Source: Zestosphaera sp. (GTDB lineage: Archaea > Thermoproteota > Thermoprotei_A > Sulfolobales > NBVN01). Taken from it: DNA of 64,000 nt. Positions 1-64,000 of this stretch are shown in pieces (position 1 is the first letter of the stretch; every line of letters begins with the position of its first letter). The stretch spans positions 423,051 through 487,050 of the forward strand of contig JAVYVJ010000002.1 in NCBI GenBank assembly GCA_038727705.1, given 5' to 3'. The notes beneath the pieces were generated by a model. That model worked only from the letters and a program-made list of their open reading frames with translations, was not told the origin of the DNA and ran no database searches. Position numbers and translations under genes: made by a program.

Positions 1-1
1 A

Positions 2-1045
2 AGGGTGCCCGTCGTGACCACCTCCCTAACTAAGAGGCTGTGCGAGCTCATGATCAAAGACTTCATAAAGATCTCCGGCTATTACCTCCCCTACGAGGAA
101 ACGGACCTCAGCAACATGCTTGACGGCACCTCCGAGCATCCCTACGGGGCTGAGGTAGGTCTTGAAGGCTACTCAGTGAAGCTCCTCAACGCTGGGCACA
201 TACCGGGCAGCATGATGGTGCACGTCGAGGTCGGCGGTAGCAGGGTTCTCTACACTGGAGACATAAACACCATAGACACTAGACTCGTCACCAGGGCCGC
301 CAACCAAGGGCTTGACGCCGACGTCCTGATCATAGAGGGGACGTACGGGTGGACCAAACACCCGCCGAGAGAGTTGGTTGAGAAGGAACTCATAGACTCC
401 GTCAGGGAGGTCACTGATAGAGGCGGTAACGTACTGATTCCGGCGTTCAGCCTCGGCAGGGCTCAAGAAATACTTACACTACTCTACGAGAAGTTCGGCG
501 GTGATGTGTTTTACGACGGCATGATAAGGCAGATATACGACATATTCGTGAGCTACCCTGAATACATAAACAGGTATGAGTCCCTCATCAGATCGAAAGA
601 GGAGTTCAAGGCGGTGGTCAGGTCCTCCCAGAGGAGGAGGATTGCGGAAGGTAGGGGTAACGTCATCGTGGCGTCGGCGGGGATGCTTAAGGGAGGCCCC
701 GCCCTCTACTACTTGAAGAGGCTTGCGGAAAACCCTGGGAACGGGGTCTTCATGGTCTCCTATCAAGCGCCTGGAACTCCGGGGAGGTCCTTGCTTGAGG
801 ATGGCGTGCCGTCGGAGGAGATCGGGTTGGTTAGGGCGAGGGTTCAGTGGTTCGACTTCTCCAGCCATGCAGGGGTTGACGGCCTCTTGGAGCTGGTTAG
901 AGGCTTAAAGAGTTTGAAGCACGTTGTGATAGTCCACACTAACGAGAGGGCTGGAAGCGTCTTCGCCTCCAAGATTAAAGAAAGCCTCAACGAAGTCAGC
1001 GTCCACCTGCCGCAGAATGGTGAGGAACTCCTTCTGGAGGTCTAG
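2..1045 (+). CDS. beta-CASP metallo-beta-lactamase ribonuclease (5' truncated)
   Basis: C-terminal part of a metallo-beta-lactamase/beta-CASP RNA-processing nuclease (aCPSF or RNase J-like). The reading frame is open to the window edge and the HxHxDH zinc motif of the family is absent, so the start lies upstream. Visible motifs are the LTKRL segment right at the beginning, HIPGS (motif 3-like), YTGDIN with the zinc aspartate, IEGTYG at the beta-CASP entry, IPAFSLGRAQE, ASAGMLKGGPA, and the final FSSHAG histidine motif. No KH domain can be seen because the N-terminus is missing. The next gene follows after 2 bp, so the two are probably co-transcribed. Exact subfamily is uncertain. Confidence 0.85.
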   Translation, partial: RVPVVTTSLTKRLCELMIKDFIKISGYYLPYEETDLSNMLDGTSEHPYGAEVGLEGYSVKLLNAGHIPGSMMVHVEVGGSRVLYTGDINTIDTRLVTRAANQGLDADVLIIEGTYGWTKHPPRELVEKELIDSVREVTDRGGNVLIPAFSLGRAQEILTLLYEKFGGDVFYDGMIRQIYDIFVSYPEYINRYESLIRSKEEFKAVVRSSQRRRIAEGRGNVIVASAGMLKGGPALYYLKRLAENPGNGVFMVSYQAPGTPGRSLLEDGVPSEEIGLVRARVQWFDFSSHAGVDGLLELVRGLKSLKHVVIVHTNERAGSVFASKIKESLNEVSVHLPQNGEELLLEV

Positions 1046-1047
1046 TC

Positions 1048-1368
1048 TTGGATAGTGGTGAGGAACTTCTAAGCGAGATACTCAAGGCACTGTGCTCCTC
1101 TAAGACGCTAACCACGAACGAGCTGGCGAGCGCGTTCAAGCTGAGGCCTGAGGACATCGATCTCCTACTCTCAATCCTGGTTGGTGAGGGACTGCTAGTG
1201 AGGGTTGAAGCAGGAACTCAGCGTTCGTGCACTGCCTGCCCCGTGGGGGCGTGGTGCGGCATGAAGCCCCCTCACAATAACCTCCCTACTGCCAGGATCA
1301 CGTATTACAGACTGAGCGAGGCCGGCCTTAAAGCATGCGCCGATATCTCGGCTCGACAGCAACCCTAA
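1048..1368 (+). CDS. FeoC-like winged-helix protein with Cys cluster
   Basis: A 106-residue protein starting at TTG 1048, two bases after the preceding stop, with a GGAGGT ribosome-binding site inside the end of the nuclease gene. Residues 1-55 look like a winged helix (TTNELASAF, then LLSILVGEGLLV). Residues about 65-74 carry CTACPVGAWC, a CxxCx5C cluster like the putative Fe-S site of FeoC-type regulators. In that family the cluster is thought to sense iron or oxygen. feoB lies 18 kb away at 19512, so a link to iron transport is only suggested. It could equally be a local transcriptional regulator. Confidence 0.55.
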   Translation: MDSGEELLSEILKALCSSKTLTTNELASAFKLRPEDIDLLLSILVGEGLLVRVEAGTQRSCTACPVGAWCGMKPPHNNLPTARITYYRLSEAGLKACADISARQQP

Positions 1369-1416
1369 CCCACGTGGAGCCGACAGTTTATTAAATTCAC
1401 ACGATCATTATTGTTG

Positions 1417-2298
1417 GTGTGCGGGTTGAGTGAGGTTGGGCTGGGATTAGTCTTGATGCAGGGGATAGCCCCCAACACCGTGATGTTGACCAACGTTAAG
1501 AAGGTGATCCTGACGGCCAGGACTAAATACCAGGAGGTACAGATAGCTGAATTCCAAGATTTCGGGAGGGGATTAGTCCTCGATGGCTATATCCAGTCGA
1601 CTGAGGCGGACGAGCACATATATCATGAATCACTGGTTCAGCCGGCGATGACGACGCACACTAACCCCAGGAAGGCCTTGATAATAGGCGGCGGCGAGGG
1701 GGCTACGTTGAGGGAGACGCTGAAGCACAGCACCGTCGAGGAGGCGGTGATGGTGGATATAGATGGGGAGTTGGTGGACTTCGCCAAGAAGTACCTGGAC
1801 TTCATGCATAAAGGTGCCTTCGACGATCCGAGATCTAAGGTGGTCATCGAGGATGGACTCAAGTACGTTGAGGAGGCCCCCAAGCGGTATTTCGATGTCG
1901 TGATCAACGATCTGACGGACCCCTACGGACCTGAGGTCGGGCGTAAGCTCTACTCCACCGACTACTACGTTAAGGTAAAGGAGGCGATGAGCGATGACGG
2001 GATTCTAGTGACTCAAGCAGGTAACTCGTTCTTCTTCCCCACGACATACAGGGACGCCGTGAATAGTCTGAAGAGCGTGTTCAACATCGTCAGGGAGTAC
2101 TGGGTCTGGATACCCTCCTTCGGCTACGCGTGCAATTACCTGATCGCTTCAGACGTGCATGACCCCCTGGAATTGAGCGCCGAGCAGGTTGATGAAATCT
2201 TGAGATTGCGTGGGGTGGTGAACAAGTACTATGACGGGCTCCAGCACGTAGCTATGATGAAAAGCAAAGTAATCGTGGGGCGGGATTTCGCTAGGTAG
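1417..2298 (+). CDS. speE: spermidine synthase-family aminopropyltransferase
   Basis: Polyamine aminopropyltransferase that moves the aminopropyl group of decarboxylated SAM to a diamine or agmatine. Motifs are YQEVQIAEF, LVLDGYIQSTEADEHIYHE, the SAM-binding GGGEGATLRE, DIDGELVDFAKKY, and NDLTDPYGPEVGRKLYS, all in the usual order for a protein of about 290 residues. A TATA-like TTTATTAAAT at 1388-1397 predicts transcription from about 1415-1420, which favours GTG 1417 or TTG 1426. ATG 1456 would also keep the whole conserved domain. The acceptor amine (putrescine, agmatine or cadaverine) cannot be decided. It converges on mrp with an 8-bp overlap. Confidence 0.9.
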   Translation: MCGLSEVGLGLVLMQGIAPNTVMLTNVKKVILTARTKYQEVQIAEFQDFGRGLVLDGYIQSTEADEHIYHESLVQPAMTTHTNPRKALIIGGGEGATLRETLKHSTVEEAVMVDIDGELVDFAKKYLDFMHKGAFDDPRSKVVIEDGLKYVEEAPKRYFDVVINDLTDPYGPEVGRKLYSTDYYVKVKEAMSDDGILVTQAGNSFFFPTTYRDAVNSLKSVFNIVREYWVWIPSFGYACNYLIASDVHDPLELSAEQVDEILRLRGVVNKYYDGLQHVAMMKSKVIVGRDFAR

Positions 2299-3160
2299 CT
2301 TCGTCCGCCCCCCCACCTACGTTGTTGAGGGTTTCAACGATCTTGGTTGCCGCATCCCTGAAGGCCTTAGTCACAGGGGATTCAGGGAACGTCAGAACAT
2401 ACGGCCTTCCCTCATCGTTGGCCTCGCCTATCCTGGGGTCTAGAGGTATCTCGGCAAGGAGGGGTACGCCGTACCTCTCTGAGAGCGTTCTTCCAGAGCC
2501 TCTGCCGAAGACCCTGTAGGTTTTGCCTGTGTCGGGGCAGTAGAAGGACGACATGTTTTCAATAAGCCCTATCGGCTTCTTACCTAACTGCCTGTAAAAC
2601 ATTATCGACCTGCCGACAACCAGTACGGAGAGTTCAGAGGGTATGGTCACGAAGACCACTCCATCTATCTTCGGGAGTTCTTGAGCTACTGTGATGGCTT
2701 CGTCGCCCGTCCCTGGCGGCATGTCTATGATCAGGATGTCTAGGCTGCCCCACGATACGTCCGTTACGAACTGGAAGATTGCCGTAGTCTTTATAGGCCC
2801 CCTCCAGATGACCGGGGTGTCATCGTCCTCCAATAGGAAGTCAAGGGACATTACCTTAAGCCCTAAGGGCCCTACAGCCGGCTGTATACCCCCCGACAAA
2901 GCTATCAATCTCTGACCCCTCATACCGAGGATCTTAGGGGCTGAGGGTCCATGGAAGTCGATGTCCATTAGACCCACCTCACGTCCCATGCCCCTCAGCA
3001 TTAGGGCCAGGCTGGAGGCTACGAACGACTTCCCAACACCGCCCTTACCGGAGGTCACGGCAATAACGTGCTTTACATCCCTAAGTCTTTCCTGCGCTGC
3101 CTGCTTACGCGGATCCGCCACCCTAGGCGGCAGGCGCATGTTGGATCTACTACCCTCCAT
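2291..3160 (-). CDS. Mrp/NBP35-family P-loop ATPase (Fe-S carrier)
   Basis: Scaffold/carrier ATPase for [4Fe-4S] cluster assembly. The deviant Walker A is GKGGVGKS, preceded by VIAVTS. DIDFHGPSAPKILGM, IIDMPPGTGDEA and IPLDPRIGEANDEGRPY are all diagnostic. The usual CxxC near the C-terminus is changed: the sequence reads FYCPDTGK, so only the first cysteine is kept. The bridging cluster of the family would then need another ligand or a different geometry. ATG 3160 has a GGGGGGTG ribosome-binding site; an in-frame ATG at 3178 is the alternative. The gene overlaps the convergent aminopropyltransferase by 8 bp. Confidence 0.88.
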   Translation of the reverse strand: MEGSRSNMRLPPRVADPRKQAAQERLRDVKHVIAVTSGKGGVGKSFVASSLALMLRGMGREVGLMDIDFHGPSAPKILGMRGQRLIALSGGIQPAVGPLGLKVMSLDFLLEDDDTPVIWRGPIKTTAIFQFVTDVSWGSLDILIIDMPPGTGDEAITVAQELPKIDGVVFVTIPSELSVLVVGRSIMFYRQLGKKPIGLIENMSSFYCPDTGKTYRVFGRGSGRTLSERYGVPLLAEIPLDPRIGEANDEGRPYVLTFPESPVTKAFRDAATKIVETLNNVGGGADEAT

Positions 3161-3220
3161 AGTCACCCCCCAATACATTACCTCGCACTCTTAATGGCGT
3201 TCAGAACTATTAAGCGACCT

Positions 3221-4006
3221 TCACGAAACCCCGACATCCGTGAGCGTGAACGCCAGTTCGTGTCCTTCTGAGATCATCTTGACTTTAAGAGGTACGCGGA
3301 GTTCCTTATCGATCCAGAGCATCACTGTCAGGCTTGAATCGCCCTCGCTCACCGTGTATTTGAGAACTTCCGTGACCCTATCCACGGTGATCGTGTTGAT
3401 CTTCTGCAATGCCGATGTGCTGACGTTTATCGCCGAGAGCGTCAGGCTGACGGTTTCGTCACCTACGTAGTCCTCAGTGATTGAGGCGTTCCTCTGCTGC
3501 AACCTCAGCATGTTTATCAGGAGTTCCTCAGGCTTGCTGAGCTTGGGGGGGAGGGTTAAGTTCGACTCCCGAATTAACTCTATGCCCAGCCTGCCCAAGA
3601 CCGCGTTCACGTGCGGGGCCGCAGTGTAGTACGCGAACCACGTGCTCATGTTCCTGCTGTAGAACGCCATTATGAGTAGAGTGTCTGATACGGAGAGCGA
3701 AGTGTTGAGGACGTAGTCCCCTCGAACACGGTACCTGACTATGAGTGAGGTGTTGGTGAGGTTTTTAGCGAACACGGACTCAACGTCCTTCCTGAGGGCG
3801 TCCAGCGGGTTAACGGGGGTCTTAGCGCTTGCCGCAGGCATTGCAGGAAGTCCGAAGAACGTTATGTAGAGGCCGGACGCGATCATCGCGACTATAATCA
3901 CCAGAATGATTATGTCCAGCCTCCTCAGCTTGGGGGCTAGACCTCTAGATTTCTTCTTCTTGACTACCTTGCCTACCTCCTTCTTAGGCTTCTTGGACAT
4001 CCGCAT
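3221..4006 (-). CDS. membrane-anchored extracytoplasmic protein of unknown function
   Basis: Not recognised as a named family. The N-terminus is very lysine-rich (KKPKKEVGKVVKKKKSRG). It is followed by one hydrophobic helix (IIILVIIVAMIASGLYITFF), then about 200 residues rich in Ser, Thr, Val and N-glycosylation-type NxS/T sites such as NTS and NMS. This layout fits a signal-anchor protein with an outside domain of beta-strand character. ATG 4006 is preferred over TTG 4021 because GTGAG precedes it and a TATA-like TAAAATAAA lies about 4031-4040. No conserved neighbour explains its role. Confidence 0.7.
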   Translation of the reverse strand: MRMSKKPKKEVGKVVKKKKSRGLAPKLRRLDIIILVIIVAMIASGLYITFFGLPAMPAASAKTPVNPLDALRKDVESVFAKNLTNTSLIVRYRVRGDYVLNTSLSVSDTLLIMAFYSRNMSTWFAYYTAAPHVNAVLGRLGIELIRESNLTLPPKLSKPEELLINMLRLQQRNASITEDYVGDETVSLTLSAINVSTSALQKINTITVDRVTEVLKYTVSEGDSSLTVMLWIDKELRVPLKVKMISEGHELAFTLTDVGVS

Positions 4007-4047
4007 CAGCTCACAAACCAATATACATGAACTTTATTTTAAGTTTG

Positions 4048-5442
4048 CTATTGCGTGCTGGATACGCTTCTAACCTTAATCACCTGCTCCCTATCCCTCA
4101 ACCCATAGGTCAGGACCACCACCTCGTTCGCCCTCAACTCACCCTCCATCATCAGCTCGGAATACAGCTTCTCAAGGCCTTCCATGTAGCCCTCCGCCTT
4201 AATGACCCTTACCTGAGCACCCCACACTATGGAGAGCTTCCTAGCAATCCTCACATCAGGCACTGCAACGTAGAAGCGCGTTTCAGGCCTCAGCGAAGCG
4301 ACTGAGAACGCTGTCGTGCCCTTCATCGAGTATATCGCTAGCACCCCGTTGAGGTCCTCAGCTAGCTCCACAACCCCCTTAGCATACCTCCCCTTCAGTG
4401 ATTTCATGACGCGCCAGCCCTCCCTTTGGACTGGGGGTTGACGCATCGACTCCGCCCTCTCCGCAATCCTCCTCAACCACCTAACCGCCTCAACTGGGTA
4501 CTTCCCGACCGCGGTCTCCCCGGTAAGCATGAGGGCGTCAACACCCTCCAGCACGGCGTTGCTCACGTCAGATACCTCAGCCCTCGTAGGGACTGGATTG
4601 CTCGTCATGGATTCTAGGAGCTGGGTCGCCACAATGACCGGCTTGCCCGCCTCAAGCGACGTGTTCGCGATTTCCTTCTGAAGTACGGGCACCTCCTCCA
4701 GGCCGAAGTTCATGCCTAGATCGCCTCTAGCTACAAGCACGGCGTCGGAGGCCTCCACCACCTCGCTGAGGTTCTTCACAGCGTCTCTAGTCTCCACCTT
4801 CGTTATGATTAGTGCGTCACACCCCACGCTCCTGAGGAAGTTACGCAGGGCCTCAACGTCCTCAGCACCCCTGACGTGGCTGGCGCCGACGTAATCCACC
4901 CCATCCCTACATAATACTTTAACGTCCTCAGCGTCCTCGCCTGTGAGATACGGTAGCTCGAACACCCTCCCAGGGAACGCCACGTTCTTCCTGGATCTAA
5001 GGTCGCAGGTGCTCAGCGCTTGAGCTGTGAAGCACTCCTCAGAAACCTCAACCACCCTGAAGCGAGCCCTCCCGTCATCCATGACCAGCAGGTCGCCGGC
5101 CGCGAGCTCCTTAATGACCTCCTTGTGGGGGAACGGAACCCTTAACTCAGTCCTTGAATAGCCCGACACACAGAACCTGACAAGGGAGCCCGCCTCAACG
5201 TGGAGGACCTCAGGGAAATCCCCCAGCCTCAGTGAAGGCCCCCTAATGTCCGTGATCACCGCTGCAGGCCTCCCCACAGATACCTCAGCGTCCCTGACCC
5301 TGCGGATGAGGGCGCGCCACTCACCCAACCCCCCATGAGCTAAGTTAATCCTAAAGCCGGACACCCCCTCGTGAAGCAAGGACTCTATAACCCCCCCGGA
5401 GCTGGAGGAGGGACCTAACGAGGCAATCAACTTAACCCTCAA
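4048..5442 (-). CDS. pyk: pyruvate kinase
   Basis: Last enzyme of glycolysis, converting phosphoenolpyruvate and ADP to pyruvate and ATP. Motifs in order are ASLGPSS at the N-terminus, FRINLAHG, ITDIRGPSLRLG, the B-domain barrel, the active-site lysine segment ALIITKVE, ARGDLGMN, VIVATQLLESM, and LTGETAVGKYPVEAV. A C-terminal regulatory domain completes a normal length of 464 residues. The start is TTG 5442. A TATA-like TTATAA about 25 bp upstream (5466-5471) suggests a short or absent leader. The 56-bp gap to tRNA-Thr must hold two divergent promoters. Confidence 0.95.
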   Translation of the reverse strand: MRVKLIASLGPSSSSGGVIESLLHEGVSGFRINLAHGGLGEWRALIRRVRDAEVSVGRPAAVITDIRGPSLRLGDFPEVLHVEAGSLVRFCVSGYSRTELRVPFPHKEVIKELAAGDLLVMDDGRARFRVVEVSEECFTAQALSTCDLRSRKNVAFPGRVFELPYLTGEDAEDVKVLCRDGVDYVGASHVRGAEDVEALRNFLRSVGCDALIITKVETRDAVKNLSEVVEASDAVLVARGDLGMNFGLEEVPVLQKEIANTSLEAGKPVIVATQLLESMTSNPVPTRAEVSDVSNAVLEGVDALMLTGETAVGKYPVEAVRWLRRIAERAESMRQPPVQREGWRVMKSLKGRYAKGVVELAEDLNGVLAIYSMKGTTAFSVASLRPETRFYVAVPDVRIARKLSIVWGAQVRVIKAEGYMEGLEKLYSELMMEGELRANEVVVLTYGLRDREQVIKVRSVSSTQ

Positions 5443-5498
5443 ACCCCACCCCCATTAGTAAACGTTATAAAGCCTTAAGTAAACACAAATAGACGGGG

Positions 5499-5572
5499 GC
5501 CGCCGTAGCTCAGCCTGGTGGAGCACCGGCCTTGTAAGCCGGGGGTCGCGGGTTCGAATCCCGCCGGCGGCT
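5499..5572 (+). tRNA. tRNA-Thr (anticodon TGT)
   Basis: Complete cloverleaf of 74 nt. Acceptor arms GCCGCCG and CGGCGGC pair fully. The anticodon stem CCGGC/GCCGG encloses the loop CTTGTAA with anticodon TGT. The T-arm is GCGGG-TTCGAAT-CCCGC and the discriminator base is T. No CCA is encoded: the sequence continues TCACCCC. No intron is present. TATA-like AT-rich sequence lies at about 5465-5480. Confidence 0.95.
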
Positions 5573-5736
5573 CACCCCTTCTTTGATTGTTGAGGGTTTG
5601 GAGGTCCCACCTTTTATGTAGGTCAATCAGCAATAACTCACTCATCGCATATGTTCAGTCCGCTGAGCCCGGAGAAGTCCTTTATCTGGAAAATATCGAG
5701 ACGCCAAGTATGGCGAGAGAAGGCCGTGAGATTCGG

Positions 5737-7038
5737 CTATCGGTCTTCAGGACGGGAAGAGACTTTAGGTTTTCTGACGCAGAGTAGCAGAAGGAGTATC
5801 AGAAGTATGTTGCGTTCCAGGTAAAAGGGCTGCGCTACTGACCTTACGTACCAGGGGGCGTAGAGTGGGGTTTGACCCAGTAACTCCCTAATGATTGGAT
5901 CGGTGATGAACATTGCTATGAATAAAGCGTTCAAGACATCTGATACGAGCAGCAGTGGGTAGGAGAAGACACTGTTGTTCGGGATCGCAAGCAGGGCTAG
6001 TGGCAGTATGAGGAGGAAGTACTGGGGTGGATTGATGTAGTTGAAGACGGTAACAGCGTAGGTGGCTGCGAGCATGGCGACGTACATGTTAACAGTCCGT
6101 CCCTTCAGCACGTATACCGCCGTGGTGAGGGCTACTGCCGAGCCGATGAGCAGGAACGCTGTCCTGTGAAGGGGTGAGAAGATATCTGGCACGAACCACA
6201 TGTAGATGCAGTTCTCACAGTACCAGCCAGACACGTAACTATAGATCGCGAAGAAGCTTTCTGGACTCAGCAACGCGTGGAGCGCCAGCGGCGCGATGCC
6301 TGCAACCCCTCCTAAGATGTAACTCAGCGTCTTAAACCATTCACGCATCCTCAAAAGCGTCAGGAAGACTACGTATGCAACAGCCACGGGTATAATCTTG
6401 GCTGAAACCGAGAGCCCGAAGAATAGCCCCGACAAAAATGGCCTGCCACGCAGGCAACAGTATAGGGCCGCGAGCATCAGCGCCACAGCAATGATGTCGA
6501 AATTGTAGACGAGGTATACTGCCATGGAGGGGGATAGAATGTAGGGCAAGACCCGCTTACCTGGAACATTACTCAGCTCAACAACCCTTGCAAAAAGATA
6601 AACCGACAGAAGGAAGAACGCTCCCAGGAGGGCAGACATCACTGCGTAGAAGCATAAAGTGATAAGATGGTTAGGCGGTGTTCCCTCAGACACGATCGAG
6701 GCTACTGTCTTGCCTAAGCAACTCGATGCGTAAAAGGCGCCCGCACTGATTACTGGATACTCAAAGAAGTAATCTACATAAGGTAGGCCGCAGGGATCCG
6801 CGGCCTTCTCATAAAGATAGAGGGTGTAGCTGGTTCCGTTATTGATGAGCTCCACTTCCACGTGCGGCATGATTCTGTTGTTAAATATGCTTATTAAGTC
6901 GGAGTAATCGATGATCCCTCGAAGCGGGTTGGAGGCGGCAGGCGCGTGGATCACGAGGGATATAGCTAACGTGATGAGAGACAACGCCACATACCCCCTA
7001 CACTTTTTAGCTATCCGCATAATCTGCACCCTCCTCAT
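5737..7038 (-). CDS. GT-C fold membrane glycosyltransferase (GT87/DUF2029-like)
   Basis: Polytopic protein of about 433 residues with roughly 10-11 hydrophobic segments, beginning with a signal-like helix after MRIAKKCRG. The first large outside loop carries Asp/Glu residues, including YVDYFFEYPV. This matches the acidic-aromatic-Pro motif of DUF2029/GT87 polyprenol-phosphate-dependent mannosyltransferases. It probably adds a sugar to a lipid or glycoprotein glycan on the outer face of the membrane. The start ATG 7038 overlaps the stop of the upstream methyltransferase (TGATG), so the two genes form one transcript. The sugar specificity is unknown. Confidence 0.7.
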   Translation of the reverse strand: MRRVQIMRIAKKCRGYVALSLITLAISLVIHAPAASNPLRGIIDYSDLISIFNNRIMPHVEVELINNGTSYTLYLYEKAADPCGLPYVDYFFEYPVISAGAFYASSCLGKTVASIVSEGTPPNHLITLCFYAVMSALLGAFFLLSVYLFARVVELSNVPGKRVLPYILSPSMAVYLVYNFDIIAVALMLAALYCCLRGRPFLSGLFFGLSVSAKIIPVAVAYVVFLTLLRMREWFKTLSYILGGVAGIAPLALHALLSPESFFAIYSYVSGWYCENCIYMWFVPDIFSPLHRTAFLLIGSAVALTTAVYVLKGRTVNMYVAMLAATYAVTVFNYINPPQYFLLILPLALLAIPNNSVFSYPLLLVSDVLNALFIAMFITDPIIRELLGQTPLYAPWYVRSVAQPFYLERNILLILLLLLCVRKPKVSSRPEDR

Positions 7039-7721
7039 CAACCCCCTTTACTGAATAGTATTACCTCACTACACGGATTGACCACCAGTCGAAACCTGTG
7101 GAAAAGCCCTGTTAGGACTCCCGCATATCCGGAGAGGCGGCTCTCTAAAGGGTATTGCCTCGACATGTTATAAAGGTAGGTAAAACTCCTAAGAACTTTC
7201 TCGAGTAACCTCGGCTTAACACTCAAGACCAGCTTCCTGCTCGCCTCCTCATCATACAGGAAGCCAACCGCCGTACCCATCGTGACCCACGTTGCCCTAG
7301 GCAGCAACCACACATGGGTTTCATCTCCCCTGAACGCCGCCCTACACTCCGGCGAAGTCGACGGGACCGATACGAGGAGGTATCCACCGGAGGTCATGGA
7401 GCGGTGGAGTTTTCTGAGAACACTCAACGGGGAATCAAGGTGCTCAAGTATGTTGAGCGCTAGGACGAGTTTCAGCTGCCCATCACCAAAGACCTCAACA
7501 TCATCTACATCTGTACATGACGACACGATACTCGGGTGCTTCATGTACATGTCAACAACCTTGCAGTCAATATCATATATGAACACCCTCCTGCAGACCC
7601 TTACGAGAGATAGTGGCGTGGGTAGCGTCCCACACCCTACATCAGCGCATGAGCCGTTCAACACTGCATCGCCGAAAAAATCCACTATGAGATCAGAGTA
7701 AAGCTTCCTTATCATAACCAT
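7038..7721 (-). CDS. class I SAM-dependent methyltransferase
   Basis: Methyltransferase fold with glycine-rich motif I (CADVGCGTLPTPL), acidic end of strand 2 (YDIDCKVVDMY), and motif IV/post-motif (LALNILEHLDSPLSVLRKL, then SGGYLLVSVPS). This is the UbiE/type-11 pattern. It is translationally coupled to the membrane glycosyltransferase downstream. Methylation of a sugar or lipid-linked glycan is therefore a reasonable guess, not shown by sequence. ATG 7721 is one of three close starts (TTG 7724, ATG 7715). Confidence 0.8.
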   Translation of the reverse strand: MVMIRKLYSDLIVDFFGDAVLNGSCADVGCGTLPTPLSLVRVCRRVFIYDIDCKVVDMYMKHPSIVSSCTDVDDVEVFGDGQLKLVLALNILEHLDSPLSVLRKLHRSMTSGGYLLVSVPSTSPECRAAFRGDETHVWLLPRATWVTMGTAVGFLYDEEASRKLVLSVKPRLLEKVLRSFTYLYNMSRQYPLESRLSGYAGVLTGLFHRFRLVVNPCSEVILFSKGG

Positions 7722-7724
7722 CAA

Positions 7725-8230
7725 CTACCGCAATGAATGCATTCACCATGGAGTAACACGTGACCTGGCACTAATCAGTAGCCATCGCCAGCGAGAATGC
7801 ATCCCCCCTCCACCAGAGTCTCCGTCAGGGAGTGAACTCCTGACTAGTTTCAGGCGTCTTAATCCTCCCTCGTTAAGGCTGCAAGCCCCTGCAGTGATCA
7901 CGCCGTGACCGCTGATCATCACCCCCCTGTCCACAACCCTTAACTTATGGATGGAGGTTTGCATTTTGCCTCCATGGATTATTTATATGGCAAAGCGGAT
8001 TTAAATGGGGATGAGGCTTCATGGTTAATGGTCTTCCCCTCCATAGCCTTTATGGAGGAGGGATAGGGAACCTGGGACTGGATCTCGTTCAAGGACTGCA
8101 CAACCCCTGGAAGCCCCGTCACTATAGGGCACGAACCCCGCAAGTAACCCCGGCACTTTACCCTACCCATGGAACTGCTCCCCAGGAACCCGGGTAGATA
8201 TTAAAGGCATAGGACAGCCATCTAGGGGCG
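7725..8230. other. 500-bp intergenic region with two related hairpins
   Basis: No convincing gene. Reading frames exist on the minus strand (7743-7964 and 7979-8170), but their translations lack domain-like character and recognisable motifs. Two perfect hairpins share the same arm: 7951-7975 (ATGGAGG, 11-nt loop, CCTCCAT) and 8038-8058 (CCTCCATA, loop GCCTT, TATGGAGG). A TATA-like GATATTAAAG at 8197-8206 fits the galT promoter. The hairpins could terminate transcription, or could form part of a small RNA. Confidence 0.5.
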
Positions 8231-9217
8231 GTGGTGTTGATGTTGGAGGTTAGGAGTGATGCGTTATCCTCACGTGTCACCGCCATATCTAGGCTGAGGA
8301 AGTACAGACCTAGGGATGTGGGTTCCGCTGGCTCTGAGTGTCCTTTCTGTCCCAGTAGGGAGTATTCCACGCCGCCCGCAACGCTGGTGGTTAAGCTACG
8401 CGAAGGTAAGGTGGCGATCCTCAAGGATACCGCAGGTGAGAGGGTTAAGGGGTGGTCAGTGAGGATTTTCCCCAACCTCTACCCAGCGTTTTCAACGGAG
8501 GGCAGCGGCCTCGACTACGGATATCATGAGGTGGTTGTGGAGACCCCGGAGCACCAGACGGAACTGCACTCAATGAGGTGCGAGCAACTCGGCCTAGCTC
8601 TCCACGCTTCGTTCCTGCGGTTGAGGGAGATATACTCGGACAATCGGGTGGTGCATGGGTTAATCTTCAGGAACTACGGTGCTGGAGGTGGGCGTAGCTT
8701 AACACATCCTCACACGCAACTCGTAGCGACCTCTTTCGTCCTTCCTGAGGTGATGGCGGAGGTAGAACGCGCTGAGAAGCACTACGTGAGGAGTGGTAGG
8801 TGCCTTTACTGCTCCATGGTTGAGGAGGAGATGAAGTCTGAAAGGCTCATTCACGCGGGAGGAGGGTTCGCCGTGATTGCCTCCCGCGCCCCGAGAACGC
8901 CTTACGAGACGCTCGTGGTGCCCGTCACACATACCCCAAGTCCTTTAGATCTCCAGTTGAGTGATGCGGTCGAGTTGGCGAGGGTGTTGCAGGCCCTCAT
9001 GAGGGCATACAGGAGTGTCTTAGGCGACGTGGGCTATAACATGTGGGTGCATCTACCCCCTAAGGGGACGGGGGCTAACTCCTACCACTGGCACGTTGAG
9101 GTGCTACCCACCACATCAGTTTGGGGCGGTCTCGAGAAAGGAGGGGGCGTCTACATCGTGGACACGTCCCCAGAGGAGGCTGCCGCCGAACTCAGAAAGT
9201 ACTTTGCTGTGACTTAG
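8231..9217 (+). CDS. galT: galactose-1-phosphate uridylyltransferase-like protein
   Basis: GalT-family nucleotidyl transferase (HIT superfamily) exchanging UMP between UDP-glucose and galactose-1-phosphate. Zinc-site CPFC (about residue 36) and the later CLYC are present. The catalytic region reads THPHTQL, with the His-Pro-His of the covalent-UMP nucleophile. A second SYHWHVEVLP motif lies near the C-terminus. The length of 328 residues is normal. With the TATA-like box at 8197-8206, transcription should begin almost at GTG 8231, a leaderless start; ATG 8240 is the alternative. The related ADP-glucose phosphorylase function cannot be excluded. Confidence 0.87.
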   Translation: MVLMLEVRSDALSSRVTAISRLRKYRPRDVGSAGSECPFCPSREYSTPPATLVVKLREGKVAILKDTAGERVKGWSVRIFPNLYPAFSTEGSGLDYGYHEVVVETPEHQTELHSMRCEQLGLALHASFLRLREIYSDNRVVHGLIFRNYGAGGGRSLTHPHTQLVATSFVLPEVMAEVERAEKHYVRSGRCLYCSMVEEEMKSERLIHAGGGFAVIASRAPRTPYETLVVPVTHTPSPLDLQLSDAVELARVLQALMRAYRSVLGDVGYNMWVHLPPKGTGANSYHWHVEVLPTTSVWGGLEKGGGVYIVDTSPEEAAAELRKYFAVT

Positions 9218-10358
9218 CTATTATCTTTAGGTACCCTGCCACCTCCTTAGCAAACCTGTCGGGGTTGAAGTACCACGCCCTCCTGTAGGCAAACTTCCTC
9301 ATCTGCGCCAACTCCTCTCTAGGCGCTTTAAGCACTTTGATCACGTAGTTGATGAAGTTGCTGTCCTTCCCAGCCACGAAGCCATCCCTCCCCGGGGTTA
9401 TTAACTCGGCTAAACCAGACTTTTCAGGCAGGATCGGTATTGCGCCCTGACTCATCGCTTCCACAGGAGCCATGCCGAAGTGCTCCCCAACCCTCAGGTG
9501 CACGTACACCTTACTCTCCCTGTAGTACTTCAGCATCTCCTCAGCGGAGAGCGGCCTGTCCACCATAGACACCCCCTCCACCTGCTGCGCGGCATTTTTG
9601 AGTTTCTCGTAGTACGTGGCGAACCTCCCGTCAGGTATCCCTATTATGAGGAGCCTGGAGTCCGGGACCGCCGGCTTCACGTACCTAGCGTACCACTCTA
9701 TCAGAACGTCCTGCCTCTTCTGAGGCACAAACCTGCCGACGCTCACTATTACGTTCTCCCTCTCCTCCTCTAGGTTTGGCTCGTCGATGAAGTAGTCCCA
9801 CTCTACAGCTGGGTAGACGACGTTGCTCTCCACCTTGAAGGAGTTGTAGAGGGCTTGAGCGGTGTAGTTAGAGTTGCTCATGTGGAGATCAGCCAGTCTG
9901 TAGAGGTCCTCATATATGTATGGAAACCTATACATAGACAGGAATGTGAGCATATTGTAGGCCGTCAACTCCTCCTCAAACGGATAGTGGATGTAGATGG
10001 CTGAACCTATCGTGGGCTTAACTAGCTTCGCCAGGGCTGTGTAGACCGGCTCCTGAATCATGGTTAAGCACACGTCAGGACTGTATCTCTTAATGGCCTC
10101 ATCTATGGAGTACATGGCGTTGATCAGCTTCTCAATGAAGACCGACGAGGAAGTGGGGGTCACTTGGTACTCTTTTATGGACTCAAAGAACACCCCAGGG
10201 TGTTCGTGGAACTCGGGGCTCTTAGAGGTCGTTAGTACGACGACCTCGTTATTCATGGACGCCAGCTCATATATTAAAATCTTGGTGAGTTTCTCACTAC
10301 CCCCGAACACGTGGAGATGCGGATGCACAACCAACACTGTCAAAGACTTGCCCGACAT
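9192..10358 (-). CDS. GT4-family glycosyltransferase
   Basis: Retaining GT-B glycosyltransferase of 388 residues. The N-terminal domain starts VLVVHPHLHVFGGSEKLT. The C-terminal nucleotide-sugar domain has IVSVGRFVPQKRQDVLIEWY and the E-x7-E-like block HFGMAPVEAMSQGAIPILPEKSGLAELI. The N-terminal half resembles ALG11-type mannosyltransferases. It is cytoplasmic or membrane-associated and probably acts in glycan assembly, as do the genes at 5737-7721. Its 3' end overlaps galT by 26 bp in convergent orientation. Confidence 0.88.
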   Translation of the reverse strand: MSGKSLTVLVVHPHLHVFGGSEKLTKILIYELASMNNEVVVLTTSKSPEFHEHPGVFFESIKEYQVTPTSSSVFIEKLINAMYSIDEAIKRYSPDVCLTMIQEPVYTALAKLVKPTIGSAIYIHYPFEEELTAYNMLTFLSMYRFPYIYEDLYRLADLHMSNSNYTAQALYNSFKVESNVVYPAVEWDYFIDEPNLEEERENVIVSVGRFVPQKRQDVLIEWYARYVKPAVPDSRLLIIGIPDGRFATYYEKLKNAAQQVEGVSMVDRPLSAEEMLKYYRESKVYVHLRVGEHFGMAPVEAMSQGAIPILPEKSGLAELITPGRDGFVAGKDSNFINYVIKVLKAPREELAQMRKFAYRRAWYFNPDRFAKEVAGYLKIIAKSQQSTF

Positions 10359-10520
10359 ACCGTTACCATAATACGGTATGCGATCCCGTATAATAAGTCT
10401 TAAACCCTAATGTAGGGCGTCCTCACCGCCCTGACAGGGCCTGCAGAACTCCTCCCCCACCAACCATTGATTTGAAACCCGTCATCGCGGTAACTTAAAT
10501 ACGCTCGATCCAAGGCGAGT

Positions 10521-11174
10521 GTGGGGGTGGATGTTACGAGGTACTGCAGGGTCGTAGGCGGGCCTTTAAAGACGAACACCTACATAGTTTACGAGGGGGA
10601 CGCAGGCTTTGTGGTGGATCCTGGAGCGTATTTAGGCGATGTTATAGCTAGGCTGAAGCGGTTGCGCATCAAGGACCTGCGCTTCATTATCGCGACCCAC
10701 GGTCACTTCGATCACGTGTTCTACGCTGGCAGGCTCTGTAGCCTATTTAACGCCAGATTCTACATCCATGAGCTTGACGTCGGGATCGCTTCCGACTATA
10801 GAGCCGTTGCTGAGAGGCTGTACGGCGACGTGTACGAGATGCCGGAAGACGTGGGATACCTCCATGACGGTATGACTCTCAGGCTTGCTGAGGACTTCGA
10901 GATAAGGTTCATCCACGCGCCCGGGCACACACGTGGAAGCACGTGCATCTTGACTGAGGGGTTACTCATAACTGGTGACACCCTCTTCAAAGGGACCGTG
11001 GGCAGGACGGACTTCCCCGAGAGCTCGCAGGACGAGATGGCCTCCTCCTTAAGGAGGCTTGCCAGCCTACCTGACGACCTCACAGTCCTTCCAGGACACG
11101 GCGACACCACGACGCTCGGGCGCGAGAAACGCACTAACCCGTTCATGAGGGACCTCCTCAAGAACGATGCCTGA
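10521..11174 (+). CDS. metallo-beta-lactamase-fold hydrolase (glyoxalase II-like)
   Basis: Small 217-residue MBL hydrolase. Zinc ligands are in THGHFDH (about residue 58), [22 protein letters not shown] and [13 protein letters not shown]. The last segment, with RTDFP and the final NPF, is typical of YcbL/glyoxalase II-like thioesterases of unknown substrate. A TATA-like ACTTAAATAC lies at about 10492-10501. The downstream M20 gene is on the same strand but has its own promoter-like sequence. Confidence 0.82.
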
Positions 11175-11280
11175 CTTCAGGTTAGAGCTGAGGACGTGGC
11201 CCCAGGTGGTTGGATGGCTTAACTCCCCCGCAAGTCGTTTTTATTATACTACCCTATGCTCTAGTAGGGGGTGCTCAGTC

Positions 11281-12468
11281 GTGAGTTTGAACCCTGTCGA
11301 GGAGAGGATTATCAGGCTGTCCAAGTCCCTCAGCGATTACGTGATTAGCTTAAGGAGGGACATACACATGTTCCCCGAGCTAAGGTTCGAGGAGTTTCGA
11401 ACCGCGCAACTGGTTGCTGACGTGCTTGAATCCATGAACATCGAAGTCGTCAAGACCGCCGGCACCGGCGTTGTAGGCGTCATCAAGGGGAGGGGTAACG
11501 GGCGCGTCGTAGCTTTAAGAGCCGATATGGACGCCCTACCTATACAGGAGGAGAACGACGTCCCCTACAGATCTAGGGTTGCAGGCAAGATGCATGCGTG
11601 CGGCCACGACGCGCACGTGGCAATGCTGTTGGGCGCCGCTAAAGTCTTGCAGGAGATTAGGGAGGACCTAAGGGGTTCGGTGAAGCTAATATATCAGCCT
11701 GCCGAGGAGGGCGGCGCCGGCGCTAAGAAGATAGTTGATGAGGGGCACTTAGACGGCGTGAACGCCATATTCGGCATTCACGTATGGTCTGAGTTGCCTG
11801 CAGGAACCATAGCTACTAGGAAGGGGCCGATGAACGCGTCGGCGGACTCATTCATAATCAGGATCAAGGGCTTAGGAGGGCACGCCGCACACCCCGACCT
11901 CACCAGAGACCCAACTGCACCGGCCGCGGACATCTACAACGCACTGCAGAAGATAGTCACCAGGAACGTCGACCCCTTCGCACCGGTCGTCATATCGACA
12001 CCTAGGTTCGAGGGGAGTAATGCAAGCAACATAATACCTAATGAGGTCAGGATCTACGGCACGTTGAGAACCTTCGACACGGGCGTGAGGAACAAGGTCC
12101 TAGAAAGGATGGAGGCCGTGGTCAAGCATTACTCCCTAGCGTGGGGGTGTGAGGGCTTCTTAGAGCTGGGGGAGGTCTCCTACCCGCCGGTGATCAACAC
12201 GCCTGAACTTGCGGACTTCGTAATGAGCGTGGCCAGTAAAGTCGGGAGGACGGCCGAGGCCTCGATGAGCATGGGGGCTGAAGACTTCTCATACTACCTG
12301 CAGAAAGTGCCAGGAGCCTTCATCTCGCTGGGCGTCAGGAACGAAAGTAAAGGCATAGTATACCCGCATCACCACCCGAGATTCGATGTCGACGAGGACG
12401 TGCTGTGGGTTGGCACGGCGCTTCACTCACTCCTGGCCTACAACTACCTGCTGGCAAATCCTCTCTAG
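11281..12468 (+). CDS. M20-family amidohydrolase/aminoacylase
   Basis: Zinc amidohydrolase of the M20D subfamily (IAA-amino-acid hydrolase, N-acyl-amino-acid hydrolase, carboxypeptidase Ss1 type). Metal and catalytic residues are in [44 protein letters not shown] and the C-terminal MGAEDFSYY. An open frame extends back to 11167 into the preceding gene. TTTTTATTATAC at about 11236-11247 places the promoter inside it, and GTG 11281 gives the N-terminus expected for the family (395 residues). It fits the peptide and amino-acid use seen across the window. Confidence 0.9.
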
Positions 12469-12579
12469 CGGTGGAGGGCTGACGCAATAGTTCCACGGAT
12501 TAACCCTAGTAAGTCTACCTTCCCTATATCATAGACGAGGTTCCTTATTCGCATAAATTTATTTTCCCGCCAATTATTA

Positions 12580-14460
12580 TTGGGTGAATTAGTTTTGAAG
12601 GGTTGGTGGGGCAGGGTCCTGAGGGTTAACTTAAGTGACAATAGCGTCAGGGTTCAGGAATACCCTCCAGAGGTGGCTATGGACTTCATAGGTGGTAGGG
12701 GTCTGGCGGCCAAGATACTGTGGGACGAGGTTAGAGGCGCTGACCCGTTGGGACCTGGCAATAAGTTGATATTCGCCTGCGGACCGTTTAACGGACTCCC
12801 AACGCCCAGCGGCGGCAAGATGGTGGTAGCCTCCAAGAGCCCCCTGACGGGGGGTTACGGCGACGGCAACTTAGGCACTATGGCAAGCGTTCACCTCAGG
12901 AGGGCGGGGTACGACGCGTTGGTGGTTGAGGGCGCGGCTAGGAAGCCCGTCTACATCTACATCGATGATGATAACGTAAGCGTCTTAAGCGCTGAGGGAC
13001 TGTGGGGCAGGACCACGTTCGAAACTGAGAGGATTGTTAAGGACGTCCATGGCAGGGATGTTGGCGTCTTAAGCATAGGGCCCGGCGGTGAGAACCTAGT
13101 CAAGTACTCAGTGGTGGTGTCCCAGGAGGGGAGGGCCGGCGGCAGACCGGGCATGGGAGCCGTCATGGGCAGCAAGAAGCTCAAGGCCGTGGTTGTGAGG
13201 GGTAGTAAGGAGATACCTGTCGCCGATAGGGAGGCGTTGACGAGGCTCTCCCAGGAAGCCTACAGAGCGATACTTGAGTCACCTAGCTACCCGTTCTGGC
13301 GTAGGCAGGGCACTATGGCGGCGGTAGAGTGGTGTAATGAGAACTCCGCACTGCCGGTAAGGAACTTCAGTGACGGGGTCTTCGAGTTCGTGAGGAGCAT
13401 GGACGGCTACGCCATGGAGGGGATGAAAGTAGCTCAGAGGGGATGCCCCTACTGCAACATGCAGTGCGGCAACGTAGTGCTCGACGCTGAGGGGAGGGGG
13501 AGCGAGCTCGACTACGAGAACGTAGCCCTTCTGGGGCCCAACCTAGGTATAGGCAAGCTGAACGAGGTCGCCGTCCTCAACAGGCTCGCCGATGAATTGA
13601 GTCTCGACACGATCTCGCTGGGGAACACGCTGGGATTCGTGATGGAGGCCAGGGAGAGGGGACTTATAAAGGATTCCGAGGCCCCTGAGTTCGGCGACTT
13701 CAAGAAGGCTAAGGAGCTGGTGCTTGACATAGCTTACAGGAGAACGGAGTTAGGCAGGCAGGCGGCCGAAGGCGTTAAGCGCATGAGCGAGGTCGTCGGG
13801 GGAAGAGAGTTCGCAATGCATGTCAAAGGTCTTGAGGTAAGTGGATACAACTGCTTCGTCTACCCTGCAATGGCACTCTCATACGGGACTACGGCGATAG
13901 GGGCGCACCACAAGGAGGCGTGGGTGATTGCCTGGGAGATAGGGACCGCACCCATGGAGGGTGAGAAGAGGAGGGCAGTCGAGTACAAGATCTCCTACAA
14001 CCTGGAGAAAGCCGCTAAGGTCGTGGAGTTGCAGAGGCTGAGGGGCGGCATATATGAAGTCCTAACCGCCTGCAGACTGCCTTGGGTAGAGGTGGGCTTG
14101 AGCATAGAGTACTATCCCAAAATGTTAGAGGCGATAACAGGCGTTAAATACACGTGGGGCGACCTCTACAAGGTGGCGGACAGGGTGTACACGTTGATAA
14201 GGGCGTATTGGGTCAGGGAGTTCAACGGCAGGTGGGACAGGGAAATGGATCACCCACCGGAGAGGTGGTTCATAGACAGCCCTAAGAAGGGGGCCTTCAA
14301 GGGGCAACACCTGGACAGGAGCAAGTACGAAGAGTTGCTGAGTGAGTACTACAGGATACGCGGTTGGGATGAAAGAGGCATACCAAAGAAAGAAACGCTG
14401 AAGAACCTGAATTTGAGCTACGTCATACCGGAGCTGGAGGAGCGTGTGGTGCTTGAGTAG
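12580..14460 (+). CDS. aldehyde ferredoxin oxidoreductase family protein
   Basis: Tungsten- or molybdenum-bis-pterin enzyme oxidising aldehydes to acids with ferredoxin as acceptor. The N-terminal domain has [33 protein letters not shown] and [12 protein letters not shown]. The cluster ligands are CPYCNMQC at about residues 289-296, with a late cysteine in TACRLPW at about 497. The length of 626 is normal. A TATA-like ATAAATTTA at about 12553-12561 precedes TTG 12580; TTG 12595 is an alternative. A MoaD-like gene follows 79 bp downstream. Subtype (AOR, FOR, WOR) is undetermined. Confidence 0.93.
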
Positions 14461-14539
14461 TTACGCAGGGGCGTCGAGAACAGTCACGTCACCAAAATTT
14501 TTGAGCGCAGAACACCCTCTATGAGGGTGAGGGCATTTG

Positions 14540-14767
14540 ATGAGGGTAAGGCTCTTCGGGGTTTTCGCCCACATGGCAGGGGTTAACGAGCTAACCTTAG
14601 AGGTGAAGGCCCCAAGACCTGTCGGTGAAGTTCTTAAGGAAGTGATACCAAGATATGAGGAATTCCAAAACAAAATAATAATAGTTAACGGAAAGCCCTC
14701 AAGCGAGGAAGTTTTGGTGGGCAATGGGGATGAGGTGAAGGTACTGCCTGTGCTCAGCGGCGGTTAA
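14540..14767 (+). CDS. MoaD/ThiS-family ubiquitin-like sulfur carrier
   Basis: A 75-residue beta-grasp protein starting MRVRLFGVFAHMAG and ending LPVLSGG, the diglycine tail that is adenylated and thiocarboxylated. In MoaD this sulfur is used for molybdopterin. Position directly after an AOR gene suggests a carrier for its tungsten/molybdenum pterin, as often seen beside archaeal AORs. SAMP-type roles in tRNA thiolation remain possible. Confidence 0.88.
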   Translation: MRVRLFGVFAHMAGVNELTLEVKAPRPVGEVLKEVIPRYEEFQNKIIIVNGKPSSEEVLVGNGDEVKVLPVLSGG

Positions 14768-15003
14768 CCCTTGATTTCCCCCACCCGCTTAAGTATCCTC
14801 CTCGCCGACTCCATCACGTTCTCCACATTATGGTCACGCAGATTCACGCATAACGTACTGTATCCCAACCTCCCATACTTTCTCTGAGTACTGCATACAC
14901 CGCCTTGACACTCGTTTATTCTAGGGCACATCAGAATGACCATCCTTAACTCGTCATTAACTAACGTCTTCACCCGTTCATCCTCAGCGGCGGGGTAAAC
15001 CAC
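14764..15003 (-). CDS. small cysteine-containing protein of unknown function
   Basis: Possible gene of 79 residues, or about 60 if it begins at the internal MVILMCPRIN. The segment CPRINECQGGVC holds three cysteines in a compact pattern, with one more in STLCVNL, so metal or Fe-S binding is conceivable. The C-terminus is a basic helix. It overlaps the moaD-like stop by 4 bp in convergent orientation. No family recognised; the start GTG 15003 is weakly supported. Confidence 0.5.
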   Translation of the reverse strand: MVYPAAEDERVKTLVNDELRMVILMCPRINECQGGVCSTQRKYGRLGYSTLCVNLRDHNVENVMESARRILKRVGEIKG

Positions 15004-15039
15004 TGGTTTCGAACCTCTCTCGAGCAGGGTCTGCGGGAT

Positions 15040-15381
15040 CTATTTGAGGAAGTCCTCCCGCGGCGGGGAGAATATCTCAAGCACTACGGCTTTTCCAGGC
15101 CCGGGGTTGTAGGCTTCGTGAGGCTCGTTCGATTTAAAGATGTACGACTCACCCTCCCCTACCGTGACCTCCCCCTCAGGAGTTCTGAAGACCATTCCCC
15201 CCTTAAGTATGTAGCCCGCCTGCTCGTGTACATGCGAGTGCATGGGGACTCTGCTACCCTCATCCACCTCGAAGTACACCACCATTAAATTACTGCCGTA
15301 GACGAGGATCCACCTCTTAACGCCTCGCGCTGGTTCCTGCGGCCTTACCTCATTTCTTGAGACACGTATCAAGGCTCTCAC
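15040..15381 (-). CDS. cupin-domain protein
   Basis: Single small beta-barrel cupin of 113 residues. Motif 1 reads PMHSHVHEQAGYILKGG, with metal-binding His residues and Glu. Motif 2 (FKSNEPHEAYNPG) supplies the last His. Function is not predictable from the fold; it could be a dioxygenase, isomerase or sensor. GTG 15381 lies about 22-30 bp below a TATA-like ATTTAAATT (15403-15412), so the mRNA is probably leaderless. Confidence 0.82.
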   Translation of the reverse strand: MRALIRVSRNEVRPQEPARGVKRWILVYGSNLMVVYFEVDEGSRVPMHSHVHEQAGYILKGGMVFRTPEGEVTVGEGESYIFKSNEPHEAYNPGPGKAVVLEIFSPPREDFLK

Positions 15382-15490
15382 ACCATAACTATCGGGGGAG
15401 TGAATTTAAATACGATGTTAGGGGGCGTGATGCACTGGGTGGAGGGGTGACAGAGGGAAGCATCTAGAACGTGCTTAATACCTGAATCCA

Positions 15491-16153
15491 CTAGACCGAC
15501 AGCAGCGCTATGCTCCTCATGGTGTCTGCAACGTCCTCGCATTTGTTCATCGAGTTCTCTATGGAGTCCATCACTTCCTTAATCATTATGCACTGCGATA
15601 TCTTGGACTCTTCGCAGTATTGCAGAATGTCCTTGAAGACATCGTGCCTGACGTCATCCGTCTCCTCCTCAAGCCTCTCTATCTCGTTCGCTATTTCAAG
15701 GACTTCCTTAGGATCCGTCAGGAGCTTCTCAGCGGCTTTCCTCATGAGGATTGACGCTTGGTGGGCATTGTCAGCCATCTTATACAACTTACTAAGTATC
15801 CCCCTAGGTATGCCGGCGGGATCCATCAGGGTGAGTCTCCTCGTCCAATCCTTCGCGTAGGCCGCCACGTCATCCGATGTCAGCGCTAACCTGACGAGCT
15901 CCTCCCTATCTATAGGGTGGAAAATCTCCTTACAGAGCTCTGAGAGCACCCTCCTCTTGATGTCGTCAGCCTCCTTCTCGTACTTGAAGACAGCGTTCCA
16001 CTCCTTTTCAACATTCTCAACGTCGTTATGGGAGAAGAACTCTATCGTCTTTTTGGCGTGGTCCATCACCTCTATTATTTTGTTGACGTGCTCTATATAG
16101 AACCTAATGACCTCCCACTGCCTCCTCCTTGAGATCCAGGACCAAAGGGTCAA
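15491..16153 (-). CDS. PhoU-like/DUF47 protein
   Basis: All-helical DUF47 protein of 220 residues, the usual partner of PiT phosphate transporters. It shows amphipathic repeats such as KKTIEFFSHNDVENVEKEWN and EIANEIERLEEETDDVRHDVF, with acidic E/D-x-x-D metal-binding patterns typical of PhoU domains. The open frame reaches 16279 inside the transporter. TTG 16153 overlaps the transporter stop as TTGA and follows a GGGGTGGGG stretch, so this start is preferred. It probably regulates the upstream transporter at the membrane. Confidence 0.85.
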   Translation of the reverse strand: MTLWSWISRRRQWEVIRFYIEHVNKIIEVMDHAKKTIEFFSHNDVENVEKEWNAVFKYEKEADDIKRRVLSELCKEIFHPIDREELVRLALTSDDVAAYAKDWTRRLTLMDPAGIPRGILSKLYKMADNAHQASILMRKAAEKLLTDPKEVLEIANEIERLEEETDDVRHDVFKDILQYCEESKISQCIMIKEVMDSIENSMNKCEDVADTMRSIALLSV

Positions 16154-17175
16154 AACCCCACCCCCAAAATATAAGACACCAGGTAATAAATGCAGAGGCT
16201 GAGCCCAGCCGCTATGGGGAGCGTCAGGAGCCATGAAGTAATTATGAAGAAAAAGGTTCTGGCGTTGACCCCACGCCACCCGCTCTTGGCAAGCCCTACA
16301 CCCACTATGGAGCCCGCTGCAACGTATGTGGTGGATATGGGTAGTCCATAGCCAAAGAGCAGGTAGGGTACAGTGGTGAAGAGCCAGACTGTGAAGGCGT
16401 TGGCGAAGCCCGCCGCCAGAGCCGTCATCAAGTCGAGTCTGGTGATCTTGTAAGCCAGTGTGTTGATGACCCTGTAGCCCAGTGTGAAGCCGCCGAGGCC
16501 TATGAAGAGTGACGCGTAGAGTGCGAGGAGCCTCATACTATCCTCGCTCGGCAGTCCGAAGCTGGCTGAGGTCACTGACACGTAAACGCCGGTGGCGTTC
16601 GCCACGTCATTGGCGCCGAATGAATAAGCTGCAAACGCTGCGAAGAAGAGCACCAGAGCCCTAATGATCTTGTAGCCACGCTCGCTAGTTATTTTGAGGT
16701 TCCTGAGGATGTGGTAGAGGGGTACCGTCAGAACCATCGCGGCCACGGGGGAGATGATCCAACTCAATATGATATCCCTGACTCTGTAGATGTTGATGGT
16801 CGTTAGTGGAGCGCCTGAGAACACGTACGCTAGACCAACGCCAATCACGGCCCCAGTGACGCTGTGCGTTGTCGAGATGGGAGCACCGATTACGGTGGCG
16901 ATCGTTATCCATATGAACGCGGACAACGACGCTGACAACGCACCAACCACCTCTATCTCCGGCACTATGCCTTTACCAAGGGTCTTCATAACCATGTAGC
17001 CCTGAACCATAGCCCCCATCAGCTGGAACGTAAGAAATAACATGAACGCATGCTTGAATTTGAGCACGTTGGAACCCACAAGTATGCTTGTGGAGTTAGC
17101 CATGTCGTTAGCTCCTATAGACCAGGCAAGGCAGGCCGCAGTAACTAACCCAGCAACGAGCAGCCACGGAATCAA
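16150..17175 (-). CDS. pit: PiT-family inorganic phosphate transporter
   Basis: Membrane permease of 341 residues with about ten hydrophobic segments. The two diagnostic repeats are both present: GANDMANS near residue 22 and GANDVANATG in the second half. STTHSVTGAVIG and PISTTYVAAGSIVGVG are the paired re-entrant motifs. It carries phosphate with H+ or Na+, possibly as a metal-phosphate complex. Translationally coupled to the PhoU-like gene. Confidence 0.93.
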   Translation of the reverse strand: MIPWLLVAGLVTAACLAWSIGANDMANSTSILVGSNVLKFKHAFMLFLTFQLMGAMVQGYMVMKTLGKGIVPEIEVVGALSASLSAFIWITIATVIGAPISTTHSVTGAVIGVGLAYVFSGAPLTTINIYRVRDIILSWIISPVAAMVLTVPLYHILRNLKITSERGYKIIRALVLFFAAFAAYSFGANDVANATGVYVSVTSASFGLPSEDSMRLLALYASLFIGLGGFTLGYRVINTLAYKITRLDLMTALAAGFANAFTVWLFTTVPYLLFGYGLPISTTYVAAGSIVGVGLAKSGWRGVNARTFFFIITSWLLTLPIAAGLSLCIYYLVSYILGVGF

Positions 17176-17264
17176 GTAAGCCCCTTTAAACTACGAAGGA
17201 GAGGAAATAAAAGTTGGTGAGCACTCCCCTGATATTGTTACGACGTTTTTCACTTACCTCGGTG

Positions 17265-17392
17265 GTCCGACTGACCCGCCCTTGAGCGTGGCTTCAGGAA
17301 GCCCGTGATTTCCGGCAATCCTCGGACTTCAAACCCTGCTACAGCCCCGTGCATGGGGTTTGGGACGGTGGGGATTGCCCCATCTTCCACGC
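17265..17392. other. structured intergenic sequence, candidate RNA
   Basis: Lies between pit and tRNA-Cys, within a gap of about 270 bp without a recognised gene. Long-range complements are perfect: GCGTGG 17286-17291 with CCACGC 17387-17392, and GGCAATCC 17314-17321 with GGATTGCC 17372-17379. An inner hairpin pairs CAAACCC 17330-17336 with GGGTTTG 17356-17362. GTCCGA 17265-17270 can pair with TCGGAC 17322-17327, crossing the others as a pseudoknot. The pattern suggests a folded RNA on either strand. The minus-strand frame is also open for about 50 codons, so a decayed protein gene is the alternative. No RNase P or SRP core motif was recognised. Confidence 0.4.
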
Positions 17393-17442
17393 GCCCCCCT
17401 TCAACCTGGGATTACCAAGCATTACTGGTTGATATGAGGTGA

Positions 17443-17537
17443 TGGAGCCGGGGGCGGGATTCGAACCCGCGGGATAACGGGTTTCAACCCTGGAGACCAC
17501 TGCAGCCCGCCGCCTTCGACCGCTCGGCCACCCCGGC
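17443..17537 (-). tRNA. tRNA-Cys (GCA) with anticodon-loop intron
   Basis: Acceptor GCCGGGG/CCCCGGC, T-arm GCGGG-TTCGAAT-CCCGC, discriminator T and encoded CCA (17443-17445). The T73 discriminator is characteristic of tRNA-Cys. Anticodon stem GCGGG/CCCGT encloses 24 nt instead of 7. Removing 17 nt after CTGCAG leaves loop CTGCAGA with anticodon GCA and an intron at the canonical 37/38 position. The short variable region rules out Ser and Leu, although TGA can also be read at the intron edge. The variable region seems one base long, so exact splice sites are uncertain. Confidence 0.8.
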
Positions 17538-17542
17538 CAATT

Positions 17543-17564
17543 AAACTAGTGCTTACACTAGTTT
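17543..17564. repeat. perfect inverted repeat upstream of tRNA-Cys
   Basis: Nine-base arms AAACTAGTG (17543-17551) and CACTAGTTT (17556-17564) with a 4-nt spacer. It sits immediately before the tRNA-Cys gene and after the TATA-like TTAATATTTAAAA of the same strand, where transcription should begin. It may be an operator or an RNA hairpin in a short 5' leader of the pre-tRNA. Confidence 0.65.
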
Positions 17565-17620
17565 TAAATATTAACGCATAACTTCCTCAGGCGGGCTGCG
17601 TGTGTGACGTGCTTTAAAGC

Positions 17621-18226
17621 ATGTTCAAGCACTATTATCTTCGGTGTGGTCAGGTGGTTTATGACGTTAAGTGCCTTGCTGAAGTGCTAAGATCTGTGAG
17701 CGCCGAGGGCATGGAGAGCGTGATTGTAGGGAGCACCGTCTACATGTTGAGGCTTGGGATTGAGGAATTCGAAGATGACGTGGATTTATTTGCAACCAAT
17801 TTCTCACCCGTATTCGACGAGGATCTCATTCGTGAGGCGGCTGAGAGGATTGGGTGTGAGGTAGGCGTTAGCGAGTGGGGGACCCCCAGACTGGAATGCG
17901 TGGTTAGGGATGAATGCATCGTTCCGGTTGAGCTCCATGAAAACATCCATGATTTCTACGTACCCCCTGAGATGGTCGAGGATGCCGAGACCCTTACGAT
18001 CGAGGGGTTTGAGGTCAGGGTGCTTAGAGTCGAGGATTACGTACTGCTCAAGGCCAGGGCCGGCAGGGACCGCGACCTAGAGGACCTGAACTACATTGCG
18101 GACTTGATTAAGTCAGGCACGTTGAAGGTGGACTTAAGATTCGTGAAGGAGAGGCTCAGAGTATTTGATGAGGATGAACAGAAATTGATTGTGAGGAGAC
18201 TTACCGACGCAGGTATGAGGCCCTGA
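17621..18226 (+). CDS. nucleotidyltransferase-fold protein
   Basis: 201 residues. The pattern VIVGSTVYMLRLG followed by FEDDVDLFATNF is the Gly-Ser and Asp-x-Asp metal signature of MNT/polymerase-beta-type nucleotidyltransferases. A middle segment, VEDYVLLKARAGRDRDLEDLNYI, matches the helix of AbiEii/DUF6036-like domains. Such proteins often act as toxins or modify tRNA, but no antitoxin-like gene is adjacent here. It begins 84 bp from the divergent tRNA-Cys gene. Substrate unknown. Confidence 0.7.
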   Translation: MFKHYYLRCGQVVYDVKCLAEVLRSVSAEGMESVIVGSTVYMLRLGIEEFEDDVDLFATNFSPVFDEDLIREAAERIGCEVGVSEWGTPRLECVVRDECIVPVELHENIHDFYVPPEMVEDAETLTIEGFEVRVLRVEDYVLLKARAGRDRDLEDLNYIADLIKSGTLKVDLRFVKERLRVFDEDEQKLIVRRLTDAGMRP

Positions 18227-18431
18227 TACCGTTCCCCATCAGGTACTGGCGTTCCCCGCGATTCTCGCTCTCTGCCCACGATCTGCCGCCTCCCTTGAGG
18301 TGAGTTGCGTGGACCCCTTAACCCCACGCCGCCAGAGGTTTATAGGATGAGGAAGGCAACCCCCAATGAGCGACGTGTTTGAGGGAACCCTGATTAGGCA
18401 AGTCTTTTAGTATTCCTTCTCACACAACCTA

Positions 18432-18599
18432 TTACTTCTTAATGCCTATCCTCTTCCTCTTAGGTCTCAACGATCTGCTCTTACATCTTCTGCACTTGAC
18501 AGCGCCGACGGGGTTTAGGGCACCACACCTCCTGCACACCAGCTTGTTGAGTAGCCTGGCCTCAACGATCCTCATGGCTTCAGGGTCTGTTACCGGCAT
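18432..18599 (-). CDS. rpl40e: 50S ribosomal protein L40e
   Basis: A 55-residue gene. The protein starts [19 protein letters not shown] and has a four-cysteine zinc ribbon, CRRCG and CRRCK, ending in a basic tail [11 protein letters not shown]. Length, Cys spacing and basic C-terminus match archaeal L40e. Start ATG 18599, stop TAA 18432-18434. The upstream KH protein on the same strand ends 55 bp before it. Confidence 0.93.
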
Positions 18600-18654
18600 C
18601 TCGACACCTTATAGAATTTTATGCAGGGTTTTAAAAGCATGCCGGGATTCAGAG

Positions 18655-19173
18655 TCAGTCAGACCTTATCTTAACCACATTACCTGTTATCTGGGTCAGG
18701 AGGTTCTCTATTACCTCCCTCCTCCTGAAAGGCAGGTTCTTCAGCTCGAATCTAGGCACCCTCACGACATACTCGATGCTTCCGTCAGGCAGCCAGACGG
18801 TGTTGACGCTGGTTATCCTGGCTGGGAAGACTATCTGCTTAACAACCTCCTTTAAATCCTTGGTGTTCACGATGACTTTAGTCTTAGAACCCAGTCTCTC
18901 GCTTAACATCCAGCCTAGCTTGCTGAGAGCTCTGGGGTCAGGGGAGTTGCTTTTAGGTTCCTGGAGGATGACTACCGTAGCTCCTTCGCTCATGATAGAC
19001 CTTACGTACTCCACTTCCTTCAGAAACCTGAATTCAGGCGTCTCCTCAAGCTCTAACAATTCCCTCATAACGTCTACCTCGTAGTCTTTGACAGACCCAT
19101 TCTTAACTAGGGATTGACATCTAGGGCACAGCACCCCTGTCTTCACACATAGCACATCGAGAGGGATCCTCAA
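18655..19173 (-). CDS. NusA-like KH RNA-binding protein with Cys pairs
   Basis: 172 residues. The N-terminus MRIPLDVLCVKTGVLCPRCQ has three Cys that may form a zinc knuckle. It is followed by a helical linker and a KH-like region (GSKTKVIVNTKDLKEVVKQIVFPARI), with a C-terminal LLTQITGNVVKIRS strand. This arrangement resembles the crenarchaeal NusA-like transcription/translation-associated proteins encoded next to L40e. Their biochemical role is not established. The L40e context supports a link to ribosome or RNA biology. Confidence 0.6.
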   Translation of the reverse strand: MRIPLDVLCVKTGVLCPRCQSLVKNGSVKDYEVDVMRELLELEETPEFRFLKEVEYVRSIMSEGATVVILQEPKSNSPDPRALSKLGWMLSERLGSKTKVIVNTKDLKEVVKQIVFPARITSVNTVWLPDGSIEYVVRVPRFELKNLPFRRREVIENLLTQITGNVVKIRSD

Positions 19174-19511
19174 CTTCTCTCAGCACTCCCTCATTCATAC
19201 CAGCTCTTTCATTAATAAATCGCTAAAGCCTATATAAATAACTCTACCCTCAACAAGATGAGGGCTACGTAGGGCGGGCTTCGTTCTTCTAAAGCGGGGA
19301 ATGGGGGCCTGACTCAATGACGCTCATCGTCTACGAGTCCGCCCGCGATGCGGGTTCATCGCAAACCCCTTAGATAAACCTTAGATGTGAAACCTGGAGC
19401 AGTTGCGTGTGGCGGGGGAGGGGTTGCTGATTTCCGACCATTCTATAATATGAGATTTAGACTGATCTAAACATTTTTAAATCCGAACGCAGGATTCATT
19501 GGGATGCCACG
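19174..19511. other. intergenic region with feoB promoter and inverted repeat
   Basis: No gene found in 338 bp. CTATATAAATA at about 19229-19239 is a strong TATA-like box that could serve the minus-strand KH gene or an unseen RNA. GC-rich, codon-like sequence follows (19250-19375) without a supported start. A perfect 6-bp inverted repeat TTTAGA/TCTAAA occurs at 19456-19471. It stands directly upstream of the TATA-like ATTTTTAAAT (19473-19482) that should drive feoB, so it is well placed for a regulator. Confidence 0.55.
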
Positions 19512-21623
19512 TTGAGGGAGTTCAGGGGGAGGACGTGCGATTACGTTGTGGCGGTGGTGGGGCAGCCCTCAGTCGGTAAGTCCACTTTCTTCACACGGGT
19601 TACCGGGGAGGTCGTCCGTATAGCTAACTGGCCCGGCACCACAGTCGATCAGAAGGTCGGTCTGACGTTCTTTGAAGGCAAGACCGTATGCTTGGTTGAC
19701 CTGCCAGGCGTTTACGGGTTGACTCCTACCTCACCTGAGGAGAGAATCACTAAGAACTACATTCTCTCAGGCGATTGGGACGCCATCTTGGTGTTGGCTG
19801 ACTCACTGACTCTAGAGCGATCAGTGTACCTGCCTATTCAGATAGGCGAGATGACGGATAGGCTTGTCGTGGCTCTGACCAAGTGGGATGAAACCCACAA
19901 GAGAGGTCTACACGTGGACGTAGGGAAACTGAGCTCGCGGTTGGGTGTTCCGGTGATCCCTGTCTCCTCGGTAACTGGGGAGGGCATCAAGCAGGTGCTC
20001 AGCGCCCTGGTTAAGGTGATTGAGGGAGCTCTTAAGGAGGGATATATCCGAATAGACTACGGCATGCTTGAGAGCTACTTAAGTGAGTTAAGCAGCCAGA
20101 TTGAGAAATACGGCCTCAGGAGGGTGCCGGGGAGGTGGATAGCTCTGAGGCTGATGGAGGAGGATCACGAAGTGATGGAGTTAGTTAAGGACCTGCCTGA
20201 GGTCGTGAGAAGGAGTGATGAACTGCGTGAGGATTTCAAGAGGGCTACAGGCAAAACCCCTGAGGAGATAGCCATACTCAGGAGGTATAATTACGCTTCA
20301 CAACTACTTAAGGACGTGGTGGTCAGGGTCCAGGTCAGACCCCACTCCACGATTGACAGGGTGTACCTACATCCATTTCTGGGGCCCGTCGTTTCCACGT
20401 TAACCATATTCTCCGCCTTCGCCGTAGCGTTCACACTAAACACGGGCTTCCCGCTCACGCTGATCCTGAGGCATGCTGGGATGAAGGCGGTCGCCGACTT
20501 CCTGGAACATCACAGCATCTCCGGGCTGCTGGAGTTGATTTTTGATGAGGTGGGGGAGGCAGCTCGGCCAGCGCTCGAGGGCATCAGCAGTGAGTTAGCG
20601 TCCCTGGTGGTGGACGGCGCTTTGAAGGGGGTTGGGTCCGTGCTAGGTTTCCTGCCGTTGATACTCTTGGTGTCCGCGCTCATCGCCGTGCTGGAGGACA
20701 GCGGGTTAGGCCCTAGGATGGTTTCGTCACTCCACGGCTTCTTTAAACACTTCGGGCTCTCAGGCAGGGCTCTATACCCGCTGATCATGGGCTTCGGATG
20801 CAACGTGCCGGCAGTCATCCAATCGAGGATAGCTGTGGACGAGCTCGAGAGGGTTGAGGTAATGGCTTCAGCGCCATTCGTGCTGTGTCAGGCTAGGCTA
20901 GTGGTCCTCCTGTACTTCGTTAGGGCTCTGTTCCCAGGTAACGCGTTACTCCAGTCAGCGGTTATGACATCACTTTACATGATCTCAATACTCCTCTACC
21001 TACTCACCGCCAAGGCCCTGAGGCGCCTGCACGGCATTAAGGAAGCTCCAGAGTTGATCATGGAGATCCCGCCAATACATGGACCGAACCTCAGGGTCGT
21101 GTGGTGGAGCTCCTGGAGCAACGCCAGGCACTTCCTCTACAAGGCAGGTGTGGTGATTCTGATCCTCTCCCTACTCAGCTGGGGTATGTTAAGCTATGGA
21201 CCCACAGGGCATGTTGAGTCCCTCAGCGAGTCTTACGGGGCTATGCTAGGGTCTCACGTGGGCTGGGCGCTTGAGAAGCTCTACGGACTGCCAAGCAACA
21301 CCTCCTGGATGTTGGGCTACGCGTTAGTCTACGGCTTCATAGCTAAGGAGGGTCTCGTCTCATCCATAGTGCAGCTCACCGGGTTGGCCGGTGAGGAAGC
21401 TCTGAGCGCCCTCAACCTCGGTGCCTCCCAGGGTGTGGCGGTACTTACTCTAATGATGTTCTACGTGCCATGCATGGTCACGGTGGCAGTTCTATATCAA
21501 GAAAGCAGGAGCGTCAGACTCACTATAGCTATAGTGCTCTACATACTTGCAGTAGCGCTAGCTCTCTCCCTGGCAGGCCATGCACTACTCACTCTCATCA
21601 CGTCGGGAACTCCAACCCGATGA
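19512..21623 (+). CDS. feoB: ferrous iron transporter FeoB
   Basis: Membrane Fe(II) permease with an N-terminal GTPase. G1 is GQPSVGKST (about residues 17-25), switch I NWPGTTVD, G3 DLPGVYG (about 63), and G4 is TKWD instead of the usual NKxD. The membrane part has two Gate motifs, the first around the GFGCNVPA segment. The length of 703 is typical. The start is TTG 19512. No feoA is adjacent; a ZIP transporter follows 6 bp downstream, making a divalent-metal uptake operon. Confidence 0.95.
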   Translation: MREFRGRTCDYVVAVVGQPSVGKSTFFTRVTGEVVRIANWPGTTVDQKVGLTFFEGKTVCLVDLPGVYGLTPTSPEERITKNYILSGDWDAILVLADSLTLERSVYLPIQIGEMTDRLVVALTKWDETHKRGLHVDVGKLSSRLGVPVIPVSSVTGEGIKQVLSALVKVIEGALKEGYIRIDYGMLESYLSELSSQIEKYGLRRVPGRWIALRLMEEDHEVMELVKDLPEVVRRSDELREDFKRATGKTPEEIAILRRYNYASQLLKDVVVRVQVRPHSTIDRVYLHPFLGPVVSTLTIFSAFAVAFTLNTGFPLTLILRHAGMKAVADFLEHHSISGLLELIFDEVGEAARPALEGISSELASLVVDGALKGVGSVLGFLPLILLVSALIAVLEDSGLGPRMVSSLHGFFKHFGLSGRALYPLIMGFGCNVPAVIQSRIAVDELERVEVMASAPFVLCQARLVVLLYFVRALFPGNALLQSAVMTSLYMISILLYLLTAKALRRLHGIKEAPELIMEIPPIHGPNLRVVWWSSWSNARHFLYKAGVVILILSLLSWGMLSYGPTGHVESLSESYGAMLGSHVGWALEKLYGLPSNTSWMLGYALVYGFIAKEGLVSSIVQLTGLAGEEALSALNLGASQGVAVLTLMMFYVPCMVTVAVLYQESRSVRLTIAIVLYILAVALALSLAGHALLTLITSGTPTR

Positions 21624-21629
21624 GAGGCT

Positions 21630-22391
21630 GTGGACGCGATGATGGAGAATGTCGTTGCGAGGGCTCTGGTCCTGGGCCTGATCCCGGCGTTCCTAACTTC
21701 CGTGGGAGGGGTTGCAGGCCTCATAGGCTTGAGAGGCTCGGAGAAGCATCTCGACCTAGGGCTGGGTTTCAGCGCTGGGGTAATGACGGTGACTTCATTC
21801 ACGAGCCTCCTGCTTCCGGCGATGAGGGTAGGGGGGTTCCCGATCCTCCTCGCAGGCTTCAGCTCAGGGGTTATTTTAGTAGTGATTCTTAACAAGTTCA
21901 TACCGCATGAGCACCTCATGAAGGGTTACGAAGGCCCTGCCGTGATTAAAGCAAGGATTAAGCGTGTCTGGCTTCTGGTCTCCGCGATCCTAATACATAA
22001 CATCCCTGAAGGGCTTGCCGTGGGGAGTTCATCGGTATTCAGCCTGAGCAACGGCCTGCTCACGGCCCTGGCTATAGGGCTTCAGGACATCCCGGAAGGA
22101 TTCGCTGTATCTTTCCCAATAGCCGCTGCAACGAAGGACGTGAGGAAGGCTCTACTCATAGCATCCCTGAGCGGCTTAAGCGAGACCGTGATGTCGGTTG
22201 CAGTAGCCCTCATGACAACCTCGACCACCCTCCTGGCCTTCACCCTATCACTGGCCGGGGGCTCGATGATCTACGTAGTCAGCCACGAAGTGATACCGGA
22301 GACCCACAGATATGGTCATGAACACCTCTCAACCGCCGGGTTCTTGACAGGCTTCCTCACGATGCTGCGGCTTGACACCATGTTCAGCTAG
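21630..22391 (+). CDS. ZIP-family divalent metal transporter
   Basis: 253-residue membrane protein with about eight hydrophobic segments. The metal-binding helix 4 motif is HNIPEGLAVGS and the helix 5 motif is LQDIPEGFAVSFP. A further FIPHEH lies in the loop before helix 4. ZIP proteins carry Zn, Fe or Mn inward. It follows feoB by 6 bp, so iron or zinc under the same control is likely. GTG 21630 is used; ATG 21639 and 21642 are alternatives. Confidence 0.92.
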   Translation: MDAMMENVVARALVLGLIPAFLTSVGGVAGLIGLRGSEKHLDLGLGFSAGVMTVTSFTSLLLPAMRVGGFPILLAGFSSGVILVVILNKFIPHEHLMKGYEGPAVIKARIKRVWLLVSAILIHNIPEGLAVGSSSVFSLSNGLLTALAIGLQDIPEGFAVSFPIAAATKDVRKALLIASLSGLSETVMSVAVALMTTSTTLLAFTLSLAGGSMIYVVSHEVIPETHRYGHEHLSTAGFLTGFLTMLRLDTMFS

Positions 22392-22580
22392 GCGCGTCAC
22401 AGCGCTGAAGGCCTGCGGACGCATCCCCCTCTAGGATTCCTTGACTATAATTTATTTTTACTGCAATTCATGAAATCTTATACAGTATTTTCAATTGCTG
22501 TGAAAAAAAATATGAATTATTATTTCCTAATTATAGAAATAGTAAAGTTTTTAAAGCCTTCCTAATCCACTATTAAAGGT

Positions 22581-23984
22581 GTGTCTCCGGTGATAGAGTC
22601 GATAGATGTTGCAACGTTCGTCGTTTATCTGCTAGCCCTTCTTGGAGTAGGTCTCCTGACTGCTAGGTGGACTAAAACCTTCGAGGACTTCTCGGTAGCC
22701 GGTAGGAGGATGAAGGCGTGGCTCGCATTCTCAACTATTGCTGCAACGTGGATAGGCGGGGGCATAACCATCGGGGTCGCCGGTAAGGCCTACGCCGGGA
22801 AGATGATAGGTGCTTGGGGGACGACCATAGGCTTCGGCACAACGCTGCTCATACTGGGGCTCTTCTACGCAGGCCCGTTGCGGAGGCTGAGGCTCTACAC
22901 GCTGGCCGACTACTACACCTCCAGATTCGGGAAGGCGTGGATCGGGGGGCTGGCGGGAATCATAATGTTTATCGCGTACGTCTTCGCGGTGACAGCCCAG
23001 ATAGTGGCGGGCGCGGTCCTTCTGTCAACGGTCTTCGGGTGGGACTACAGCGTTTCAGTCCTGGCGAGCGGGGGTGTAGTGATTGCGTACACAGTCATGG
23101 GAGGGTTGTGGGCTGTGGCTATGACGGACTTCATACAGCTCCTAATAACGTTCTCAGGAATCCTGGCGGCGCTCGCCATCGGCGTGAGCTATGTGGGCGT
23201 ATCAACTCTAACCCCACTGGTTAATGACGCCGGCGTCTTCGACCCGAGGGTGGTGCTCACCATGGATTTCTGGGCGCTCTTCCTCGTGCTAGCGCTGGGG
23301 GACATACCGGCACCAGACCTCGTGCAGAGGGTCTACGCGTCCAGCGACGACAGGACGGCCAAGATTTCATCAATCCTTGCAGGCTTCGCCTACTACGCGG
23401 CCGGCCTCGTCTCGATAATGGTGGGGATCATTATGAGGTTCCTCGATTCAGGTCTGCCCGATCCTCAGCTAGCGTATCCGGCAATGATCAAGTACTTCCT
23501 CCCAGCAGGCCTGTCGGGACTCACTTTAGCAGGGCTGATGGCCGCGGTAATGAGCAACGCGGACAGCATGCTCTTAGCACCATCAACCGTGTTCGTCAAG
23601 AACGTTGTCAAGGATCTAATCAAGGGGGATTTAGGCGATGCGGACTTGCTTAAGGTGAACAGATATGCTGTAGTAGGGTTAGGCGTTCTGGCGTTGATGG
23701 CCGGCCTGCTCAGAGCCGACGTTCTATACTGGCTTAGCCTGGCCTTCGACGTGCTGTTTGCAAGCCTCTTCATACCCCTCACCTTAGGCCTCTTCTGGCG
23801 CAGGTTCAACTGGCAGGGCGCAGCATCGGCGATAATATTCGGTGCCGCCTCAAGGTTGATCCTTGAGTGGATGCTGAATGAAGGAATGATCGCTGACTGG
23901 TGGGTGGCTAGCCTCGGAGCACCGCTAGTTAGCCTGATAGCCGGGATGACCGTCGCGTTAGCAACGTCGGGCGGAAGTCAGTAA
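22581..23984 (+). CDS. sodium:solute symporter (SSS family)
   Basis: 467 residues with about 13 membrane helices. Family markers are FSVAGRRM near residue 40, ATWIGGGITIGVAGKAY, LYTLADYYTSRFG, and LAGLMAAVMSNADSMLL, the Na+ site region. Substrate (proline, other amino acid, sugar or carboxylate) cannot be told. TATA-like GTTTTTAAAG at about 22547-22556 and GTG 22581 indicate a leaderless transcript. Sequence between the ZIP gene and this one (22392-22580) is AT-rich, with a poly-A run and no gene. Confidence 0.9.
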   Translation: MSPVIESIDVATFVVYLLALLGVGLLTARWTKTFEDFSVAGRRMKAWLAFSTIAATWIGGGITIGVAGKAYAGKMIGAWGTTIGFGTTLLILGLFYAGPLRRLRLYTLADYYTSRFGKAWIGGLAGIIMFIAYVFAVTAQIVAGAVLLSTVFGWDYSVSVLASGGVVIAYTVMGGLWAVAMTDFIQLLITFSGILAALAIGVSYVGVSTLTPLVNDAGVFDPRVVLTMDFWALFLVLALGDIPAPDLVQRVYASSDDRTAKISSILAGFAYYAAGLVSIMVGIIMRFLDSGLPDPQLAYPAMIKYFLPAGLSGLTLAGLMAAVMSNADSMLLAPSTVFVKNVVKDLIKGDLGDADLLKVNRYAVVGLGVLALMAGLLRADVLYWLSLAFDVLFASLFIPLTLGLFWRRFNWQGAASAIIFGAASRLILEWMLNEGMIADWWVASLGAPLVSLIAGMTVALATSGGSQ

Positions 23985-24015
23985 CGTGGGAGCCTAATAT
24001 TTGAGGCTATAAAGA

Positions 24016-25020
24016 TTATTTTTCTAAACCCTCCAAAGCACTCGCCATGGTCTGCAGGAAGAACTCCATCTCCTCAGGCCTGCCCACAGAGACCCTTACG
24101 TAGTTGCTGAACTCCCTGAGGTCCTCCACATTCTGCAGGCATAGGGTGAGCACCCCCCTGCCTTTGAGTTCACCCCATAAGTCCCTGCAGGGCCTCCCCA
24201 GATCCACTAAAATGAAGTTGGTCTGACTCTCCACAGTCCTCAAACCCATCTCCTCAAGCCCCCTCCTAGTCCTCTCCCTAGTCTCGACTATCGACCGCAC
24301 TACCTCCCTCACGTACTGAAGGTCTTTAAGAGCCCCCAGGACGGCGGCCTGAGTCGTCAGAGGCACTTCGAAGCCTATTCTGAGGCTGTTTAACACCCTC
24401 TTAACCCCCCTACCCAGGACTGCGTAGCCGAACCTGGCTCCCGCAAGGCAGAATGATTTCGACACGCTCCTGATGATCGCCACGTTATCAAGTTCGGCGG
24501 CCAGGTCCTTGAACGTGACTCCGGAGAACTCGTAGTACGCCTCATCCACGAAGACGGCCTTAGCCCGCCTAGCCACCTCCCTCACGACGTCAGGGTCTTG
24601 GAGCAGGAGATTGCCGGTCGGGTTGTTAGGGTTTATTATGTAGACGAGCCGGCCCTCACACCTCCTAAGCAGTTCCTCAACATCCAGGGTGAAGGATTCA
24701 CCGCGCAGACTCAGGTACTGCGATCCCACCCCATAACTTCTTGCCAGGCCGTACATCACGTGGAACGTCGGGTGCGTGGCCACGAGATCTAGGCCTGCAA
24801 CCCTAGCGTAGGTCAGCATGAGGGTCAGCACGGCTGAAGAACCTGGGAACACCTCTATCAAACCCTCATCAACCCCCACGTACTTACTCAGCTCGCCCAT
24901 CAACTCATCGTAGAGTGCTTTGTCATAATACAGGTTCAGAGACCCAGCATACCTGTTGACATATTCAATCGAAATTCTTGAAGGCGGGTAGGGCGATTCA
25001 TTCATGTGCAACCTAAGCAT
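24016..25020 (-). CDS. HisC-like class I/II aminotransferase
   Basis: PLP aminotransferase of 334 residues related to histidinol-phosphate aminotransferase. LHMNESPYPPS is the N-terminal HisC motif, INPNNPTGN the cofactor loop, VFVDEAYYEF the Asp-Tyr pair, and SVSKSFCLAGARFGYAV contains the PLP lysine. The frame is open to 25080, but ATG 25020 gives the family N-terminus and avoids the overlap with the MFS gene. No other histidine genes are nearby, so an aromatic-amino-acid or other transaminase role is as likely. Confidence 0.85.
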   Translation of the reverse strand: MLRLHMNESPYPPSRISIEYVNRYAGSLNLYYDKALYDELMGELSKYVGVDEGLIEVFPGSSAVLTLMLTYARVAGLDLVATHPTFHVMYGLARSYGVGSQYLSLRGESFTLDVEELLRRCEGRLVYIINPNNPTGNLLLQDPDVVREVARRAKAVFVDEAYYEFSGVTFKDLAAELDNVAIIRSVSKSFCLAGARFGYAVLGRGVKRVLNSLRIGFEVPLTTQAAVLGALKDLQYVREVVRSIVETRERTRRGLEEMGLRTVESQTNFILVDLGRPCRDLWGELKGRGVLTLCLQNVEDLREFSNYVRVSVGRPEEMEFFLQTMASALEGLEK

Positions 25021-25030
25021 GAGCGGACAC

Positions 25031-26257
25031 CTAATTACAACTAGCGTCCATATCCTTAAAAGCCGGCGGTGAAGACCCACCGCAACCCCTCATTTTCTTA
25101 AGCACTAGAGCCACGGAGATCGTGGCTGCCGCTGTGAGCACGTAACCCAGGAAGTCCATGCTTAAGTGGGGGTTGACTAGAAGCGGCAGCAGCATCAACC
25201 CGCCCAACGCGTCGAAAGCTATCACCAATCCGAAGCCTGAGGTCATGACATCCTTAGGCACCTGCTTAGCTATGTAGGTGTTGATCGCCGTGTCTAGGAA
25301 CGGGTATAACGGAAGCTGCCAGATAAGTATGGATACCCAACCCCAAGACTTTACGAAGAGCCAGTAGTCTATGAGGTAGGCTGTCGTGACTAGAGCGAAT
25401 AGTACAAGCGGGTTATGTCTATCCGTGAGTTTGCCCGCGATAATTCTGGCCGGTATTGAGAGGATCGCCGTGAACCCGCCGTAGACCAGTCCGAAGAGGG
25501 TGTACTCCGTCAGCCTCGAGGACGAGCCCACCAGATTCTCGAGCTCCATGCTCAGCTTAGACGGGGCCACAGAGTACAGGAGCTCCCTGGAGAAGACCGT
25601 TAGGGAGACCGCTATCAACACCGGGGCTAACTTACTGAGGACGCTGTCGACATTGATGACCCTCCCGCCGCGTGCAGTCGCCTTAATGTCAGCGCTCTCC
25701 GGGAAAAACGCGATCAGCATAGAGTACGTGGCTAGGTGCGTCACGACCATCGTTGTGAAGACGCCTTCAGGGCCCGCGATCCCGTAGATGGGGCCCATGC
25801 AGGCTGATCCGATGCTGTAGCCGAGGCCCGTCCCTATCGTGAAGTAACTGTACGCTCTCCCGGGACTGACGCTTGAGTCACCTAAGACTGTCGAGAGCAC
25901 GGACGGCCATGAGATAGCCCACGTCAAGCTGTAGAAACTCAGAATCACGGCTAAGGTGATGGGATCCCGCACTCCCGGGGCCGCTAAGAACGGGATGCAT
26001 CCCGCGGCGCCAAGGAGTATTAAATTCCTCTCACCGACCCTGCCCGTCAGCCTACCCATAACTGCAGCGAAAAGGGTGAAGCCCCACTCAAGCCCGGTGA
26101 TCAGGATAACTGCTTGAAGGCCCCCGCCGAGCTCAACACCTATATAGCGTCTGGTGAACGAGAAATACAGCCCCCAGGTGGCCATGTACAGCGTCGCCGC
26201 CACGGAGTACATAGCCCGCCACACGACCACACCGATCCTCGATCCCCTCCTGAGCAT
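25031..26257 (-). CDS. MFS transporter
   Basis: 408-residue major facilitator with about 12 helices. The loop 2-3 region reads GRLTGRVGERNLILLG, and the equivalent in the second half is RIIAGKLTDRHNPLV. Ten bases separate it from the HisC-like gene on the same strand, so the two may be an operon, for instance exporting or importing the amino acid handled by the transaminase. Substrate unknown. Confidence 0.85.
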   Translation of the reverse strand: MLRRGSRIGVVVWRAMYSVAATLYMATWGLYFSFTRRYIGVELGGGLQAVILITGLEWGFTLFAAVMGRLTGRVGERNLILLGAAGCIPFLAAPGVRDPITLAVILSFYSLTWAISWPSVLSTVLGDSSVSPGRAYSYFTIGTGLGYSIGSACMGPIYGIAGPEGVFTTMVVTHLATYSMLIAFFPESADIKATARGGRVINVDSVLSKLAPVLIAVSLTVFSRELLYSVAPSKLSMELENLVGSSSRLTEYTLFGLVYGGFTAILSIPARIIAGKLTDRHNPLVLFALVTTAYLIDYWLFVKSWGWVSILIWQLPLYPFLDTAINTYIAKQVPKDVMTSGFGLVIAFDALGGLMLLPLLVNPHLSMDFLGYVLTAAATISVALVLKKMRGCGGSSPPAFKDMDASCN

Positions 26258-26399
26258 AGAGCATCACACGCCGTTATCTCAATGCCCTAAGTTGCGGTGG
26301 ATCCGATAAGGAATACTTACAGGGACTCCTTTAAATTCAAACCCCAACCCTGAATTCAACCTAGTGTGCAATAAAAAGAGCTCTGTTTTTTACATCCTT

Positions 26400-28019
26400 C
26401 TATATCCTTAAGTAAGCTCTTAAAGTGTACATTACGAACGACACTATCGCGGAGCCCCCGACCGCCCCGGCTCCACCTACGTAGAATATGTCCCTTAACC
26501 CCTCAGCCCCCAGGGCTTTGACTAGTGCCAGCCTAGCGGCTACAGTGACCAGCACCGCTATGCCGGCCGGCGGGTTGGAGATCATCAGCCCCGTGGCTAG
26601 GAGTATCCCTATCTGCCTCTCAGGCCCTCCGATGAGCTGCAGTATGAAGCCTACCGGTGCCCACGTCAGCAACCATCTCGCCAACTCAGGATCCGCCGCC
26701 GCTTTGGCGGTGGCGGCTAGGGTTCTGGCTGCCGGTGGGTACAGGTTTAGACCTGCGAAGTATGCGTTGTAGAATATAGCCACCATGATTAGCGACACTG
26801 CCAGGGAGAGTATCTTAGCGTAGAACTGCCATCTCCTCCCTATTTTCTCGAAATTCGGGTCCTTCCCCTCACCCCTGAGGATCCATCCAGTCTTCAGATC
26901 GTAGTTGAGGTCCGCCATGCCAGGCCCTGTGGCGGCGACGTACGCCACGCCTATCCCTGCGGCCAGCGGCGGGAAGCCGAAGATCAGGCTTATGGCTAGC
27001 GCGGCCAGCGCTGTGGCGAAGGCGGGGAACCAGCCTGCATGCATTCCTGATAGAGCGCAGACAAGGGTTGTGAACCAGGCCTGGAAGCCTATGTAGACAA
27101 CCCACAGCAGGAACATCGCCGGATTCATCATCCCGCTGACGCCCGTCATTAAGCCGGCGACTAACGCGCCGGCAGTGAAGAGGATGAACGCCATAACTAA
27201 CCTCCTTATAGCTTCGTCCGCGCCCACGAGAGTCGGTGGAGCGCTGGACGCGGATCCCGACGACGATTGAGTGCTTTGCTTCCTCCTGACCCTGAAGTAG
27301 AGGAGGAGGAACTGAATCAGCGCTGCAATGCCGGCGCCCACCATTATGCCTTGAGGCGCGTATATCTTATAGAAGTCTATGCCCACCAGCGTCGGTCCGT
27401 ACGCCCTCAATACCAAACCGATGCCGAAAGACGTTATGGCTACTACCTGAGTTATGAGGGTTATGCCGACGACGTCGCCTGGATAGCCGAGGTATGTGAG
27501 CGCCCCGCCGAAGATCATGCCGTAGAGCAGGAGCAACGCCCTCTTACCCCTGCCTAAGGCCGCTTTGATGGCCTCGGCCGTGGCTATGCCCGGCGGCCAC
27601 GGGTTCCTGGCTGGGTAGAACGGTGAGTCGAATATCCAGTAGGCGAACAGTATGTCCACCACACCCGCAATGAGGACCCCCATCACGACCCCGTAGAAGT
27701 ACGTGCCCCCAGTGAGTCCCAGAAGGTACGGCACCGCTATCGTAAGCAGGAACACGTTCCCGGCCTGGAACGTCGCCCCCGATATCACCGTCTGCATCAA
27801 GTTGATTCTGTGCACGTTACGCATGTTCCTGGCGAACTGGACAGGTATGGTTGAGAACGCTATAGCTATGAGAGCGCCGATGATGGAGGTATTCGGGTTA
27901 ACGCCAACCCTGCATATAAGCTCCATACCGATTATAGCGCCGAAGACCGCCAGAGCGAGCCCCATAATCATTACGATAGGCTCGTACAGTTTTGGATGAT
28001 ATCCAGCGGATTCAGACAC
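26400..28019 (-). CDS. OPT-family oligopeptide transporter
   Basis: 539 residues with about 14-15 membrane segments. Recognisable OPT sequence is NPWPPGIATAEAIKA, plus VQFARNM and GGPERQIGI regions. OPT carriers import peptides or metal-chelator and peptide-like compounds with protons. The gene is transcribed away from the DUF1177-to-M29 operon across a shared 176-bp promoter region, which strongly suggests that it brings in the substrate of that operon. ATTTAAATA at about 28054-28062 gives a TATA box for a start at ATG 28019 with little or no leader. Confidence 0.88.
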   Translation of the reverse strand: MSESAGYHPKLYEPIVMIMGLALAVFGAIIGMELICRVGVNPNTSIIGALIAIAFSTIPVQFARNMRNVHRINLMQTVISGATFQAGNVFLLTIAVPYLLGLTGGTYFYGVVMGVLIAGVVDILFAYWIFDSPFYPARNPWPPGIATAEAIKAALGRGKRALLLLYGMIFGGALTYLGYPGDVVGITLITQVVAITSFGIGLVLRAYGPTLVGIDFYKIYAPQGIMVGAGIAALIQFLLLYFRVRRKQSTQSSSGSASSAPPTLVGADEAIRRLVMAFILFTAGALVAGLMTGVSGMMNPAMFLLWVVYIGFQAWFTTLVCALSGMHAGWFPAFATALAALAISLIFGFPPLAAGIGVAYVAATGPGMADLNYDLKTGWILRGEGKDPNFEKIGRRWQFYAKILSLAVSLIMVAIFYNAYFAGLNLYPPAARTLAATAKAAADPELARWLLTWAPVGFILQLIGGPERQIGILLATGLMISNPPAGIAVLVTVAARLALVKALGAEGLRDIFYVGGAGAVGGSAIVSFVMYTLRAYLRI

Positions 28020-28195
28020 TGAGATACCACCACATCTATAACCCCTGCCAGGTATTTAAATATATTTATTTTTTATATACTTAACTGAGTAAAGTTTAGA
28101 GCAACGCTAGACTATTTTTAAACATAGCGCAGTTAACTTGAGAATGCTGGAGAAGGTTTAAAATGGGTGTAAGGTATTCTAGATTGTGGTCAGTC
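28020..28195. promoter_or_regulatory. divergent promoter region of the OPT/DUF1177 cluster
   Basis: Holds a minus-strand TATA-like ATTTAAATA (28054-28062) for the OPT gene and plus-strand candidates ATTTTTAAAC (28114-28123) and GGTTTAAAAT (28156-28165) for DUF1177. The second plus-strand box would place transcription near 28190, just before ATG 28196. No perfect palindrome was noticed. Confidence 0.6.
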
Positions 28196-29143
28196 ATGTC
28201 CACCTTAAAACACGTACTGGAAGTGATCGACCTTCTGGATGACCCTAGAGTCGGCGGTGAGGCCGTCAGGAGGTTCTTCACCGGCAAGGGCTTCACCGAC
28301 ATTCAGGTCGGTGTGGAGACTATTCACGGTGACAAGGGTTCAACGGACTTCATAACCATAGTTATTCCCGGGGGGAGCGGTAAGAGCTCGGGAGGCTCGT
28401 CCCCGACGCTGGGGGTTGTGGGCAGGCTGGGAGGGGTCGGTGCCAGACCTGCGTATTTGGGCATGGTCTCCGACGCTGACGGCGCGGTCGTCGCGCTTGC
28501 CACCGCGTACAAGATCGCTGAGATGAGGAGTCGCGGTGATGTGCTGCCGGGCGACGTCGTCATCACCACCCACATCTGCCCTAACGCGCCGACACGTCCA
28601 TACAAGCCCGTCCCCATGATGGACTCCCCGGTCGACATATTCACCCTGCTTAAGAGGGAGGTCAGGGATGAGATGGACGCCGTACTCTCGGTCGACGCCA
28701 CTAAGGCTAACTGGGTTATAAAGCACACGGGCTTCGCCATAACTCCGACTGTTAAGGAGGGCTGGATACTGAGGGTCAGTCCCGATCTGACGGACATATA
28801 CGTGAGGGTCACCGGTGAGCCCCCTGCGGTGGTCCCGATAACGATGCAGGACATAACGCCTTACTCGACCCCCATCTACCATATAAACAGTATAGTGCAG
28901 CCGTGGCTCTACACGAAGTCGCCCGTGGTCGGGGTCGCCATAACCGCTAGGATGGCGTTGCCGGGGTCAGGGACGGGACCCACCAACTTCATAGCTCTGG
29001 AGCAGTCGACCAGGTTCGTGGTTGAGGTTGCTAAGGACTTCACCATGGGGAGGGCGAGGTTCTACGACCCGCAGGAGTGGGAGACCATAATCAAGGTGCA
29101 CGGCCCTGTCGCGGACGTGTTCAGGAGGAACATACCAAAGTAG
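28196..29143 (+). CDS. DUF1177 family protein
   Basis: 315 residues, starting MSTLKHVLEVIDLLDDPRVGG as in this family. The frame is open from 28163, but ATG 28196 fits the family start and promoter. Conserved blocks visible are LGVVGRLGGVGARP, MVSDADGAVVALATAYKI, GDVVITTHICPNAP and a late GTGPTNFIALE. The His-Cys block and acidic residues suggest a metal-dependent hydrolase fold, but no activity is known to me for the family. First gene of a tightly packed operon with racemase, DUF917, AroM and an M29-like enzyme. Confidence 0.85.
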   Translation: MSTLKHVLEVIDLLDDPRVGGEAVRRFFTGKGFTDIQVGVETIHGDKGSTDFITIVIPGGSGKSSGGSSPTLGVVGRLGGVGARPAYLGMVSDADGAVVALATAYKIAEMRSRGDVLPGDVVITTHICPNAPTRPYKPVPMMDSPVDIFTLLKREVRDEMDAVLSVDATKANWVIKHTGFAITPTVKEGWILRVSPDLTDIYVRVTGEPPAVVPITMQDITPYSTPIYHINSIVQPWLYTKSPVVGVAITARMALPGSGTGPTNFIALEQSTRFVVEVAKDFTMGRARFYDPQEWETIIKVHGPVADVFRRNIPK

Positions 29144-29164
29144 TTACATGGTTAAGTGATCATC

Positions 29165-29836
29165 ATGAAGTACACAGTCGGGTTGGTGAGGGTTTTAACC
29201 CTGAAGGACGAGGAACTGCTGAATCTCCACGGCAGGATTATCGAGTCACTGTTCCCGGAGCTGAGGGTTGTTAGCAGGTGTATTGAGGATCAGCCTAAGG
29301 GAATCTACGACCGTGAGTCTGAGGAGGTGGCTAGACCTAAAGTCCTCAGGCTGGCGAGGGAGTTTGAGGGTGAGGGGGTTAACGCAGTTATAGTCAGCTG
29401 CGCCGCGGATCCGGCGGTAAGGGAGGCTAGGAAGGTGCTCAGGATTCCGGTCATAGGCGCCGGTTCAGCGGCGGCGTCCCTCGCTCTAGCCTACGGCGAT
29501 AGGGTCGGCGTGCTGAACCTCACTGAAGACACGCCCGAGGTCGTTAGAGGGGTTCTAGGGCCTCACTTAGTGGCTGAGGGGAGACCTGAAGGAGTTAGGA
29601 ACACCCTAGATCTAATGACTGACTGGGGTAAGGAAGCGGCTGGGAGGGCGCTGAGGGACCTGCTCAAACACGGTGTCGAGGTGGTCGTGTTGGCGTGCAC
29701 CGGTTACTCCACGATAGGGTTTGCCAGAATTGCGGGGGAGATGGCTGGGGTGCCCGTAGTGGATCCCGTGGTGGCTGCAGGCGCTGCGACGTTGAATCTC
29801 TTGAAGCAGAGGGCTGGAGGGGGTGCTGTGAAGTGA
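29165..29836 (+). CDS. aspartate/glutamate/hydantoin racemase-family protein
   Basis: PLP-independent racemase fold of 223 residues. The two catalytic cysteines expected for this family are present in VSCAADPAV (about residue 79) and LACTGYST (about residue 178). The N-terminus YTVGLVRVLTL fits the hydantoin racemase/Asp-Glu racemase superfamily. ATG 29165 is preferred; GTG 29156 is in frame. The stop overlaps the start of DUF917 as GTGA. Likely epimerises the amino acid or hydantoin-like substrate of the operon. Confidence 0.85.
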   Translation: MKYTVGLVRVLTLKDEELLNLHGRIIESLFPELRVVSRCIEDQPKGIYDRESEEVARPKVLRLAREFEGEGVNAVIVSCAADPAVREARKVLRIPVIGAGSAAASLALAYGDRVGVLNLTEDTPEVVRGVLGPHLVAEGRPEGVRNTLDLMTDWGKEAAGRALRDLLKHGVEVVVLACTGYSTIGFARIAGEMAGVPVVDPVVAAGAATLNLLKQRAGGGAVK

Positions 29837-30906
29837 GGGTTAAGGTTGACGATAAGACCGCCGAGGCAGCGGTCCTGGGCGGGTCGTTCTTCGGCGGCGG
29901 TGGTGGGGGAGACCTCAAGACGGGGCTGCTGAGCGCGAGGCTGGCCGTCGAGCTGGGCGATCTCTACATAGTTGATGTGGACGAGGTTCCGAGCGGTAGC
30001 TACGTGGTTACAGCCTCCCTCGTGGGGGCTCCCGCCGCGAAGGAGAGGTACCTGAAGCCTAGCCACATGGTGAGGTCTGCCGAGTTGCTGAGGGACTACG
30101 GCGGGGTGTGTGTAGGGGGCTTCATATCCTCGGAGAACGGCGGCGCCTCAACCGCCAACGGGTGGATACCTGCAGCAGCTCTCGAGATCCCGGTGATCGA
30201 CGCGCCCGCCGACGGTAGGGCCCACCCGACCGGCGTGATGGGTTCCATGGGCCTCCACAAAGTTAGGGAGTACACCTCAGTTCAGGCAGCCGTGGGCGGG
30301 AATAAGGAGTCAGGGACCTACGTTGAGGTGGTTGCACGCGGGTCTCTAGCTAAGGTCGACAAGCTGATTAGGGAAGCGTCTGTTCAGGCAGGCGGTATGG
30401 TGGCCGTGACCCGCAATCCCGTCAGCCCTGAATACCTCAAAGAGAATGCGGCAGTTGGAGCGCTCAGCAAGGCCGTGGAGGTCGGCAGGATAATGAGGAG
30501 GCATTACGGGGACGCGGAAAGCATCGCGGCGGAAGTGATTAAATACCTTGGCGGCGGACGCGTGGTGGATAAGGGGGTTATCGACAACGTCTCACTAGAG
30601 ACGCGCGGTGGGTACGACATAGGGAGGGTAGTGGTCAAGGGAGGCCTCAAGTCCTACGAGATCACGTTCTGGAATGAATACATGACGCTGGAGGACGCAA
30701 GCGGGGTGAGGCTAGCCACCTTCCCGGACCTGATAGTAACCCTAGATCTTAAGACGTCCCTCCCACTCCCGTCAGCCGAGGTCAAGACAGGTGATGAAGT
30801 GCTTATTGTAACGGTTCCGAAGGAGTTCGTGCCGCTCGGCGCGGGCGTCAAGGACCCTGAGATCCTGAAGCAGGTTGAGGCAGTCGTTGGCAAGAGGATG
30901 TGGTGA
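29833..30906 (+). CDS. DUF917 (S-methyl-thiohydantoin desulfurase-like) protein
   Basis: 357 residues from GTG 29833, which overlaps the racemase stop; the open frame upstream of it is not coding. Glycine-rich GGSFFGGGGGGDLKTGL at the N-terminus, then ENGGASTANGWIPAAALEIPVIDAPADGRAHPT, are the family hallmarks. The family is now named for S-methyl-thiohydantoin desulfurase and is related to the hydantoinase/oxoprolinase group. Glu and Asp/His residues in the second block may bind metal or the ring. Supports a hydantoin or cyclic-amide substrate for the operon. Confidence 0.85.
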   Translation: MRVKVDDKTAEAAVLGGSFFGGGGGGDLKTGLLSARLAVELGDLYIVDVDEVPSGSYVVTASLVGAPAAKERYLKPSHMVRSAELLRDYGGVCVGGFISSENGGASTANGWIPAAALEIPVIDAPADGRAHPTGVMGSMGLHKVREYTSVQAAVGGNKESGTYVEVVARGSLAKVDKLIREASVQAGGMVAVTRNPVSPEYLKENAAVGALSKAVEVGRIMRRHYGDAESIAAEVIKYLGGGRVVDKGVIDNVSLETRGGYDIGRVVVKGGLKSYEITFWNEYMTLEDASGVRLATFPDLIVTLDLKTSLPLPSAEVKTGDEVLIVTVPKEFVPLGAGVKDPEILKQVEAVVGKRMW

Positions 30907-30912
30907 GACGCT

Positions 30913-31578
30913 GTGAGGAAGGTAGGTCTCATAACCATAGGTCAGTCCCCCAGAGTTGATGTAGTTCCCGAGATCAGGAAGGTGTTGGAAGACGCTGGCG
31001 TGGAGATAGTTGAGTGCGGCGCGCTAGACAAGCTTAGCAGGGAGGAGGTCAAGGCCCTAGCGCCCGGGGAGGGCGAGTACGTGCTGGTAACCAGGCTCAG
31101 AGACGGCGCTGAAGTTAAGGTCGCGCGTGAGAGGATACTCCCGCTGATGCAGGAGTGCATCAACTCGCTCGAACCGCTCGTGGATGTGTTGGGGTTACTC
31201 TGCACGGGCGAGTTCCCGGAACTTAGGTCCAGGAAGCTGCTGGTGGAGCCCTCAGACCTCCTCCTGAAGGTTGTTGAGTCCCTTAAGGCAGGCAGGCTGG
31301 GCGTCGTAGTGCCGGACCCAGCACAGGTGGATCTAACGAAGAGGAAGTGGCTTGGGGCGGCATCAGACATTAAGATTCTTAGCGTATCGCCATATACAGG
31401 GACTCTGGAGGATCTCGTGAGGGCCTCTGAGGAGCTGGGGGACCGTGACTTGATAGTGCTGGACTGCATAGGCTTTAGCACGGAGGCTAAGAGGGCGGTG
31501 GCTACAGCCTCAGGGAAGCCTGTCCTAATACCGAGGACCTTGCTGGCCCGCGTTTTGAGGGAACTGCTGGAGGCGTAG
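30913..31578 (+). CDS. AroM family protein
   Basis: 221 residues with the AroM N-terminal signature KVGLITIGQSPRVDVVPEI, then LPLMQECINSLEPLVDVLGLLCTGEFPEL with a cysteine in the position typical of Asp/Glu racemase-like folds, and VLDCIGFS near the C-terminus. The two Cys blocks suggest a relative of the racemase superfamily. AroM has no agreed function despite its name. GTG 30913 starts 6 bp after DUF917; the next gene begins 3 bp after its stop. Confidence 0.85.
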   Translation: MRKVGLITIGQSPRVDVVPEIRKVLEDAGVEIVECGALDKLSREEVKALAPGEGEYVLVTRLRDGAEVKVARERILPLMQECINSLEPLVDVLGLLCTGEFPELRSRKLLVEPSDLLLKVVESLKAGRLGVVVPDPAQVDLTKRKWLGAASDIKILSVSPYTGTLEDLVRASEELGDRDLIVLDCIGFSTEAKRAVATASGKPVLIPRTLLARVLRELLEA

Positions 31579-31581
31579 AGG

Positions 31582-32571
31582 GTGAGCCCCCAGAACTTAG
31601 GCGTCGAGATTAAGGAGACCTTGCTTAGAGCGGCGGAGACCGCCCTAACGCGTTGCTTACGTGTTAGGGCGGGCGAGTCCTTGCTGGTGATCACCGACGA
31701 ACCCCTGAGGAACATAGGCCTCCACCTGTGGCTGAAGGCCAGGGAGTTAGGGGCTGAGGCTGTTTACGTCGAGATAATTCCCAGGAGCGTTCACGGCGAG
31801 GAACCCCCTAAACCCGTAGCCGAGGCTATGAAGGCGTCAGACGTGGTGGTGGCGCCGACTTCGAAATCGATAACGCATACGGTAGCTAGGAAGGAGGCTG
31901 CCGAGAAGGGCGCTAGAGTCGCCACCATGCCAGGCATAACGGAGGACATATTCATCAGAACCATGAGCGTGGATTACGAACTAGTTCAGAGGGTGACTAA
32001 TGCGGTGGCCGACGTGCTGGATGAGGGTAGGGAGGTCAGGGTCGTCACAGACCTCGGCACTGATTTGACCTTCTCTATAGAGGGCAGGAGGGCGAGGAGG
32101 AGTACCGGGGTGCTGGTTAATCCGGGGGATTGGGGGAACCTGCCCAGCGGTGAGGCATACATAGCCCCTGTGGAGGGCACAGCGAACGGGGTCGTAGTCG
32201 TAGACGGATCCATGGCAGGCGTTGGATTACTTGCACAGCCGATAAGAATAGCCTTCAGGGACGGCGTAGCCGCCCGCATTGAGGGGGGTCCGGAGGCGGC
32301 GAAGCTTAACGAGCTGCTCTCAAGGTATGGGGATGAAGCTCGAAGTCTGGGTGAGTTCGGCGTCGGGACCAACCCAGGGGCTCGAGTAAGCGGCGTCGTG
32401 CTGGAGGACGAGAAAGCGATGGGGACTATCCACATAGCGCTTGGAAGCAACTTCGACTTCGGCGGCAGGGTTAAAGCACCGGTGCATCTGGACGGCATAG
32501 TGATGAAGCCGAGCGTGTACGTGGACGGGCGCCTGTTGATGAGGGAGGGCGTGCTCCTCATAAATACCTGA
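31582..32571 (+). CDS. M29 aminopeptidase-like / dihydroxypyridine-dioxygenase-like protein
   Basis: 329 residues related to thermophilic M29 aminopeptidases. The C-terminal metal-binding region shows NLPSGEAYIAPVEGTANG, GEFGVGTNPGA and MGTIHIALGSNFDFGG, matching the Glu/His/Asp pattern of the family. Close homologues in the same superfamily are 2,5-dihydroxypyridine dioxygenases, so ring opening is an alternative to peptide hydrolysis. Last core gene of the cluster; the start is GTG 31582. Confidence 0.8.
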   Translation: MSPQNLGVEIKETLLRAAETALTRCLRVRAGESLLVITDEPLRNIGLHLWLKARELGAEAVYVEIIPRSVHGEEPPKPVAEAMKASDVVVAPTSKSITHTVARKEAAEKGARVATMPGITEDIFIRTMSVDYELVQRVTNAVADVLDEGREVRVVTDLGTDLTFSIEGRRARRSTGVLVNPGDWGNLPSGEAYIAPVEGTANGVVVVDGSMAGVGLLAQPIRIAFRDGVAARIEGGPEAAKLNELLSRYGDEARSLGEFGVGTNPGARVSGVVLEDEKAMGTIHIALGSNFDFGGRVKAPVHLDGIVMKPSVYVDGRLLMREGVLLINT

Positions 32572-32597
32572 TCAATGCTTCTATCGCGTGGTGATAC

Positions 32598-33104
32598 ATG
32601 GTGTTGGACGTGATTAAGGGCAGGAGGAGCGTGAGGAGCTTCAGGAGTGAGTCCATACCTGAGGAGCACTTGAGGACCATTCTTGAGGCGGGCGTGTGGG
32701 CGCCGAGCGGCAGCAACGCACAGCCATGGGAGTTCGTGGTGGTTAGAAGTAAGTCCACTATAGATAAGGTAAAGCTGTTCTCACCAGGCCTCTTCGGGAG
32801 CCCTGACGCAGTGGTGGTTCTGTGCGTCAATAGGGAGCGTGTCAAAAGGAGCGGTAAGTCAGGTGACTCAGTAGCGTTGATGGATGTGGCTATGGCGGCA
32901 CAGAACATGATGCTGGCGGCGTACTCCCTAGGGATCGGCTCATGCCCTATAGCCTCCTTCAATAAGGTAGCTGTTAAGGAGCTGCTCGACATCCCCGCGC
33001 ACGTCGACCCGGTCCTGATGGTGAGTTTCGGGTACCCGGAGAGATGGCCTGAACCGCCTAAGAGAAGACCTCTCGACGAGGTAGTGCACTATGAGAAGTA
33101 CTGA
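32598..33104 (+). CDS. nitroreductase-family flavoprotein
   Basis: 168 residues. RRSVRSF and APSGSNAQPWEFVVV are the FMN-binding N-terminal motifs; AAQNMMLAAYSLGIGSCPI and SFGYPERWPEPPKRRP complete the family pattern. It uses NAD(P)H to reduce nitro groups, quinones or enones. It lies 26 bp downstream of the M29-like gene and probably belongs to the same transcript. Confidence 0.9.
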   Translation: MVLDVIKGRRSVRSFRSESIPEEHLRTILEAGVWAPSGSNAQPWEFVVVRSKSTIDKVKLFSPGLFGSPDAVVVLCVNRERVKRSGKSGDSVALMDVAMAAQNMMLAAYSLGIGSCPIASFNKVAVKELLDIPAHVDPVLMVSFGYPERWPEPPKRRPLDEVVHYEKY

Positions 33105-33390
33105 GGACATCGTTAGAGACGAGCACTTCAAATTGCTGGCGTTCCTCATAACGAGCGCTAGAGGATGTGTTGACGAACCACACCTCTACGGCCCCCTCAG
33201 ACTGGTGGACGCCGCGTCAAAACTCATAGACATAATGAAGCTGGAGGGTAAAGCCCCTGAAGGGCTTGAGAGGGTTCAGAAGACGATCGAGGAGAGGAAG
33301 CACTTGCTAATGCATGATGAGAGGAAGTTCATAGAGTTTCTAGACGAACTCGTTACGGAGCTCGTTAATATAGTTAAGGGAGTGGCTTAG
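33091..33390 (+). CDS. small helical protein, DUF6092-like
   Basis: 99 residues, almost all helical, with charged amphipathic segments such as IVRDEHFKLLAFLITSARG and LVDAASKLIDIMKLEG. It overlaps the nitroreductase end by 14 bp, so it is translationally coupled. The resemblance to the small DUF6092 proteins found beside nitroreductases is from memory and not verified. It could be a partner subunit or regulator. Confidence 0.65.
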   Translation: MRSTEDIVRDEHFKLLAFLITSARGCVDEPHLYGPLRLVDAASKLIDIMKLEGKAPEGLERVQKTIEERKHLLMHDERKFIEFLDELVTELVNIVKGVA

Positions 33391-33470
33391 GAGCGGCTCC
33401 ACACGGCTAGGACTCTCTCACGCTTAACTCACGCGCCCTCTGTTCAACTAACTCCGCGCTGAGGGAGGGC

Positions 33471-34097
33471 TCAGAGGTTCTTCAGCGATTCTAGGTAGTC
33501 CGCCACCCTCTCCTCCTCCGACCTCCTATTGAGGTAGTTCAGGTCCATCCTGTCCCTCCACGTGATGTAGAGCCAGAGCGCCTTGTCCCTGTCTTCCGTC
33601 GCTTTCCAATATTTCCAGCCGGCTAGGTACGTGACTATCAACTCTTCCAAGGGCTCCACATAGATGTGGAGGTTATCTACGAGCAGTTTGGTTGGCTGGA
33701 CCCCCCTCCCGTACGTTAAGGAGACTATATCTATCGATTTTAGCTGGAGAATCTCATACCTTGGCAGGTAGCCCCGAGCAATTCTCTCTGAGAACTTGGC
33801 GAGGAACGATTCGACAACCCCGACCGCATTCACCCCATCTACAATTACATCCACGTCCATAGTCCTGTAGACTCTCCCCGTATAGACCTCGACGGCGAAC
33901 CCGCCAGTTATGATGATTCTGCCCAGACCCCTCCCCTCAAGCTCCTTATTCAGCCAAGACAGGAAGTAGAGGTACCTCTTAGTCTCCTCAGGGATTTCGA
34001 GGAGTTTAGGCAGGACGTTCCTCTCAAACATGACGTACAGGCTTTCTGCGATGAGACTCACGTCTTTAGGGCCAGCACCCTCCTCCATCCATCCCAT
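33471..34097 (-). CDS. nucleotidyltransferase, AbiEii-like
   Basis: 208 residues. IIITGGFAVEVYTGRVYRTMDVDVIVD carries the GG and D-x-D signature of minimal nucleotidyltransferases, followed by a helical C-terminal region with WKYWKATEDRDKALW. This is the layout of the AbiEii/DUF6036-type toxin in two-gene systems. The upstream small gene overlaps it by 40 bp. It might instead be a housekeeping nucleotidyltransferase. Confidence 0.7.
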   Translation of the reverse strand: MGWMEEGAGPKDVSLIAESLYVMFERNVLPKLLEIPEETKRYLYFLSWLNKELEGRGLGRIIITGGFAVEVYTGRVYRTMDVDVIVDGVNAVGVVESFLAKFSERIARGYLPRYEILQLKSIDIVSLTYGRGVQPTKLLVDNLHIYVEPLEELIVTYLAGWKYWKATEDRDKALWLYITWRDRMDLNYLNRRSEEERVADYLESLKNL

Positions 34098-34282
34098 TCG
34101 ACCACCTCCAAATATGCGCTACTGAGCTCCCTCGCAAGACCCGCCAACTTCAGCGACTCACGGAAATCCCTCCGGGTCGTTCTAAACCTCTCTCTAGAGA
34201 GATATACCACCTTGAACGCGTCCCTAATCCTATCAGGGCGGACGCTCAACCTTCCACCTTCACTTACCACGTTGCTCGGCAT
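34058..34282 (-). CDS. small protein coupled to nucleotidyltransferase, possible antitoxin
   Basis: About 74 residues from ATG 34282, basic and helical (DRIRDAFKVVYLSRERF, then TRRDFRESLKLAGLARELSSAYLEVVEWDGWR). The frame is open upstream to 34369, but a TATA-like TTTATAAAAT sits at the ATG and GGATTTAAGG lies just upstream. The true start may therefore be the GTG or TTG a few codons further in. No family recognised; the overlap with the nucleotidyltransferase implies paired function. Confidence 0.5.
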   Translation of the reverse strand: MPSNVVSEGGRLSVRPDRIRDAFKVVYLSRERFRTTRRDFRESLKLAGLARELSSAYLEVVEWDGWRRVLALKT

Positions 34283-34378
34283 TTTATAAATGCCCTTAAA
34301 TCCCGGCTGAGGATTGGTGCCAGCCACCCCAGCGAGCTCGTCAATTATGCAGAGACCACCATACCTCATGCATTAGGG

Positions 34379-34477
34379 ACTCGATGGTTACCCGGGGTTC
34401 GTCGTAACTCCAATTATAGTCCACTACATCGTTGCCCTGCCTCTGCTCGTGACTGTTATGGGGGTGGCGGTCAGTTA
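34379..34477 (+). pseudogene. possible tail of a lost membrane-protein gene
   Basis: A frame without start codon, between an in-frame TAG and the TAA at 34475-34477, encodes GLDGYPGFVVTPIIVHYIV, then a second hydrophobic stretch of about 14 residues. This looks like the end of a transmembrane protein. It may be chance. It is followed at once by the hairpin at 34466-34487. Confidence 0.25.
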
Positions 34478-34487
34478 AAAAACCGCC
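34466..34487. terminator. hairpin between convergent/divergent units
   Basis: GGCGGT (34466-34471) and ACCGCC (34482-34487) pair perfectly around an A-rich loop. It lies upstream of the HAD gene and could end leftover transcription from the left. Confidence 0.4.
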
Positions 34488-34517
34488 GGGTATTTAGTGA
34501 TATGAGGGTGTCGTTGA

Positions 34518-35228
34518 ATGGTTAAAGCGGTTTCGTTCGATCTCTGGTTCACGCTCATCTACGAGGATGTTGCGGACGAGAGGCTCTACAACCTGAGGAG
34601 GGTTAACGCTCTGCACAGAGTCCTTAGCAGGTACGCGGATGTCTCTGTAGAGGATGTTGCAGAGGTCTTCGAGGTCTTCGGGTCTGTGAGGGGCTTTGTA
34701 GATCACCGCTCGCTAGTCAACATGATCGCGCTGGCGCTCGGCATTCACTTGGATCAAGAAGGCCTGGACCTGCTGCAGGGGGTTTATGATGAGTCCACGA
34801 AGGACTTCAGGCCGAGGGTTAATGATGAGATCTACGAGGTCTTGCCGAGGGTTAGGGCGTCGGGCTTGAAGGTGGCTGTCATCAGCAACACCTCCTTCTC
34901 CGAGGGAGGCATGCGGGCTATACTCGATAATGTGGGTGTATCGAAGTACGTCGATGTGGTGGTCTCGTCCTCTAGCGTGGGCTTCAACAAGCCGCATCCA
35001 GGCATCTACACACGCATGCTGAGTGAGCTGGGCCTAAGGCCTGAGGAGGTCCTCCACGTCGGTGATTCATGCATTAACGACGTCCTAGGGGCTCTGAACG
35101 CAGGCTTGAAGGCGGCGCTCTACGTTGGCCTGAGGAGGGGGAAGGACTCGAACGTGTGTCTTAAGCTCGGCGTTCCTGTGTTGAGTAGGTTGAGCGACTT
35201 GATTGAGACGGGTTTAATAGTTTCGTGA
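34518..35228 (+). CDS. HAD-family hydrolase
   Basis: 236 residues. Motif I FDLWFTLIY (second Asp replaced by Trp), motif II VISNTS, motif III lysine in GFNKPHPGIY, and motif IV HVGDSCINDVLGA. The cap is of the helical C1 type. In motif I the general acid Asp is not in the usual DxD form: the sequence is D-L-W, as in haloacid dehalogenase and some other subgroups. The stop overlaps the start of ttuA as GTGA, so the pair is one operon. Confidence 0.88.
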   Translation: MVKAVSFDLWFTLIYEDVADERLYNLRRVNALHRVLSRYADVSVEDVAEVFEVFGSVRGFVDHRSLVNMIALALGIHLDQEGLDLLQGVYDESTKDFRPRVNDEIYEVLPRVRASGLKVAVISNTSFSEGGMRAILDNVGVSKYVDVVVSSSSVGFNKPHPGIYTRMLSELGLRPEEVLHVGDSCINDVLGALNAGLKAALYVGLRRGKDSNVCLKLGVPVLSRLSDLIETGLIVS

Positions 35229-36238
35229 TCCCCTGTGATAACTTGGGTAGTGGGTTGGTGAGGTGCACATCCTGCGGGGTTCGCGACGCAGTCGTTGTTC
35301 AGAGACATACCGGCAGGATCCTCTGCAGGGACTGCTTCTTAGGCGATGTAGTGGCTCGGGTTAAGGGCGAGATCAGCAAGTTCAGCATGTTCACACCCAA
35401 CGACCTTCTGATGGTGGCCGCGTCGGGCGGTAAGGACAGCTATGTCCTGCTGGACGTGATCCTGAAGCTACACGACCCATCTAAAGTGGGGGTTGTGACC
35501 ATAGTTGAGGGCATCGAGGGCTACAATAGAGCTGAAGATGTTGAGAAGGTCAGGAGACTGGCTAACGTCCACGGTGTTGAGGTGCTGGTCTTAAGTCTCA
35601 AAGATTATGTCGGGCACAGCCTCACCGAGTTAGTTGACCTGAGCCTCGCCCACCACGTCGGCTTAAGCCCCTGCACGTTCTGCGGGGTCCTGAGGAGGAA
35701 GGCGATAAACGAGGTCGCTAGGGAGTTAGGCTTCACGAGGGTCCTCACAGCCCACAACCTGGATGACGAGGTTCAGACAGCCATTCTGAACGTCCTCAGG
35801 GGCGACCTATTCAGGCTAGTGCAGACCTTGCCCAACGGACCCGTGCTCAGCGATTCGTTCGTGCGTAAGGTGAAGCCCTTGAGGAAGATATATGAGGAGG
35901 AGGTAGCTATATACGCGCACCTAATAGGCTACGACTTCCAGACCAGCGACTGCCCCTACCTCAGGCACTTCCCCTCCCTTAGAGCCAGGATCAGGGAGTT
36001 CCTCTATAGGGTGGAGAGGGAGAGGCCTGGCACTCTCCTCAACCTCATGGAGAGGATAGACTCCTTAATGAGTGACTACGTGAGTAGGTATAGGGATTAC
36101 CCCCAACTACCCAAATGCGTTAACTGTGGGGAGCCGACTGCCTACGGGAGGAAGTACTGTATGGCTTGCGAGATGCTCTCCATGGTCGGCGTTGAGAGGC
36201 CCCAGTACATCAGAGGCACTTATTTAAGGCTGAGGTAA
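35225..36238 (+). CDS. ttuA: TtuA/Ncs6-type tRNA 2-thiolation enzyme
   Basis: PP-loop ATPase of 337 residues that thiolates tRNA uridine. The N-terminal zinc finger is CTSCGV with CRDC; the ATP loop is AASGGKDSYV. SPCTFCGVLRR and the later DCPYLRH supply the Cys set that in TtuA binds a [4Fe-4S] cluster. A C-terminal zinc finger is KCVNCGEPTAYGRKYCMAC. A MoaD-like sulfur carrier exists at 14540 and could be its donor. Ncs6 and TtuA cannot be told apart safely here. Confidence 0.85.
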   Translation: MIPCDNLGSGLVRCTSCGVRDAVVVQRHTGRILCRDCFLGDVVARVKGEISKFSMFTPNDLLMVAASGGKDSYVLLDVILKLHDPSKVGVVTIVEGIEGYNRAEDVEKVRRLANVHGVEVLVLSLKDYVGHSLTELVDLSLAHHVGLSPCTFCGVLRRKAINEVARELGFTRVLTAHNLDDEVQTAILNVLRGDLFRLVQTLPNGPVLSDSFVRKVKPLRKIYEEEVAIYAHLIGYDFQTSDCPYLRHFPSLRARIREFLYRVERERPGTLLNLMERIDSLMSDYVSRYRDYPQLPKCVNCGEPTAYGRKYCMACEMLSMVGVERPQYIRGTYLRLR

Positions 36239-36258
36239 AGGATTTTAAGGGTTATTGC

Positions 36259-36981
36259 GTGAGGGCTCCCATCCACCTGAGGGTCCGCGTGGGTGATGTG
36301 GCTGAGAGGGTTTTGATGGCCGGCGACCCGGCCAGGGTCAGGCAGGTCTCCGAGATGCTCGAGAATCCGAGACTGATCAACGAGAATAGGGGGTTGCTGG
36401 CCTACACAGGAGTTTACAAGGGCGTCCCGCTGACCGTTGTGACGCACGGCCTCGGCGCCCCCTCAGCGCTTATAGTGCTGGAAGAGCTCATCATGACGGG
36501 CGGCAAGTACTTCATCAGGCTCGGCACTACAGGCGCCCTGCTGAAGGGCTTGAGGATAGGTGATCTGGTAGTCCCCACGGGGGCTGCCTACTACCCCGGC
36601 GGCTTACATTATCAGTACTGCGGTGAATATGTGTGCGGCCCGTCAACACCGGACTTCAACCTGCTCAGGAACCTCGTTGATGCGGCCGAACAGCATGGCG
36701 TGAGGTTTCACCTAGGCCCCGTGTTGAGCAGTGACGCGTTCTACGCTGAAGACCCCGCGTTCGCCGAGAGATGGTCCTCAAGAGGGATCATATCCGTTGA
36801 GATGGAGTGCGCCAGCATCTTCAACCTGTCGCTAATGCGCGGCGTCAAGGCAGCGGGCTTGCTTGTGGTAAGTAATTCCCTGGTCGAGGATCTAGGACAT
36901 GCGACGGCTGATGAGTTAAAACGTCATGTGGGGAGAGCGGCCACGGTCGCCATGGATGCGTTAATCAGCGCTGACGGCTGA
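36259..36981 (+). CDS. purine/uridine nucleoside phosphorylase
   Basis: 240-residue PNP/UDP family enzyme cleaving nucleosides with phosphate. LMAGDPARV is the phosphate motif, RLGTTGALL the core motif, and VEMECASIFNLSLMRGVKAAGLL the C-terminal signature with the ribose-contacting Glu pair. The start is GTG 36259, 20 bp after ttuA. Base specificity is undecided. Confidence 0.9.
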   Translation: MRAPIHLRVRVGDVAERVLMAGDPARVRQVSEMLENPRLINENRGLLAYTGVYKGVPLTVVTHGLGAPSALIVLEELIMTGGKYFIRLGTTGALLKGLRIGDLVVPTGAAYYPGGLHYQYCGEYVCGPSTPDFNLLRNLVDAAEQHGVRFHLGPVLSSDAFYAEDPAFAERWSSRGIISVEMECASIFNLSLMRGVKAAGLLVVSNSLVEDLGHATADELKRHVGRAATVAMDALISADG

Positions 36982-36992
36982 GGCCCGACCTG

Positions 36993-37394
36993 CTAAACCA
37001 GTGATGAACCCCGCTCCGCCGGAGGCCTCCAAACCAGCCCAAGTATCCCGCCAACCAGGCCGAGGACGAAGCCTATGAGGAGCCCCCCACCTGCGAATAA
37101 GCTGAGAATCGAGCAAACAATAACCATGACTGAGCCGGTCCTCACCCTGTTCAGGGAGTTGGAGTTAATCATAAACGCGCCCACCAGCATCAACGCACCT
37201 AAAACCAGTCCCGCAATCCCCAAAGCCATTACAATCAATGTAATTCTTCTTCCCAGCATCATCCCGTGGGTCTCGGCAATCACCGACGTGACGATGCCGC
37301 CGAATACTGTGATCATCAGCGAGGTCCCGATGACTAGCACGGCGGCTATGAGTGATAGGACGAACGCTACGGTCGGCTTCTCATCCACTCCCAC
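36993..37394 (-). CDS. four-helix membrane protein, DUF4064-like
   Basis: 133 residues with four hydrophobic segments (VAFVLSLIAAVLVIGTSLMI, then a block around GIAGLVLGALMLVG, and two at the C-terminus with SMVIVCS-type and GGLLIGFVLGLVGGILGLVW sequence). The last pair resembles the small DUF4064 proteins. No function can be inferred. Confidence 0.65.
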   Translation of the reverse strand: MGVDEKPTVAFVLSLIAAVLVIGTSLMITVFGGIVTSVIAETHGMMLGRRITLIVMALGIAGLVLGALMLVGAFMINSNSLNRVRTGSVMVIVCSILSLFAGGGLLIGFVLGLVGGILGLVWRPPAERGSSLV

Positions 37395-37448
37395 TACCTC
37401 AGTTTTAGTTAAACTTGCAGTGCTTAAAAACGCATCACGTCACCGCGT

Positions 37449-39227
37449 CTACGTGCTGAGTAACTGTAGCACCTTCTCTCGGTAGTGCTGCAGGGCTTCA
37501 TTGAAGTACTCCTCACCTATGATTCCGAAGGGTGATGGAGTCTCAAACACCCTCTTAGGCGGCTTGAGTTCCTCCAACCTGTATCCAAGCCTTATCTTGA
37601 GCTTCAGCTTCTCCCTGTAGATCTCCATGCCCAGCTTTCTCAACTCCTCCTCGCTAAGCCTAATGCCCAGCGGCTCAAGAGCCTTAGACACTGCAGACGG
37701 CTTGTAGACCCCCCTTGAGAAGAAGCAGACGACGAGGGATGAGAGGATCTGCCTCCAAACCTCCTCCTCAACCAGCTCCTCTATTAGAGACTGAGGCGAG
37801 GGGTACTCCTTGCCGATGTACTTCTGATCCGTTGAGTACCCGGCGTTATCCAGGTGACTGTGTCTGAGCCCTATGAGGAAGCCTATGTGAGCGCCGGGGC
37901 CTGTGTGATAGCCCGGCATCTCATTACCCCCGTATGTCAGCGCGAACTCGCTACCCCCATACACTTTAGAAGCCTTCTCAACCCCTGATGCCAGGATCCT
38001 GTAGAAGTCATTAGGTTGATTTACTATGTGTTTAACCATGTTTATGTATGTTCGCCAGTCACCCCACTCGGGCTTAAGCAACGTGTCACTCTCGCTTAGC
38101 ATGCCTTTCTTGAAGGCCTCGGTGGTCCAGGCCAACGCCACTCCCGTGCTCATAGCGTCAAGCCCGACAACGTCGACTTCCTCTATTAACCTCAGCAGCC
38201 CCTCCCTATCCTTAATGCCCAGCATAGAGCCGAGGGCGTATATGGGTTCGTAGTCGTAACCTATGTACCTAGTCGTGTAGAAGTACTTCTCATGCGGGTA
38301 CCTCTCCCTTATGACCGCTATGTGGATGCAGGCGACGGGGCAGTGCGCGCACGCAACCCTCCTGGCCAGCGAGTACTCGGCGAACGCCTCCCCGCTGATC
38401 TCCTCAGCCCCTTCGAACGAGTTTGACGTGAGGTTCCTGGTTGGTAACCCCCCTATCTTGTTAAGCGGGAGCACGTTAACAGGGGTTCCGAGGTCGTGGT
38501 ACTTCTGCATCACCGAGCTCTTAGTTATCTCGTCGAACAACTCCTTATAGAACCTCCTGTACGTGGAGACGTCGGCGACCGGGATGGTTCTCTTACCCCC
38601 CACGACAACCGCCTTAAGCTTCTTAGAGCCCCAGACAGCGCCCAGACCCAGCCTGCCGAAGTGCCTGTAGGTCTCGAGTATGACGGACGCGTACCTGACC
38701 ATCCTCTCCCCAGCCCTCCCGATCCTCATAATTGATCTCATGCCCGGCCACGGCTCCCTCTCCCTCAGGACCTTACCTATAGTGAGCGAGCTCCTGACAC
38801 CCCATAGGGCGCTGGCGTCCTTGAACTCCACGACCCCGTCATGTATTGAGAGGTATATGGGCGTCTCGCTAGCGCCTTTAATCACTATGGCGCCGAACCC
38901 CGCCATCCTCATGGCCACGGGGGCCCTCCCGCCGGCGTGAGACTCCCCCAGATTACCTGTCAGCGGGGATCTGAACATGGCTACGACTTTAGATGCGGTC
39001 GGGTAGACCCCGGTAAGAACCCCTATCGCCAGAACCACCACATTATCGGGGCTGAGTGGGTCGGCGTCAGGACTGAGCTCCTCCTTGAGGAGCTGCGTCG
39101 CAACTCCAACCCCGCCCAAGAACTTGAGGAAGAGCTCGGGTCTGCTGCGGACCCAGTACGTCTTCCTCCTCAGGTCTATGTAGAGCACTCTGCCCAGCGC
39201 CTCATCCACCAACCTATACCCGTCCAT
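37449..39227 (-). CDS. aldehyde ferredoxin oxidoreductase family protein
   Basis: 592-residue AOR-family tungsto- or molybdo-pterin enzyme. Markers are [47 protein letters not shown], and the cluster motif CAHCPVAC at about residues 291-298, with a late Cys in LVVCFF near 497. It differs clearly from the AOR at 12580, so the two are not recent duplicates. The upstream polyferredoxin gene overlaps by one base (TGATG) and should be its electron acceptor subunit. Confidence 0.93.
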   Translation of the reverse strand: MDGYRLVDEALGRVLYIDLRRKTYWVRSRPELFLKFLGGVGVATQLLKEELSPDADPLSPDNVVVLAIGVLTGVYPTASKVVAMFRSPLTGNLGESHAGGRAPVAMRMAGFGAIVIKGASETPIYLSIHDGVVEFKDASALWGVRSSLTIGKVLREREPWPGMRSIMRIGRAGERMVRYASVILETYRHFGRLGLGAVWGSKKLKAVVVGGKRTIPVADVSTYRRFYKELFDEITKSSVMQKYHDLGTPVNVLPLNKIGGLPTRNLTSNSFEGAEEISGEAFAEYSLARRVACAHCPVACIHIAVIRERYPHEKYFYTTRYIGYDYEPIYALGSMLGIKDREGLLRLIEEVDVVGLDAMSTGVALAWTTEAFKKGMLSESDTLLKPEWGDWRTYINMVKHIVNQPNDFYRILASGVEKASKVYGGSEFALTYGGNEMPGYHTGPGAHIGFLIGLRHSHLDNAGYSTDQKYIGKEYPSPQSLIEELVEEEVWRQILSSLVVCFFSRGVYKPSAVSKALEPLGIRLSEEELRKLGMEIYREKLKLKIRLGYRLEELKPPKRVFETPSPFGIIGEEYFNEALQHYREKVLQLLST

Positions 39228-39655
39228 CAGGAATCAACCTCCTCAAGAGCCAGGACGCCGAAGGGGCAGAAATCAACGCAGTACCCGCAGTGCGCACATA
39301 TGACCGGCTTGTTTATGTAGATATTCCACTGCACAGCCCCGAAGGGGCAGGCAGCCCTGCAGTTACCGCATCCTATGCACAGGTTAGGATTGAGTATCAC
39401 ACCACCACCCCTCCTCAACACGAGCGCGTCGGTAGGGCACACCTTAGCGCAGGAGGGGTTCTTACAGGCCCTGCAGACAATGACTGAGAAGCCCTTCTCA
39501 ACACCCCCCGCACTCCTCACGTATATGGCCGTGTAACCTAAACCGGCGTCCACATACCTCCGCGAGCAAGCAAACATGCATGACATGCAACCAACACACA
39601 GATCCTGATCGACGACGACAAGCCTCTTCAGCCTGACCTCCGCAGCAACGCTCAA
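39227..39655 (-). CDS. polyferredoxin-like subunit with four [4Fe-4S] clusters
   Basis: Small iron-sulfur protein with four complete Cys sets: CVGCMSCMFACSR, CRACKNPSCAKVCP, CIGCGNCRAACPF and CAHCGYCVDFCPF. This is the layout of electron-transfer subunits (AorX/FdhB-type) that pair with AOR catalytic subunits. The open frame continues to 39796. TTG 39655 has a GGGAGGGG ribosome-binding site and lies about 45 bp below a TATA-like CATTTATTAG, so it is chosen (142 residues). Coupled to the AOR gene. Confidence 0.88.
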   Translation of the reverse strand: MSVAAEVRLKRLVVVDQDLCVGCMSCMFACSRRYVDAGLGYTAIYVRSAGGVEKGFSVIVCRACKNPSCAKVCPTDALVLRRGGGVILNPNLCIGCGNCRAACPFGAVQWNIYINKPVICAHCGYCVDFCPFGVLALEEVDS

Positions 39656-39948
39656 GGACGGACCCCTCCCACAGAGGTTATTTGCTACCATTCTAATAAA
39701 TGCGAGCTTCGATTCGAAGAGGACGTGATGAAACCGCTCACAGGGACTCGCTATCGCCTCGAGCGAGTGACGGAGGGTGACCCCACTCCATGCCAATCCA
39801 GCCTAAACTTCCTAAACCCCTGCCATCTAAGTTAAACTTACTGAGTCTTGTAAATATTAATATAAATAGCTATATGTTGTGTTTATGATTGAAGTCATAG
39901 ATATAAATGCTTATAAGCATCTCACATAAGATATAATTGGGAGTAAAA

Positions 39949-40236
39949 ATGTATAAATACTACCTGGATGACTGGGGTTCTGCGGGGCTGAGGGTCGTGG
40001 CCACGAGATTGGAGACTACTTTCAGAAGCCTCGTCTCCGCCTTCACGCGAGCCGGTAAGAAAGTGCTCGCGTCCCTCGACTTCCTGGAGCACCAGACCAA
40101 CAAGCTCCTGAAGAGGCTTGAGTCCAAGTCTGAAAATGAGCAGAGGAAGTTAGTCGAATATGTGTTCATAGCCCATAAAGTGCTGGTCGGGCTGGGCTTT
40201 GTACTCATATATCTGCTGGCCTCAGGAAGTGTGTAA
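39949..40236 (+). CDS. small protein with C-terminal membrane helix
   Basis: 95 residues from ATG 39949. A helical, basic region ends in an amphipathic LEHQTNKLLKRLESKSENE, followed by one hydrophobic tail VFIAHKVLVGLGFVLIYLLA. This is a tail-anchored layout. A TATA-like GCTTATAAGC (39909-39918) about 30 bp upstream supports expression. No family recognised. Confidence 0.6.
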   Translation: MYKYYLDDWGSAGLRVVATRLETTFRSLVSAFTRAGKKVLASLDFLEHQTNKLLKRLESKSENEQRKLVEYVFIAHKVLVGLGFVLIYLLASGSV

Positions 40237-40300
40237 TAGGATAGCGCGTGGCAGGGTCGGAGCTCAAGTTCCTCGTGCACGGTGTCTTTAGGAACAACAC

Positions 40301-41440
40301 TTAACCTATAACCGCTAGTTCCCTCACAAGTTTCCCTAATTTAAACCTCTCCAGAGTGAGGTTGTTAGCTACGTCTATGTAAGGTCTGCCGTCAAGTATC
40401 CAGCTAGACATCAGTTTACCGGTTACAGGCCCTAACATCATCCCGTGACCGCTGAAGCCCGCAGCTACGTACAGGTTCTCGTAGGGGTGTAGAGGTCCGT
40501 ATATTGGGTGGTGGTCCGGCGTCATGTCGTAGTAGCCCATCCAGTATCTGAGTATGTTCACCTTACTCAGGAATGGCAGGAGCTCCGTCAGGGGCTTCAG
40601 TATGTGGGTGATGGCGTCCGCCCTCTGAGAGTATATGGACGCCCCCGCAACGTCCTCCAGATCCCTGGCGAGTATGAAGTTCCCATCCTCAGTCTGCCTT
40701 ATGTGCGGGGATCCGGGCGTGTCCCAATCTATCAGGAGGCCCGACCTGATTACGCCCCTGGAGTACGGCTCCGTCACGAATGGGTGCCTAGGTACGTCAA
40801 CTATGGGCAGGTCGATGCCGACCGTCTTGACTATCTCCCTGCTATCACCGCCCGCGGCCACAAGAAACACATCCGCCTCAATGACGCCCCTGCCGGTCTC
40901 GGCCGCTACGACCCTGCCGCCGCTGACCAGCAGCTTAAGCACCTTAGTGTAGGGCAGTATCCTGACACCCGAACCCTTGACCTTAAGATAGATCTTAACG
41001 AAGTTCTTAAGCATCGGCATCATGCCGGCAGTAGGGTCTCTCATAGCCCCCGCGACCAGCCTGGTGTTTACCATGGGCTCCACATCCTTGACCTCGTCAG
41101 CGTCAAGTATTTCCGCCGGTATGCTGAACTGATGGTAGAACTCAGCCAACCTCCTGAAGGTGGAGAGAGTCTCGTCCCTGCGCGCTATCCACAGGTAGCC
41201 ACACTGCTCGAGCTCGATCCCCATCTCATCCCTAAGCCCGAGCCACTCCTTAATGCTTTCCTTCATCAGGGTGACGTGCTCGGGGGAGGTGAAGGAGGAT
41301 CTGAAGCAACCTAAGTTCCTCATACTGGCCCCACTGCCGGGGTAGCTAGCGTCAACGACCACCACGTCGACGCCCCGCTTACGCAGCTCGTAGGCCGCGA
41401 AGAGCCCGCTCACCCCGGCGCCTACCACAAGCACCTTCAA
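40301..41440 (-). CDS. FAD-dependent amino-acid dehydrogenase, catalytic (beta) subunit
   Basis: 379-residue DAO-fold flavoprotein. VLVVGAGVSGLFAAYELRKRG binds FAD, RNLGCFRSSF and the C-terminal PDHHPIYGPL with AAGFSGHGMMLGPVTGKL are typical of sarcosine/glycine/proline dehydrogenase beta subunits. Together with the next three genes it matches the alpha/beta/gamma/delta composition of dye-linked L-proline dehydrogenase from Thermococcales. Which amino acid is oxidised is inferred, not shown. Overlaps the next gene by 4 bp. Confidence 0.88.
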   Translation of the reverse strand: MKVLVVGAGVSGLFAAYELRKRGVDVVVVDASYPGSGASMRNLGCFRSSFTSPEHVTLMKESIKEWLGLRDEMGIELEQCGYLWIARRDETLSTFRRLAEFYHQFSIPAEILDADEVKDVEPMVNTRLVAGAMRDPTAGMMPMLKNFVKIYLKVKGSGVRILPYTKVLKLLVSGGRVVAAETGRGVIEADVFLVAAGGDSREIVKTVGIDLPIVDVPRHPFVTEPYSRGVIRSGLLIDWDTPGSPHIRQTEDGNFILARDLEDVAGASIYSQRADAITHILKPLTELLPFLSKVNILRYWMGYYDMTPDHHPIYGPLHPYENLYVAAGFSGHGMMLGPVTGKLMSSWILDGRPYIDVANNLTLERFKLGKLVRELAVIG

Positions 41441-41733
41441 GGGTCAGCACCCCTGAGGAAGTACTTAGCCGGGAGAGGGAGTATCGGCGGCCTCACCTTA
41501 TAGTTTGCAAGCACCTCGTCCAGACTCTTCCCAGTGGCCCTGGCGAATATCCTGGCCGCGATGAACACGCAACTCCTCCCCTGGCAAGGCCCCAGACCTA
41601 TCCTCAGATACCTCCTCAGGAGCTCGAAGTCGTCAATGCCCGACTCTATGGCCTTCTTGATGTCGTCGATCGTGACGTCATTGCACCTGCACACGATCAC
41701 TACTCCCTCCCCCTTCACCCCCTCTCCACCCAT
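41437..41733 (-). CDS. BFD-like [2Fe-2S] subunit
   Basis: 98 residues. VIVCRCNDVT and LGPCQGRSC give the four ligands (CxC and Cx4C) of bacterioferritin-associated-ferredoxin-like domains. In dye-linked proline dehydrogenases a similar small subunit links the two flavoproteins. Overlaps its neighbours on both sides (4 and 19 bp). Confidence 0.88.
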   Translation of the reverse strand: MGGEGVKGEGVVIVCRCNDVTIDDIKKAIESGIDDFELLRRYLRIGLGPCQGRSCVFIAARIFARATGKSLDEVLANYKVRPPILPLPAKYFLRGADP

Positions 41734-42221
41734 ACAGCCCTCACCTCCATACCAAGACCCTTAGGAACCTTGACCGTGACCACATGAGTCTTATTCCTCT
41801 CCCAAACCCTGACGACCACGCCCTTACCAACCCTCTCCCCCCTCCTGCTCAGGAGGGTTACCTCATCGCCCGCCTTAGGTGCGGGCAGGAACTCGTGCGG
41901 CACAGTGACGTAGTCAGCGTCACTCTTAGAGAGGTCGACCACGAACGCGGCCAGGCCGGAACACACGGCCACGCATACGCCGCATCCGACGCATTTATCC
42001 CAGTCAACCCTGGGCAGATCTACAAGCCTATCCATCCTTATCGCTTTAGTCGGGCAGTAGGGAACGCATATGTTGCACGGGATCATCTCAGGGCACTCGA
42101 GAATCGCCACAGCCCCCTCCCTCAACCTCCCCTCAGGCGGCAACAAGCCAAGCCCCCTTAAATCCTCAACAGTCACCACACCGGATCTCCTGAACTCGGG
42201 TGCAGGCATCACCCACATCAC
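41715..42221 (-). CDS. [4Fe-4S] ferredoxin-like subunit (gamma)
   Basis: 168 residues. Cys clusters IPCNICVPYCPTKAI and DKCVGCGVCVAVCSG would bind two Fe-S centres. The second cluster lacks the usual Pro after the last Cys. A beta-rich C-terminal domain follows (GDEVTLLSRRGERVGKGVV). The size of about 18.5 kDa is close to the gamma subunit of heterotetrameric dye-linked proline dehydrogenases. Overlaps the alpha gene by 4 bp. Confidence 0.85.
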   Translation of the reverse strand: MMWVMPAPEFRRSGVVTVEDLRGLGLLPPEGRLREGAVAILECPEMIPCNICVPYCPTKAIRMDRLVDLPRVDWDKCVGCGVCVAVCSGLAAFVVDLSKSDADYVTVPHEFLPAPKAGDEVTLLSRRGERVGKGVVVRVWERNKTHVVTVKVPKGLGMEVRAVWVERG

Positions 42222-43726
42222 CCGAACGAAATGGGTGAGGGGAACTGAGCCCTGAGCTTGTCCATCTCCTCAGCGCTGACGGTCACCGACTCCTTGCCCT
42301 TCCTAGCCCTCGAGAGCAACGGCGACGTCCTGTACTCACCCCAGAGGAAGTTGTGAAGCCTCATCATCTCTTCAGCGGCCTTAGACGCTTTAGACGGGTC
42401 AGCGAACCTACCCACGACGGATAACGCGGCCATCCAACCCTCAATCATGGCCGTCGTGGCCTCCTCGACCCCTGAGGAGTCCCCTGCAACGTACAAATTC
42501 CTGACCGAGGTCTCCAGATCAGGCGTCCTGATCGGGACCATGCCGCCAAGCTCGGGGGACCACCTCATGACGGCCCCGCTCTGGGCGAATAGCCTGGTGT
42601 CCGGCTCCAGACCTACGGCCAGAAGCACTAAATCCGCGTCGAACCTCCTCTCCGTACCCGGTATCGGGTTGAACCTCCCGTCCACAGCAGATACCACCGC
42701 CTCACTAACTCTCCCATCGCCGGCCACCGCCTTAAGGGTGTGTTGTAGGAGTATGGGTATGCCGTACCTCCTGACCTTAGACGCGTGCACGAACCACCCA
42801 CCTATCTCAGGCAGAATCTCAACCACCGCACTCACGGAGACCCCGGCCTGAAGAAGTTGGTATGAGAGGATCAGGCCAACGTTTCCGGATCCAACCACTA
42901 AGGCCTTCTCACCCGGCTTAACTCCGAACTCGTTCATGACCGTCTGAGCCCCGCCGGCGCCGATGACTCCGGGCACGTCATTGTTCGGGAACTCGAGATA
43001 CCTCTCCTGCGCCCCCGTGGAGACTATCACTGCCTTAGGTCTGACCAGGTAGTGGGCGTCCTTACCCACAACCCCAACAACACCTCCCCTGAAGACCCCG
43101 TAGACCGCTGACTCGGTAAGCACCCTGATATTCGGGTTGGCTGAGATCCTCTTAGTGTACTCCTCAGCTATCTGGAAGCCCCTCATACCCCCGAACAATT
43201 CCACATTGCCGAAGAACTTATGCGTCTGCTTAAGCAGCTGGCCGCCGAGCTTGAAGTGCTCCTCAACTATCAAGACCTCCAGCCCGAACTCTGAGGCCTT
43301 AAGGGCGGCGGACATGCCGGCGGGGCCGCCGCCGACCACCAGCACGTCAACATCCACCACCTCCTCCCTGACGTCGTTGGGGCCGCCTCCCCCGGACGGC
43401 TGGACCAACCCCTTCTGCCTCTCAACCCTCATGCCCTCCCTCACAGGCACTCTGCAGGTCTTAGTGTTGGGAACCCCGTCCACGACCATGAAGCAACTGC
43501 TGCACTTACCAATCATGCAGAAGGGCCCCCTAGCCCTACCGAGAACGGAGCTCCAGGACAGCGTGTCGATCCCCATGGCGTACAGAGCCACAGCCACGCT
43601 CTCCCCCTCATAGGCCTCAACAGCCCGACCCTCGAAGAGGAACGTGAGTCTCCTGCCCCGGTGAAAAGATAATATAGGATGCTCCCAAATCCTCTTATCC
43701 TGAGGCGATTCAGACCACCAATACAA
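42218..43726 (-). CDS. NAD(P)/FAD oxidoreductase with N-terminal [2Fe-2S] domain (alpha)
   Basis: 502 residues. The N-terminal ferredoxin-like domain has FCMIGKCSSCFMVVDG and a later TC, the Cx4Cx2CxnC pattern of sarcosine oxidase alpha, HcnA and SoxA. The second domain starts VLVVGGGPAGMSAALKASEFG and has a nucleotide site around ALVVGSGNVGLILSY. It is the first gene of the four-gene operon and should carry electrons to NAD or a dye/quinone acceptor. Fused ferredoxin domain distinguishes it from plain PDH alpha. Confidence 0.88.
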   Translation of the reverse strand: MYWWSESPQDKRIWEHPILSFHRGRRLTFLFEGRAVEAYEGESVAVALYAMGIDTLSWSSVLGRARGPFCMIGKCSSCFMVVDGVPNTKTCRVPVREGMRVERQKGLVQPSGGGGPNDVREEVVDVDVLVVGGGPAGMSAALKASEFGLEVLIVEEHFKLGGQLLKQTHKFFGNVELFGGMRGFQIAEEYTKRISANPNIRVLTESAVYGVFRGGVVGVVGKDAHYLVRPKAVIVSTGAQERYLEFPNNDVPGVIGAGGAQTVMNEFGVKPGEKALVVGSGNVGLILSYQLLQAGVSVSAVVEILPEIGGWFVHASKVRRYGIPILLQHTLKAVAGDGRVSEAVVSAVDGRFNPIPGTERRFDADLVLLAVGLEPDTRLFAQSGAVMRWSPELGGMVPIRTPDLETSVRNLYVAGDSSGVEEATTAMIEGWMAALSVVGRFADPSKASKAAEEMMRLHNFLWGEYRTSPLLSRARKGKESVTVSAEEMDKLRAQFPSPISFG

Positions 43727-43827
43727 ACCTCAGCGCTAGTTTTATAATCTTTACAACCGTAAGTCCCGCCTCTTAGGATGGTGACTCCTTCGGAGCGGGT
43801 AAGTTTTTCTTCTCTTAATCCCTAATA

Positions 43828-44706
43828 TTGTGTTGGGGTAGGCGGTTGGGGGGTCTAGTGGTGATCTCAGGACTCCTTCCATTCAACTCCGGGAAGACCT
43901 TCTTCACCTTAGCGTTAGTCAGTTACTTAAGGAGGTTAGGCTACTCTGTAGCTGTTGCTAAGCCTGTTTCAGCCCACTCCATCTGGGATCAGTACGAGTA
44001 CTTCGTGGAATCGCGGAGGCTGGGGCTCCTGGTTGGCGAGGACGTGGTTAAATATATGAGGGCCGGCTTCATCAGCGATGTAGACGTCCAGAACCCGATT
44101 GACGTCCTCACCGCACCGCATGATGTAATGAAGCACCCGTCCCTTGACTCGTACTACGCCTCCCTATCCTCCGTAATCGACCAGGCAGTGCTTGTAAGGG
44201 TGTCCGCAAGCGACCGCAGGGACTACTACGTAGTTGAGGAGAACGTCGGTAGGTTGAGCGAGCACCTTGAGAGTGAGGTGCGTGAGTTAATCTCCAGAAT
44301 CAGGGCGGGGGTGAAGGTTGATAGGGCATGGCTCTACAGCAAACTGACCAGCAGGGAGGTCGACACCGCAGTCACAGAGTCTATTGGGAAGCTCACACGA
44401 GGTCATGACCTAGTGTTTTGCGAGTCCTTCAGCAATGCCCTGCTACCCACGTTCGGGTTGAAGAACTTAGTAACACATATTGTGGTGGTCGCACCCTCTA
44501 GAGCGCTGGCGTACGGCGTTACGAAAACGGCTGCCTACATGAGCGGCTTAAACCACCTGCGGATGGAGGCATCGACGCTGGTAGCGTTGCTTAAACCGGA
44601 CCTCGTGCTGAAGGTGAAGCCCGGGTTGACGCCTGAGGCGATCATAGATGAGGAGGAAGGGAATAAGCTGCTTGACCTCCTAAGCACCCTATCAAAGCGC
44701 TCCTAG
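43828..44706 (+). CDS. archaeal P-loop NTPase of unknown function
   Basis: 292 residues (286 if TTG 43846 is the start). The loop VVISGLLPFNSGKTFFTLALVSYL is a Walker A of the deviant, dethiobiotin-synthetase-like class (GxxxxNSGKT), with KPVSAHSIWD soon after. The rest has no match I can name. The late VVVAPSRALAYGV and E-rich C-terminus suggest a folded synthetase-like domain. No operon partner is clear. Confidence 0.65.
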   Translation: MCWGRRLGGLVVISGLLPFNSGKTFFTLALVSYLRRLGYSVAVAKPVSAHSIWDQYEYFVESRRLGLLVGEDVVKYMRAGFISDVDVQNPIDVLTAPHDVMKHPSLDSYYASLSSVIDQAVLVRVSASDRRDYYVVEENVGRLSEHLESEVRELISRIRAGVKVDRAWLYSKLTSREVDTAVTESIGKLTRGHDLVFCESFSNALLPTFGLKNLVTHIVVVAPSRALAYGVTKTAAYMSGLNHLRMEASTLVALLKPDLVLKVKPGLTPEAIIDEEEGNKLLDLLSTLSKRS

Positions 44707-44770
44707 CGAACCCAGTGCAGGAGGTACTTATATTACTTTATAGCGGATGTGTCATTAGACGTGTGGGGCG

Positions 44771-45013
44771 ATGCTCTCGGAGGCGTTACTCGCGGTCGGG
44801 GTTGCGCTGATAGTGCTCGGCGTCGTATTGCTGATGCTAACAGCCCTCCGCAGCGGGGGTGGGGGCAGGGTTGAGGGAGGGGGTGTTGTGATCATAGGGC
44901 CTGTGCCGATAGTCATAGGTTCAAGCCAAAGGATATCTTCAGTTCTCCTAGTGCTTGCGATAATCCTGACCGCAGCTGTTTTAATAACGTACTTACTAAC
45001 TAAGGCGTGGTGA
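44771..45013 (+). CDS. DUF131-type small membrane protein
   Basis: 80 residues with two membrane helices. Between them lies GGGVVIIGPVPIVIGSSQR, the diagnostic loop of the TIGR00304/DUF131 archaeal family. Unknown function. A related gene follows after 6 bp. Confidence 0.8.
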   Translation: MLSEALLAVGVALIVLGVVLLMLTALRSGGGGRVEGGGVVIIGPVPIVIGSSQRISSVLLVLAIILTAAVLITYLLTKAW

Positions 45014-45019
45014 TAGCGG

Positions 45020-45301
45020 TTGGACGCAGTGAGGTTAGGCGTTGCCATAATCCTGACGGGATTTGCCCTCGTCTTCATCTCGATGCTCATGCAGATTATG
45101 GCGGTCCCCACGCAAGCAGGCGGGACTCAAGCCAGTGCAGCGGGTTGCGTAGTAATACTGTTTGTCCCGATATGCTTCGGGCTAGGGTCGCCTGACGCCG
45201 TAATCCCCCTGATAACGCTGACTCTGCTGGCGTCATTAGCGTTCGTGATCATCGGCCTCATCGCCTTCAGAAGAGCCGCACACAATGATCAGCTCCAGTA
45301 G
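45020..45301 (+). CDS. DUF131-like small membrane protein, second copy
   Basis: 93 residues with helices at both ends and AAGCVVILFVPICFGLGSPD between, a cysteine-containing variant of the DUF131 loop. The pairing with 44771 suggests the two form one complex. It begins with TTG 45020. Confidence 0.75.
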   Translation: MDAVRLGVAIILTGFALVFISMLMQIMAVPTQAGGTQASAAGCVVILFVPICFGLGSPDAVIPLITLTLLASLAFVIIGLIAFRRAAHNDQLQ

Positions 45302-45342
45302 CGTTGAATCGCTTTAAATCTCCAGCCTAAGCTATAGTTGTA

Positions 45343-46701
45343 GTGACTCACATGAACCCGCCTGGAAACGTCGAGGACGTGATCGCCAGGTATGAGAGGG
45401 TCTTCTCCAGAGTTCAGAGGACGTCGTACGCACCTGTAATCGCGACCAGAGCTCGGAACGCGAGGGTGACCGACCTCGGCGGTAGGGAGTTCATAGACTT
45501 CACGTCAAGCGCCGCAGTCACTAACGTTGGCTACTGCGATCCAGAGTTGGTTAAGACCATAAAGGAGCAGGCTGAGGAGCTCGTCCACTTCACCTTCATA
45601 TACGGATATAACGTGCCGGCACTGCAACTAGCGGAGGAGTTGCTTGAGTTAACAGGCATCAGGGACGGGAAAGTGGTCCTGGGCCTAAGCGGCAGCGACG
45701 CCAATGAGGGCGCGTTAATGCTTGCTAAAGGCTTCAGAAGACACTCCAATTCCCTACTAAGTTACGAGGGGGGTTTCCACGGCTGCTGCGTGGGCACAAC
45801 CACAGCATCGGGTGTTGACCTCACGGTGAAGGTCACTGAAGCTATAGGTCCCTGGCTCAAGAACGTGAGAATCCCGTACCCCAACTGCTACAGGTGCCCC
45901 CTAAACCTAGACGCGAGAGCCTGTAGGACAGCGTGTCTGGAGCGAGTTAAAGCGGCGATAGACAGCGTGGGCGCTGACAGCGTGGCAGCGCTGATAGTTG
46001 AATCCATTCAGGGGGACGGCGGCATCATAGTCCCGCCCGACGGGTACCTGCCCAGCCTGGAGGGGATTCTGAGGAGGTACGGGATACCCCTAATACTTGA
46101 TGAGGTGCAGACAGGGATGGGGAGGACCGGCAGGTGGTTCGGGTACCAGCATTTCGGGATTCAGCCTGACATAGTTACCTTAGGTAAGTCGCTGGGCGCT
46201 GGACTACCGATCTCAGCCATAGTTGGCAGGGAGGACTTAATGAACTCGCTGCCGGACTTCGCATACTCCTTCACATTATCGGGTAACCCGCTGATATCGC
46301 GGGTAGCCCTGAAATCCATACAGATAATCAAGGAGAGAGACCTGCTGAGGAGGGCTGAGAGGTTGGGGGCGCGGACGCTGGAGAGGCTTCGAAGGGTGTG
46401 TGAGAGTCACGGGATAGTGGGTGACGTGAGGGGTAAGGGCCTGATGATAGGCGTGGAAATAGTTAAGAGTAAGGAGGGTAAGGAGAAAGGGTTCGAAGAG
46501 GTTAAGAAGATCGTGTGGAGAGCCTACGAGCTGGGACTCTTCCTCATGTTCCTCGCCGGCAACGTAATAAGGATACAGCCACCGCTCACTATAGAGGAGG
46601 AGACTCTTGATGAAGGTCTGGACATATTTGAGAAGGCGGTGGAGGACGTCGAGGAAGGCAGGGTAAGTGATGAGGCGCTGGCCAGGATTAAGGGATGGTG
46701 A
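45343..46701 (+). CDS. class III aminotransferase / amino-acid racemase
   Basis: PLP enzyme of 452 residues. GGREFIDFTSSAAV, GLSGSDANEGALMLAK, the aromatic FHGCCVGTTTASG, LILDEVQTGMGRTGRWF and the Schiff-base lysine in TLGKSLGAGLPISA are all present. YPNCYRCPLNLDARACRTACLE is a Cys-rich insertion seen in archaeal GABA-aminotransferase-like enzymes, some of which are broad-specificity amino-acid racemases. GTG 45343 follows a TATA-like CTTTAAAT; ATG 45352 is an alternative. Racemase or transaminase cannot be separated by sequence alone. Confidence 0.87.
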   Translation: MTHMNPPGNVEDVIARYERVFSRVQRTSYAPVIATRARNARVTDLGGREFIDFTSSAAVTNVGYCDPELVKTIKEQAEELVHFTFIYGYNVPALQLAEELLELTGIRDGKVVLGLSGSDANEGALMLAKGFRRHSNSLLSYEGGFHGCCVGTTTASGVDLTVKVTEAIGPWLKNVRIPYPNCYRCPLNLDARACRTACLERVKAAIDSVGADSVAALIVESIQGDGGIIVPPDGYLPSLEGILRRYGIPLILDEVQTGMGRTGRWFGYQHFGIQPDIVTLGKSLGAGLPISAIVGREDLMNSLPDFAYSFTLSGNPLISRVALKSIQIIKERDLLRRAERLGARTLERLRRVCESHGIVGDVRGKGLMIGVEIVKSKEGKEKGFEEVKKIVWRAYELGLFLMFLAGNVIRIQPPLTIEEETLDEGLDIFEKAVEDVEEGRVSDEALARIKGW

Positions 46702-46796
46702 CTTCGTGCAGGTGGAGTCACGCTAGACGGTTACGGGACACACCCCCGCCGAGGTGTTGCGTTATAAGTGCACAGGAAGTTCGGTGGAAGCTGGGT

Positions 46797-48005
46797 GTGG
46801 GCGAGTTTAGGGAGGTGCTTAAAGGCAACGTCGGCGTGATGGCCCTCTCATGGTTCCTCTTCAGCCTAAGCGGGGCTCTCGTGCAACCCTTCTTCACACT
46901 GTACGCTAAGAACCTTGGCGCTGACGACCTCTCTATAGCGATGATTAAGTCGGCAGGCCTTCTGGCGCTCTCTGTAGCTCTAATCCCGGGCGGGATCCTC
47001 ACAGACTACGTCGGCAGAGTTAAGATGATAGTGGTTGGCACTGCCGGCATAACCATCGTTCAATTCCTCTATGCGCTCGCCAACAACTGGAGCACCCTCG
47101 CCGTGGTGTGGATTCTTGACGAAGTACTCCACTTCTACCAGCCGGCACTCTCAGCCATAGTGATGGACTCGCTACCTAAGGACAGAACTCTGAAGGGCTT
47201 CATAGCGCTTCAGGCGTTCCCCAACCTCCCCTGGCTCTTCATGCCGCTCGTGGGCGGTTATCTCTACGACAAATACGGGTTGATGGGAATCAGGGTTGGG
47301 TTCGTTCTCTCCGGGGTCCTGAGCGGTATGGTGACTTTCTTAAGACTTAAGGGCTTCAAGGAGACCTACAGCTATAGACAAGTCAATGCAGGTCTAAGCG
47401 AATTACCCCGCGTCCTAGCCAATAACAAATCTAAGGTTCGCAGGGCCTTCATGGTATACACCTACTCAGCACTCCTGCTCCCGGTAGCGACCGGGGTGTC
47501 AAACACTTACAGCTCGATCTACGTGGTAAACCTGCTGGGCTTGAGCAAAACGGATCTGGGCAGCGCCACCAGCATCGCCATCGCCTTCAGCATAGCTGTC
47601 TCGCTGACCCTAGCCCCGTCCAAGCAACTTGAAAGCAAGCTACTCAAGCTCGGGGTAGCTGGCACGCTGTTCTTAGCGCTGTCGCAGGCGGTCTTAGGTA
47701 TTGCAGGCCTCATCAAGACACAGCCCTTCCCTGCAGTAGTACTCGCATTCACCCTCAGCCAAGTGGGAACCACTCTAGCAAACCCCGTCGTCTCAACCCT
47801 CCTAACAAGGACGTTGCCAATCGAAATGAGGGGTACCATGACGGGCGTGCAGAGGACTTTGGAAACGTTCGGAGGATCTCTAGGCGCATTCGTTGCTGGA
47901 GCGCTCTACCTAATCCTAGGCCCTCAGAACTCCCTCCTGCTGAGCTTCCTGCTAGGGCTCATTGCCACGTATTACCTCCTAATGGTCGTGAGGGAGCTGA
48001 CCTGA
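46797..48005 (+). CDS. MFS transporter
   Basis: 402 residues with about 12 helices. GGILTDYVGRVKMIVVG is the loop 2-3 signature. The frame is open to 46695, but the first 34 codons (Cys/Arg-rich) do not look like a transporter. A TATA-like GCGTTATAAG lies at 46759-46768 and GGTGGAAG precedes GTG 46797. It follows the class III aminotransferase and may move the same amino acid. Confidence 0.85.
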   Translation: MGEFREVLKGNVGVMALSWFLFSLSGALVQPFFTLYAKNLGADDLSIAMIKSAGLLALSVALIPGGILTDYVGRVKMIVVGTAGITIVQFLYALANNWSTLAVVWILDEVLHFYQPALSAIVMDSLPKDRTLKGFIALQAFPNLPWLFMPLVGGYLYDKYGLMGIRVGFVLSGVLSGMVTFLRLKGFKETYSYRQVNAGLSELPRVLANNKSKVRRAFMVYTYSALLLPVATGVSNTYSSIYVVNLLGLSKTDLGSATSIAIAFSIAVSLTLAPSKQLESKLLKLGVAGTLFLALSQAVLGIAGLIKTQPFPAVVLAFTLSQVGTTLANPVVSTLLTRTLPIEMRGTMTGVQRTLETFGGSLGAFVAGALYLILGPQNSLLLSFLLGLIATYYLLMVVRELT

Positions 48006-48255
48006 AGTCGCTGAGTAACCTGAAGATCTCCGCGAGGCTCAGATTCCGGGCGATGTACGCACTGTACTCCTCACGTATAGAGCGCTTCAGGTCGTTCGGC
48101 AGGTCGCTGAACAGTAAAGCGAGTCTGAGGCCTGCCAGCGACCAGAACCTACACACCGCAACGTAGAGTAGTGCGTGAATTAACAGATCACATAGGGCGA
48201 GCACTACTAGGAAACCGTAGTGAAGAGTCGTGAGGAAGTTAGCAACCCTGTTCAT
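47959..48255 (-). CDS. hypothetical small membrane-associated protein
   Basis: 98 residues. A hydrophobic N-terminal half (FLVVLALCDLLIHALLYVAV) is followed by a charged helical region. ATG 48255 has a good GGAGG site. It overlaps the upstream winged-helix gene by 17 bp and the convergent MFS gene by 47 bp. No family recognised. Confidence 0.55.
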   Translation of the reverse strand: MNRVANFLTTLHYGFLVVLALCDLLIHALLYVAVCRFWSLAGLRLALLFSDLPNDLKRSIREEYSAYIARNLSLAEIFRLLSDFRSAPSRPLGGNTWQ

Positions 48256-48688
48256 TACGTTCCTCCAACCCCCCTTTCTTAAGATATACCCTAGTCACGT
48301 TCCCCGACTTCCTAAGCATGACGATGCCCCTCGCCTCCAAAACCCTCAACCTCTCCGCAATCACCCTACGTGAGGCGGTACCCCTCACCCTCCTAACCCT
48401 CCTGGTCAACTCGGATATGCTCACCCCGTCGCCTGAGGATATGAGTACCTCCACCACAGCCCTCATTACAGGATCGACCTCCGGCACCCCCCGCAGCATT
48501 GAAACTAGGTCCCTAGCCATTTTGACGGCTTTCTGCACGGGCATTGAGAACGTTAGAACCAACTCCAGCGCCACTGAGTGGGTTGGGTCGTCGCTCATGC
48601 TGGTGAGCAACTCCTCAAGCCTCTCAAGCCTCCTGATTACATGCTCAAGCAAACTCTCAACTCTCTTCAGGGGGTCGTCGGAACTCAT
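48239..48688 (-). CDS. winged-helix DNA-binding protein
   Basis: 149 residues from ATG 48688. An N-terminal coiled-coil-like helix (LKRVESLLEHVIRRLERLEELL) precedes a winged helix (AVVEVLISSGDGVSISELTRRV, then RRVIAERLRVLEARGIVMLR). It is a plausible local transcription factor. The operators of the divergent ABC exporter 400 bp away would be natural targets, but this is inference. Confidence 0.72.
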   Translation of the reverse strand: MSSDDPLKRVESLLEHVIRRLERLEELLTSMSDDPTHSVALELVLTFSMPVQKAVKMARDLVSMLRGVPEVDPVMRAVVEVLISSGDGVSISELTRRVRRVRGTASRRVIAERLRVLEARGIVMLRKSGNVTRVYLKKGGLEERNEQGC

Positions 48689-48722
48689 TACCAACCCTGC
48701 GTGCTAGAAGTCTGTGTTGAGC

Positions 48723-49070
48723 CTACTCCTCTTCCTCCTTCTCTACTATGTACTCTTCCCCCTTCCTCCTAGCAACGGTCCTGGACCTCTCACTCATCAG
48801 GTCCTTCAGGAAGGATAAACTCGGCAACGATTTAAGCCTCTCGTCAAGGAACTTCTCAGTCCACTCCTTAGCCGTCTGCGGATCCAGACCGTTCTCCACC
48901 AACGACTTGTAGAAGGTGCTCACCTCCCTAGCCAGTTTCTCACCACTCACGCTTTCTATCATGGTCTTAAGTAGCTCGCCCAAGGGTTCTTTTATGTCCT
49001 TAAGGAATTCGGAGACGGCCTTCAGGACCTCCCGCAATTCCTCCGCGTCGTGGCTTTCCTCCCTACTCAT
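48723..49070 (-). CDS. hypothetical acidic helical protein
   Basis: 115 residues from ATG 49070 with a GGGGTGTG site; ATG 49091 is in frame. It is rich in Glu and Lys, helical throughout, and ends in EKEEEE. No transmembrane segment and no known motif. It stands divergent to the ABC exporter and may be part of its regulation. Confidence 0.6.
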   Translation of the reverse strand: MSREESHDAEELREVLKAVSEFLKDIKEPLGELLKTMIESVSGEKLAREVSTFYKSLVENGLDPQTAKEWTEKFLDERLKSLPSLSFLKDLMSERSRTVARRKGEEYIVEKEEEE

Positions 49071-49091
49071 TCTACACACCCCATAAAACAC

Positions 49092-49191
49092 TTACGTTGA
49101 TCAACATAATAACCTTAACAAGCATCGAGTGATCGACCGGTGGTCAACGGCGTTTAAAATGAGTTCCTCAGAAATATATCCTCGGGCGGGA
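49092..49191. promoter_or_regulatory. divergent promoter/operator of ABC exporter
   Basis: The perfect palindrome GTTGATCAAC occupies 49096-49105, and a degenerate copy with GACC-ggt-GGTC lies at 49135-49145. GCGTTTAAAAT (49150-49160) is the likely TATA box for the exporter on the plus strand. The palindrome lies between the two divergent genes, as expected for a local repressor. Confidence 0.5.
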
Positions 49192-50190
49192 TGGTTGAGG
49201 GCTGTGGAGGTCAGGGGCCTGGTTAAGGTGTACGGCCAGGGCTTCAGAGCCCTGAACGGGGTTAGCTTGGACGTCGAAGAAGGGTCCGTACACGCTCTAC
49301 TAGGCCCTAACGGGGCGGGTAAGACGACCCTAATAAGGGTAGTGACGACGCAGTTGAGGCCGAACGAGGGGTCCGTCACAGTCTTCGGGCACGACGTAGT
49401 GAGGGACTCACAGAAGGTTAGGGAGATGATAGGTTACGTGCCTCAGGAGATGTCCCTCTGGAGTGATTTGAGCGGCTATGAGAACATGCTGCTTTATGCG
49501 AAGATCTACGCGATACCTAAGGAAGTTCGGGGCAGGAAGATCGAGGAGTTGCTGGACTTCATGGACTTGAGGGAGGCGGCCAACAGGCTTGTGAGAACCT
49601 ACTCCGGGGGGATGGTCAGGAGGCTTGAGATCGCCATAGCCCTAATGATTAGGCCTAAGTTACTGGTCCTGGACGAGCCCACCATAGGTCTGGACCCAGG
49701 GGCTCGTAGTCTGGTCTGGGACAGGATAAGTGGGTTTAAGAGGGAGAACGGCGTCACAATCTTCTTCGCCACGCACTACATGGATGAGGCCGATAAGTAC
49801 GCGGACTACATAACGCTACTTAATCAGGGGAGGGTAGTAGCCCACGGATCGCCGAGCGAGTTAAAGAACCTGGTTGAGGGTGATAAGGTAAGCATAACCT
49901 TCAGAGGTCCGGCGGGGAAGCTTGCAGACGCCCTCTCGGGGCTTCCCGGAGTAACGGTCACCGCCTCAAGCGACGATCACGCGGAACTCCTCACCAGCAA
50001 CACCGCCATGGCGTTGCCCCTCATACTTGAGAGGCTGTACAGGGGCGGGTTCAAGGTTACTGAGGTGAAGATTCATGAGGCGACGCTTGATGAAGTCTTC
50101 ATAAAGCTGACGGGCAGGAGGATCTCCGACGAGTTCGGCAGGATTAAAGAGGTGGTGGGCATGAGGAGGATGATCAGGAGGGGCGGGTGA
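49192..50190 (+). CDS. ABC transporter ATP-binding protein (drug/Nat-type)
   Basis: Nucleotide-binding subunit of an ABC-2 exporter. Walker A GPNGAGKTT, Q-loop GYVPQEM, signature SGGMVRRLEIA, Walker B LLVLDEPTIGLD and H-loop ATHYMDEAD are intact. A C-terminal domain with about 100 residues follows. The frame is open to 49129; TTG 49192 is preferred over ATG 49159 because the TATA-like box is at 49150-49160. GTG 49201 is an alternative. Overlaps the permease by 4 bp. Confidence 0.9.
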   Translation, partial: WLRAVEVRGLVKVYGQGFRALNGVSLDVEEGSVHALLGPNGAGKTTLIRVVTTQLRPNEGSVTVFGHDVVRDSQKVREMIGYVPQEMSLWSDLSGYENMLLYAKIYAIPKEVRGRKIEELLDFMDLREAANRLVRTYSGGMVRRLEIAIALMIRPKLLVLDEPTIGLDPGARSLVWDRISGFKRENGVTIFFATHYMDEADKYADYITLLNQGRVVAHGSPSELKNLVEGDKVSITFRGPAGKLADALSGLPGVTVTASSDDHAELLTSNTAMALPLILERLYRGGFKVTEVKIHEATLDEVFIKLTGRRISDEFGRIKEVVGMRRMIRRGG

Positions 50191-50954
50191 TGAGCGCGTT
50201 AACTAGGCTCAACACGCTCTTAGCCATGGCCGAGATGGAGCTGAGGAGGCTCAGGCACGATCCATTCGAGATAGTTACGCGGGCCATACAGCCAATACTC
50301 TGGGTAGGGGTCTTCGGCGCGGTCATGGCTAGGGTGAGGGCCTTCCCAAGCGTTAGCGACTACGTGACGTTCATAACGCCGGGCGTGATCCTGCAGTCCT
50401 CAACCTTCATAGCTCTAGCGTACGGCATAGCGCTGGTGTTTGAGAGGGAGTCGGGCGTGCTTAAGAAGCTCCTTGCCTCACCGCTGCCAAGAAGCTACGT
50501 AGTGGTCGGCAGGGCCTTAGCGGGAGGGATCAGGGCCTCAACACAATACGTTATAGTGCTGGTGTCGGCCGTGCTGGTCGGCGCTAAGGTCGTCGGCAAC
50601 CCGATAAACCTCATCGCAGGGTATTTAATACTGGTCTTAGCCTGCATGGGATTTACAGGGGTCTCCATACTAATAGCATCCCTGCTCAAGACCCGTGAGA
50701 GGTTCATGGGCATAATAGGCGCCATAACGATGCCTTTATTCTTCGCCAGCAACGCCCTCTACCCGATAGAGATAATGCCTGATCCCATCAAATACGTCTC
50801 CCTGGTCAACCCGCTCACATACACGGTCTCGGCGTTGCGGAAGTTGCTGGTGGGTAACTCATACGAGCTGACGCAGGAGCTCCTAGTTCTCACAGCCTTC
50901 ACTGCAGCAACTCTAGGGATGTCCATCAGGTATTTGAGGAGGATTGTTGAGTGA
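50187..50954 (+). CDS. ABC-2 type transporter permease
   Basis: 255 residues with six hydrophobic segments. FERESGVLKKLLASPLPRSYVVVGRALAGG is the conserved inner loop of ABC-2 permeases, and FFASNALYPIEIMPDPIKYVSLVNPLTY the outer one. It exports a drug, lipid or small peptide with the ATPase upstream. Overlap of 4 bp with the ATPase and 11 bp with the next gene. Confidence 0.9.
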   Translation: MMSALTRLNTLLAMAEMELRRLRHDPFEIVTRAIQPILWVGVFGAVMARVRAFPSVSDYVTFITPGVILQSSTFIALAYGIALVFERESGVLKKLLASPLPRSYVVVGRALAGGIRASTQYVIVLVSAVLVGAKVVGNPINLIAGYLILVLACMGFTGVSILIASLLKTRERFMGIIGAITMPLFFASNALYPIEIMPDPIKYVSLVNPLTYTVSALRKLLVGNSYELTQELLVLTAFTAATLGMSIRYLRRIVE

Positions 50955-51636
50955 GTTCTTTAGCCCCCGTAGCGATCCTTACTTGAGGGGCGTTGGTTTG
51001 AGTGTGGTCAACCTCGAGCGGGAAGCGACTGCAGGGCTTGTCAGAGCCTCCAAGTACATGCTGCTCTCAAGCATAATAACGAGCGCCTCCATACTGTGGA
51101 TCCTCGCCTACCTCCTGACCCGCCTGGCCAACATACTCACATCACAGGACATGCTCGAGGAAATCCAGCGGACTGCACTCTACCTGACCCTCAACCCGCA
51201 GGTGCAGGCGGCCATGCTCTGCATGGCTGCCGGGTTTCTCGTGAGCCTCTACGCAACCTTCGCTGAGTTCGTGCCGGCCCTCAGAGACTTAGGGGTCAGT
51301 GCTGGAGGGCTCTCCACGGCCGCTGGCCTGATCTCCGCAGGACTCATCCTCACGGTAGTGTTTTTCGCCGTCCCTATGGTGCTGCTACCCATACTCTATG
51401 GGGCTGGATCCTACCCATATCTAGGCGTCGTGATATCGGCCCTCCCCCTAGGGGGCATAGTCACCTACCTGATTAGCTACGTAGGCTTCCTGCTGGCCTT
51501 CGTAAGGCTCGGCGACCTGACAGGCAGGACCGGCTTCACCGTGGCTGGAGTTCTGGTACTGGTCTCACTCTTCATACAGCCTTTAGCACCCATCGCCTGG
51601 TTGATAGCGCTCACGACAGCGCGTAGGCTGCTTTAG
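50944..51636 (+). CDS. multi-span membrane protein, DUF973-like
   Basis: 230 residues with about five membrane segments and a final basic tail. Layout and length resemble DUF973 proteins common in crenarchaea, but I cannot confirm the family. Its start at TTG 50944 or the next TTG overlaps the permease end, so it may be a third subunit of the exporter. Confidence 0.55.
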   Translation: MLSEFFSPRSDPYLRGVGLSVVNLEREATAGLVRASKYMLLSSIITSASILWILAYLLTRLANILTSQDMLEEIQRTALYLTLNPQVQAAMLCMAAGFLVSLYATFAEFVPALRDLGVSAGGLSTAAGLISAGLILTVVFFAVPMVLLPILYGAGSYPYLGVVISALPLGGIVTYLISYVGFLLAFVRLGDLTGRTGFTVAGVLVLVSLFIQPLAPIAWLIALTTARRLL

Positions 51637-51694
51637 GAAGCCCGCCGCTCCAAATATATTTGGAGTCCGTGATAAACTATCTTGGTGATCTCAG

Positions 51695-52849
51695 GTGGAG
51701 TTCACACACTACCTCCCCACCAAGATAGTGTTTGGGAGAGGCACTATCGAGAGGTTGGGGGATGAGGTCAGAAAGTTAGGCGGTTCTAAAGCGTTGGTCG
51801 TGACTACCGGCAACCTGCTTGACGTCACGGGCTATTCCAACATAATTGGAGGCGCTCTGAATTGCGCGGGCGTTGAGTACATAGTGTTCAACGAGGTCGA
51901 GGAGAACCCCAGCATCGAGACATGTGAGAAGGGCGCGGGGATCTCCAGGAGGGAGGGTGTAGACGTTATCATATCGTTCGGCGGCGGCAGCGCCATAGAC
52001 GCAGGCAAAGCTATATCCGTCCTCACGTCCTTAGGAGGTGATGCTAGGGACTACCTGTTCCCGAAGGTTGTTGAGGCACCCACCATGCCGGTGATAGCGA
52101 TACCAACCACGTGCGGCACTGGGGCGGAGGTTACGAGATATGCGGTTCTGACGGACTTGAGCTTTAGGAGGAAGGTAGTGATGTCCGGCCCTTCAGTACT
52201 ACCTAGAGTGGCTGTGGTGGACCCTCAGGTGCTTAGGAACCTGCCTAGGAGATTGCTGGCGTGGACCTCGCTGGACGCACTATCACACGCCCTAGAGGCC
52301 TACATATCTAAGGCATCGACACCAATATCCGACGGCGTGGCGCTGGAGTCGATAGACTACATACTCAAGAACCTGCTGAGGGGGTACGAGGGCGATGAGA
52401 ACGCTAAAGAGAAGCTTCACGTAGCAGCCACGCTGGGGGGCATCGCCATTAACGCGGCCGGCACCACCTTAATTCACGCCATAGGGTATTACCTCACAAC
52501 ACATCACAACGTCCAGCATGGACTGGCTAACGCGCTGGTGATGCCCTACGTTCTAGAACACAATCTCAGGTACGTGGATGAGGATAAGGTAAGCATGTTG
52601 TTACGGGTTGTCGGGGTTTCGTCCATCGAGGATCTCATCGGGAAGCTCTCCACGCTAATGGACGAGGTCGAAATACCGGACAGCATAGCTGATGTAGGGT
52701 TTAAGGAGGAGGAGCTAGAGCTAATAGCTACGGACGCACTGGACTACAAGAGGAACATAAATGTCAACCCAGCACCAGTTAATAAGGACCTCGTTAAGGG
52801 GTTGGTCAGGAAGGCATTGCAGGGCAGATCCAAGTTCATCAGGCAGTGA
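51695..52849 (+). CDS. iron-containing alcohol dehydrogenase
   Basis: 384-residue group III ADH. GGGSAIDAGKAI is the NAD(P) site. PTTCGTGAEVTRYAVLTD, DALSHALEAYIS, HAIGYYLTTHHNVQHGLANAL contain the metal-binding Asp and His residues. Works in reversible alcohol/aldehyde conversion, which links it to aldehydes made from amino acids. GTG 51695 is the start. Confidence 0.92.
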   Translation: MEFTHYLPTKIVFGRGTIERLGDEVRKLGGSKALVVTTGNLLDVTGYSNIIGGALNCAGVEYIVFNEVEENPSIETCEKGAGISRREGVDVIISFGGGSAIDAGKAISVLTSLGGDARDYLFPKVVEAPTMPVIAIPTTCGTGAEVTRYAVLTDLSFRRKVVMSGPSVLPRVAVVDPQVLRNLPRRLLAWTSLDALSHALEAYISKASTPISDGVALESIDYILKNLLRGYEGDENAKEKLHVAATLGGIAINAAGTTLIHAIGYYLTTHHNVQHGLANALVMPYVLEHNLRYVDEDKVSMLLRVVGVSSIEDLIGKLSTLMDEVEIPDSIADVGFKEEELELIATDALDYKRNINVNPAPVNKDLVKGLVRKALQGRSKFIRQ

Positions 52850-52971
52850 GGGGCTGCTAATCCCGCACACTAATCGCCAGGCACGCAGGCTTGTTTTTGC
52901 GTTTTTAGTGTTCTGGGTGTTTGCCGGGGGCCTCGGGCCCCTAGGGCCGCGGCAACCCGTAGGGGCTCAAG
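52850..52971. terminator. convergent terminator region
   Basis: GC-rich segments GGGGGCCTCGGGCCCC and the following GTAGGGGC can fold. A T-rich TTTTTGCGTTTTT precedes them on the plus strand, and an A-rich tail follows in the minus-strand sense. It separates the ADH gene from the convergent ABC importer. Confidence 0.4.
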
Positions 52972-53706
52972 CTACTGAAGAGGTTTTTTAGGCAGCAAAT
53001 CCACGAACCCGTTTCCCGTGATTACCTCGAACTCAACGCCGTATACGTCATCCAGGATCTTAGTCTTGAGGAGGTCGGCGGTGGAGCCTGTGAAGACCGC
53101 CTCACCATTGTTGAGGACCAGAACATGGTCAACGTGGTTTAGGAGGGGGCTCAGCTGGTTAGACGCTATCAGGACAACTCTGCCCTCCCTACCCAGCACC
53201 TTTAAATGCTCTAGCAATGTGAGCTGGAATCTAATGTCTATGTGTGAAAGCGGCTCGTCCAGGGCTATCGCTCTCGAGTCCCTTGAGAGGCCCCTGGCAA
53301 GTAGGGCCCTGCTTAACTCACCACTGCTGACTAGACCCACCCTCCTAGCCAGGAGCGGGCCTAACTTGAGGAGGCTTACGTAGTGATTGAGTAATCCCCT
53401 GTCAACCATGTAGTCGCTTAGGATTAAGTCCCCTACCGTGACGTCCGGCAACGCGTCAATGACGGGGGGTACGTAAGTGACTAGCCGAGCTACTTCAGCC
53501 CGACTCAGTGAAGCAATGTCCCTGCCGAAGAGCTTAACGACCCCCTGGAAGCTGATCAGCCCTGAGATTGCTTTAAGGAGGGTTGTCTTGCCCGCTCCGT
53601 TAGGGCCTATGACGGCGGTCACGCCGCTGCTTATTGCGAGATTAAGGTTGCGAAGGATCTGAAGGCCTCCGATAAGGACGCTCAGGTCACGAACCTCCAG
53701 TTCCAT
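52972..53706 (-). CDS. ABC importer ATP-binding protein (BtuD/FecE-like), atypical
   Basis: 244 residues. Walker A GPNGAGKTT, signature LVSSGELSRALLA and Walker B AIALDEPLSHID are normal, and the catalytic Glu is present. Two switch residues are not: the Q-loop reads LVTYVPPVID, where Gln is expected after the first Pro, and the H-loop reads IASNQLSPLL, where His is expected at the Asn. It is coupled to the permease by a 20-bp overlap. Iron complex or cobalamin transport is expected from the family. Confidence 0.88.
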   Translation of the reverse strand: MELEVRDLSVLIGGLQILRNLNLAISSGVTAVIGPNGAGKTTLLKAISGLISFQGVVKLFGRDIASLSRAEVARLVTYVPPVIDALPDVTVGDLILSDYMVDRGLLNHYVSLLKLGPLLARRVGLVSSGELSRALLARGLSRDSRAIALDEPLSHIDIRFQLTLLEHLKVLGREGRVVLIASNQLSPLLNHVDHVLVLNNGEAVFTGSTADLLKTKILDDVYGVEFEVITGNGFVDLLPKKPLQ

Positions 53707-54727
53707 ACCTCCTCAACTCAATTATGGCTAGCGCTAGGATGGGGGCTCCGATCATGGACGCCACGACATTGACCGGTATCTCGACCGGCGCCGCAAGGGT
53801 CTTGCCGATTAAGTCCGACGTGACTAAGGTCAGAGCACCCAGGGTGAGGGAGACTGGAATCGCGTAAGCCACCTCACTAGTCCTGAGAAACCGTCTAGTT
53901 ATGTGGGGTGCTGCCAGCCCTATGAACCCTATAACACCGAACCACGCGACAGTCACTGACGTGAGTAAGGAGGCTAAGAGCGTCAGGGCTCTACGTAAGC
54001 TTGCAGGGTCACGCCCCGACTGCCTAACGAAATCGTCGCTTATTTGAAGGTTGTCCAGCGATGATCGAGTGAAGTACGTGTAGACCAGTACGGCGGTCAA
54101 CGCAGCAATCAGGTACACTAAAACCTCTGCGGACGGACTCACGAGGGATCCCATACTCCACGCAATAAGCTTATGTATGTCTTGAAACACCAAGTACTGA
54201 GGTAGGAGGGACGCCGAGTAGAAGAAAGTCCCCACCGCAACCCCCGCCAGGAGAACTGAGGTCGGGCTCATACCGGCCTTAGAAGCTATGAATGTGGTCA
54301 TCGTGTAAGCCAGCATACCCCCTGAAAATGCTGCAAGGGTTCTAAAGGCCATCATTAGCGGGTGGGCGGCGTGCTGGGTGAGCATAAACGAAATGACCAC
54401 CGCAAAGAGCGCGCCTGAAGAAACGCCGAGGATGTAGGGGTCTGCGAGAGGGTTCTTGGTGGCCACCTGCATTAAGTGTCCTGAGAGGGCCAGCGATGCC
54501 CCCGCAACCACGGCTGTCAAGGCCCTGAGCAACCTGTATCCCTCAATACCTAGGTTGTGCGTCACCAGTTGCGTGAGCCCGCAAGCCAGCACCTCGAGGG
54601 GGTTCTGAACCCTGTAGCCGAGGCTCAGGTGTGTGAGGAAAGCAGAGAGCAACGCCAACAGCACGGAGGTAAGGGCGTAGAAGAACCTCCTCCGCCGCCC
54701 CATGACGAAAAGCTCTACCGTGTTCAT
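53687..54727 (-). CDS. BtuC/FecCD-family permease
   Basis: 346 residues with about 9-10 hydrophobic segments. The conserved GHLMQVATKNPLADPYILGVSSGA, GVAVGTFF, and GFIGLAAPHITRRFL segments are the FecCD signatures. Works with the ATPase downstream and the binding protein upstream. Ligand unknown. Confidence 0.92.
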   Translation of the reverse strand: MNTVELFVMGRRRRFFYALTSVLLALLSAFLTHLSLGYRVQNPLEVLACGLTQLVTHNLGIEGYRLLRALTAVVAGASLALSGHLMQVATKNPLADPYILGVSSGALFAVVISFMLTQHAAHPLMMAFRTLAAFSGGMLAYTMTTFIASKAGMSPTSVLLAGVAVGTFFYSASLLPQYLVFQDIHKLIAWSMGSLVSPSAEVLVYLIAALTAVLVYTYFTRSSLDNLQISDDFVRQSGRDPASLRRALTLLASLLTSVTVAWFGVIGFIGLAAPHITRRFLRTSEVAYAIPVSLTLGALTLVTSDLIGKTLAAPVEIPVNVVASMIGAPILALAIIELRRYGTGGS

Positions 54728-54738
54728 GCCAGCTCACA

Positions 54739-55962
54739 TCAGCTACCAGTTAGGCCATCCTTAAGGAGCCCCCACCCAGCTATGACGTCATCACCGACGA
54801 ATACGGGGACTTGAGTTATGTTGAAGGCCCCGGGGTATAGGATCCTGGCCAAGATCTTGACAGCTAAAGCCAACCTAGGGCCTGGACGCGATAAAACGTC
54901 CTCCGCAACCCCCCCGACAACGTAGACCCTCCCATCCCTGACGGCCCTCACGCTTTCCCAGCCAGGTCTCGAAGCAATTCTCGACACTAAGTCTTGATAG
55001 CTTCCGAAAGCCCCGTAGTTGTAGCTTATAATGATGACCGAGGGGTTCAAGCTAATCACAGACTCAGGGCTAGCCGTAAACCATGTCATCGACGTGTTGG
55101 CGAAGACATTAACCCCGCCAGCATACTCCACAATACTGCTCTGGAAGGCGTTGCCGCCTAAAGTCCAGTAGTCGGGGAACACCTCCCAATACACGCTTAA
55201 CCTGCCCGCACCTGTCCTATTCAGGTACTCGCACACGGCCATGTACGTGGCGACCATCTCGCTCATCGAGCTGTCGACGAGCTTCAGGGCCTCGTCAACC
55301 CTGTTCACCACAAACCCAAGAGCCAGTACGGCATTGTAGACGTCGCTTACATCATCGACTCGGACCACATAGACGGTGAAGCCTAAGTCCGAAAGGGTTT
55401 TAATGTACTTCTCGAGCTGCGTGGAGTACGCTATGAAGATCACGTCAGGCCTTAAGCTAGCCACCAACTCCACGTTCAGACTGAAGGCATCGCCCACCAC
55501 CTTGACGGACCCGTTGCCGATTAAATCACTGAGCACCGGGGGGTAATTTGAAAACCTGTCAACACCGACAACCCTGTTGCCGACGCCGAGAGCGAAAAGC
55601 ACCTCAGTCAACGCAGGACCTACGGAAATCAGCCTCACCGGCTCGTACTTAATGACGACTGTCCTTCCGACACTATCGGTGACCATGAACGGGTATTTGA
55701 CCCCTTTCAACCTCCCGCTCAACTCCTCATACTTGACACTCAACCCCCCAACAAGATCCCTCAGGGTCTTAAACTCAGCGCTAAGCAGACTAACACCACT
55801 CCGAAGCTCTGAAACATCCGCCTGCACACTGCTTAACACGTCGGCTTGGCGTGAGAGAAGCCCCCTAACTTCACTCATCAAAGAGTAACTGTACGCAACG
55901 GATATAACGCTGAGCAACACGGCCACCGCAAGAAGCGCAACGTAAGCCTTAGGCACTTCCAT
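54739..55962 (-). CDS. ABC solute-binding protein, cobalamin/iron-complex type
   Basis: About 407 residues from ATG 55962; an open frame continues to TTG 55989, but this crosses the palindrome. An N-terminal anchor helix (VALLAVAVLLSVISVAYSYS) is followed by a coiled coil of about 60 residues and then two Fe-siderophore/BtuF lobes: VRLISVGPALTEVLFALGVG, YAGGVNVFANTS and SWESVRAVRDGRVYV-type segments. The coiled-coil spacer between anchor and lobes is unusual and may hold the receptor away from the membrane. First gene of the operon. Confidence 0.87.
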   Translation of the reverse strand: MEVPKAYVALLAVAVLLSVISVAYSYSLMSEVRGLLSRQADVLSSVQADVSELRSGVSLLSAEFKTLRDLVGGLSVKYEELSGRLKGVKYPFMVTDSVGRTVVIKYEPVRLISVGPALTEVLFALGVGNRVVGVDRFSNYPPVLSDLIGNGSVKVVGDAFSLNVELVASLRPDVIFIAYSTQLEKYIKTLSDLGFTVYVVRVDDVSDVYNAVLALGFVVNRVDEALKLVDSSMSEMVATYMAVCEYLNRTGAGRLSVYWEVFPDYWTLGGNAFQSSIVEYAGGVNVFANTSMTWFTASPESVISLNPSVIIISYNYGAFGSYQDLVSRIASRPGWESVRAVRDGRVYVVGGVAEDVLSRPGPRLALAVKILARILYPGAFNITQVPVFVGDDVIAGWGLLKDGLTGS

Positions 55963-55982
55963 ATTGGATACCCTATCCAATA
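55962..55982. promoter_or_regulatory. perfect palindrome at importer start, probable operator
   Basis: Nine-base arms TATTGGATA and TATCCAATA flank CCC. The palindrome touches the first base of the binding-protein ATG and lies about 10-20 bp below a TATA-like TTAAAAACTTA (about 55990-56000, minus strand). A repressor here would block transcription of the whole importer operon. Metal-dependent regulators of the DtxR/MDR1 class would be candidates by analogy. Confidence 0.75.
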
Positions 55983-56466
55983 AATTCAACTAAGTTTTTA
56001 AGCTTTTCCAAGAGCTCAACATTCAATGAGGTTCGTATCGATCGACACGCCCCTCATCTTGTGGCGCCTCTGACCAACTCCCTCAGCCCCCTACCCAGGC
56101 GTCCGCATGCAGCAAGCACCGCTTAAACTTAAGACAGGTTCAGGAGGACTTCCCCACAACGTTGAACCCGTGGGGGAAGACTCAGCTGCGGGCCTGGGTC
56201 GTCCTGAGTAGGTGGGGTCGATGACACGTGCCCCAATGAAACAGGACCCTGAGGCCCGTGAAGCCGAAGGGTGAAGCGGTGGGCGTCGGGGGAGTGTGAT
56301 AGGCCGGGTCTGGAGTGCATGATGCCTGCCGGACTGAAGGTCGCTAGCGGGGGGCTTGAACATGTGAGGAAATCGATAGAGGGGTTAGGTCTGAAGACGG
56401 GTGTAGGGGGCGCGGCTAGTCAATGCTTAATTTACAGCAAGACTTAGAGTATTGGGTAGTGATTTA
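55983..56466. other. 484-bp intergenic region with possible transposase remnant
   Basis: Contains the importer promoter at the left and GC-rich codon-like sequence from about 56090 to 56400. No intact gene. Open frames on the minus strand (56091-56363) have translations without domain character and are not supported. The frame 56107-56274 on the plus strand is described separately. Confidence 0.5.
56107..56274 (+). pseudogene. possible remnant of a TnpB/OrfB-type transposase C-terminus
   Basis: A frame interrupted by a single TAG (56209-56211) reads LKTGSGGLPHNVEPVGEDSA in its first part and MTRAPMKQDPEAREAEG before TGA 56272-56274. The composition (Gly, Pro, Glu, Ala, Arg without hydrophobic core) resembles the variable tails of archaeal IS200/IS605 OrfB proteins, and it ends in a typical tail. 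No zinc ribbon or RuvC motif remains, so this call is weak. Confidence 0.25.
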
Positions 56467-57063
56467 ATGTCGTGCGGTCTCTACGTGATAACAGGCCCTA
56501 TGTTTGCAGGCAAGACTACCGAGCTCCTCAGGATCCTAAATAAGTACAGGATAGCCGGGTATAGGGCGTTGCTAGTCAAGCCCAGCATTGACAGAAGGTA
56601 CTCAGATAGGGAGGTAGTCAGCCACGACGGCATAAGAATGGAGGCCCTGGCGGTGGAGCCCTCCCTAAGCGGTTTGATGGGGATTTCCGAGGTTCTCCAC
56701 CACAACGACGTGGTGGGTTTCGATGAGTTCCAGTTCTTCGAATATAGTAGGGGGTTAGTGGACTTCATCCTGAGGTTAAGTGTCGAGAGGCTGGTTTACG
56801 TGGCGTCGCTCAACCTGGACTTCAGGGGTGAGCCATGGGAGGTCGTTAAGGAGCTCCTGCCATACGCGGACGAGGTCCAAACACTCTACGCTGTATGCAC
56901 GTACGTAGATTCTGAGACGGGAAGGAAGTGCGGCAGACCCGCGAGCAGGACGCAGAGGCTAATCGACGGCAGGCCTGCACCCTACGACAGTCCGAGGATA
57001 TTGGTGGGTGGTAAGGAGAGTTATGAGGCCAGGTGCAGGAGGCATCACTTCATAGTTAAGTAG
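56467..57063 (+). CDS. tdk: thymidine kinase, type II
   Basis: 198 residues from ATG 56467; an in-frame start lies at 56452. Walker A GPMFAGKTTELLR, DEFQFF in the Walker B position, the SLNLDFRGEPW lasso/binding region, and the zinc-binding Cys residues in YAVCTYVDSETGRKCGR with a late Cys-Arg-Arg-His. All four TK1 features are present. It phosphorylates salvaged thymidine with ATP. Confidence 0.93.
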   Translation: MSCGLYVITGPMFAGKTTELLRILNKYRIAGYRALLVKPSIDRRYSDREVVSHDGIRMEALAVEPSLSGLMGISEVLHHNDVVGFDEFQFFEYSRGLVDFILRLSVERLVYVASLNLDFRGEPWEVVKELLPYADEVQTLYAVCTYVDSETGRKCGRPASRTQRLIDGRPAPYDSPRILVGGKESYEARCRRHHFIVK

Positions 57064-57130
57064 TGATGTCGGTGTTGCCTGCTGCGGGGTAGCACTAGCC
57101 TCGGGTGAGGTCGCCTTAAGCGAGGTACTG

Positions 57131-58234
57131 GTGGTTGGAGCCGGACCCGGCGGACTGCTGTCCTCATACGCCCTCCTCAGGAAGGGCTTCAGGACTGAAG
57201 TTCATGAAGAACACGATAGAGTAGGTCTTCCGAGACACTGTAGCGGGCTTGTCAGTGAGTATGTCGTCAGGACGCTGGGCTCTCTCGCCAAACCCCACGT
57301 TCTGAGTAAATTCAACGAATACAGGGTGAGGACGCTCGAGGACGGGCTCATCCACGACGCTTCGACGTTAAGGTTCAGGGAGCCCGTATACTTGGTGGAC
57401 AGAGTTGAGTTCGAGGCCTCGCTGAGCGAGGTCGTTGAGAGTTGCGGCGGCAGGCTGGTCCTCAGATCCCGCATTACCGACTTGAACACGGAGCAAGCCG
57501 CCGTGAAGACTAGGCAGGGCTGGCGGAGGGGCGACCTGCTGATCATCAGCGAAGGCGCTGCGAGGAGTCTGGTCAGCGAGGCCGGACTGTGCGTCGGGGG
57601 GAAATCGTTGGTAGGACCTCAGGCCTTAGTCAGGTTAGGCAGGGCCCCCGAGACCGTTGAAGTGATGGTCTCCCCAATCTTTGGTTCAGAAGGCTTTGGG
57701 TGGGTGATCCCCGTTGACGACAGGCGGGCGATAGTCGGCCTGCTGACGAGCTCCAGAATGGCTGGCAACATGCTCAGGTATCTCATACGCAAGATCGCCA
57801 GACATTCGTACGAGGCAGTTGTTGAGAGGTTTTTCGGAGGGACCGTCCCCGCCGACAGGCCCTGCAAGAATCTCGTCAGCAGGAAGTACTTGGTGGTGGG
57901 GGACGCCGCATCGCTCACCAAACCAATAACTAAGGGCGGGCTGTACCCGTTGGTCGAGGAGGTGCGGGCCCTAGGCGACTCAGTAAGGAGCGATGGTCTC
58001 AACGTCGACGTATTCAACTTCAGGTACCGCGGGATCCTAAGACTCATCAACTCCCAGCACAGGATGCTGGACGTGATTTGCAGGCTGGGGGGTTACTATA
58101 AGCTGGTTAAGTCAATAACCAGGCCAGGGCTGAAGGACCTCAGACTGCTGAATTACGATAAACTACTGCCGGACCCCTCCAGCCTCCTGCCCGCGTATAC
58201 CCTGAAGAAACTTCTAGGTTTGCCGGATTATTGA
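57131..58234 (+). CDS. geranylgeranyl reductase-family flavoprotein, start uncertain
   Basis: 367 residues from GTG 57131, beginning directly at the FAD motif GAGPGGLLSSYALLRKG. The coding sense clearly extends upstream: the codons before it read S-E-V-L, completing a normal strand 1 (SEVLVVGAGPGG). No ATG, GTG or TTG exists in that frame back to the previous stop. TTA 57116, five bases after GGTGAGG, is where a TTG start would be expected. PRHCSGLVS, DRVEFEASL and VVGDAASLTKPITKGGLYP identify the family, which saturates archaeal lipid isoprenoids. Confidence 0.8.
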   Translation: MVGAGPGGLLSSYALLRKGFRTEVHEEHDRVGLPRHCSGLVSEYVVRTLGSLAKPHVLSKFNEYRVRTLEDGLIHDASTLRFREPVYLVDRVEFEASLSEVVESCGGRLVLRSRITDLNTEQAAVKTRQGWRRGDLLIISEGAARSLVSEAGLCVGGKSLVGPQALVRLGRAPETVEVMVSPIFGSEGFGWVIPVDDRRAIVGLLTSSRMAGNMLRYLIRKIARHSYEAVVERFFGGTVPADRPCKNLVSRKYLVVGDAASLTKPITKGGLYPLVEEVRALGDSVRSDGLNVDVFNFRYRGILRLINSQHRMLDVICRLGGYYKLVKSITRPGLKDLRLLNYDKLLPDPSSLLPAYTLKKLLGLPDY

Positions 58235-58257
58235 ACAGCCTACGATGGCATCATCCC

Positions 58258-59847
58258 TCAAGCCCTCCTTCTTAAGAGCCTTCCAGGCCTCGCTCGCGTT
58301 AGCTCCCCGTCCCTAATCACTAACCCCCCGTTGATTATCAAGTACTCGACGCCTGAGGAGTGCGTGCAGGGATCCTCGTACGTAGCCCTATCTTTTATCG
58401 TGTTGTGGCTGAATATTACTAGGTCTGCTTTGAGTCCTGGCCTGATTAAGCCCCTGTCCCACAGCCCCAGCTTCCTCGCAGGGAGTGAGGTCATCTTCCT
58501 GATGGCTTCCGCTAGACTGAGGGTCTTGGTCTCCCTCACATACTTAGCGATGACCCTTGGGAAGGTGCCGTAGCTCCTCGGGTGCGGCATGCTGTTGCCT
58601 GGCTTGTGCACAGCGCCGTCACTCCCTATTGCCACGAGGGGGTGGGCCACCGCCCTGGACACGTCGTCCTCACTCATCGTGTGAATGATCACCCTAGTGG
58701 AGCCCCCGTCACCCACCAACAGCTTAGCTATAGTCTGAACGGGGTCCGCATCCCACATCCTGGAGACCTCCTCTATACTCCTACCCAACACCTCAGGATG
58801 ACTGCCTGAATACGATATCCTTATCTTATCCCAGTCAGTGTGCCCCTCTTCAGGGATGCCGTACCTGTTCAGCTCCTTCTGCAACACTTCTAGAGTGGTG
58901 GGGTTGCTTAGTCTTTGTACCATCTTACCCAGGCCTCCGTCCCTAACCCACGAAGGTAGCAACGCCTCCAACCCTGTTGAGCTGGCTGCATACGGGTAGG
59001 CATCAGCGCTGATATCGTAACCCCTCCCAGCATACTCCTCTATAATGCTTAAGACCTTCTCAACACCACCCCAAGCCGGCGTGCCGGCCGCCTTCACGTG
59101 AGAGATCTCAAGACTGACGCCGCTCCTCAAACCCACCTCCACGGCCTCAATGACTGCATCCATAAGCCCGACGCCCTCGTTCCTCATGTGTGTAGCGTAG
59201 ACGCCGCCGTACGCAGCCACAGCCTTAGCCAGCTCCGCGAGCTCTGAGATCTCGGAGAACACTCCCGGCACGTAGATGAGTCCTGAAGACATGCCGAAGG
59301 CCCCATCCCTCAGAGCCTCCTCAACCAACTCCCTCATCTCGCCGAGCTGTTTTTCCGATGGCCTCACGTCCTCAGTGCCTAGCACTGCACCCCTAACAGT
59401 TCCGTGCCCCACCAGCGTAGCTACGTTCAAGCTCTTCTCAAGCCCGTCAAGTAAGTCCAGATACTCTCTGAAGGAACGCCACGGGATGCGGCCGAACTCC
59501 CTGACGAACTCCGCCTCACTGAGTTCCATGAACTCCCTGTTCCTCTCGGTCAGGGGTGCTAAGGAATAACCGCAGTTCCCAACCACCACCGTAGTGACTC
59601 CCTGCGTGACGTAGTTGTCGGCTGTAGGCAGCAAGAATAGATCGCCGTCACTGTGATTATGAATATCTACGAATCCCGGGGCGACCGCCAGGCCCTCAGC
59701 ATCCACAACCTCCTCAGCAGCACGTCCTGACAGATCACCTATCTTGACGATGGTGTCCCCGATCACGCCGATGTCCTTCCTGAAAGGCGGGGCACCGGAC
59801 CCGTCAACCACCACACCACCCCTGACGATCAAATCGTAATCACTCAT
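58258..59847 (-). CDS. N-acyl-D-amino-acid deacylase (amidohydrolase family)
   Basis: 529-residue metal-dependent amidohydrolase. The N-terminal beta-sandwich is MSDYDLIVRGGVVVDGSG, followed by GFVDIHNHSDGD (metal His pair), GNCGYSLAP, GTVRGAVLG, ATHMRNEG, SHVKAAG, and the late IGSDGAVHKPG with the Asp and a C-terminal barrel end. D-aminoacylases and the related dipeptidases look like this. It is divergent from the dipeptide ABC operon by 178 bp, so it probably acts on the imported substrate. Confidence 0.9.
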   Translation of the reverse strand: MSDYDLIVRGGVVVDGSGAPPFRKDIGVIGDTIVKIGDLSGRAAEEVVDAEGLAVAPGFVDIHNHSDGDLFLLPTADNYVTQGVTTVVVGNCGYSLAPLTERNREFMELSEAEFVREFGRIPWRSFREYLDLLDGLEKSLNVATLVGHGTVRGAVLGTEDVRPSEKQLGEMRELVEEALRDGAFGMSSGLIYVPGVFSEISELAELAKAVAAYGGVYATHMRNEGVGLMDAVIEAVEVGLRSGVSLEISHVKAAGTPAWGGVEKVLSIIEEYAGRGYDISADAYPYAASSTGLEALLPSWVRDGGLGKMVQRLSNPTTLEVLQKELNRYGIPEEGHTDWDKIRISYSGSHPEVLGRSIEEVSRMWDADPVQTIAKLLVGDGGSTRVIIHTMSEDDVSRAVAHPLVAIGSDGAVHKPGNSMPHPRSYGTFPRVIAKYVRETKTLSLAEAIRKMTSLPARKLGLWDRGLIRPGLKADLVIFSHNTIKDRATYEDPCTHSSGVEYLIINGGLVIRDGELTRARPGRLLRRRA

Positions 59848-60025
59848 CCGATCACGCCCTGAATTTCTTCAGGAAGCGTTAAAAAGCTTTAATTACAACA
59901 GTTCAGTGCAAGTAAAAAATACAGCGAACGCAATTTTTAACTGAATTCAATTAACAGACCTGACAAAATCCATTATGATAATATTTATTAACCCATTCCA
60001 CACACAGTAGAACCGGTGACAAACT

Positions 60026-61687
60026 ATGGTCAACCGGATGGCTGTGTCCAAAACAGTTACAGCTATGTTGGTTTTAATCGTGGCTATAGCTTTAGTAGCA
60101 ACTTACATAGCCGTGTCACCCCCGGCGAGACCTACCACACCCACCACATCGCCCACCGCATCGCCGACGCCTACATCACCGACGACGCCCAAACTCAAGA
60201 GGACCTTAGTCATAGCCATACCCGAGGAACCCATGGGTCTGGATGTTCAGCAGGTCACGTGGTCTAACGAAGTACACGACCTGATATTCCAGCCGTTGGT
60301 CGTGCTGGACGCCGGGATGAACATAGTGCCTGACCTAGCCTTAAGCTGGGAGGTGTCGAACGACGGTACGGTCATCACGTTCCACATACCCGAGGACGCC
60401 AAGTTCTCGAACGGGGACCCCCTCACCGCAGAAGCTGTTAAGAAGTCCATAGAGCGGTACAGGAGCATATCCCCCTACGCCGAGGACTTCGCGCTCGTGG
60501 ACGACATGGTGGTCGTGGATAATAAAACACTGAAGCTCGTTCTAAGCCGCCCAGCCCCCTACCTCTGGTCAGTGCTGGTGACGAATTACGGGGCACCTGT
60601 CAACGCCGGGGTTGCTGGGAAGGTAGGTGATGATACGTTTAACAGAGAACCTGTCGGAAGCGGTCCCTACAGGGTTAAGGAATGGGTCAGGGGATCGCAC
60701 GTAGTCCTAGTTAGGAACGAGTATTACAGGACTAACATCCCGTTCGTGAGTAATAAGGGCCCCAACCCCTACGTGGATGAGGTCATCGTAAGGTTCATCC
60801 CAGAAGACCTGACGAGAATTGCCGAGCTCGAGGCGGGGAACGTGGACATCGTTAGAGGGGTTCCTCTAGATGAGGTTAAGAGGTTGAAGGAGAACCCGAA
60901 CATACAGTTGTACGAGACGCTGTCACCCGGCATCCACTACGTAATGGTCAACCTTAAGAAGGAGCCGCTGAACGACGTCAGGGTCCGCGAAGCTATAATG
61001 ATCGCGTTGAACAGGGGTGAGATAGCCTCAATACTCGACAACAACGTCGTCCCCTGGTATTCGTTCCTCTCACCGTCGCAGATATGCTACAACAAGTCCG
61101 TGGAGGAGCTGGCTGAGTCTAAATACCCCAACAACGTTGAGAGGGCGAAGGCCCTGCTTAAGGAGGCAGGCTGGGTTGACACCGACGGTGATGGGGTGGT
61201 GGATAAGGGCGGCGTCCCGCTGAAGCTCACGCTACTCTCGCCGACAGACGACCCGGCGCTCAAGAAGTCCGCGCCGCTGATACAGGCACAGCTGGCTAAA
61301 GTAGGTATTAAGGTGGAGATTAAGGAGTACACGTACGACTACATAAGGGAACTGACCCGCGAGTGGAGCTTCGAACTAGCTCTGAGGAGGTTCTCCTGGG
61401 CGGATCCGGACATACTGATATACTTAGTTCACAGCGTCTACGGAAACTACACGTACTCGAACCCCGAGGTCGACAGGCTGCTTGAGCTAGGTCGATCGGT
61501 TGCGGACATGAGCAAGAGGTCGGAGGTGTACGCCAGAGCGCAGGAGATCCTACTGAAGGACCTCCCGCTCATACCGCTCTTCGTGCTTAAGGAATACACC
61601 GCCGTCAGCAAGAACGTTAAGGGACTGCATGTCATACCGCCCTACGGCACCATGTTCATCAACGACGTCCGGATAGAGCAGAAGTAG
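60026..61687 (+). CDS. peptide ABC transporter substrate-binding protein
   Basis: 553-residue SBP family 5 receptor. A signal-anchor helix (VTAMLVLIVAIALVATYIAV) precedes a Thr/Pro/Ser linker of about 30 residues, likely glycosylated, then GLDVQQVTWSNEVHDLIFQPL, SYN-type VPDLALSWEVSNDGTVITFHI, and NREPVGSGPYRVKEWVRGSHVVLVRN family motifs. It captures di- or oligopeptides outside the membrane. A TATA-like AATATTTATTA at about 59978-59988 gives a short leader before ATG 60026; ATG 60038 is an alternative. Confidence 0.92.
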   Translation: MVNRMAVSKTVTAMLVLIVAIALVATYIAVSPPARPTTPTTSPTASPTPTSPTTPKLKRTLVIAIPEEPMGLDVQQVTWSNEVHDLIFQPLVVLDAGMNIVPDLALSWEVSNDGTVITFHIPEDAKFSNGDPLTAEAVKKSIERYRSISPYAEDFALVDDMVVVDNKTLKLVLSRPAPYLWSVLVTNYGAPVNAGVAGKVGDDTFNREPVGSGPYRVKEWVRGSHVVLVRNEYYRTNIPFVSNKGPNPYVDEVIVRFIPEDLTRIAELEAGNVDIVRGVPLDEVKRLKENPNIQLYETLSPGIHYVMVNLKKEPLNDVRVREAIMIALNRGEIASILDNNVVPWYSFLSPSQICYNKSVEELAESKYPNNVERAKALLKEAGWVDTDGDGVVDKGGVPLKLTLLSPTDDPALKKSAPLIQAQLAKVGIKVEIKEYTYDYIRELTREWSFELALRRFSWADPDILIYLVHSVYGNYTYSNPEVDRLLELGRSVADMSKRSEVYARAQEILLKDLPLIPLFVLKEYTAVSKNVKGLHVIPPYGTMFINDVRIEQK

Positions 61688-61696
61688 GTAGCCACG

Positions 61697-62641
61697 ATGG
61701 GTCTGCTCAGCTACGCTGCGAAGAAACTAATAGTAGGGATACCTGTCGTTTTTGGCGTTACAATAATACTTTTCTACATAATGTACACGCTGCCGGGAGA
61801 TCCGATAAGATTACTGCTCGCTGGCGAGAGGGTGACTCCCGAGAGGATTGAGGAACTGCGCAGGGCGTGGGGGTTGGACCAGCCAGTCTACGTGCAGTAC
61901 TTCTACTGGCTCTCACACGTGGTTAGGGGGGATTTAGGGGTCTCCATAGTTACTAAGGAGTCCGTCTCATACTTGATAGGTCAGAGGCTACCGTACACCT
62001 TATCACTGATGCTGGTCTCAACCATCCTGTCCTACACTATCGGGGTGACGGCAGGCATCGCTGCAGCGCTGAAAAGAGGCGGCATCCTAGACGGTGTTTT
62101 ATCAATCGCCAGCATCGCCCTCTATTCAATACCTGGCTTCTGGTTCGGGCTTATGTTGATGCTTGCCTTCGGCTACTACCTCAGAGTCCTACCTATATCA
62201 GGCTACGAGGGGGTGCAGTCCCTAATCCTCCCGGCGTTGTCGCTGGCGTTGCCCTCCTCAGCCTCGGCGATGAGGCTTATGAGGGCTGAGATGATTGAAG
62301 TCCTTAACGAGGATTACGTGAGAACGGCGTGGGCGAAGGGACTTCCCGGCAGGAGGGTTTTGATGGTGCATGCCCTCAGGAACGCTGTGCTGCCGGTGGT
62401 CGTGATGTTCTTCCTGGACATACCTTGGCTCATAGGGGGTGCGGTGGTGATCGAAACCCTGTTCGCCCTACCAGGTATGGGGAGGTTGCTGTACGTATCC
62501 ATAATAAGGCAGGACTACGCGGTTGTTCAGGGGGTAGTTCTGATTATAACGGTGCTTACGGTCGTCTTCAACACGGTTGGGGATTTAGTGGTGGCGGCGC
62601 TGGACCCGCGGATACGGGTGGAGAGGGGTGAGGGGGTGTGA
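61697..62641 (+). CDS. dppB: peptide ABC permease (DppB-like)
   Basis: 314 residues with six membrane segments. N-terminal LPGDPIRLLL and the cytoplasmic coupling loop ARTAWAKGLPGRRVLMVHALRNAVLP are the DppB/OppB signatures. Gene starts 9 bp after the binding protein and overlaps dppC by 4 bp. Specificity by analogy. Confidence 0.92.
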   Translation: MGLLSYAAKKLIVGIPVVFGVTIILFYIMYTLPGDPIRLLLAGERVTPERIEELRRAWGLDQPVYVQYFYWLSHVVRGDLGVSIVTKESVSYLIGQRLPYTLSLMLVSTILSYTIGVTAGIAAALKRGGILDGVLSIASIALYSIPGFWFGLMLMLAFGYYLRVLPISGYEGVQSLILPALSLALPSSASAMRLMRAEMIEVLNEDYVRTAWAKGLPGRRVLMVHALRNAVLPVVVMFFLDIPWLIGGAVVIETLFALPGMGRLLYVSIIRQDYAVVQGVVLIITVLTVVFNTVGDLVVAALDPRIRVERGEGV

Positions 62642-63519
62642 GCTCCTTGATGAAGACTCTAGTAGGTAGGTTCAGCTCGATCCGCAGGAGCGAGACCCTG
62701 AAGCTCTTCCTCAAGCATGGGAGAGGCACCGCCGGCTTGGTCTTGCTGTCGATCATAGTGTTCATGGCATTGACGGCGGAGTTCATAGCGCCGACGAGGT
62801 ACGACGAGGTGGATCCATCCTCAAGACTTCAGCCACCTTCATTAAACCACCTGTTCGGGACGGACCATCTTGGGAGGGACGTTTTTAGCAGAGTGGTTTA
62901 CGGTGCGCGAATAGCGTTGTGGGTCGGTTTTTTGGTGGTGGTGATTGAGGCGGGGATAGGGGTCACTCTGGGGTTGATGGCCGGTTACTACGGCGGGCCG
63001 ACGGATAAGCTCATATCCGCGGTTGCGGATATGATGTGGGCCTTCCCCCCTATAATACTAGCGTTGGCCATAGTCGCGATACTGGGTCCCGGCCTGACTA
63101 ACGTGGTCGTGGCCGTGTCAGTGGTTAGCTGGGCCCCTTACACGCGGGTGGTTCGGGCTAAGACGCAGTCCATAGTGGGCAGGGAGTTCATAACGGCCGC
63201 CAGAGCTATAGGCGAAACTGACTTGAGTATAATGTTCAGATATGTCCTGCCGAACACCCTTATGTCGGTCATAGTGCTGGCCACCCTCACCATACCGTCG
63301 GCCATACTCTACACGACGGCGCTCAGCTTCTTAGGCTTCGGCGCTCAACCACCGACGCCTGACTGGGGGGCTATGCTTAACGAGGGCAAGGACTACATAT
63401 TCAAAGCCCCGTGGAACTCCATATTTCCAGGGCTCTTCATCACACTTACGGCGCTGAGTTTCAACCTCCTGGGCGACGCGTTGAGGGACGTCCTCGACCC
63501 CAAGTTGAGGTTAGGGTGA
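62638..63519 (+). CDS. dppC: peptide ABC permease (DppC-like)
   Basis: 293 residues with a long N-terminal extension, then FGTDHLGRDVFSRVVYGARIAL and the EAA loop FITAARAIGETDLSIMFRYVLPN, both typical of DppC. GTG 62638 overlaps dppB. Six membrane segments. Part of the same transcript. Confidence 0.92.
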   Translation: MSSLMKTLVGRFSSIRRSETLKLFLKHGRGTAGLVLLSIIVFMALTAEFIAPTRYDEVDPSSRLQPPSLNHLFGTDHLGRDVFSRVVYGARIALWVGFLVVVIEAGIGVTLGLMAGYYGGPTDKLISAVADMMWAFPPIILALAIVAILGPGLTNVVVAVSVVSWAPYTRVVRAKTQSIVGREFITAARAIGETDLSIMFRYVLPNTLMSVIVLATLTIPSAILYTTALSFLGFGAQPPTPDWGAMLNEGKDYIFKAPWNSIFPGLFITLTALSFNLLGDALRDVLDPKLRLG

Positions 63520-63524
63520 TCAGG

Positions 63525-64000
63525 GTGCCTAACGCCATGCTGGACATCCGGGACCTGGACGTGTGCTACGAGACCAGCAGGGGTTGCGTAAGCGCGGTGA
63601 AGGGCGTCGACCTGACAGTGTTTGAAGGCGAGTCCTTCTGCCTAGTCGGGGAGACAGGCTGCGGTAAGAGCACGTTGGCGCTGACCATACCAAGATTACT
63701 CCCCCCGAACGCCAGGATATTGAGCGGTAAGGTCCTGTTTAGAGGTGTGGATCTGCTGGGGTTAGGTGATGAGGAGCTCCAGAAGATTAGAGGTCGGGAC
63801 ATAGCCGTAGTTTTCCAGAATCCGATGACCTCCCTGAACCCTGTTTACAGGGTGTGGTACCAGGTGGCTGAAGTCCCGGTCACCCACTCTAAAACCCCCT
63901 GGAGTGAAGCGTTTAAAGCGGCTGTGAGGCAACTCACCAAGGTCGGGATCCCCGACCCTGAGGTGAGGTCCAGGGACTACCCCCACACATACAGCGGCGG
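63525..64000 (+). CDS. dppD: peptide ABC transporter ATP-binding protein (DppD-like), 3' truncated
   Basis: Open frame to the window end, about 158 codons. Walker A VGETGCGKST, Q-loop VVFQNPMTSLNPV and the start of the signature YSGG at the edge. GTG 63525 or ATG 63537 is the start, 5 or 17 bp after dppC. The rest of the gene and probably dppF lie outside. Confidence 0.9.
   Translation, partial: MPNAMLDIRDLDVCYETSRGCVSAVKGVDLTVFEGESFCLVGETGCGKSTLALTIPRLLPPNARILSGKVLFRGVDLLGLGDEELQKIRGRDIAVVFQNPMTSLNPVYRVWYQVAEVPVTHSKTPWSEAFKAAVRQLTKVGIPDPEVRSRDYPHTYSG

Follow-up and report, generated by a model that had tools for sequence, protein, structure and literature searches.

The gene cluster at positions 26400 to 33390 of the window, the 64,000-nucleotide stretch of DNA from the hot-spring archaeon Zestosphaera sp. 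that was analysed, represents a probable import-and-degradation module, widespread and sometimes plasmid-borne, in which AroM and DUF1177 are the most constant pair. Its likely role is to take up a small peptide compound, cyclic or of mirror-image form, and to break it down. An OPT transporter gene on the minus strand diverges from a plus-strand series that runs from DUF1177 through the racemase, DUF917, AroM, the M29-like enzyme and a nitroreductase to a small protein:

26400..28019, minus strand: OPT-family transporter, 539 aa (Pfam OPT, E 8.7e-14)
28020..28195, no strand: divergent promoter region (TATA-like boxes; alignment of the region from relatives)
28196..29143, plus strand: DUF1177 protein (Pfam, 403 bits)
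29156..29836, plus strand: two-Cys PF01177 racemase/epimerase of the Asp/Glu/hydantoin superfamily (PF01177, E 2e-24)
29833..30906, plus strand: DUF917 / S-Me-THD-like enzyme, 357 aa (S-Me-THD_N and _C matches)
30913..31578, plus strand: AroM (Pfam, 246 bits)
31582..32571, plus strand: M29-like metallopeptidase, short form, 329 aa (PF02073, E 1.3e-13)
32598..33104, plus strand: putative CDOA (AlbA-like) FMN dehydrogenase subunit, nitroreductase family (best PDB matches 9exv, 8uc3)
33091..33390, plus strand: putative CDOB (AlbB-like, DUF6092) small partner subunit (PDB matches 8uc3_D, 9exv_C)

An earlier note, made from the sequence, had described a transporter and enzyme genes arranged divergently, and profile searches recovered all of its genes and families. 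Its spacings are exact: the racemase and DUF917 genes overlap by 4 bp, AroM follows DUF917 after 6 bp, and the M29-like gene follows AroM after 3 bp. Intergenic spacing on the plus strand ranges from -14 to +26 bp, the extremes being the 14 bp overlap between the nitroreductase and small-protein genes and the 26 bp gap in front of the former. The divergent region spans 176 bp; its alignment with those of relatives shows that OPT is preceded by a TATA-like box, TTTAAATAC as read on the minus strand, that is seen again in several relatives, with GGTGGT preceding OPT and GGTCA preceding DUF1177. Because relatives begin with ATGTCN with GGTCA ahead of it, the true DUF1177 start is probably the ATG at 28196 rather than the ORF-tool start at 28163.

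Co-occurrence of these families in distant genomes exceeds chance by far. Of the 38 well-covered loci, 21 have an AroM gene no more than 6 kb from DUF1177, and both families are present in 10 of 163 archaeal genera, against 1.8 expected, with Haloferax volcanii also having both; tight pairs across loci number 22 for DUF1177-AroM and 18 each for racemase-DUF917 and DUF917-DUF1177. Thermococcus and a haloarchaeon have near-complete versions of the cluster, as do a megaplasmid of Niallia and a conjugative plasmid of Klebsiella; no near-identical copy of the Klebsiella operon is present in E. coli complete genomes. The earlier note had staked its reading on the families being found together elsewhere, and they clearly are. 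The importer varies among loci (OPT, Dpp ABC, ECF, NCS1 or SBP-type ABC), as would be expected of a substrate-specific catabolic module. Dpp is found near DUF1177 in 14 of the 38 loci and OPT in six. OPT and DUF1177 genes are neighbours in Niallia, Klebsiella and Sodalis and in several archaeal relatives. The exchange of OPT for Dpp-type ABC and other importers supports the proposal of peptide-like import. The NCS1 permease was considered as an Mhp1-like hydantoin permease, but its sole PDB match is a cytosine permease, which is no proof of hydantoin transport. Common peptidase partners are M20, M29 and PepE/S51. The logic of importer plus peptidase is shared with Dpp/Opp-fed peptide catabolic operons, and bacterial versions of the cluster carry IclR-type regulators, but ordinary peptide use involves no pair of racemase-fold enzymes and neither DUF1177 nor DUF917.

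DUF1177 is predicted to adopt a zinc-aminopeptidase/glutaminyl-cyclase fold and is likely to be a hydrolase. Foldseek with its AlphaFold model (pTM 0.90) returned M17, M28, M20 and glutaminyl cyclases with a best E of 1.8e-9, yet with TM-scores of only about 0.5 and identities of 8-14%. The prediction draws on structure comparison only, because HHalign of the DUF1177 profile against M28 and M20 was not significant, although invariant D/H residues exist; a sequence search against the PDB gave no match. D95, D97, T127, D169, D221 and H231 are conserved in 99-100 of 100 homologues and H128 in 90 of 100, in a numbering where residue 3 is the Met at 28196.

The racemase closely resembles 2eq5 from P. 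horikoshii (E 3e-92), and its cysteines C82 and C181 are conserved in 37/37 and 38/38 sequences. Both catalytic cysteines are shared with allantoin/hydantoin racemases, whereas the diagnostic Thr118/Thr119 substrate-binding pair of KpAllR is replaced by N121/L122, positions that vary in the subfamily (a numbering shift of 2 in the PDB chain being assumed). AroM, whose gene has been known for decades to adjoin aroL in E. coli, belongs, by its fold and its two cysteines, to the Asp/Glu racemase superfamily: its AlphaFold model (pLDDT 97) matches allantoin and aspartate racemases and maleate isomerase in Foldseek, and HHalign aligns both of its cysteines with those of the racemase. C97 is conserved in 55/55 sequences and C185 in 49/55, with Ser in the other six. 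The earlier note was right that DUF1177 and AroM are parts without an assigned function, but a hydrolase fold is predicted for the one and the two-Cys racemase fold is recognisable in the other. A racemase-family enzyme, OpaE, epimerises a ketopiperazine-fused ring (PMC12661438); its similarity to the racemase is weak.

The M29-like protein aligns with NicX, PepS and AmpT and keeps all five positions that we take to be metal ligands (E191, E258, H284, H302 and D304), which places it, on sequence, with the aminopeptidases and not with the NicX dioxygenases; the earlier suggestion of an M29/dihydroxypyridine-dioxygenase relative thus holds on the M29 side. It is shorter than two-domain M29 enzymes (329 against about 410 aa), and it matches the profile over positions 190-351 of 406.

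What had been noted as an attached nitroreductase and small helical protein is instead, judging by PDB matches and residues, a CDOA/CDOB cyclodipeptide-oxidase-like (AlbA/AlbB) pair with its catalytic residues kept. The nitroreductase matches 9exv (E 7e-34) and 8uc3 (E 9e-34), and R9, R13, S39, N40, C116, P117, S120 and R156 agree with AlbA, where the FMN-site and catalytic residues R24, R28, S54, N55 and R175 correspond to R9, R13, S39, N40 and R156. The small protein matches 8uc3_D (3.9e-6) and 9exv_C (2.2e-5), its E29, P30, Y33 and R37 corresponding to AlbB E33, P34, Y37 and R41. Both subunits and these residues are common to this pair and AlbAB. The covalent-FMN Cys115 of AlbA is D96 here, so that the pair is better called CDO-like than a CDPS-type CDO; no CDPS gene is a neighbour. 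A CDO is present in only 4 of 80 DUF1177 loci; the Salinigranum nitroreductase was rejected as CDOA, being a different, longer nitroreductase, and that locus hence has no CDO.

From the computed gene set, conservation, folds, catalytic residues and importer exchange, we lean somewhat towards a transferable catabolic module for a peptide-derived cyclic and/or D-configured compound, of which we infer the substrate, the order of steps and the exact DUF1177, DUF917 and AroM reactions. OPT would bring in a small peptide-derived compound resistant to ordinary peptidases, diketopiperazine- or hydantoin-like, and the CDO-like filament enzyme might optionally oxidise its C-alpha/C-beta bond. The racemase and AroM, as two two-Cys epimerases, would correct the C-alpha stereochemistry of the ring or an intermediate; DUF917 would work on the heterocycle, like its thiohydantoin-desulfurase relatives; DUF1177, a predicted metal-dependent amide hydrolase, would open or trim the molecule; and the M29-like aminopeptidase would free amino acids. 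Besides the recurrence of the set in distant lineages, OpaE and the NCS1 permease and HyuA genes near some DUF1177 loci speak for this reading; against it speak the missing Thr pair of the racemase, the DUF917 score under the desulfurase cut-off, the low TM-scores and non-significant profile comparison of DUF1177, and the lack of a CDO in most DUF1177 loci. The earlier sequence of import, epimerisation, ring opening and hydrolysis thus survives as a single module with peptide-like import, epimerisation and hydrolysis, its substrate being still a proposal. A bolder version, which we think rather unlikely, makes DUF1177 a new metallo-amidohydrolase class that opens the ring of cyclic dipeptides (diketopiperazines) or similar compounds once AroM-type epimerisation has taken place, in a first general, mobile prokaryotic pathway of diketopiperazine use, with heat-formed cyclic dipeptides feeding hyperthermophiles.

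The module might alternatively salvage linear peptides that have suffered chemical damage (D-Asp, iso-Asp, succinimide): the racemase and AroM would work on residues of the Asp type, and PepE, M29 or M20 would complete the breakdown. The Klebsiella and Sodalis plasmid operons, which run OPT-DUF1177-AroM-PepE (Asp dipeptidase)-Asp/Glu racemase with neither DUF917 nor CDO, speak for this, as does an AstE/aspartoacylase gene within the Salinigranum operon; since it leaves the DUF917, HyuA, NCS1 permease and CDO partners unexplained, we consider it improbable. Still less probable is degradation of ureides or nucleobase-type compounds (hydantoin, allantoin, dihydropyrimidine), proposed for CDO-like clusters by Andreas et al. 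(PMC11055893). PucR regulators lie near some clusters, and Thermoproteales, Ktedonobacteria and Planococcus have NCS1 permease and HyuA genes in the neighbourhood of DUF1177; but the importers are mostly of peptide types, this genome has no HyuA, and the racemase lacks the Thr pair. The same three points separate the cluster from hydantoin utilisation (racemase, HyuA/HyuB, N-carbamoylase), with which it has in common the racemase superfamily, M20 enzymes and, in some loci, DUF917 near HyuA. Ergothioneine or thiohydantoin catabolism via DUF917 is very unlikely: DUF917 does score 302 bits with the thiohydantoin desulfurase model NF058529, which speaks for it, but this falls under the curated cut-off of 440. 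Ergothioneine catabolism is expected to need ergothionase (Lyase_aromatic) and urocanase-like genes; urocanase-type and Lyase_aromatic genes are absent from the genome, where ATP-dependent hydantoinase and His-ammonia-lyase-type genes were likewise not found, and literature searches on ergothionase and thiohydantoin returned nothing on DUF917. Least likely is that the cluster makes an oxidised cyclic dipeptide of the albonoursin kind. The AlbA/AlbB-type pair would fit, but the neighbours are hydrolases and importers, Asp stands where CDPS-linked CDOs typically have the covalent Cys, and the genome has no CDPS match (a weak point, since control genomes are silent too).

The catabolic module that we favour is not wholly undescribed, as had been supposed. 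PF01177, DUF917, AroM and OPT were reported in 2024 to be enriched around CDO-like genes (Andreas et al. 2024, PMC11055893), in non-CDPS clusters that combine CDOA/CDOB with OPT or peptide ABC importers as here, and archaeal cases (Thermococcus, Thermoprotea) are mentioned. The word DUF1177 is absent there, a literature search for it gave a single, unrelated paper, and most DUF1177 clusters found here have no CDO; DUF1177 as a hub and the exchange of importers appear to be new. The pairing of AroM with DUF1177, together with the folds, leaves a short list of substrates on which both families can be tested, and the import-and-degradation module would give non-CDPS cyclodipeptide-oxidase filaments a catabolic role.

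Gene calls and family profiles bear out the divergent arrangement of an OPT transporter gene and a run of enzyme genes proposed in the earlier note, together with its gene spacings; the last two genes, encoding the nitroreductase and the DUF6092 protein, overlap by 14 bp.

26400-28019, - strand, OPT transporter (family profile)
ending at 33390, + strand, in order: DUF1177, PF01177 racemase, DUF917, AroM, M29-like protein, nitroreductase, 99-aa DUF6092 protein

Sequence comparison places the DUF1177 start codon most likely at 28196, because a matching ATG begins the genes of relatives and an upstream GGTCA is common to them; a TATA-like box 5' of OPT is likewise seen again in several relatives. 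The region upstream of the cluster (21630-26257) encodes a sodium:solute symporter, an MFS transporter and, judged by eye, a ZIP-like membrane protein of 253 aa and a protein resembling aminotransferases; no tie between these neighbours and the cluster was seen.

The families postulated to belong together do occur together beyond chance. Among 398 genomes of the phylum, DUF1177 is present in 33, full-length AroM in 25 and both in 17, where 2.1 are expected (hypergeometric 3e-15); counted by genus, so as to limit the effect of relatedness, the two are found together in 10 genera versus 1.8 expected (1e-7), and they lie about 7 kb or less apart on one contig in 10 of the 17 genomes with both. 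We also compared 80 named DUF1177 loci, ordered by how closely they resemble the window's family and thus not a random sample, and used for neighbour counts the 38 with at least 5 kb on each side. Within 6 kb of DUF1177 these contain AroM (21), racemase (13), DUF917 (13), M29-like (12), Dpp permease (14) and OPT (6) genes, and one or more of the four enzymes is encoded there in 30 of the 38. Closely spaced same-strand neighbours include DUF1177-AroM (22 loci), racemase-DUF917 (18) and DUF917-DUF1177 (18).

We favour a role in which the cluster would import, and then degrade stepwise, a peptide-derived compound that is cyclic and/or D-configured, the substrate classes not being separable by sequence. 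A diketopiperazine is favoured by the peptide importers, by analogy with the epimerase OpaE and by the cyclodipeptide oxidase (CDO)-like pair formed by the nitroreductase (CDOA) and the DUF6092 protein (CDOB). For each of these two proteins, the top two PDB matches are complexes of AlbA and AlbB (9exv, 8uc3). When the positions that Andreas et al. (2024; PMC11055893) single out are carried over through alignments, AlbA R24, R28, S54, N55, C135, P136, S139 and R175 correspond to R9, R13, S39, N40, C116, P117, S120 and R156 of CDOA, and AlbB E33, P34, Y37 and R41 to E29, P30, Y33 and R37 of CDOB, and the position of the covalent Cys115 of AlbA is taken by D96; mutating Y37 or S54 abolished or strongly lowered CDO activity (PMC11055893). 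The racemase, in which both cysteines are invariant, is close to P. horikoshii 2eq5 and weakly similar to OpaE, a two-cysteine epimerase of a ketopiperazine-fused ring (PMC12661438). A hydantoin is favoured by HyuA, NCS1 and PucR neighbours elsewhere, but the window racemase has Asn-Leu where allantoin/hydantoin racemases carry a Thr pair. PepE and aspartoacylase neighbours point to Asp-type peptides. HyuA, urocanase and Lyase_aromatic were looked for in the window's genome and none was found; this makes ergothioneine catabolism unlikely and would leave ring opening to the cluster or to an unrelated enzyme. The setting of hydrolases and importers likewise makes a biosynthetic role unlikely.

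AroM matches the racemase by HHalign (97.7%, E 1.7e-12), which pairs racemase C82 and C181 with AroM C97 and C185, and among PDB folds its predicted structure (pLDDT 97) is best matched by allantoin racemase, aspartate racemase and maleate isomerase. The predicted DUF1177 structure (pTM 0.90) resembles M17, M28 and M20 catalytic domains and glutaminyl cyclases (TM ~0.5); D95, D97, D169, D221 and H231, invariant or nearly so, and the mostly kept H128 are candidates for a putative metal site. M29-like proteins near DUF1177 are of two subtypes, E/E/H/H/D (aminopeptidase-like), to which that of the window belongs, and Q/H/E/H/D (NicX-like). The window DUF917 (302 bits) is nearer thiohydantoin desulfurases than the HyuA-linked Planococcus DUF917 (102), yet below the model's cut-off of 440.

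The cluster is patchy in the window's GTDB family, with DUF1177 in four of the members checked besides the window's genome, and with OPT and CDO present in some of their clusters and absent in others. In a genome of the same genus (G357) DUF1177 is missing from a cluster on a 3.4-kb contig, which may be an assembly gap since the contig is cut on both sides. Further afield, the order is racemase-DUF917-DUF1177-AroM-M29-OPT-M29-M20-racemase-CDOA, then the contig end, in Thermococcus (L110); PucR-racemase-OPT-DUF917-DUF1177-AroM-M29 on a Niallia megaplasmid; Dpp-DUF917-DUF1177-AroM-M29-nitroreductase-racemase-AstE/AspA in Salinigranum; and IclR-OPT-DUF1177-AroM-PepE-racemase on both a Klebsiella conjugative plasmid and a Sodalis plasmid. 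The Klebsiella copy (L171 7556-12963, NZ_CP057460.1), from cattle faeces, is a compact operon amid transposase genes, and E. coli complete genomes hold no near copy. The Niallia plasmid DUF917 (L176 8900-9969) and the OPT of L056 (8888-9895) both seem to be broken into two frames, through decay or sequencing error.

Related modules were also seen. The window's genome has a second one (G000:C1:604000-623999; L141, 9300-18000) with AroM, M29-like and racemase genes and a divergent SBP-DppBCDF importer, without DUF1177 or DUF917. Sulfolobales-type DUF1177 genes (~35% identical; L046-L050) lie beside an FAD-linked oxidase and an M20 peptidase, not AroM/DUF917, and probably represent a different pathway. 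At L146 (5266-12330), where DUF1177 is absent, a CDO pair is flanked by a racemase and two HyuA-DUF917 pairs, which makes this a second type of CDO cluster in archaea.

PF01177, DUF917, AroM, OPT and peptide ABC genes are known to be enriched around non-CDPS CDO genes, and hydantoinase and isomerase roles have been put forward (PMC11055893). The word DUF1177 turned up in one paper, an unrelated one, in the literature searched, subscription papers being outside its scope; what seems to be new is DUF1177 as a hub, its fold, the minimal operon on plasmids, a core independent of CDO, and the exchange of importers. Among the 38 loci, five have OPT only, 13 Dpp only and one both, the last (L100, Alkalihalobacillus) having DUF1177 in two distinct clusters, where Dpp-M20-IclR accompanies one copy and PucR-racemase-OPT-DUF917-AroM the other. 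The closest relative (L051) has a different SBP/ABC set instead of OPT, an ECF-type importer (CbiQ and ATPases) adjoins the cluster in L058 and L087, and an NCS1 permease and HyuA are neighbours in Thermoproteales (L038, L044, L067, L068), Ktedonobacteria (L099) and Planococcus (L175). Such swapping would fit a catabolic core that is substrate-specific and whose uptake system can be exchanged.
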